Part shown: positions 1-21,164 of the stretch, one piece after another
Layout of the letters: each line of letters opens with the position of its first letter
How positions within the stretch are numbered: position 1 is the first letter of the stretch
IMG/VR virus record: IMGVR_UViG_3300007539_006868
Span: 1 to 21,164 of that record
Strand: one strand, 5' to 3'
Length of the DNA: 21,164 bases
Source of the DNA: a virus
Made by a program: the position numbers and the translations under genes
The notes under the pieces: generated by a model
Database searches by the model: none
What the model was told of the DNA's origin: nothing
What the model saw: the letters and a program-made list of their open reading frames with translations, nothing else

Positions 1-166
1 ACCATTCAACAGCCGGGCCGTCGGTTCGGTGACGCTTCCCATTCAACCGCCATTCCTTCGTGCCGTCGGAATCTTCAATAGCCGGGCCGTCGGTTCGGTG
101 AAGCTCACCATTCAAATACCATACCTTCGAGCCGTCGGAATATTCTTTCATTTCAGGAACAGACAT
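1..166 (-). CDS. HRxDGPA / WxLNG repeat protein, 3' end off window
   Basis: The frame opens with ATG at 166 and stays open to the window edge, giving 55 visible residues. It has a good ribosome site (GGAGA at 175-171) and a promoter at 188-216. The protein is made of about 23-residue units of the form DG-x-K-x-W-x-LNG-x2-HRTDGPA-x-E, seen twice; at DNA level the core repeats with a 69-bp period (11-31 and 80-100). Such units resemble the MORN-like repeats of YwqK-type antitoxins and of many phage and giant-virus proteins, whose role is unsettled. The repeats are clearly richer in G+C than the neighbouring DNA, which suggests recent acquisition or repeat homogenisation. A broken relative lies at 14437-14566. 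The reading frame is secure; no function is claimed. Confidence 0.8.
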   Translation of the reverse strand, partial: MSVPEMKEYSDGSKVWYLNGELHRTDGPAIEDSDGTKEWRLNGKRHRTDGPAVEW

Positions 167-187
167 TATTTCTCCAACGATGGTTCT

Positions 188-216
188 AATATAGCATAGG
201 CAAGCGGCTAGGTCAA
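188..216 (-). promoter_or_regulatory. sigma70-type promoter for the edge repeat gene
   Basis: On the minus strand the -35 box is TTGACC (216-211) and the -10 box is TATATT (193-188), separated by exactly 17 bp. The predicted start near 181 leaves a leader of about 15 nt containing the GGAGA ribosome site. The -35 word recurs just upstream (GGTCAAGG at 211 and again at 225 on the plus strand). Confidence 0.7.
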
Positions 217-226
217 GGCAATTAGG

Positions 227-685
227 TCAAGGGCTTGTCAATTGAACATTATTTGTGTTAGCGTCAATTTTCTTGATTTTAGAAATTATCCTTTCTGCTT
301 TATCATTTTTTACTAATTCACCATCCTTATTTTTAGTATAAGCAGGGAATAGCACCTTAATCCAATAACAAAGCGCCTCTGTTGTTAAATACCCATAAAT
401 ATAATTTTTCCTGTTTTTTTCAATCCAAATAACAATTTCTTTCGTAGTAGTGCCCTTTAAAGGTAAAGGTGATCCGGAAGGAGTATGAATAATATGTCTA
501 TTCTTATGTTGTTCTTCATCGTTGTTTATATTATTATTTTTTGAAAGAATATTCTTTCTTGTATTTTTCATTTTTACTGGAGGTTCGAAAGAGAAGTTAC
601 AATTTGGACACTTCTTGTTTCTTGCTCCGATAATAATTTCACAGTTATTACAAGTCTTTTTGCCTCGTCCTGGTTTTGAAATCAT
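227..685 (-). CDS. small zinc-ribbon protein
   Basis: A 152-residue protein of unknown function. Residues 12-29 form a clear four-cysteine ribbon, CNNC-x10-CPNC (C12, C15, C26, C29), preceded by a basic GRGKK stretch and followed by FSFEPP. Similar GRGKK-C-x2-C-IIGAR-CP-x-C modules are common in phage and virus proteins and are thought to bind nucleic acid or protein. The middle (about 45-75) is Asn/Lys-rich and probably disordered; the C-terminal half looks globular and basic. The start at 685 has AGGA about 11 nt upstream, a long spacing. It follows the tRNA gene, probably on the transcript from the promoter at 1027-1055. Confidence 0.8.
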   Translation of the reverse strand: MISKPGRGKKTCNNCEIIIGARNKKCPNCNFSFEPPVKMKNTRKNILSKNNNINNDEEQHKNRHIIHTPSGSPLPLKGTTTKEIVIWIEKNRKNYIYGYLTTEALCYWIKVLFPAYTKNKDGELVKNDKAERIISKIKKIDANTNNVQLTSP

Positions 686-715
686 AAATTATAATATCCT
701 TTAAAAATAAAAAAA

Positions 716-787
716 TGGAGATGGGGAGACTCGAACTCCCAAATGCGGAATGCAAAACCGCCAGTTTCCCAGTTAGCTTACATCCCC
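716..787 (-). tRNA. tRNA-Ala (anticodon TGC)
   Basis: The minus strand folds as a cloverleaf. The acceptor stem GGGGATG pairs with CATCTCC with discriminator A. The T arm is GGGAG-TTCGAGT-CTCCC. The anticodon loop TTTGCAT sits on GCGG/CCGC with one U-U mismatch at 31-39. The anticodon reads TGC, and the G3-U70 wobble pair, the classical alanine identity element, is present. The D stem is weak (A10-T25 plus a C-A mismatch). CCA is not encoded, and a run of T follows at 715-709. Cys (GCA) would need a shifted loop and lacks fitting identity bases. Confidence 0.85.
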
Positions 788-807
788 AAAGAGAAATTAA
801 CTTTCAT

Positions 808-990
808 TTATTGTAACTCTGATAAGTGTGGATTTTGAAGCCACCATAGAATAATATCATGAACTTTAAGTTCAGAATACTTTTTTTGAACTATTTCTTC
901 AATTCTATTACTAATTTCTTCTGCTTCCGAAAGTTCCTCCATAGTAAAAGTAGTGGCAACTAATTCTTTCACTTTATTGTCCTTCTTCAT
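808..990 (-). CDS. small hypothetical protein
   Basis: A 60-residue acidic protein with no recognised domain; the centre (EELSEAEEISNRIEEIVQKK) is probably helical. I chose the ATG at 990 because GGAG lies 7 nt upstream. The longer frame opening with GTG at 1020 begins at the predicted transcription start and cannot carry a leader; ATG at 1005 has only a weak AAGAGA. It is the first gene behind the promoter at 1027-1055 and lies 20 nt before the tRNA, so the two are probably co-transcribed. Small early phage proteins in such positions often modulate the host, but nothing in the sequence shows this. Confidence 0.65.
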   Translation of the reverse strand: MKKDNKVKELVATTFTMEELSEAEEISNRIEEIVQKKYSELKVHDIILWWLQNPHLSELQ

Positions 991-1026
991 GTGTGTGCTC
1001 CACATTCTCTTATTTAGCACGTATTA

Positions 1027-1055
1027 AATATAGCCTGTTGCTTGTTTGGTGTCAA
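1027..1055 (-). promoter_or_regulatory. sigma70-type promoter for 60-aa gene and tRNA
   Basis: TTGACA (1055-1050), a 17-bp spacer, then TATATT (1032-1027) on the minus strand. The start is expected near 1020, giving a leader of about 30 nt before the ATG at 990. A perfect inverted repeat overlaps the -35 box (1051-1065). Confidence 0.85.
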
Positions 1056-1065
1056 GAGCCTTGAC
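1051..1065. promoter_or_regulatory. candidate operator palindrome
   Basis: GTCAAG-AGC-CTTGAC is a perfect 6-bp inverted repeat covering part of the -35 box. An imperfect version, GTCAAG-GG-CTTGTC, lies at 226-239, just upstream of the promoter at 188-216. The shared word suggests, but does not prove, a common repressor or activator. Confidence 0.35.
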
Positions 1066-1100
1066 TTTGAGTTTTCATTCATTAAAAAACATGCTTTATT

Positions 1101-1463
1101 TTATTCTTTGTTTTCCAGCATCCTAACTTCTTTTGTTCCGTTTTGTTTATATATGTGTTGTTCTCCGTCACTAAAAGTAATAATAGTGTTATTGGTTGGG
1201 TGACTTTCTACATGTATTTGCAAAAAATCTCTTATAGAATCAAAAACGGCTAAACTTCCTTTTGGAGAAGGTAAAAGCCAGTTTACAACACACCAACCGG
1301 ATGCCAATATTACTCCCTGTGTAACTATACCTACGCCTGAAACACCTGTTTCATCACTTTGACGATACATTGTAAAGGTTTTTATACCTACTGGTGCTCT
1401 GTTTGTTGGTGATTTCGGCATTAATTCATCAGGGTTTAAATTTATATTCTTTTTGTTATTCAT
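1101..1463 (-). CDS. conserved hypothetical protein (SGVG-type)
   Basis: A 120-residue soluble protein without a recognised catalytic motif. The core from about residue 30 reads TMYRQSDETGVSGVG, followed by a hydrophobic stretch with VVNWLLPSPKGS and a VFDSI segment. Arrangements of this kind (DETGVSGxGxVxxGV, then WL, then a Val/Phe-Asp-Ser-x stretch) are familiar from short uncharacterised proteins in phages and bacteria; this is recollection, not a search. It starts at ATG 1463 with GGAG about 10 nt upstream. It follows a hairpin at 1491-1507, so part of its transcription may be attenuated or it may have its own start site. Confidence 0.7.
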   Translation of the reverse strand: MNNKKNINLNPDELMPKSPTNRAPVGIKTFTMYRQSDETGVSGVGIVTQGVILASGWCVVNWLLPSPKGSLAVFDSIRDFLQIHVESHPTNNTIITFSDGEQHIYKQNGTKEVRMLENKE

Positions 1464-1475
1464 ATTAATAATGCT

Positions 1476-1507
1476 CCAAATAAAAGTAAGGCCGGCATTG
1501 AGCCGGC
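1476..1507 (-). terminator. hairpin terminator after the 62-aa gene
   Basis: GCCGGC (1502-1507) and GCCGGC (1491-1496) pair around a 5-nt loop. On the minus strand they are followed by CTTACTTTTATTT, a moderate U-rich tract. It lies 23 nt past the stop of the 62-aa gene. Confidence 0.6.
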
Positions 1508-1529
1508 AAATAACTAAATTTAGTTATTT
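1508..1529. repeat. 22-bp perfect AT palindrome
   Basis: AAATAACTAAA followed by TTTAGTTATTT is a perfect palindrome directly between the stop codon at 1530 and the GC hairpin at 1491-1507. It may form a second stem or be a protein site; it has the size of an operator. Confidence 0.6.
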
Positions 1530-1718
1530 TTAAGCTTCACCTATGGGTTTCATATTCTCTAAAAAATAATTTAGTTTTTGTTGGGCTACTGTTTCATCCA
1601 TTTTTTTCTTCGCTGCTATATCTGAAAGATGAATTTCTTCCAGCATTGCCCATAGTGCTTCATTTTCTTCTGTCAATAATTTAATTTGTTTTGTTAGTTC
1701 TTTAATTTCATCTGACAT
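1530..1718 (-). CDS. small coiled-coil protein
   Basis: A 62-residue acidic protein. Residues 1-35 show heptad-like spacing of Leu/Ile (IKELTKQIKLL, then ENEALWAMLEEI), consistent with a short coiled coil or helical hairpin; no other domain is visible. The ATG at 1718 lies close behind its own promoter (-10 at 1737-1732), so the leader is very short and GGAG at 1729-1726 falls at or just before the predicted transcript start. Translation may therefore be nearly leaderless. It ends in a hairpin terminator and so appears to be a single-gene unit. Confidence 0.7.
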   Translation of the reverse strand: MSDEIKELTKQIKLLTEENEALWAMLEEIHLSDIAAKKKMDETVAQQKLNYFLENMKPIGEA

Positions 1719-1731
1719 TTTCTGTCTCCAT

Positions 1732-1760
1732 ATTATAACCTTTCAGTCTGTTTTAGTCAA
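1732..1760 (-). promoter_or_regulatory. sigma70-type promoter for the 62-aa gene
   Basis: TTGACT (1760-1755), a 17-bp spacer and a perfect TATAAT (1737-1732) on the minus strand, immediately after the stop codon of the protease gene ending at 1763. Confidence 0.8.
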
Positions 1761-1762
1761 GT

Positions 1763-2455
1763 TTATAATGAATTTATTATTTTATCTATTTCTATTAAAT
1801 TTATAGGAACGATTAAAACAATATCTTCAATAATCGTGGGCTCTCCTAGATAATCAGAACCTACTGAAACTGCTATTAGAATACCTAACAATCTTCCTTT
1901 TGAATCAAAAACAGAAGAACCTGATGCTCCGGGCCACGCGTAAGAGTGTAAATAAATATCACCTTTATGTGAAACGCCAGAGATATAACCTTTTATTGTC
2001 ATTATACCTTCGTTATTGGGAAAGCCAGAATATAATATTTCGTCTCCTATTCGAATACTTTTTAACGGTGTAGTATCAAAAGGTATTGGATTTACTGAAC
2101 CAATTCCCGGAAGGCTAACTATTGCAATATCCAATTTTTGATTTAGATAAACTATTTTTCCAAGCATTTTTTCATAACCAGTATCAATATAAAATATTCC
2201 TGGTTCGGGCCCAAAAACATGAGCCGCTGTTATCATAAATGCTTTTCCATTTTTCTGATAAATTGTGCCCGTTCCAACACTCTGACCCCATTCTGAAAAT
2301 GCGATAACTTTTACAGTTGCTTGGCGACTATTGGAAATCTGTTTATTAGATATTTTTAATATTTTTGGTTTCGTATTGAAATTTGCGACAACATCGAAAT
2401 TATCATTTTTACATGAACATAAAAATAAAAATAAACTTAACAATACGTTTTTCAC
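1763..2455 (-). CDS. trypsin-like serine protease with lipoprotein signal
   Basis: A 230-residue protein with an N-terminal export signal (MKNVLLSLFLFLCSC). The L-C-S-C sequence at 13-16 fits a lipobox with Cys16 as the lipidated residue, so the mature enzyme should sit on a membrane surface outside the cytoplasm. The chymotrypsin-fold triad is visible: His79 in ITAAHVF, Asp109 in KLDIAIV, and Ser178 in PGASGSS, giving an S1C/HtrA-like peptidase without a PDZ domain. The start is GTG at 2455 with a strong GGGAGG 7 nt upstream; the ATG one base before it hits a stop at once. Host cell envelope remodelling, superinfection exclusion or cleavage of an external protein are possible roles; none is shown. 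Confidence 0.85.
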   Translation of the reverse strand: MKNVLLSLFLFLCSCKNDNFDVVANFNTKPKILKISNKQISNSRQATVKVIAFSEWGQSVGTGTIYQKNGKAFMITAAHVFGPEPGIFYIDTGYEKMLGKIVYLNQKLDIAIVSLPGIGSVNPIPFDTTPLKSIRIGDEILYSGFPNNEGIMTIKGYISGVSHKGDIYLHSYAWPGASGSSVFDSKGRLLGILIAVSVGSDYLGEPTIIEDIVLIVPINLIEIDKIINSL

Positions 2456-2488
2456 ATTAGTACCTCCCTTTATATAAATAAATAGAAG

Positions 2489-2926
2489 TTATTTATTAAA
2501 AACGCTGTAAGCAACACTAGTAAATTGCGGGCCTAAGTCATATTTATTAATATTTTCTCTGTAAACCCATTCGTAATCTTTATGTTCTTGTGAAATTTGT
2601 AGATTTCCACTCCATTTTGTTATAACAAAAAAAGTTATTCTTTTTTGCGTTTCTAAAATATGACAATTTTCTGTACTTATTAATAAATTTGTTTCTTCTT
2701 TTATTTCTCTTTTAAGCGCTTCTTCTTTTGTTTCTGATTTTTCAATATGACCACCTGGTAAGTCCCATTCCCACGGTATTCTATCTGATTTATTGTTTTC
2801 ATTTCTTTTTAATAATAAACAAGTGTCATCATCTTTATTATATATAATTGCTTTAACAATATTGTTTTTACTTTCATTGGCTTCAGATAAATAAGAATTC
2901 CAAATTTTCATAATATTCTTCATCAT
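2489..2926 (-). CDS. Nudix hydrolase with capsid-targeting-like leader
   Basis: A 145-residue Nudix (MutT-like) protein. The Nudix box spans residues 59-81: GHIEKSE, seven residues, then REIKEET, matching G-x5-E-x7-REUxEE with Asn in place of the usual final Gly. The family cleaves nucleoside diphosphates linked to another moiety, using Mg2+; the substrate here is unknown. Residues 2-15 (MKNIMKIWNSYLSEA) closely match the N-terminus of the upstream 840-residue protein, so the leader is probably a targeting peptide rather than part of the enzyme. ATG at 2926 overlaps the upstream stop; ATG at 2923 is equally possible. Nudix assignment is firm, targeting is inference. Confidence 0.88.
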   Translation of the reverse strand: MMKNIMKIWNSYLSEANESKNNIVKAIIYNKDDDTCLLLKRNENNKSDRIPWEWDLPGGHIEKSETKEEALKREIKEETNLLISTENCHILETQKRITFFVITKWSGNLQISQEHKDYEWVYRENINKYDLGPQFTSVAYSVFNK

Positions 2927-5448
2927 TATATTTTAGTTAATGTATTAATTTTAATTTTATGAACCGTAACACCTGGAACATACTTAGAAGAATTTATCGA
3001 AGGTACTAGTATTCTATTAATATAGGTTATAGGTCGTATAGAATCAGAACGAAGGTGAAATTTAGTTTTAATTTCTAAAGTATCTTTTTTATCGTGCTTT
3101 TCGTAATCCGGGTATGAAATTACTGTTATTCCATCAATCGACCTAATTCTATTTAAACTTTCTTCAATACCACCAGAGGCATCTTTATTGATGTTTAAAA
3201 TTAAGTTTATCTGATACAATCTTGTTTCATGTTTTTTCTCTTCTTTGATTACCTCTTGTGAATTAAAATACTCTTTGAGATTACTAGAAACCATTTTTTG
3301 TAGAGGTTTGGTAATCATACTTATTTTTTTATCTAACTGAATTAAATATTCTCTTATTGTAAAAGCTGTGGCTGCAGCATCTTCTTCATCTTCATCTGGT
3401 TCTACAGAAAAAGAGAGCTTATAAAAAACATCAAAATTTCCTTGTGGTTTATATTCAGCGCGCGCTCCTATTTCTCCTCCAGGTGTGCCGGGACCGGTAT
3501 ATGTTCTATTCTCTGTATACAAATCAATATTTAAAACACCGACACTTAACGCTTCCGAAACAATTTCGTACGATTCAGAAGAGAGTTCATATGCAGATTT
3601 CCAATCAAATTCTTCTTCTGTACCAAATAGATTTTGTTGTTTAGCTTTTTCTTTTATATTGTTTGTCACACTACGCAATAACTCAATTAAATTTTCCGAA
3701 ACTTCTGCTTGTTTTGGATATGATAAAGGAATTATATAACGTTGTTGTGTGAGAAAATCCCGAGCCGGTTCAACACCTGGATTTGAAAAAATCTTTGTTA
3801 ATAGTTTGCCATCCAATATTGTATTGTTTATCATATAAGGCATTGTACCCAAAAAGAGAAGACCTGATTCTATATCAATATTGTCGTTATTTTTATCTAG
3901 AACAATCTCAAAATTTTTATATTCTACATCTTCTAGGATACCTTGTATAATTTTGTTAGTAGAACCTAGGATATATCCATTCCCTATAAGGTATTCTGTG
4001 GCCGTTTCAATATGAGAATCTAAATCTTTGATAGTATAGTCTAGAAAATCCTGCATTTCATCCTCAATATCTTCTATCACTTTTTCTGTTGATGTATCAA
4101 TATTAAAATCATCTTCAGTATAAGTTTTACTACCATAAAAAGTAAATATTATATATTTTCTTATCTTATCGTAATCTATATTTACAAAATCTGTGCTTAT
4201 TTCAATATAAGTATTAAATCCTATACTTCCAACAAATTCTGAAATTTTTCTCCAATTGCCAGAATCGCCTAAATCTTCTTTAATCGCCTCAGCTTGACTT
4301 TCTGAACATTTAATCTCCAAAGAAAAACTGGCATCAACCAATATTTCTGAATCACCATCATAATCAGTATTAAATGAAACCGCTCGATTAGAAAGTCTTC
4401 TACATATTGTTTCTACCTCTTCTGCAACTTCTGAAAAATTTCTTTTTCCTTCAACACCGGTTTGTTCAATTAGATAATTTATAAATTTTGGAAATTTCTC
4501 TGATTCACCCGAATACTGTCCTGTCTCTTCTATTTGTTTAATATTATGATAATTTATAAAATCTACTATATAATCCCAATACTCACTTTTCGGACAACTA
4601 TTTGAACTACCTTTTATCTGGTAAATAGTTTCTCCTCCCTTCGCTAGTGTTACAAAACGCTTAACACCATTAGGATACTCTTTTCCTCTTCTTCTTAATG
4701 AATATAAAGTTGTTCCTCTTTCGGTTCCGCAATGGTTCATTCTGCTAGCTTCTACAGGACAATGATCTGTTTCTGTATTGTACCAATAAAATCCGTCGTC
4801 ATATTCTTTTTCAATTTGTTCGTCTCTATCTGCTGCTTTTTCTATGTTTATATCTTTTACAAATAAACGAAGTTTTCTTTCAATTTGTTTGGGGTTTTCA
4901 TCTTTAAGTTCTTCTTCTTTATTTTGAATTAATGTTAAACCATCCGGATTGTTTTCAAAGAAAATAATGAATTCATCATAACTACCAAGAAAACTTTCTA
5001 CCGTATTTAAAAACGCTCCATTAATGTTATTAATAATGACACTTCTTTCTTTTTCTTCTAAACTCTGGTCTTTTCTTACAGTTTTAATAAATCTTTTATA
5101 AGCACCAATGTCATCTTTCATAGTTTTGTCTAGATTATTTACAATCTCTACTAAAGATGCTGCTACTTGTTCTTTAAAATCATTAGTACTTTTCGCTAAA
5201 TAAAAATTAATTTCTTTTTCTATTCCTTCTATGTAATATACAAGAGAAAACGACAATGTGTTTTTTGATTTTAAAAACCATTTACGAACAAGATATTCGA
5301 CTTGACTCTTGGATAAAGTTGTTGTGCTTTGCTTAAATTCATCAATTAAAAAATCTGGAATTCCTAGATTTTCTATTGCTTCTTCCAGAATTTCTTTTGT
5401 TTGGCTTTCTAGTAGAAAAGAATTCCAATTCTTAAAAAGATTTTTCAT
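2926..5448 (-). CDS. large phage protein with PcfJ-like HCG motif
   Basis: An 840-residue protein of unknown function. Residues 1-15 (MKNLFKNWNSFLLES) form the same short amphipathic leader as the next gene, resembling T4 capsid-targeting sequences. Around 220-297 there is a characteristic block: DDGFYWYN, SRMNHCGT with Cys240, TLYSLR, VTLAKG, IYQIKGSSNS, and YWDYIVDFI. This H-C-G...LYSLR...Q-x-KG-x2-N pattern resembles the PcfJ-like family found in phages and mobile elements, whose biochemistry I do not know. The rest is acidic, with a long helical N-terminal part and Glu/Asp-rich segments near 450 and 690. Start ATG 5448 has GGAG 10 nt upstream. Likely an internal virion protein injected with DNA; moderate support only. 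Confidence 0.8.
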   Translation of the reverse strand: MKNLFKNWNSFLLESQTKEILEEAIENLGIPDFLIDEFKQSTTTLSKSQVEYLVRKWFLKSKNTLSFSLVYYIEGIEKEINFYLAKSTNDFKEQVAASLVEIVNNLDKTMKDDIGAYKRFIKTVRKDQSLEEKERSVIINNINGAFLNTVESFLGSYDEFIIFFENNPDGLTLIQNKEEELKDENPKQIERKLRLFVKDINIEKAADRDEQIEKEYDDGFYWYNTETDHCPVEASRMNHCGTERGTTLYSLRRRGKEYPNGVKRFVTLAKGGETIYQIKGSSNSCPKSEYWDYIVDFINYHNIKQIEETGQYSGESEKFPKFINYLIEQTGVEGKRNFSEVAEEVETICRRLSNRAVSFNTDYDGDSEILVDASFSLEIKCSESQAEAIKEDLGDSGNWRKISEFVGSIGFNTYIEISTDFVNIDYDKIRKYIIFTFYGSKTYTEDDFNIDTSTEKVIEDIEDEMQDFLDYTIKDLDSHIETATEYLIGNGYILGSTNKIIQGILEDVEYKNFEIVLDKNNDNIDIESGLLFLGTMPYMINNTILDGKLLTKIFSNPGVEPARDFLTQQRYIIPLSYPKQAEVSENLIELLRSVTNNIKEKAKQQNLFGTEEEFDWKSAYELSSESYEIVSEALSVGVLNIDLYTENRTYTGPGTPGGEIGARAEYKPQGNFDVFYKLSFSVEPDEDEEDAAATAFTIREYLIQLDKKISMITKPLQKMVSSNLKEYFNSQEVIKEEKKHETRLYQINLILNINKDASGGIEESLNRIRSIDGITVISYPDYEKHDKKDTLEIKTKFHLRSDSIRPITYINRILVPSINSSKYVPGVTVHKIKINTLTKI

Positions 5449-5523
5449 ATTTTATTATCTCCACTGAAGTTACACGTCTAAGAAGTATACTTTCATATTA
5501 AATAGTTTTGTTAATAGAATATT

Positions 5524-5871
5524 CTACTTATGGAGTTGAATGATAATTATTAAACAAGCAAGAAAAAAACAACTTATCGTCTTAAAGGTGAATGGACTTT
5601 CATTCGTAAAATACCAAGTCATTATTGGGAATGGTATCCAAGAAGCTGCAAATCCTAGGAATCTAGGCAACCACAAAGAACCACTCTCTTTTACTGATAA
5701 AGTCCAACCTATCAAAAATAATATAGACGCTGGTACTCCAAAAAAGCCGATTGCTATATATTCTTTCCCTTTCCACCAGTCAAATACTAAACCGGCGTTT
5801 AATTGTAACCAACTAAACATATGTCCCAAACAAAAAAGAGCAAACGCTTTCCAATAAATTACATTATACAT
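5524..5871 (-). CDS. integral membrane protein, about four TM helices
   Basis: A 115-residue, strongly hydrophobic protein. Likely membrane segments lie near residues 6-27, 37-59, 67-88 and 95-112, separated by short loops such as DWWKGKE and TNESPFT, with aromatic residues at the boundaries. The FGVPASILF and RFLGF...FPIMTWYF patterns recall a small conserved membrane protein family in phages; its role is unknown to me. It starts at ATG 5871, two bases after the stop of the metallopeptidase gene, so it belongs to the groEL operon. A 75-nt gap to the next gene contains an AT-rich motif (5496-5506) but no sigma70-type promoter. Confidence 0.75.
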   Translation of the reverse strand: MYNVIYWKAFALFCLGHMFSWLQLNAGLVFDWWKGKEYIAIGFFGVPASILFLIGWTLSVKESGSLWLPRFLGFAASWIPFPIMTWYFTNESPFTFKTISCFFLACLIIIIQLHK

Positions 5872-5873
5872 TA

Positions 5874-6308
5874 TTAAATATTTTCCGGATCACAAGCCCA
5901 TTTGATATAATCAAATAGATTTTTCTTCATAAAATTATGCCATTTCTTTTCATTAAGATTTATTTCTAGTTTTTGTGCTAATAATCTTCCATTTTCCCAT
6001 GCAATAACTTCTTCCCTCATAACATCTACTCTACGAGAAATGCTTTTATTTTTTAATTTAAAACCGTATGGAAAATTAATATTATATTTATTATCTTTTC
6101 TAACAATATGATGCCCTACTTCATGAAGTAAGCTAAACATTTGTATTTCTTTATTTTGTGCAGAATCTATTATAATAAAATTTTCTTCCTGTTCGCTTGA
6201 ATTCTCATCAAAATAATATCCATTTCCCTGACCTTTCTCAAACTCTACTTGAATTTCTAATTCTGTTTCTACATATAATAATAATTTATCAAAATTATCT
6301 TTAATCAC
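5874..6308 (-). CDS. ImmA/IrrE-like zinc metallopeptidase
   Basis: A 144-residue protein carrying a zinc-protease helix LLHEVGHH (HExxH at 62-66) and a downstream REEVIAWE segment (Glu99/100), which would supply the third ligand as in the ImmA/IrrE (DUF955-type) family. Members usually cut repressors or regulators, often encoded next to the protease, e.g. ImmA with ImmR. No helix-turn-helix partner adjoins it here, so the target may be a host factor. I chose GTG at 6308 because it overlaps the upstream stop (TAATGTG) behind AGGA; an ATG at 6341 would add 11 residues but has a poor ribosome site. Fold assignment is good, role unknown. Confidence 0.75.
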   Translation of the reverse strand: MIKDNFDKLLLYVETELEIQVEFEKGQGNGYYFDENSSEQEENFIIIDSAQNKEIQMFSLLHEVGHHIVRKDNKYNINFPYGFKLKNKSISRRVDVMREEVIAWENGRLLAQKLEINLNEKKWHNFMKKNLFDYIKWACDPENI

Positions 6309-6309
6309 A

Positions 6310-6594
6310 TTATCCTCGTAGAATTTGACGACGATGAGCATTCATTCTTTCGTTAATAATCTCCGGAGAACCAATAACTTTTATATCTAATCCAGTATGT
6401 CCCTTGTCTAGAATAATCCTAGTAAATTGCTGTCTGGTATCTAGACCATCTGGGAATTTTCCTGTCTTTTCCACTAACATTCTTGTTAAATTTTCTTCTG
6501 GTTGAATTGAGACAACATATTCTGGATTGATAAACACTTCTCTCAAGTTATAAGTATATGGTTCTGTATAATAAATTTCTACAAGCTTAATCAT
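6310..6594 (-). CDS. conserved small protein, FlbD-like pattern
   Basis: A 94-residue protein. The pattern LREVFINPEYVVSIQPE, then FTRIILDKGHTGLDIKVIGSPEIIN suggests a small beta-rich fold followed by a helix, resembling the arrangement in FlbD-type proteins and in many short phage proteins, though the similarity is weak and untested. Start ATG 6594 has a strong GGAGG 6 nt upstream and overlaps the end of the previous gene by 8 nt, so translation is probably coupled. It sits in the groEL operon. Function unknown. Confidence 0.7.
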   Translation of the reverse strand: MIKLVEIYYTEPYTYNLREVFINPEYVVSIQPEENLTRMLVEKTGKFPDGLDTRQQFTRIILDKGHTGLDIKVIGSPEIINERMNAHRRQILRG

Positions 6595-6952
6595 TTATTC
6601 CTCCTACGTTTGTCATATTCTCGTATCTTGCTAGTTCCTCTAAACTTTTCTGTAATGTTTCTTCTAAATTCTGTTTTGTTTCTTCTTGTTGTGTTTTATT
6701 ATCTTCTACTTTATATTTGATATAACCAGATAAAATAGCATGAATATCTTCTAATCTTTGATCGATATCAAATAACGCTTTTCTCGTATCTTCAATTGAT
6801 TCTAATGCTGAAAGAGGTTTAGAATAGGATAAACTTCTTATTTCAGATAATTGTCCTAAAATATATGAAACTTCTTTTTGATCTGGCATTATTTTTGATA
6901 TCTCGCGTGGGATATTATCTAATTCTACTGTGTATTGCAACTTAACCTTCAT
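6587..6952 (-). CDS. hypothetical helical protein in the groEL operon
   Basis: A 121-residue acidic protein. It starts with a short beta-like segment (MKVKLQYTVELDNIP) and continues as predicted helices with long charged stretches (about 50-75 and 85-112, e.g. QQEETKQNLEETLQKSLEEL), likely coiled coil. The ATG at 6952 overlaps the groEL stop codon (ATGA), which indicates translational coupling. It is not a GroES: length, sequence and absence of the mobile-loop signature argue against it. Function unknown. Confidence 0.7.
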   Translation of the reverse strand: MKVKLQYTVELDNIPREISKIMPDQKEVSYILGQLSEIRSLSYSKPLSALESIEDTRKALFDIDQRLEDIHAILSGYIKYKVEDNKTQQEETKQNLEETLQKSLEELARYENMTNVGGIND

Positions 6953-8511
6953 TATTCGTCCTCAATAATAGCATAACCGGTTGTTAATAAAGTTCCTGCT
7001 GCCGATCCAGCATTTCTTAAAGCTGTAATAGTGACCTTAACAGGATCTATGATACCACTATCTAACATATTGACCATTCGAGAGTTTTTAAAGTCCCATC
7101 CTTTGTTTTTATTTGCCTTTTTAACGCGTTCATAAATAATATCTGGGCTTTCACCCGCGTTATGAGCCATCTGCTTTAAAGGAGCCGTAGCGGCTTCATA
7201 AACGATTGTTGTGTAGGTATTGGCCCAATATTTAGCAGATACTGGAACAGCGCGAATAAGAGCAACACCGCCACCTGGAACTATTCCTTCTTGTTGTGCT
7301 GCTTTTACGGCTTCAAGTGCATCTTCTATTCTATGCTTCTTCTCTATCATTTCCACTTCTGTTGCCGCACCAACACGAATAACTGCTACTCCAGAAGCTA
7401 GACGAGTAATTCTTTCTTGGATTCTATTACATTCGGTTAAATTATCTGTTTGTGTTAATTCTACCTTTAGTGATTCAATTTGCTTTTCAATTTCTTCATA
7501 TTGACCTTTCCCACCTACAACAGTAGTGGAATTTTTAACAGATTCAATCTTAACACAAGTGCCAAGATCTTTTAATTTAATATCTTTTAGTTTGGTACTA
7601 GAATTTTGAGTAATAAAAGATGCTCCTGTCGAAAGGCACAAATCCTTCAATATATTCCTGCGCTCTTCACCATAGCGAGGTGCCTTAATAGCAGCAACCT
7701 TTAATGTACCACGCATAGCGTTCATAATCAAGGCCGCTAAAGCCTGGTCTGCTACATCGGATGCGACGATAACCAAGGGTCTTTGTTCTCTTGCTACCAT
7801 TTCAAGAACAGGTAAAATCTCTTCTACCTTATCTATTTTAGAATCTGTAACTAAAATAAAAGGATTTTCATATACTACAGAACCTTTTCTTTCATCTGTT
7901 ATGAACGCATTAGCAATATAACCAGAATCAAACCTAAAACCTTCCATTAAATCTAATGTTGTTTCTATTGATCTTGCTTCTTCAATAGAAATAGAACCAT
8001 CCTTCCCCACAACATCAATGGCTTTAGCTACTAATTTACCAATTGTTTCATCATTATTTGCTGAAATAGATGCAATGTGAGCAATATCTTCTTCACTATG
8101 TATTGGTCTTGCTAATTCTTTTAGATTATGAATTAATATCTCAATACCATCATCTATGCCGCGTTTAACTTCAATTGGAGATGCGCCGGCTATAATATGA
8201 CGGTATGCTTCTCTTAAAATAGCTCTTGCTAAAACAGTTGCAGTTGTGGTGCCGTCGCCGGCTACACTATTCGTTTGTCGGCTTGCTTGTTTTATAATCT
8301 GTGCCGCGGCATTCTCAAATGGATCATCAAAATCAATAAATTCTGCAACTTGGACGCCATCCTTCGTAATGATAGGGCGCTTGCCCTTCTTTTGGATAAT
8401 AACATTTCTTCCCCTCGGTCCCAAAGTAGAAGCAACATTATCAGCCAATTTATCAACACCAGCAAGAACCTTCGCTTGCAACGAAGATCCTGCGTCATAC
8501 TTTTTAGTCAA
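6952..8511 (-). CDS. groEL: phage-encoded chaperonin GroEL (Cpn60)
   Basis: A 519-residue group I chaperonin, slightly shorter than bacterial GroEL (about 548). Family landmarks are all present: TLGPRGRNV near 30, ITKDGVQVA, the ATP site AGDGTTTATVLA, the IEDAL motif with the catalytic-type Asp, VPGGGVAL, and GIIDPVKV. It should assemble as an ATP-driven folding ring. The usual C-terminal Gly-Gly-Met tail is absent; the protein stops at AIIEDE. No co-chaperonin lies in the window, so it may use a host or distant phage GroES. The start is TTG at 8511 with AGAGGTG 4 nt upstream; no nearby ATG fits. It is first in an operon behind a consensus promoter. Confidence 0.95.
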   Translation of the reverse strand: MTKKYDAGSSLQAKVLAGVDKLADNVASTLGPRGRNVIIQKKGKRPIITKDGVQVAEFIDFDDPFENAAAQIIKQASRQTNSVAGDGTTTATVLARAILREAYRHIIAGASPIEVKRGIDDGIEILIHNLKELARPIHSEEDIAHIASISANNDETIGKLVAKAIDVVGKDGSISIEEARSIETTLDLMEGFRFDSGYIANAFITDERKGSVVYENPFILVTDSKIDKVEEILPVLEMVAREQRPLVIVASDVADQALAALIMNAMRGTLKVAAIKAPRYGEERRNILKDLCLSTGASFITQNSSTKLKDIKLKDLGTCVKIESVKNSTTVVGGKGQYEEIEKQIESLKVELTQTDNLTECNRIQERITRLASGVAVIRVGAATEVEMIEKKHRIEDALEAVKAAQQEGIVPGGGVALIRAVPVSAKYWANTYTTIVYEAATAPLKQMAHNAGESPDIIYERVKKANKNKGWDFKNSRMVNMLDSGIIDPVKVTITALRNAGSAAGTLLTTGYAIIEDE

Positions 8512-8534
8512 TTAACACCTCTAGAATATAATAT

Positions 8535-8563
8535 ATTATAACTACCTTTACTGGTAGTGTCAA
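8535..8563 (-). promoter_or_regulatory. consensus sigma70 promoter for groEL
   Basis: TTGACA (8563-8558), exactly 17 bp, TATAAT (8540-8535): a perfect match in both boxes and spacing on the minus strand. The start is expected near 8528, giving a leader of about 17 nt that contains AGAGGTG. Confidence 0.9.
8541..8558. promoter_or_regulatory. operator-like palindrome in groEL promoter spacer
   Basis: ACTACC-TTTACT-GGTAGT, perfect 6-bp arms separated by 6 nt, fills the spacer between -35 and -10. Placement is typical of a repressor operator. It is not the CIRCE heat-shock element, which has different, longer arms. Confidence 0.5.
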
Positions 8564-8571
8564 ATATTTTT

Positions 8572-10314
8572 TTAGTTTGTTACATCGATTGGATCTTTCG
8601 ACAAGCGCTCTACAATATCATTTCCTTGTGTAATGGCTTCTTTATTGGCATTTATCGCTTCACCTCTATTTTCTGAAGTGAAGTAAAGACCTATATTTTC
8701 AGTAAATGATTTTGTCGTTTCTAAAAGTGCAACTAAATCATCTCCTAATTTTTCAATATAGATATCAACTAGTTCATTAATGTTTTCTTGTGATAAATTT
8801 AACGTACCGTAAACATCTGTTTTTACAAGAGAACGTAAATTATTCAGAGTATCTGTTCTAGATAAAGACCATTGTTTTCCTGTGGAGCCAGCGGCTTCCA
8901 TTAATAAGTTTTCTTCTATCATTGATCTTTTTTCATCTTCGTGAAAATTACCAAAATAAGAATATTTTTCTTGTACTCGTATTCTTCCACCTGGTACGGG
9001 TTTAACCCCACCAATTCCAGGTTTTAAAGTTGTAGCCTTTGGTTCTTCTTTTGGTTCTTCTTTCTTTGCTAATAATTTTGATTCTTCGAACCCAGCATTA
9101 AATTCATCTTGCAAGTCTTTAAGTAATTTATCTCTCTTAGGTGATAAGTTATTCCGTGCGTTTTCTTTACTTTCTGGCTCAAAATTAATTTCCTGGTCTT
9201 CGATCCAATCTTCCCATTGTGGACCAATTCCTTCAAAAGCATTTTTGCCAGCTAACTTAGCTAAGTTGAATAAATTCGCTTTATCAGCCTGTTTTTTCGC
9301 TAAATTAAATTGTTTTCTTTTAACGGTAGACAAAACTTGTTTTTCTGCTTTTTCAGCGAATTCACCTGATGTATCAAGACTGGTATAAAACATCCCTTTG
9401 CCTTTTGTATATCCTGGTGTTTCTTTCAAAATTTCAAACATTTTTAAGCGCCATTCTGGAGTGTCTTGCCAATTTTTAATGTGATTATCCAATTCTGTTG
9501 ATGCTTTACCAAGTAAATCGGTATTTGTCTTACCAGAATTAGTAAAAACTTCAATTATATTTTGTCTATTAATTACAAAATCATAAAGCAATAAGCCACT
9601 AACTGATTGATCACCTTCTCCTTCTTCTTTGAGAGCGATAAGATATTTAATTTCTGGTAACCCAGATCCGCCGCGAATAAAAAGATAATCTATAAGATTA
9701 GTAAAACTTCCATGAATAAGTGTATTCGGGCTAAGTAATTTTAAACTCGTTGGAATTGTTGTATCACTTAATTCTGAAAATGCTACGAAGTCTTCGATAG
9801 GCAAGGTACCGCCTACGCGACCGGTTATTTGTTTACCTCCCGTAAGAGCCGCCATAAAGCCTTCAAATATGAAGCCCGCTGAAGATTCGTTATAGTCGTT
9901 TAAACATGATTGCAGAGCTTCAATGATCTGCATTACATTTAAAAGTGTATTTACTTTGCCTCCGGGAGCTTTTTTTTCGGCACTTATCGGATTTAAAAAA
10001 CTGTTAACATGAGCAATTCTTGCTTTAATGTTTGGCTCTTTTGTAATAGAACTAAATATTCTATCGATTTCTTGACGAGATTGCGAACTTGGATCTCCCC
10101 ATGTTTCATTTGGAGTTAATTTAGGTAATGAGATGGAATAACTAAATCGTCCTCCTTTTTTAACATCTACTTTCTCTTCATTTAAAAGAGATGCTTTTGT
10201 ATTTTTTACTTCAGATAAAACTTCTCCAATTGTTTCTATGAGGAATTGTAGGTCCATCTTGTTTTCATTCTTATTTACTTGTTTCTCTACTAGCAAATCC
10301 CAGTCTATAGCCAT
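8572..10314 (-). CDS. paralogue A, possible nuclease-like phage protein
   Basis: A 580-residue protein, paralogous to the upstream gene. The first 36 residues (MAIDWDLLVEKQVNKNENKM...) are almost identical in the two, and both share SSAGF/SAAGF-x-FE-x-F-x-AL, G-x-QI, an acidic residue, P-x-SLKL and GSF-x-(N/D)L-(I/V)-(D/N)-(Y/D)L. Glu151, Asp175 and Ser190-Leu-Lys192 have the order and spacing of a PD-(D/E)xK nuclease core in which Ser replaces the acidic residue before x-K; this is only a hypothesis. A low-complexity linker rich in Lys/Glu/Pro (about 415-432) precedes the shared GIGGVKPVPGGR motif (435-445) and a further 135-residue C-terminal part with no recognised domain. Start ATG 10314 has AAGGAG 8 nt upstream. 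Function unknown. Confidence 0.8.
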   Translation of the reverse strand: MAIDWDLLVEKQVNKNENKMDLQFLIETIGEVLSEVKNTKASLLNEEKVDVKKGGRFSYSISLPKLTPNETWGDPSSQSRQEIDRIFSSITKEPNIKARIAHVNSFLNPISAEKKAPGGKVNTLLNVMQIIEALQSCLNDYNESSAGFIFEGFMAALTGGKQITGRVGGTLPIEDFVAFSELSDTTIPTSLKLLSPNTLIHGSFTNLIDYLFIRGGSGLPEIKYLIALKEEGEGDQSVSGLLLYDFVINRQNIIEVFTNSGKTNTDLLGKASTELDNHIKNWQDTPEWRLKMFEILKETPGYTKGKGMFYTSLDTSGEFAEKAEKQVLSTVKRKQFNLAKKQADKANLFNLAKLAGKNAFEGIGPQWEDWIEDQEINFEPESKENARNNLSPKRDKLLKDLQDEFNAGFEESKLLAKKEEPKEEPKATTLKPGIGGVKPVPGGRIRVQEKYSYFGNFHEDEKRSMIEENLLMEAAGSTGKQWSLSRTDTLNNLRSLVKTDVYGTLNLSQENINELVDIYIEKLGDDLVALLETTKSFTENIGLYFTSENRGEAINANKEAITQGNDIVERLSKDPIDVTN

Positions 10315-10348
10315 ATTAAATTCTCCTTTTTAATAAATAGTTTCTATT
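10220..10348. repeat. 129-bp near-identical direct repeat, copy 1
   Basis: Matches 12041-12169 with only three differences seen by eye. It covers the first ~31 codons of paralogue A plus its ribosome site and leader. The last codons and stop of paralogue B (10330-10348) lie inside this copy. Confidence 0.9.
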
Positions 10349-12135
10349 ATCTGTTCTTCGCTGAGACGGCCGCCTGGCTGTGGTCTCATTCCACCGGGGC
10401 CAGGCTCAAGTGTCTTCTTGTCGCTAGAGGTACCTGCAACTTGACGAACAGTTGCGGCTGCTTCTTCACCGGCTTCAGCACCTTCTTCTGCTTCAGATGT
10501 TTGCTTCAAGCCGTTTGCAAAGAATGAGTTTAACTTTTCAGTCATTTCTGCCATGTTGTCAAAAATATCATACACTCTATCCATAACTTCATTTTGTACT
10601 TTCTCTAAGAACTTTTGAACAACGGGGGCGCCGATCTTGATTTGAACGAAAGGCTTGCCGCCTGAATATTCGATTGCCTTCCCATTTGGAACTGAAAACT
10701 GCTTACTGGTAATGTAGCCATAAGAATTTTTCAATGCGATTGCTTTTGCCTCTGACGATAATCCCTCGTACCATTCAACAAGTTTTGGGTTTTCTCCGTA
10801 AATAAAGTTGATTTGCTTTATTGCTTCACCCCTCTTATCAGAAGTCGCTACTTCTTGAGCATAATATGTCTTAAAGTAAGAAACAATTTTATTATATACT
10901 TCAGTAACAATCCCGTCTTTATCACTAACTCCAAAAGTGTTCGCAATGCTTTTCTTGATATCTGTGGCTATGCCAAGCTTCTCTTTCGTGCCTCCGAGCC
11001 CCTTGGCTTCAATCCTGGCTAGGTAAATTTGCCCTATCTGGTTGAACATAGCATGAACTTGGTCTTCTTCAATGCCATTTACCTTCTCTATCTCATCAGA
11101 GTAGTTTTTAATTAGATAATCAACAAGGCCCCTAGCGATATCCTCTGAGGAGCCTTTTTCAGTTTTTGCGGGAAGGGTGCCAGCGAGATCTGGAGGGGCG
11201 CCCTGTTTGGTCTTATCCCAGTTTTCTAGCTCCAACATAAAGTCCTCAGAGGAACCGATAACCAAGCGGCCATGCTTACTCGCGCCGGCCAAAAGCCTGA
11301 AAATATTGTTTCTTGTAAAGTCAAATTGATAACAAGAAATCGTGCCTGACCTTTCAAGCGGAGACTGGCCAGGGGCTTGTTCCTCAAAGTTCTTCGTAGC
11401 TGCGATATATCTCATTGCACCACCGCCAAATTCTGGACTTGTGGCCCAAGCGGCCCATTCTCGCTGGTCTGCGTCAACAAGGTCGTTAACTAGATCTATG
11501 AACGAGCCGGCAACCTCAAGCCCTCCTTCACGATAAAGCTTCAAGCTGACGGGGACTCGCTTTCCGTCGAATTCTGCTGTTATGTCTGCAATGGTGCCTG
11601 CACCGGAAGCAGAAATCTGTCTACCATTTAATAAAGCGGACAAAAAGGCTTCGAAGTTGAAGCCGGCAGCCGATGCATTGAAGTTTGTAATCGCCATGGT
11701 AAGGGTTTTTATAAAAACAAGATAAGACATAACTTCTTGAATATACTCTTTCATGTTTTCTGTCTTTGGAATCTCGCCAAAACCTTGTTCCATTCTGGTC
11801 TGGACACTGTTCAATTTTTCTTGAACCGTTCCACCCTTGATATTGCGAAGCCAATCTTCCAAAAGATTTCTTTGAGTTCCCTTGACGCCATCATCATCGT
11901 TATTGGCCCAGCCAAGCTCAGAAACCGGGATAAGAGGGATCTGCCTAATTGTGTAGGTTCTCTTTTTTCCTTTCTTTTCTTCGTTCAAGGGGGTTCGAAG
12001 ATCAAGCTTAGGCCCCTTCAATTCGACCACCTCGGACAAGACTTCTCCAATTGTTTCCATGAGGAATTGTAGGTCCATCTTGTTTTCATTCTTATTTACT
12101 TGTTTCTCTACTAGTAAATCCCAGTCTATAGCCAT
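10330..12135 (-). CDS. paralogue B, possible nuclease-like phage protein
   Basis: A 601-residue relative of the next gene downstream. After the shared N-terminus it diverges, then shares the core near 155-215: SAAGFNFEAFLSAL with Glu162, Asp184, VPVSLKL with Ser197 and Lys199, and AGSFIDLVNDL. An Ala/Glu-rich linker near 545-570 leads to GPGGMRPQPGGR at 579-590, here almost at the C-terminus, whereas in paralogue A the same motif is followed by another 135 residues. Codon use is visibly richer in G/C at third positions than in paralogue A. The last codons (ETIY-stop) are read from the duplicated leader of gene A. Start ATG 12135 has AAGGAG 8 nt upstream. Possibly a virion or DNA-processing protein; unproven. 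Confidence 0.8.
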   Translation of the reverse strand: MAIDWDLLVEKQVNKNENKMDLQFLMETIGEVLSEVVELKGPKLDLRTPLNEEKKGKKRTYTIRQIPLIPVSELGWANNDDDGVKGTQRNLLEDWLRNIKGGTVQEKLNSVQTRMEQGFGEIPKTENMKEYIQEVMSYLVFIKTLTMAITNFNASAAGFNFEAFLSALLNGRQISASGAGTIADITAEFDGKRVPVSLKLYREGGLEVAGSFIDLVNDLVDADQREWAAWATSPEFGGGAMRYIAATKNFEEQAPGQSPLERSGTISCYQFDFTRNNIFRLLAGASKHGRLVIGSSEDFMLELENWDKTKQGAPPDLAGTLPAKTEKGSSEDIARGLVDYLIKNYSDEIEKVNGIEEDQVHAMFNQIGQIYLARIEAKGLGGTKEKLGIATDIKKSIANTFGVSDKDGIVTEVYNKIVSYFKTYYAQEVATSDKRGEAIKQINFIYGENPKLVEWYEGLSSEAKAIALKNSYGYITSKQFSVPNGKAIEYSGGKPFVQIKIGAPVVQKFLEKVQNEVMDRVYDIFDNMAEMTEKLNSFFANGLKQTSEAEEGAEAGEEAAATVRQVAGTSSDKKTLEPGPGGMRPQPGGRLSEEQIIETIY

Positions 12136-12169
12136 ATTAAATTCTCCTTTTTAATAAATGGTTTCTATT
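12041..12169. repeat. 129-bp near-identical direct repeat, copy 2
   Basis: Second copy of the block at 10220-10348, covering the start and leader of paralogue B. The stop codon of the preceding gene (TAG at 12165-12167) lies inside this copy, in a different frame from the one used in copy 1. Confidence 0.9.
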
Positions 12170-12704
12170 CAGGTAAAGTTAATACACCCACCGAAAACCC
12201 ATCTAAACCTGCTCCTTTTTCCCAAATTCCATCATTCTGTCTAAAACCTTTAGCAATAGAACTTTGAATAATTATAACTTTATTATCTATTGTACAATAT
12301 GCCAAATATGTATGACCACTCGAATTTGATGTTACAATGTCATCTTCTAATCCACTATTATTAAGGTCTAGATTACGCCATCTTTGAATTATGTGCCATC
12401 TTCCAGATGTTAATTTAGGTGCATCATTGCTTACTTTAGAGCGATATTCTAATGTTCCTCCTAGTTTTTTTTGTGCTGCTGTTAAAGCAGACCAAGGATC
12501 TTCACGATCAAAAACATTAGCTTTCTTCCACCAATTAATATCTACTTTTGAATATTCATTAACATTCTTGGCATTTACATAATCAGTTACATCCAGGACC
12601 CACATAGCTACCATAGTACAACAAGGTAAATTTTCTGATCTTGAAATCTTATATAATGAAGTTCCGTTTGATAGAACACTCCATCCTTTATCTTTGATTG
12701 TCAT
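12165..12704 (-). CDS. hypothetical protein, possible Cys-His amidase fold
   Basis: A 179-residue protein. Start ATG 12704 is preferred because AAGGAG lies 6 nt upstream, overlapping the clpP-like stop; the TTG at 12722 that would lengthen it has no ribosome site. LPCCTMVAMWVLDVTDYVNA places cysteines at the head of a likely helix, and a later GHTYLAYCTIDNKVIIIQSS segment gives a His on a beta strand. That order resembles NlpC/P60 or CHAP-type Cys-His amidases, but spacing and third residue are not convincing. It lies between the ClpP-like gene and paralogue B. No function is claimed. Confidence 0.7.
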   Translation of the reverse strand: MTIKDKGWSVLSNGTSLYKISRSENLPCCTMVAMWVLDVTDYVNAKNVNEYSKVDINWWKKANVFDREDPWSALTAAQKKLGGTLEYRSKVSNDAPKLTSGRWHIIQRWRNLDLNNSGLEDDIVTSNSSGHTYLAYCTIDNKVIIIQSSIAKGFRQNDGIWEKGAGLDGFSVGVLTLPE

Positions 12705-12714
12705 TTCTTTCTCC

Positions 12715-13380
12715 TTAAACAATAATATCGGCTAATCCTAGCTCTACTGCTTCTTCTGCATTTAGATAAACATTTACTTTTCTTTTAAGAATAGAATGAA
12801 GCTTTTGTTCTGTTAAATTTGTTTCATCACACAGGGCTTTAATATAAGTTTCTTGCATATATTTAATCTCTTTTAATTCGTTATCAAGTTGATGCATGGG
12901 TCCACCTGCTCCTCCGATAACAGAGTGTAACATAATTCTACAATATTTACCTATCTTTCTTTTTCCTTTTGTACCGGCTGCTAGAATTAAAGTTCCTGCT
13001 GACATAACTTTCCCAAGACCCAAAGTCTCGATTTCAACTTCTTCTCTTATTAAACGCATAGCGTCATACATCGAAAACATATCATCGGCAGAACCGCCAT
13101 TTGTGGATATTACTATCTCAATTGGTTTTACTGTTTCTATTAATTCATTACATTCTGGGTTTTCGGGTTCAGCAGGAACTAATTCTTTGGCTGTTTTTCT
13201 TAGATACCAAAGTGCTGCAATAAAATCTTTATTCATTTCTTCATTGATTTCTCCGATAACCGCAATTGTTCTTATTTCGTCATCCTTGTTTTGTGTCATC
13301 ATAATAAGATCATTTATTCCAATTTCCTCTTCTGAGTTTTGTACAATATTCTCTACTTTTTGTGTTTCTTCTGTAGACAT
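12715..13380 (-). CDS. ClpP-like serine peptidase, catalytic Asp replaced
   Basis: A 221-residue ClpP-family protein with a roughly 35-residue acidic extension. The family core is clear: IVISTNGGSADDMFSMYDAM (oxyanion region), GKVMSAGTLILAAG with nucleophile Ser127, CRIMLHSVIGG with His152, and a C-terminal NAEEAVELGLADIIV. Aligned by hand to Escherichia coli ClpP, the position of the catalytic Asp171 (ERDRFLS) is occupied by Asn203 in KVNVYLN. The enzyme may have weakened activity, use a different third residue, or act mainly in assembly; the phage ClpP-like class is often linked with prohead maturation. Start ATG 13380 has GGGAG 6 nt upstream, just after the membrane-protein gene. Confidence 0.88.
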   Translation of the reverse strand: MSTEETQKVENIVQNSEEEIGINDLIMMTQNKDDEIRTIAVIGEINEEMNKDFIAALWYLRKTAKELVPAEPENPECNELIETVKPIEIVISTNGGSADDMFSMYDAMRLIREEVEIETLGLGKVMSAGTLILAAGTKGKRKIGKYCRIMLHSVIGGAGGPMHQLDNELKEIKYMQETYIKALCDETNLTEQKLHSILKRKVNVYLNAEEAVELGLADIIV

Positions 13381-13383
13381 TAA

Positions 13384-13770
13384 TTACTCCCTGTGTGACT
13401 TAATGTAAACTTGATCTAATAATTTCATTGCTGAATCCCAATCAATATATCTTCTTTTTCTCAAACTTTTCGGATACACATTCAACAAATTATTTATAAC
13501 ACTTCTTTTCCATGCTGTAAAGTTGTAGTCATCAATTTGTTTTGTTTTTTTTATAGTATCATTATTTACTTTATATTCTTCCATTGTTTTATATTTAATT
13601 GTTTGCAAAAATGCAATTGATTCTGCGGCACTGACCAATAATAGTAAAGCACTCTTTTCAGACTCTCTTAAGAGGATTTCAGATTTGATGGCATTATAAA
13701 AATTTTGATATAAACTGTATATAAAAAAGCCTATTGAAATTCCTAATAATATTAATAATAAATCCACCAT
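13384..13770 (-). CDS. single-pass membrane protein
   Basis: A 128-residue protein with one strong N-terminal membrane segment (residues 3-21, VDLLLILLGISIGFFIYSL) followed by a helical, Lys-rich soluble part ending in KSLRKRRYIDWDSA. Start ATG 13770 follows GGAG with a short 2-nt gap. A longer frame from GTG at 13803 would begin inside the terminator hairpin at 13782-13810 and is rejected. No promoter is visible between the hairpin and the ATG, so expression may rely on read-through. Topology looks like an N-terminal anchor with a cytoplasmic tail. Function unknown. Confidence 0.68.
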   Translation of the reverse strand: MVDLLLILLGISIGFFIYSLYQNFYNAIKSEILLRESEKSALLLLVSAAESIAFLQTIKYKTMEEYKVNNDTIKKTKQIDDYNFTAWKRSVINNLLNVYPKSLRKRRYIDWDSAMKLLDQVYIKSHRE

Positions 13771-13781
13771 AACTCCAAATA

Positions 13782-13810
13782 AAAAGCCGTGTTGGTCCAA
13801 CACGGCTTTT
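13782..13810 (-). terminator. strong Rho-independent terminator
   Basis: AAAAGCCGTGTTGG and its exact complement CCAACACGGCTTTT meet around a single central base, forming a GC-rich stem. On the minus strand it is followed by TTTTTATTT. It lies 20 nt past the stop of the pentapeptide-repeat gene. The A-tract on the other side would also let it act on plus-strand transcripts. Confidence 0.9.
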
Positions 13811-13829
13811 AGAATCTATCTAAAAATAT

Positions 13830-14354
13830 TTATGCACCCTTATCAATACGAGACATTATTCTTTCTACAATTGAATCAATATTTTTGTTTTTTCTAGATT
13901 TTCTGTTTAACCTATTCATAACCTTTCTGGTAACTGTTTCTAGAAGTGCTTCTTCGTCATCCATTTCGGCATCACCCATTTCGGCATCACCCATTTCGGC
14001 ATCACCCATTTCGGCATCACCCATTTCGGCATCATCCATTTCGGCATTAGCATCAGTATCAACCATTACATCTTCGCCGGTTATCTTCTCCAATGCATCC
14101 TCAAATGCGGCCATAAAATTATCAATTGAAATCATTCCACCAGAAGGTGCAATATCGGAGTCCATTTCGGGGGCGTCCATTTCGGGGGCGTCCATTTCGG
14201 GGGCGTCCATTTCGGGGGCGTCCATTTCATTGTCCATTTCGTCTTCTTCACTCATATAATTTTCATTAACGAAGTTATTAGTATAACGGTCGATGTTAGC
14301 ATACTTCATAAATTGACGTATTTGAGATTCGTTTAATAGATTCTTTTTTCTCAT
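13830..14354 (-). CDS. acidic Met-rich pentapeptide-repeat protein
   Basis: A 174-residue protein. The N-terminus (KNLLNESQIRQFMKYANI) is an amphipathic helix. Two separate acidic repeat blocks follow: four copies of MDAPE near 44-65 and five of MGDAE/MDDAE near 105-132, separated by a predicted helical segment (SIDNFMAAFEDALEKI). The C-terminus is basic and helical (RKVMNRLNRKSRKNKN, then IVERIMSRI). A basic tail after a strongly acidic, extended centre fits a scaffold or prohead-core protein of a tailed phage, but there is no direct evidence. Start ATG 14354 has AAGGAG 8 nt upstream. It is a single-gene unit ended by the terminator at 13782-13810. Confidence 0.82.
   Translation of the reverse strand: MRKKNLLNESQIRQFMKYANIDRYTNNFVNENYMSEEDEMDNEMDAPEMDAPEMDAPEMDAPEMDSDIAPSGGMISIDNFMAAFEDALEKITGEDVMVDTDANAEMDDAEMGDAEMGDAEMGDAEMGDAEMDDEEALLETVTRKVMNRLNRKSRKNKNIDSIVERIMSRIDKGA
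13961..14050. repeat. 15-bp tandem repeat array, six units
   Basis: Six units of CCATTTCGGCATCAC on the plus strand, the first four identical and the last two slightly altered. They encode the DAEMG pentapeptides of the gene at 13830-14354. Confidence 0.95.
14162..14243. repeat. 15-bp tandem repeat array, four units plus partials
   Basis: Four identical units of CCATTTCGGGGGCGT (14162-14221), then two degenerate CCATTTC words. They encode the DAPEM pentapeptides. The core CCATTTCGG is shared with the array at 13961-14050, which suggests both grew from one ancestral unit. Confidence 0.95.
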
Positions 14355-14381
14355 GATGTTTGCTCCTTATAGCAGTTTCAT

Positions 14382-14392
14382 TATTAAATAGT
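14382..14392 (-). promoter_or_regulatory. AT-rich motif, candidate late-type control site
   Basis: TATTAAATAGT (plus strand) lies 28 nt before the ATG at 14354. The same word occurs at 5496-5506 upstream of the 840-residue protein, and variants TAATAAATAGT (10331-10341) and TAATAAATGGT (12152-12162) precede the two paralogues, though those two are parts of one duplicated block. No sigma70-type boxes are present at these starts. Confidence 0.3.
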
Positions 14393-14436
14393 ATTAAAAA
14401 TATTAAATGGCAACTAAACTAATATGTTTTGTTTTT

Positions 14437-14566
14437 TTATGCTGTAGTAGTTTTAACGTCGTCCGGATTTATTTTCTTCCCATTCAAATACCAATACCTC
14501 CTGCCGTCGGGCCATTCAACAGCCGGCTTCACGCGGCCGTGCTCGGCGCGCTAGGTTCGGTGAAAC
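14437..14566 (-). pseudogene. decayed HRxDGPA repeat gene fragment
   Basis: The minus strand encodes KFHRT, an in-frame TAG (14553-14551), then about 30 residues with PAVEWPDGRRYWYLNGKK and a stop at 14439-14437. This matches the C-terminal end of the repeat type seen at 1-166. Where the intact copy has GACGGC, this one has a 27-nt GC-rich stretch containing the stop. No ribosome site precedes the remaining GTG (the codon just before KPAVEW), so I treat it as a remnant. It begins directly after the stop of the gene at 14567. Confidence 0.7.
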
Positions 14567-14905
14567 TTATTCTTTAAAGTTTTCATTTTCCAACATATCA
14601 AAAATATTTGTTAATTCTTCTTCATCTAATATTATTTTATCAAAGACTTCTTGTCCCTCATTAATTAATTCTGCTTTTGATGAAATATCTTCTTTATTAT
14701 GGTTAATGCGTTTTGATTTCTTAATCTTATCTATTACAACACGAAAATCTTTATCATTTTTTAGATAAGCACTCATTATTCCACGAAAAAACTGTGGTTG
14801 TGATATATTGTCATGCTTCAAACGAATCTTAAAATCAGCATATCTTTTATCTGAGTCATAAAAGATAATCTTTTTCTTCATCGTTCCATATTTAGGTTCT
14901 CTCAT
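14567..14905 (-). CDS. small protein, possible ribbon-helix-helix domain
   Basis: A 112-residue basic-then-acidic protein. Residues 10-50 (KKKIIFYDS, ADFKIRLKHDNISQPQFF, RGIMSAYLKND) read as a strand followed by two helices, the layout of a ribbon-helix-helix DNA-binding domain; phage proteins with this IRLK-x-D-x-(L/I)-SQ-x-x-FF pattern are familiar but not characterised to my knowledge. The rest is Lys-rich, then strongly acidic (EEELTNIFDMLENENF). ATG 14905 begins one base after the stop of the guaB-like gene; a second ATG at codon 9 is also possible. It ends the nucleotide-metabolism operon. Confidence 0.65.
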   Translation of the reverse strand: MREPKYGTMKKKIIFYDSDKRYADFKIRLKHDNISQPQFFRGIMSAYLKNDKDFRVVIDKIKKSKRINHNKEDISSKAELINEGQEVFDKIILDEEELTNIFDMLENENFKE

Positions 14906-14906
14906 T

Positions 14907-15932
14907 TTAACTCATTTTAATGTGTGTATTACTTTCGTGTTGTCCGGAAATGGTTTGTCTAATAAAGGTAGAATTACTTTGAAGTTCATTAATACTTTTT
15001 GCTCCTGAATAAGATAAACCGCTATGAATTCCAACCTTAAGATTTTTTAATATTTCAGTTACTCTACCCTTATAAGGTACATAATGAGTAATTCCTTCTA
15101 TTGAAGAAGTTTTTCCTCGCCAATCAATCTGTGCCTCTACTGAAGCCATGCCACGGTAAATCTTCTTTTTCTTATCATAGAAATTTATAATTTCTCCTGG
15201 TGTTTCTTCTGTTCCTGATAATAAAGAACCAATCATTACAAAATCGGCGCCTGCCGCCAAAGCCTTTACAATATCACCACTATTACGAATTCCACCATCA
15301 GCTATTATTGAAACATCTCTGTCCGTTTTAGAACATTCCATTAACGAATGTAATGTTGGTACGCCATGCCCAGTTTGAATTCTGGTAGAACAGATGCTTC
15401 CTCCACCAATTCCAACCCGAACAGAATTCGCTCCCCAATCTGCTAAATCGTTTAGACCTTCTAATGTTGCGACATTTCCAGCCATAATATGTATATCATT
15501 ACCATAAACATTTCTCAAGTTTTCTAGTGCTTGCTTAACTAGAATATGGTGGCCATGAGCTACATCTATACATAGAAATGAAGCGCCGCAGTTTAAACAT
15601 TCTTCGGCTCGTTCTAAATAATCTCCTGAAACACCTATTGCCGCTCCTGGTCCTCTTGGACTAGTCGATGCGTATGCTAATGCTACTTCTTCGGCTTGTT
15701 GTTCAATAGTATTATAACGATGAATAATACCACTCCCACCAAATTTACTAATTTCTCTAAACATCTTCCACTCTGTAATCGTATCCATAGGGGATGAAAT
15801 AACAGGAAATGAAAATTTTCCTACTTTATCTAATGTTTGTGAAATTAATATATCAGTATTTCTAGATATAATACTTGAATATTTTGGTACCAATAAAACA
15901 TCATCATAACTCAAAGCTGTGGTAATACTCAT
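14907..15932 (-). CDS. IMP dehydrogenase / GMP reductase family enzyme, no CBS domains
   Basis: A 341-residue TIM-barrel enzyme. Landmarks are LSYDDVLLVPKYS near 8, SSPMDTITE near 47, IDVAHGH, MAGNVAT, GIGGGSICSTR with catalytic Cys181 and Thr183, the phosphate-binding ADGGIR at 211, and a C-terminal QHESNTHI. The N- and C-termini look like IMPDH. However, CBS domains are absent (length equals GMP reductase), the Cys loop continues TGHGVP, closer to GMPR, and the flap (RGMASVEAQIDW...) is short and lacks the IMPDH Arg-Tyr pair. It acts either IMP to XMP or GMP to IMP; I lean slightly to reductase. The usual Pro in GIGPGS is Gly177. Neighbours are purine and dUTP enzymes. Confidence 0.88.
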   Translation of the reverse strand: MSITTALSYDDVLLVPKYSSIISRNTDILISQTLDKVGKFSFPVISSPMDTITEWKMFREISKFGGSGIIHRYNTIEQQAEEVALAYASTSPRGPGAAIGVSGDYLERAEECLNCGASFLCIDVAHGHHILVKQALENLRNVYGNDIHIMAGNVATLEGLNDLADWGANSVRVGIGGGSICSTRIQTGHGVPTLHSLMECSKTDRDVSIIADGGIRNSGDIVKALAAGADFVMIGSLLSGTEETPGEIINFYDKKKKIYRGMASVEAQIDWRGKTSSIEGITHYVPYKGRVTEILKNLKVGIHSGLSYSGAKSINELQSNSTFIRQTISGQHESNTHIKMS

Positions 15933-16216
15933 TATTCCTCTTTATTTTGTTTTTCTATTATTCTTTTTACAAAGTCTTCGGCTAATTCTATGGCTCTATC
16001 CCAACAAGAAGGACAATATAAATGAACATGCCCTTCCTTTGTTCTCTCTACAACATGCCAAGACATAACCTGTTCTCTATTCTTATTATCAAACGGAGCA
16101 AAACAAGTCAAGCACATTTTAGGCAATTTACTAAATAAAGATATCTTTTCTTCTAATTCATGATTACCTGACCTACGTGCTTCTTTTTCTGCTGCCCTAC
16201 GTTGTGCCCTATTCAA
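15932..16216 (-). CDS. small Cys4 zinc-finger protein
   Basis: A 94-residue protein. The N-terminus MNRAQRRAAEKEARR is basic and helical; two CxxC pairs follow, CLTC (35-38) and CPSC (68-71), spaced like a zinc-binding loop, with FDNKNREQVMSW and GHVHLYCPSCW between. Conserved short phage proteins of this layout exist, with no known function that I can name. The start at 16216 overlaps the dUTPase stop (ATGA), and its own end overlaps the next start, so it lies inside a tightly coupled operon. Confidence 0.8.
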   Translation of the reverse strand: MNRAQRRAAEKEARRSGNHELEEKISLFSKLPKMCLTCFAPFDNKNREQVMSWHVVERTKEGHVHLYCPSCWDRAIELAEDFVKRIIEKQNKEE

Positions 16217-16668
16217 CCTGTGCTTCCTAGAGCACCGGTACCGCGATCGCTAATAGTAATCGGAGATACATCATATAGATTATCTTCTAATGTCTCAAAA
16301 AATCTAACAGGTATAACTGGAATTATAACTGCTTGTGCTATTTTTTCGCCGGGAAGAATAAAACCCTGTGTTCCAGTTACGTTATGTAGATTTACAAACA
16401 CTTCTCCATTATATCCTGAATCCACTACACAAGCACCTACCATCCAGCCTTTCTTGGCAGAATTACCACTTCGATTCATAATTTGAAGCATATAGCCATG
16501 AGGAATTCCAAACTTTAACCCTGTTGGTAGAATTACACTTTGTCCTGGTTTAAAACTAATCATATTACCATCTGGTGGATTAAAACATAGGTCTAATCCT
16601 GCGTCTGATGGGTTTGCCCGGACTGGTTTGTGTTTACAGTGAGGTAAAGAATAGTATTCTAAAATCAT
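16213..16668 (-). CDS. dut: dUTPase (trimeric family)
   Basis: A 151-residue deoxyuridine triphosphatase, converting dUTP to dUMP and pyrophosphate with Mg2+. All five family motifs are seen in order: DAGLDL (22-27), NRSGNS (65-70), GACVVDSGYNGE with Asp83 (78-89), GEKIAQAVI (107-115), and the C-terminal arm RGTGALGSTG (142-151). Length is typical of the homotrimeric class. It lowers uracil incorporation and supplies dUMP for dTTP, useful to an AT-rich genome. Start ATG 16668 overlaps the upstream stop. Confidence 0.96.
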   Translation of the reverse strand: MILEYYSLPHCKHKPVRANPSDAGLDLCFNPPDGNMISFKPGQSVILPTGLKFGIPHGYMLQIMNRSGNSAKKGWMVGACVVDSGYNGEVFVNLHNVTGTQGFILPGEKIAQAVIIPVIPVRFFETLEDNLYDVSPITISDRGTGALGSTG

Positions 16669-16940
16669 CGCGAGCCTCCACGAATAGAATCATAAACCTT
16701 AATAAACTGTTCAATATCAACTTCGGATTTCATCATACGATATGCTTTGACAGTCATAGATATTTCTTCTGGTGAAAGCCAACCTTCATCCTTATATTCC
16801 TTGCGCAATTCACGCTTTTGCTCTTTAAATGGCTCCATTGCTTCTTCGATAGTATTTAAACTTCGGATATATTCAATCATCTTTTCAGTCTTTTCGTCTC
16901 GTACTTGTTCTACAATAGCGATTTCATTTTCTTCAAACAT
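16665..16940 (-). CDS. small helical protein, weakly GapR-like
   Basis: A 91-residue charged helical protein. The central part IEEAMEPFKEQKRELRKEYKD, then SPEEISMTVKAYRMM, has the coiled-coil plus short-helix layout of GapR/DUF2312-type DNA-binding proteins, but the sequence match is too weak to name it. It starts at ATG 16940, 11 nt after the purA-like stop with GGAG 5 nt upstream, and overlaps the dUTPase start. Confidence 0.7.
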   Translation of the reverse strand: MFEENEIAIVEQVRDEKTEKMIEYIRSLNTIEEAMEPFKEQKRELRKEYKDEGWLSPEEISMTVKAYRMMKSEVDIEQFIKVYDSIRGGSR

Positions 16941-16951
16941 TATAACTCCAA

Positions 16952-17941
16952 TTATATAAATTCTGGGCTTCTAGAAAAGAAAATCTTTTCTTTTTTAAAA
17001 AAGTTACTTATGTCCTCTTCAAACTTATTTGAATTGGTATAAGTTTTTGTACTTTCTGGAAACATGATTTTCCAAAAATCTAACTGTTCTAAAATATCTA
17101 CTTTATTTAGAACTATATGCGTAACTCCGTTAATATTCACAGAACGCTTGAGTTTATTTAAATCAAGCCAATTACATTGTCTCTTTCTTCCAGTTGTCGC
17201 ACCAAACTCTTTACCAAGTTCTTGAATCTTATTAAAAATTTCTTTTTTTGGCTGAAATTGCTTTGCTCCAACATAAGTTTCATATGCTTTCGCTACTCCC
17301 CAAATATTCCTAACGCTATTTGGAGGAATACCATTTAACATGGCGCCGGCTGTAGTACAATGTGAAGAAGTTACAAAAGGATAATCGCCCCAATCAATAT
17401 CAAGTTCAAAACCTTGCGCTCCTTCGAAAAGCGCTTCGACATTACCATTATTATGCATTTCCTCGTAAAAATCAATAAGGAAGGGCTTTAAAGTATCAAA
17501 TTGTTCTGCTCTCATGCCGGTTCTATGATATTTATCCGTATATGCTGGTCCATTTCCTGTCTTTGTAGTTCCTATTTTAACATCGGTACTATCTTCTGTC
17601 AAGTGCTTTTCTTGGACAATATGAGCGTTCTTAGAAATATAAATTAAGCCATCTACATCAATACCATTAACCCAAAGTTCTTCTATTTCTGTTAGAAATT
17701 TATCAATATTAATTACGCATCCAGGTCCAATAATAGACTTTATTCCAAAGAAAACTCCACTTGGAATAAGATGAGTTACAAATTTCTTACCATTATGATA
17801 GATAGTGTGTCCGGCATTTCCACCACCATTAAATCTTACACAATGTGTATATTTACCATTTTGTAATAGATGATGCGTTACCTTGCCTTTACCCTCATCT
17901 CCAGACTGTAATCCGACCACTATATCAACTATTAGACTCAC
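16952..17941 (-). CDS. purA: adenylosuccinate synthetase, short archaeal-length form
   Basis: A 329-residue PurA-family enzyme joining IMP and aspartate with GTP to make adenylosuccinate, the committed step to AMP. Visible landmarks are GLQSGDEGKGK with catalytic Asp15, GNAGHT with His45, LIPSGVF, EGAQGFELDID, TTAGAM, KAYETYVGA, and GATTGRKRQCNWLDL. It is about 100 residues shorter than bacterial PurA and near archaeal length. The Asp that phage PurZ enzymes replace with a small residue is kept here, so IMP rather than dGMP is the expected substrate. Start is GTG at 17941 with GGAGG upstream, overlapping the UvdE stop (GTGA). Confidence 0.92.
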   Translation of the reverse strand: MSLIVDIVVGLQSGDEGKGKVTHHLLQNGKYTHCVRFNGGGNAGHTIYHNGKKFVTHLIPSGVFFGIKSIIGPGCVINIDKFLTEIEELWVNGIDVDGLIYISKNAHIVQEKHLTEDSTDVKIGTTKTGNGPAYTDKYHRTGMRAEQFDTLKPFLIDFYEEMHNNGNVEALFEGAQGFELDIDWGDYPFVTSSHCTTAGAMLNGIPPNSVRNIWGVAKAYETYVGAKQFQPKKEIFNKIQELGKEFGATTGRKRQCNWLDLNKLKRSVNINGVTHIVLNKVDILEQLDFWKIMFPESTKTYTNSNKFEEDISNFFKKEKIFFSRSPEFI

Positions 17942-18873
17942 TTAGCCTCCATTTTATTAAAAATCATTTCACGAAGGCCAATTACAGCCTTTTCTTTTGC
18001 TTTTGCTTCACACATTACATCTACATTATGACCATAAGTATTAACAGGTTCCCAATAAAAATCAGAATGAGCCTGTGGTTTAATTTTAGGGTTATTATAT
18101 TCTATAGACTTACTTTGAGAATAATGAACTACTGGCTTTACGTCTCCCCAAGTGGAAACAGCTAATCCAAGCGCTTCTTCTTGGTTTAAACCTCCATCAC
18201 AAAACAAATGATGATGAAAATCATGGACAATAGGAATTCCAATACGCTTGTAGATAAGCTCGTACAAATCTTTAGTAGAATAAAGAGAAGCTTTATCATC
18301 ATTCTCTACTGTTAATCTAGCTTTTACTGAATCAGACAACCGCTCAAAATTACGGCAGAATGCATCTGCTGCTTTTTGTTTATTTCCGTAGGTTGCTCCA
18401 ACATGAATATTAATCTTGGAGAAAGGAGTTTTCGGAAGACCGATAATATCAAAAATATTAGCATGTGTTTCTAAATCTTTAATTGTATTTAAAACTACAT
18501 TTTCTTTATGAGAACATAGTTTATTAAAAGGACCAGGATGACAAGTTAGTCTCATTCCTTCTGCGTTAGCAAATTTACCAATTGCGTCCAATGTCATTTC
18601 TATATGGTCATAATCTTTTAGATTATGAATCTTATATTCCGAAGACCAAGGAAAAATTTCAGATGAAAGACGATAGAAACTAAAATTATTTTCTTTATTC
18701 CATTTAAGGATGTTAAAAAGATCAATACAATTTAGTAATGCTAATTCAGAAGCATAATTAGTTCCCATTTTGTCAAAAGTTCTACGAATCATACTTCTAT
18801 TCGTCATAACTCGCTTTGTTTTAGGAATGCCATCCGAAAGTGTCATATTAATACAAGCATATCCTAGATTCAT
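17938..18873 (-). CDS. uvsE: UV damage endonuclease (UvdE/UVDE family)
   Basis: A 311-residue TIM-barrel endonuclease that nicks DNA 5' of UV photoproducts and starts an alternative excision repair. The metal-binding residues of the family can be placed by motif: His112 (CHPGPF), His157 (INIHVGATYG), Glu190 (LTVEND), the VHDFHHH cluster (217-222), His250 (VVHYSQSK) and Glu289 (DVMCEAKAKE). The N-terminus LGYACINMTL is also typical. It protects phage DNA independently of host UvrABC and would suit a sunlit habitat. Start ATG 18873 has GGGGGA upstream and its own promoter at 18895-18923. Confidence 0.94.
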   Translation of the reverse strand: MNLGYACINMTLSDGIPKTKRVMTNRSMIRRTFDKMGTNYASELALLNCIDLFNILKWNKENNFSFYRLSSEIFPWSSEYKIHNLKDYDHIEMTLDAIGKFANAEGMRLTCHPGPFNKLCSHKENVVLNTIKDLETHANIFDIIGLPKTPFSKINIHVGATYGNKQKAADAFCRNFERLSDSVKARLTVENDDKASLYSTKDLYELIYKRIGIPIVHDFHHHLFCDGGLNQEEALGLAVSTWGDVKPVVHYSQSKSIEYNNPKIKPQAHSDFYWEPVNTYGHNVDVMCEAKAKEKAVIGLREMIFNKMEAK

Positions 18874-18894
18874 TCTTCCCCCAAAGACTCTTAT

Positions 18895-18923
18895 AATATA
18901 ACACGCTCAATCAGACTAGTCAA
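18895..18923 (-). promoter_or_regulatory. sigma70-type promoter for uvsE-purA operon
   Basis: TTGACT (18923-18918), a 17-bp spacer, TATATT (18900-18895) on the minus strand. The -35 box overlaps the last codon and stop of the polymerase gene. Start expected near 18888, about 15 nt before the ATG. It probably drives the chain from uvsE through the 14567 gene. Confidence 0.82.
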
Positions 18924-21164
18924 GAAGTTTCCACGTCTTTATAATACGACCTCTTGTAGAAAAACCCCAATCTTCGTTATAACTTGGTTTAATCATATAA
19001 AGTCTATTAATATGTATTCTGTCTCCCATTTTAGTATCTACTCCCCAGCAGCGAATCTTTACCTCTGAAGAATTTGAATCTGTTGCTTTGACAATCAAAT
19101 ATTCTTTCCCATTCTTGGTTTTCTTTTCTACAATCTTTCTTGGAATAAGCCAAGCAATCTGTAAATCTTGGTCAAATTCGGAAATAGGAGGAATACCCAT
19201 CGAAGTTAGTTTTTTCATAACTTCTGGTTTGATAACACGATTTAATGGGAATTGACCGGTCAAGTCAATAAGAGACTGGATTTTCTCTTCTTCTGTAAAA
19301 TCTCCCTCTGGTCTGTAAAGTTCGATATTCTCGGCAAGATTCTTAAGCTTTCTTGGTCTGTCTACAGCTACGGCAGACCAAAAATGTTTCATTCCAGCGA
19401 ATCTTTCATCAATAAGGTTATTCAAAGCCCCTGAACGTACTAGAACATCAAGAGCCTTCTTATTTAACTTAGAATATCTCATCTTATCATTAAATAAGAA
19501 ATCTTCTACTTTATTAAATGGGCGTCCAACATAAATCTGTTCGATAGCAGCTTCTCCGAGTCCCTTAATTGATGTTAAAGGCTGAATAAGTGTTTTACCG
19601 TCCTTTGAAATTTCCCACACACGACCAGAAGTATTGACATTCAAAGGCGATATATCAAAACCAATTTGTTTAGCTGTTGAAATAGCAGATTCTTTACGAG
19701 TTTCTGGTTCTCTTTCTAGGAAACCCGCTACCCATTCGGCACGATAATAAGTATATAACCATGCACACTGGTAAGAAATAATCGAATAGCAAACTGCATG
19801 ACTTTTGTTAAAACCATATCCAGAGAAATATTCAAAAGTTTCCCAAAGACGATTTGCAACTGATTGACTTAAGTCTTTCTCTAAACAACCTTCAATAAAT
19901 TTACTATAAAGGGAATTCTTTACTTTATCCTCTTTACCAGTACCCTTCTTTGTGAGAACTTTACGAAGCATGTTGCCCTCATCTAGTGTTAGGTTTTTAC
20001 CTAATTTGTGAGCCAACATAGCAATCTGTTCCTGGAAAATTAGGAATCCGTTGGTTTCTTCTGTTATTTCTTTATGTATTTCATTGAAGTAATTCACCAT
20101 TCCAGGCTTACGACGAGCTTTAACAAATTCCTTATCAACGTTAGCCGACAGAGGACCAGGGCGAAAAATAGAAGTAATGGCGGAAATATCAATGATATTA
20201 TTTGGCTTAACTCGTTTACAGAGCGATTGTGCGCCGTTTTCTGTAAACTGGAAGGTTCCACACCAATTTCCCTTCTGAAATACGTTCTTGTATACCTTTT
20301 GGTCATTCAAATCAATAACATCTGGGTGTAGATTTTTATTATAGAAATCCAAGATTTCATTGAAAGTAGGATTTTCGATATTGTGTCTACGACGAAGAAT
20401 GTGTGAAATAGCTCCTTCAATCATTCTTAAAGTAGAAAGGCCCAATAGGTCGAATTTGATGAATCCCATAGGTTCAAGGTGGCGAACGTTCTGACCCTCC
20501 GACCATGGAGTTTGACGAACATCCTTAGAAGAAATTAAGGGCATGTGATAATCAAGGTCTTCCGCGATTACAACGCCGCCAGCGTGTCTACTACAAGAAC
20601 GTACCTGACCATAAAGAGCATCAACATGCGTGGCTACATCAGGGTACTTCTGGAGGAAAGCTTGGAGCGAGGCGGAATATTGTTTGACCTCTTCGAAAGT
20701 TGGTGTATAAACACCTGCCTTAATACCGTGCGCTTTTTTGGCCTCACGGGTCGCTTCTACCATCATCTTTCCGGTTACAGAATTGACCTCGGTGAAGGGA
20801 ATACCATAAAGCTTGGAAATGTCTTTGATAAGTGACTTCAACTGAAGTGTGTTCCAGTTGGAGATTGGAGCGACAACATCAGACCCCCACTTCTCAATAA
20901 GACGATCCTTCAGAATCATAGGATCTGACACATCATAATCGATATCAGGATAGTCCGTGGCATCCTTCCGCAAGAACCTCTCGAACTGAAGTCCATACTT
21001 GATGGGGTTGACCTGTGTAATGTCCAGGGAGTAGGCAACAAGTGAGCCAGCAGCCGAACCACGACCAGGGCCGGCAAGCATGATCTCCTTCGTGATGTTG
21101 TCGATCTCATTCATCGTCAAGAAATACTTTGAGAAGCCACGGTCAGAAATGACCCCAAGCTCGT
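18916..21164 (-). CDS. dnaE: DNA polymerase III alpha subunit (DnaE-like), 5' end off window
   Basis: The frame is open to the window edge (first visible codons ELGVISDRGFSKYFLT), so this is the C-terminal ~748 residues of a family C replicative polymerase; the PHP domain is outside. Seen are GPGRGSAAGSLVAY, the palm PDIDYD with two of the three catalytic Asp (about visible residues 73 and 75), SRHAGGVVIA, the third Asp in IKFDLLGL (about 238), FRPGPLS, the fingers region with KSHAVCYSIISYQCAW, a helix-hairpin-helix near IKGLGEAAIEQI, and a C-terminal OB-like part ending in IIKTWKLLD. It is the probable phage replicase. The 5' half is somewhat richer in G+C than downstream genes. A TTG at 21120 is internal, not the start. 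Confidence 0.95.
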   Translation of the reverse strand, partial: ELGVISDRGFSKYFLTMNEIDNITKEIMLAGPGRGSAAGSLVAYSLDITQVNPIKYGLQFERFLRKDATDYPDIDYDVSDPMILKDRLIEKWGSDVVAPISNWNTLQLKSLIKDISKLYGIPFTEVNSVTGKMMVEATREAKKAHGIKAGVYTPTFEEVKQYSASLQAFLQKYPDVATHVDALYGQVRSCSRHAGGVVIAEDLDYHMPLISSKDVRQTPWSEGQNVRHLEPMGFIKFDLLGLSTLRMIEGAISHILRRRHNIENPTFNEILDFYNKNLHPDVIDLNDQKVYKNVFQKGNWCGTFQFTENGAQSLCKRVKPNNIIDISAITSIFRPGPLSANVDKEFVKARRKPGMVNYFNEIHKEITEETNGFLIFQEQIAMLAHKLGKNLTLDEGNMLRKVLTKKGTGKEDKVKNSLYSKFIEGCLEKDLSQSVANRLWETFEYFSGYGFNKSHAVCYSIISYQCAWLYTYYRAEWVAGFLEREPETRKESAISTAKQIGFDISPLNVNTSGRVWEISKDGKTLIQPLTSIKGLGEAAIEQIYVGRPFNKVEDFLFNDKMRYSKLNKKALDVLVRSGALNNLIDERFAGMKHFWSAVAVDRPRKLKNLAENIELYRPEGDFTEEEKIQSLIDLTGQFPLNRVIKPEVMKKLTSMGIPPISEFDQDLQIAWLIPRKIVEKKTKNGKEYLIVKATDSNSSEVKIRCWGVDTKMGDRIHINRLYMIKPSYNEDWGFSTRGRIIKTWKLLD

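Follow-up and report, generated by a model that had tools for sequence, protein, structure and literature searches.

What are the two related proteins that this uncultured T4-like phage encodes side by side, and how did it come to have both? In the stretch analyzed here (the window, 21,164 nucleotides), a sequence-only reading had seen two paralogues with a possible degenerate PD-(D/E)xK nuclease core and had suggested a virion-delivered or DNA-processing pair.

The tandem pair and its family

Both proteins are encoded by open reading frames on the minus strand, as are all features described below, i.e., P0001 (580 aa) at 8572..10314 and P0002 (601 aa) at 10330..12135. Landmarks of the locus are an upstream gene for a ClpP-like protease at 12715..13380 (PF00574, 2e-30; PHROG 94, head maturation protease, 2e-23) and a downstream GroEL gene at 6952..8511. 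The family is present in many uncultured T4-like phages, usually as a single copy between these two genes. Within the DNA fetched, the window alone has a tandem pair and no other related locus had two members; one genome, G006, had a second family member at a distant site. We ruled out a chimeric contig because the genes on either side of P0001 have the same relatives, L003/L004 and L092/L093, as their closest or among their closest.

The family had no match in Pfam, PHROGs, NCBIfam or PADLOC, its profile found no credible match among PDB sequences, and none of 66 candidates from genome contigs of 84,980 species was a relative. With single sequences as queries, tblastn found nothing in 50,697 phage records for P0001, P0002 or the members from L006 and L020. 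The L007 member gave a weak match (E = 3). We regard it as credible because the A4 consensus matched the same place (E = 0.4), as did the profile, searched against one of the phages with Gln-x-Lys described next (E = 1.2e-11). Two phages of 630-640 kb carry homologues with Gln-x-Lys (QIK) at the position of Ser-x-Lys in the window proteins, with the remaining site retained. A weak MspI row for a single member (E = 0.053) was set aside as evidence. Internal head proteins of phiKZ, considered after weak Pfam rows, were dropped, since just 1 of 12 records had any match to PF12699 (phiKZ_IP), below the cut-off and away from this gene.

P0001 is an L/I-type member (FIFEGF..SLKLL) and P0002 a Y/N-type member (FNFEAF..SLKLY). 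At 23% identity in the core, the two body types are, judged by sequence comparison, two old subfamilies. The term paralogues needs qualifying: the bodies are not products of a recent duplication, and the leader alone is a recent copy. The PGGR motif noted as common does occur in both proteins, yet in different places (residue 441 of P0001 and 587 of P0002), and it links them weakly.

The candidate active site and the predicted fold

The residues to which the nuclease idea had been pinned are exactly where they were said to be. P0001 has the FE glutamate Glu151 (motif I, codon 9862..9864), Asp175 (motif II, 9790..9792) and Ser190-Leu191-Lys192 (motif III, SxK, 9739..9747); P0002 has Glu162 (11650..11652), Asp184 (11584..11586) and Ser197-Leu198-Lys199 (11539..11547). 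Glu-to-Asp spacings are 24 and 22 and Asp-to-SxK spacings 15 and 13, and the P-x-SLKL strand reads PTSLKL in P0001 and PVSLKL in P0002.

All 128 non-redundant members share Glu151, Asp175, Ser190 and Lys192 without exception, so that the motif pattern exceeds chance; Glu, Asp and Lys are the sole invariant charged residues of this set. Because some search seeds had included the FE or D motif, the search was repeated from the C-terminal domain only, and E..D..SxK was again found in 88 of 88 near-full-frame proteins from 89 loci. The serine is encoded by TCN in 74 members and by AGY in 54, i.e., by both serine codon families, and serine itself is therefore under selection. We hence do not retain the word degenerate for this strictly conserved site. 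At motif III, an acid or its known N/Q substitutes are absent from all 128 T4-like members, and Gln was found only in the two giant-phage homologues. As the position is Ser and not D/E/N/Q, we file the window proteins as a nuclease-fold variant and not as canonical PD-(D/E)xK enzymes.

Structure prediction was carried out on P0001 residues 52-266, a helical part plus the core (9517..10161), to which P0002 aligns at 11263..11967. An earlier full-length model from 7 sequences had reached a pLDDT of 36; the AF2 core model from 128 sequences reached a pLDDT of 83.4 and a pTM of 0.79. In this model, the motif I glutamate lies on the first core helix (92-106), the motif II aspartate stands directly before and opens the second core strand (125-129), and SxK lies on strand 134-143, followed by a helix and two strands. 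The first short strand of the core appears just as isolated bridge residues. Best PDB rows in Foldseek were PvuII, SwaI, DpnI, Hjc, HincII and EcoRV, all weak, with a top E of 0.049 and none at or below 0.001. In VIA, SwaI scored best (Z 5.7, 131 aligned, rmsd 4.0) and Hjc reached Z 4.8 (95 aligned, rmsd 3.2), every Z staying below 8, the level that the tool calls common.

These values, together with three unrelated Rep15 entries at Z 4.2-4.3, would also be expected if a mixed alpha/beta domain resembled a nuclease by chance. We consider this most improbable, as the four conserved residues sit on the expected secondary-structure elements of the model, the listed rows of both searches are nearly all nucleases of the PD-(D/E)xK fold, each individually weak, and the distant homologues have QxK. 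The modelled topology, these neighbors and the giant-phage homologues all speak for the nuclease-fold idea, and a restriction-endonuclease-like fold is thus supported for the cores of P0001 and P0002, as far as a model can tell.

The restriction-nuclease fold also has non-nuclease uses. The proteins might accordingly be catalytically dead and merely bind DNA or a protein partner, the serine then marking lost activity, and replacement of the metal-binding acid in all T4-like members fits this view. We nevertheless find it improbable, given the invariant Lys, Glu and Asp, a serine kept despite codon-family switches, and QxK homologues that retain the rest of the site. For an active enzyme, we propose a site made up of Glu on helix 1, Asp on strand 2 and Ser-x-Lys on strand 3, the last being a serine variant of the QxK site of the distant homologues. 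In this site, metal binding would fall to Glu and Asp and placement of the water to Lys, while Ser, or its backbone, may complete the site.

Leader, body exchange and possible head delivery

The N-termini, previously called identical, share 35 of their first 36 residues. At the DNA level, the leaders of P0001 and P0002 are 94% identical over the first 107 nt of the genes, and the similarity extends upstream through the ribosome-binding region (about 34 nt). The copy at P0001 spans 10208..10348, its upstream part overlapping the 3' end of P0002, and the same leader stands at P0002 (12029..12169). It is common to both window proteins and found across both body types. In the window, where the two types lie in tandem, the leader of the second gene was recently copied from that of the first.

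On the ClpP tree, core type has to change at least 21 times and on the GroEL tree 23 times, against shuffled means of 41 and 36, respectively; on the core tree it changes once. Leader similarity tracked ClpP (partial 0.38, permutation maximum 0.11) more closely than the core (0.12). The body types thus seem to have swapped places about 21 times relative to the flanking genes, while the leader of about 30 residues stays with the phage lineage. Body, i.e., core plus C-terminal helical region, and leader are by this comparison shown to be separate units.

What might such a leader do? In 124 of 128 members, at least one [LIF]xE site falls within residues 1-30, and the 268 sites in total exceed the shuffled maximum of 143. 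The G006 paralogue and the LR756502 homologue bear N-terminal tags common to other proteins of their respective genomes. Two other window proteins have a W..FL.E tag, which is not the leader of the pair and counts against delivery; the tag patterns were drawn up after inspecting the data. All 10 long related records contained the T4-type gp21 protease (PF03420) and gp23; with gp21 present, we ruled out the ClpP-like protein as the sole head protease of these phages. Apart from the differing tag, these features would fit delivery of P0001 and P0002 in the phage head.

The gene itself is not part of the head module, some 45 kb separating it from gp23 in G003 and G004, and its neighbors are replication and nucleotide genes. 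Around the pair, we found DnaE (named by eye from the sequence), UvdE, dUTPase, purine genes, ClpP and GroEL. Together with Hjc as a structural neighbor, this setting speaks for a nuclease of replication, recombination or repair, e.g., a junction resolvase, that acts inside the cell and is never packaged, its leader being a conserved partner-binding helix. Such a role appears somewhat unlikely to us: a core replication enzyme would hardly exchange its body types freely with the leader retained, and the paralogue and the distant homologue bear N-terminal tags common to other proteins of their genomes.

We therefore tentatively prefer, at a little less than even confidence, that the pair are PD-(D/E)xK-type DNA-processing enzymes with a Ser-x-Lys site, delivered in the head via the leader and exchanged in their bodies. 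In this reading, the leader would most likely be a cleaved propeptide that steers the protein into the head, like T4 capsid-targeting sequences, and the enzyme would enter the cell along with the DNA and target the DNA of the host or of competitors. This phage may have gained a second body type by insertion beside the resident one, with a copy of the resident leader attached. The most detailed version, in which two nuclease bodies are traded at a fixed locus behind a lineage-specific leader as anti-defence or anti-competitor weapons and this phage loads both, is unlikely to hold in every part. If active, these proteins would extend the known range of PD-(D/E)xK motif variants by a strictly conserved Ser-x-Lys site, and an abundant, unnamed gene of uncultured T4-like phages would gain a function. 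Moreover, body swapping behind a fixed leader is a concrete, testable model for how large phages might change the enzymes they carry in.

Comparison with known systems

Among the closest known systems are the PD-QXK restriction endonucleases of the BisI family, Eco15I and NhoI, in which, as in the window family, Glu on a helix is followed by Asp and then by a motif III ending in Lys. In Eco15I, E49, D69, Q79 and K81 are all essential (PMC11347163), and its QIK has the same letters as the QIK of the giant-phage homologues. VIA listed these enzymes at Z 5.2 (106 aligned, rmsd 7.0). The window family differs in having Ser for Gln, no sequence match and no known modification specificity, and carries in addition the leader and helical regions on the N- and C-terminal sides of the core. 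R.SwaI and PvuII, the best although weak neighbors in VIA and Foldseek, respectively, differ in that no partner methyltransferase was noticed by eye among the window ORFs. For the archaeal Holliday junction resolvase Hjc, VIA ranges put model Glu100 and Asp124 at E9 and D33, as numbered in PMC1913061, and a two-residue shift would be required at motif III. Hjc differs by E46-x-K48, a length of only about 120 aa and the lack of a sequence match.

With respect to delivery, a possible likeness to T4 internal proteins lies in the Glu-containing, cleavage-like sites of the window-family leaders. A difference is that the pair does not share its leader with the window proteins that bear the W..FL.E tag. 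Moreover, the SPN3US ejection proteins gp53 and gp54 have identical leaders on diverged bodies (PMC5694885), and T4 capsid-targeting internal proteins likewise combine a short identical N-terminus with diverged bodies (PMC5694885, PMC9026906), as do P0001 and P0002.

Conserved residues of the paired proteins

Both reverse-strand frames, P0001 (8572–10314, 580 aa) and P0002 (10330–12135, 601 aa), are real. The residues that a sequence-only reading had named in them were found in place, i.e., Glu151/162, Asp175/184, Ser190-x-Lys192 (PTSLKL) and Ser197-x-Lys199 (PVSLKL), with spacings of 24/22 from Glu to Asp and 15/13 from Asp to Ser (P0001/P0002). The claimed N-terminal identity was confirmed: the pair agree at 35 of their first 36 residues, and the DNA of this shared leader is 94% identical over 107 nt. 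The PGGR motif, also put forward as common to both, occurs once per protein, though at residue 441 in P0001 and residue 587 in P0002 and within tails of only patchily aligning DNA; we give it little weight as a link between the pair.

Neither protein matched Pfam, PHROGs or NCBIfam, PADLOC gave no convincing match, tblastn gave none in 50,697 phage records, and no relative was found in bacterial and archaeal genomes, one each for 84,980 species. Literature searches, which cannot be run by sequence, did not find the family; PMC11620839 concerns phage competition by an endonuclease. IMG/VR contigs held 129, 132 and 94 relatives in three overlapping scans. At most the best 80 per scan yielded a set of at least 239 frames, at least 149 distinct, which gave 128 members at 90% identity.

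Only 14 positions of the whole alignment were invariant in all 128 members (P64, G147, F148, F150, E151, F153, I173, D175, S190, L191, K192, G202, S203 and Y224), the charged ones being the Glu, Asp and Lys alone. Some search seeds held the FE or D motif, which biases the Glu and Asp positions and leaves Ser and Lys unaffected. A control search seeded by the C-terminal region alone found 89 loci, 10 of them new as judged by C-terminal sequence; E..D..SxK was present in all 88 that had a near-full frame. Ser190 is encoded by TCN in 74 and by AGY in 54 members, and each codon family occurs in both body types described below (TCN/AGY 64/6 and 10/48). Because one family can turn into the other only by two or more base changes, we conclude that the Ser is held by selection. 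The core had been called possibly degenerate; an invariant site whose Ser is kept across codon families speaks against decay.

Predicted nuclease fold and distant homologues

We modeled P0001 residues 52–266 with AF2 from the 128 core sequences (pLDDT 83.4, pTM 0.79). Helices are followed by helix 92–106, where model Glu100 corresponds to Glu151. After a short bridge region come strand 125–129, immediately preceded by Asp124 (Asp175), strand 134–143 carrying Ser139 and Lys141 (Ser190, Lys192), a helix and two strands. No PDB match by Foldseek reached E 0.001 (top match 0.049); the best 50 rows listed included PvuII, SwaI, DpnI, Hjc, HincII, EcoRV, FAN1, SPARDA, tRNA-splicing endonucleases and one Wolbachia CinA/CinB chain. 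SPARDA, FAN1, CinB and the tRNA-splicing endonucleases have the restriction-nuclease fold too. VIA returned SwaI (Z 5.7, 131 aligned, rmsd 4.0), a tRNA-intron endonuclease (5.4, 122, 5.0), 3ndh (5.2, 120, 3.7), Eco15I (5.2, 106, 7.0) and Hjc (4.8, 95, 3.2), along with three seemingly unrelated Rep15 entries at Z 4.2–4.3. The Hjc alignments paired model 94–208 with 2wj0 3–103 and model 92–210 with 1gef 1–100. These end points imply an offset of 91 that would set Glu100 on E9 and Asp124 on D33; E46/K48 would meet Ser139/Lys141 after a shift of two (Hjc residues from PMC1913061). The proposed likeness to restriction nucleases is supported by the predicted core topology and by the structural neighbors, each a weak match by itself; the degeneracy is not supported. 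On this model P0001 and P0002 very probably have a nuclease fold; that they cut DNA is a putative activity, which we consider somewhat favored.

A homologue in LR756502.1 (642 kb, uncultured phage) was reached at one place by both the family consensus and a single member, L007, and scored E 1.2e-11 with the family profile; LR745206.1 (635 kb) holds a copy 50% identical to it. Both keep Glu and Asp and read Gln-x-Lys at motif III (YQIKLYK, FQIKLYK). According to PMC11347163, the motif III acid is often replaced by N or Q, and E49, D69, Q79 and K81 of Eco15I (QIK) are each required for activity. The Ser family therefore has common ancestry with homologues bearing a recognized site. It is not canonical PD-(D/E)xK, because Ser replaces the motif III acid; the Ser-x-Lys site is a new variant of this kind.

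Exchange of bodies at a fixed locus

T4-type gp23, terminase and a gp21-type protease were present in all ten long records tested (159–193 kb), and we hence assign the family to uncultured T4-like myoviruses. An upstream ClpP-like gene was located for 125 of 128 members and a downstream GroEL gene for 112. Five of the ten long records (G001, G004, G005, G009, G010) carry a second ClpP-like gene elsewhere. In the window, 13830–14354 encodes an acidic, repeat-rich protein (DAPEM/GDAEM repeats, start LLNESxIRxFMxxANI) of no family, conserved upstream of ClpP in 81 of the clustered loci. Further along lie an IMP dehydrogenase/GMP reductase-like gene (14907–15932) and an adenylosuccinate synthase-like gene (16952–17941; best NCBIfam PRK01117 9e-85, PurZ 3e-37, both under cut-off). 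At the extreme contig end, 5–142 holds two head-to-tail 69-nt units, 86% alike, of an array that may extend past it.

Cores fell into 70 SLKLL/FIFEG-like (P0001) and 58 SLKLY/FNFEA-like (P0002) members without mixtures, the window pair sharing 23% core identity. The core tree needs one type change, compared with 21 or more on the ClpP tree with its 123 rows (mean 41 and minimum 35 over 100 shuffles) and 23 or more on the GroEL tree with its 107 rows (mean 36 and minimum 29 when shuffled); these FastTree counts, with no support filter and P0001 and P0002 left out, are approximate. The first 32 residues are common to both types: 278 of 4060 cross-type pairs reached a local score of 50, compared with 0 of 1500 shuffled comparisons (maximum 44). 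Among 105 members, leader similarity tracked ClpP with a rank partial of 0.38 (permutation maximum 0.11), above the 0.12 for the core; core versus C-terminal region gave 0.86 and core versus ClpP 0.10. Together with the type changes on both trees, this indicates that the body is exchanged and the leader stays.

Genes flanking P0001 resemble loci L003/L004 (DnaE 86–87%, P0002 87%, GroEL 76%), and its own nearest relative is in L005 (44%). In these nearest relatives another frame, presumably GIY-YIG endonuclease-like by motif, occupies P0001's place between the P0002 orthologue and GroEL (L003:10250–11014, L004:12018–12782). Leader and ribosome-binding region are near-identical between P0001 and P0002, and the leader DNA of P0002's own L003 orthologue is visibly more diverged, from which we conclude that the leader's copying was recent, either onto the acquired body or with it.

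N-terminal tags and possible head delivery

We regard head delivery of P0001 and P0002 as putative and slightly the less probable reading. The leaders hold 268 [LIF]xE sites in 124 of 128 members (shuffled mean 114, maximum 143), to which helix composition may contribute. The long record G006 encodes a second member of the family, of 337 aa, which begins with a W[RK].[FY]L.E tag; this pattern matches 5 of 173 N-termini and none of 1521 internal stretches. In the LR756502.1 stretch read, 6 of 31 N-termini and none of 181 internal stretches match the tag with which the homologue begins; both patterns were drawn up with the sequences already in view. In LR745206.1 the latter type occurs at 5 of 24 N-termini (one doubtful frame) and 1 of 186 internal stretches, and the homologue there fails the pattern. 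ENWRRFINE-type N-termini stand on varied bodies (NUDIX-like, second family member, others) in G006:C1:10396–18800 (L254), whose frames are candidates for a packaged set. Window frames 2489–2926 (NUDIX) and 2926–5448 (840 aa, no known family) start with the capsid-targeting-tag-like NWNSFLLES and IWNSYLSEA. Against delivery count the lack in P0001 and P0002 of the W..FL.E tag that these two proteins bear, and a distance of about 45 kb between family gene and gp23 in long records G003 and G004.

In T4, as PMC9026906 describes, internal proteins enter the head via N-terminal propeptides of 10–19 residues, and fusion to IPIII or to its targeting sequence gets EcoRI or a staphylococcal nuclease packaged and delivered. 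The ejection proteins gp53 and gp54 of SPN3US, 34% identical overall, share all of their first 15 residues, a start likened by the authors to T4 targeting sequences (PMC5694885). Like the window pair, they carry an identical start on diverged bodies.
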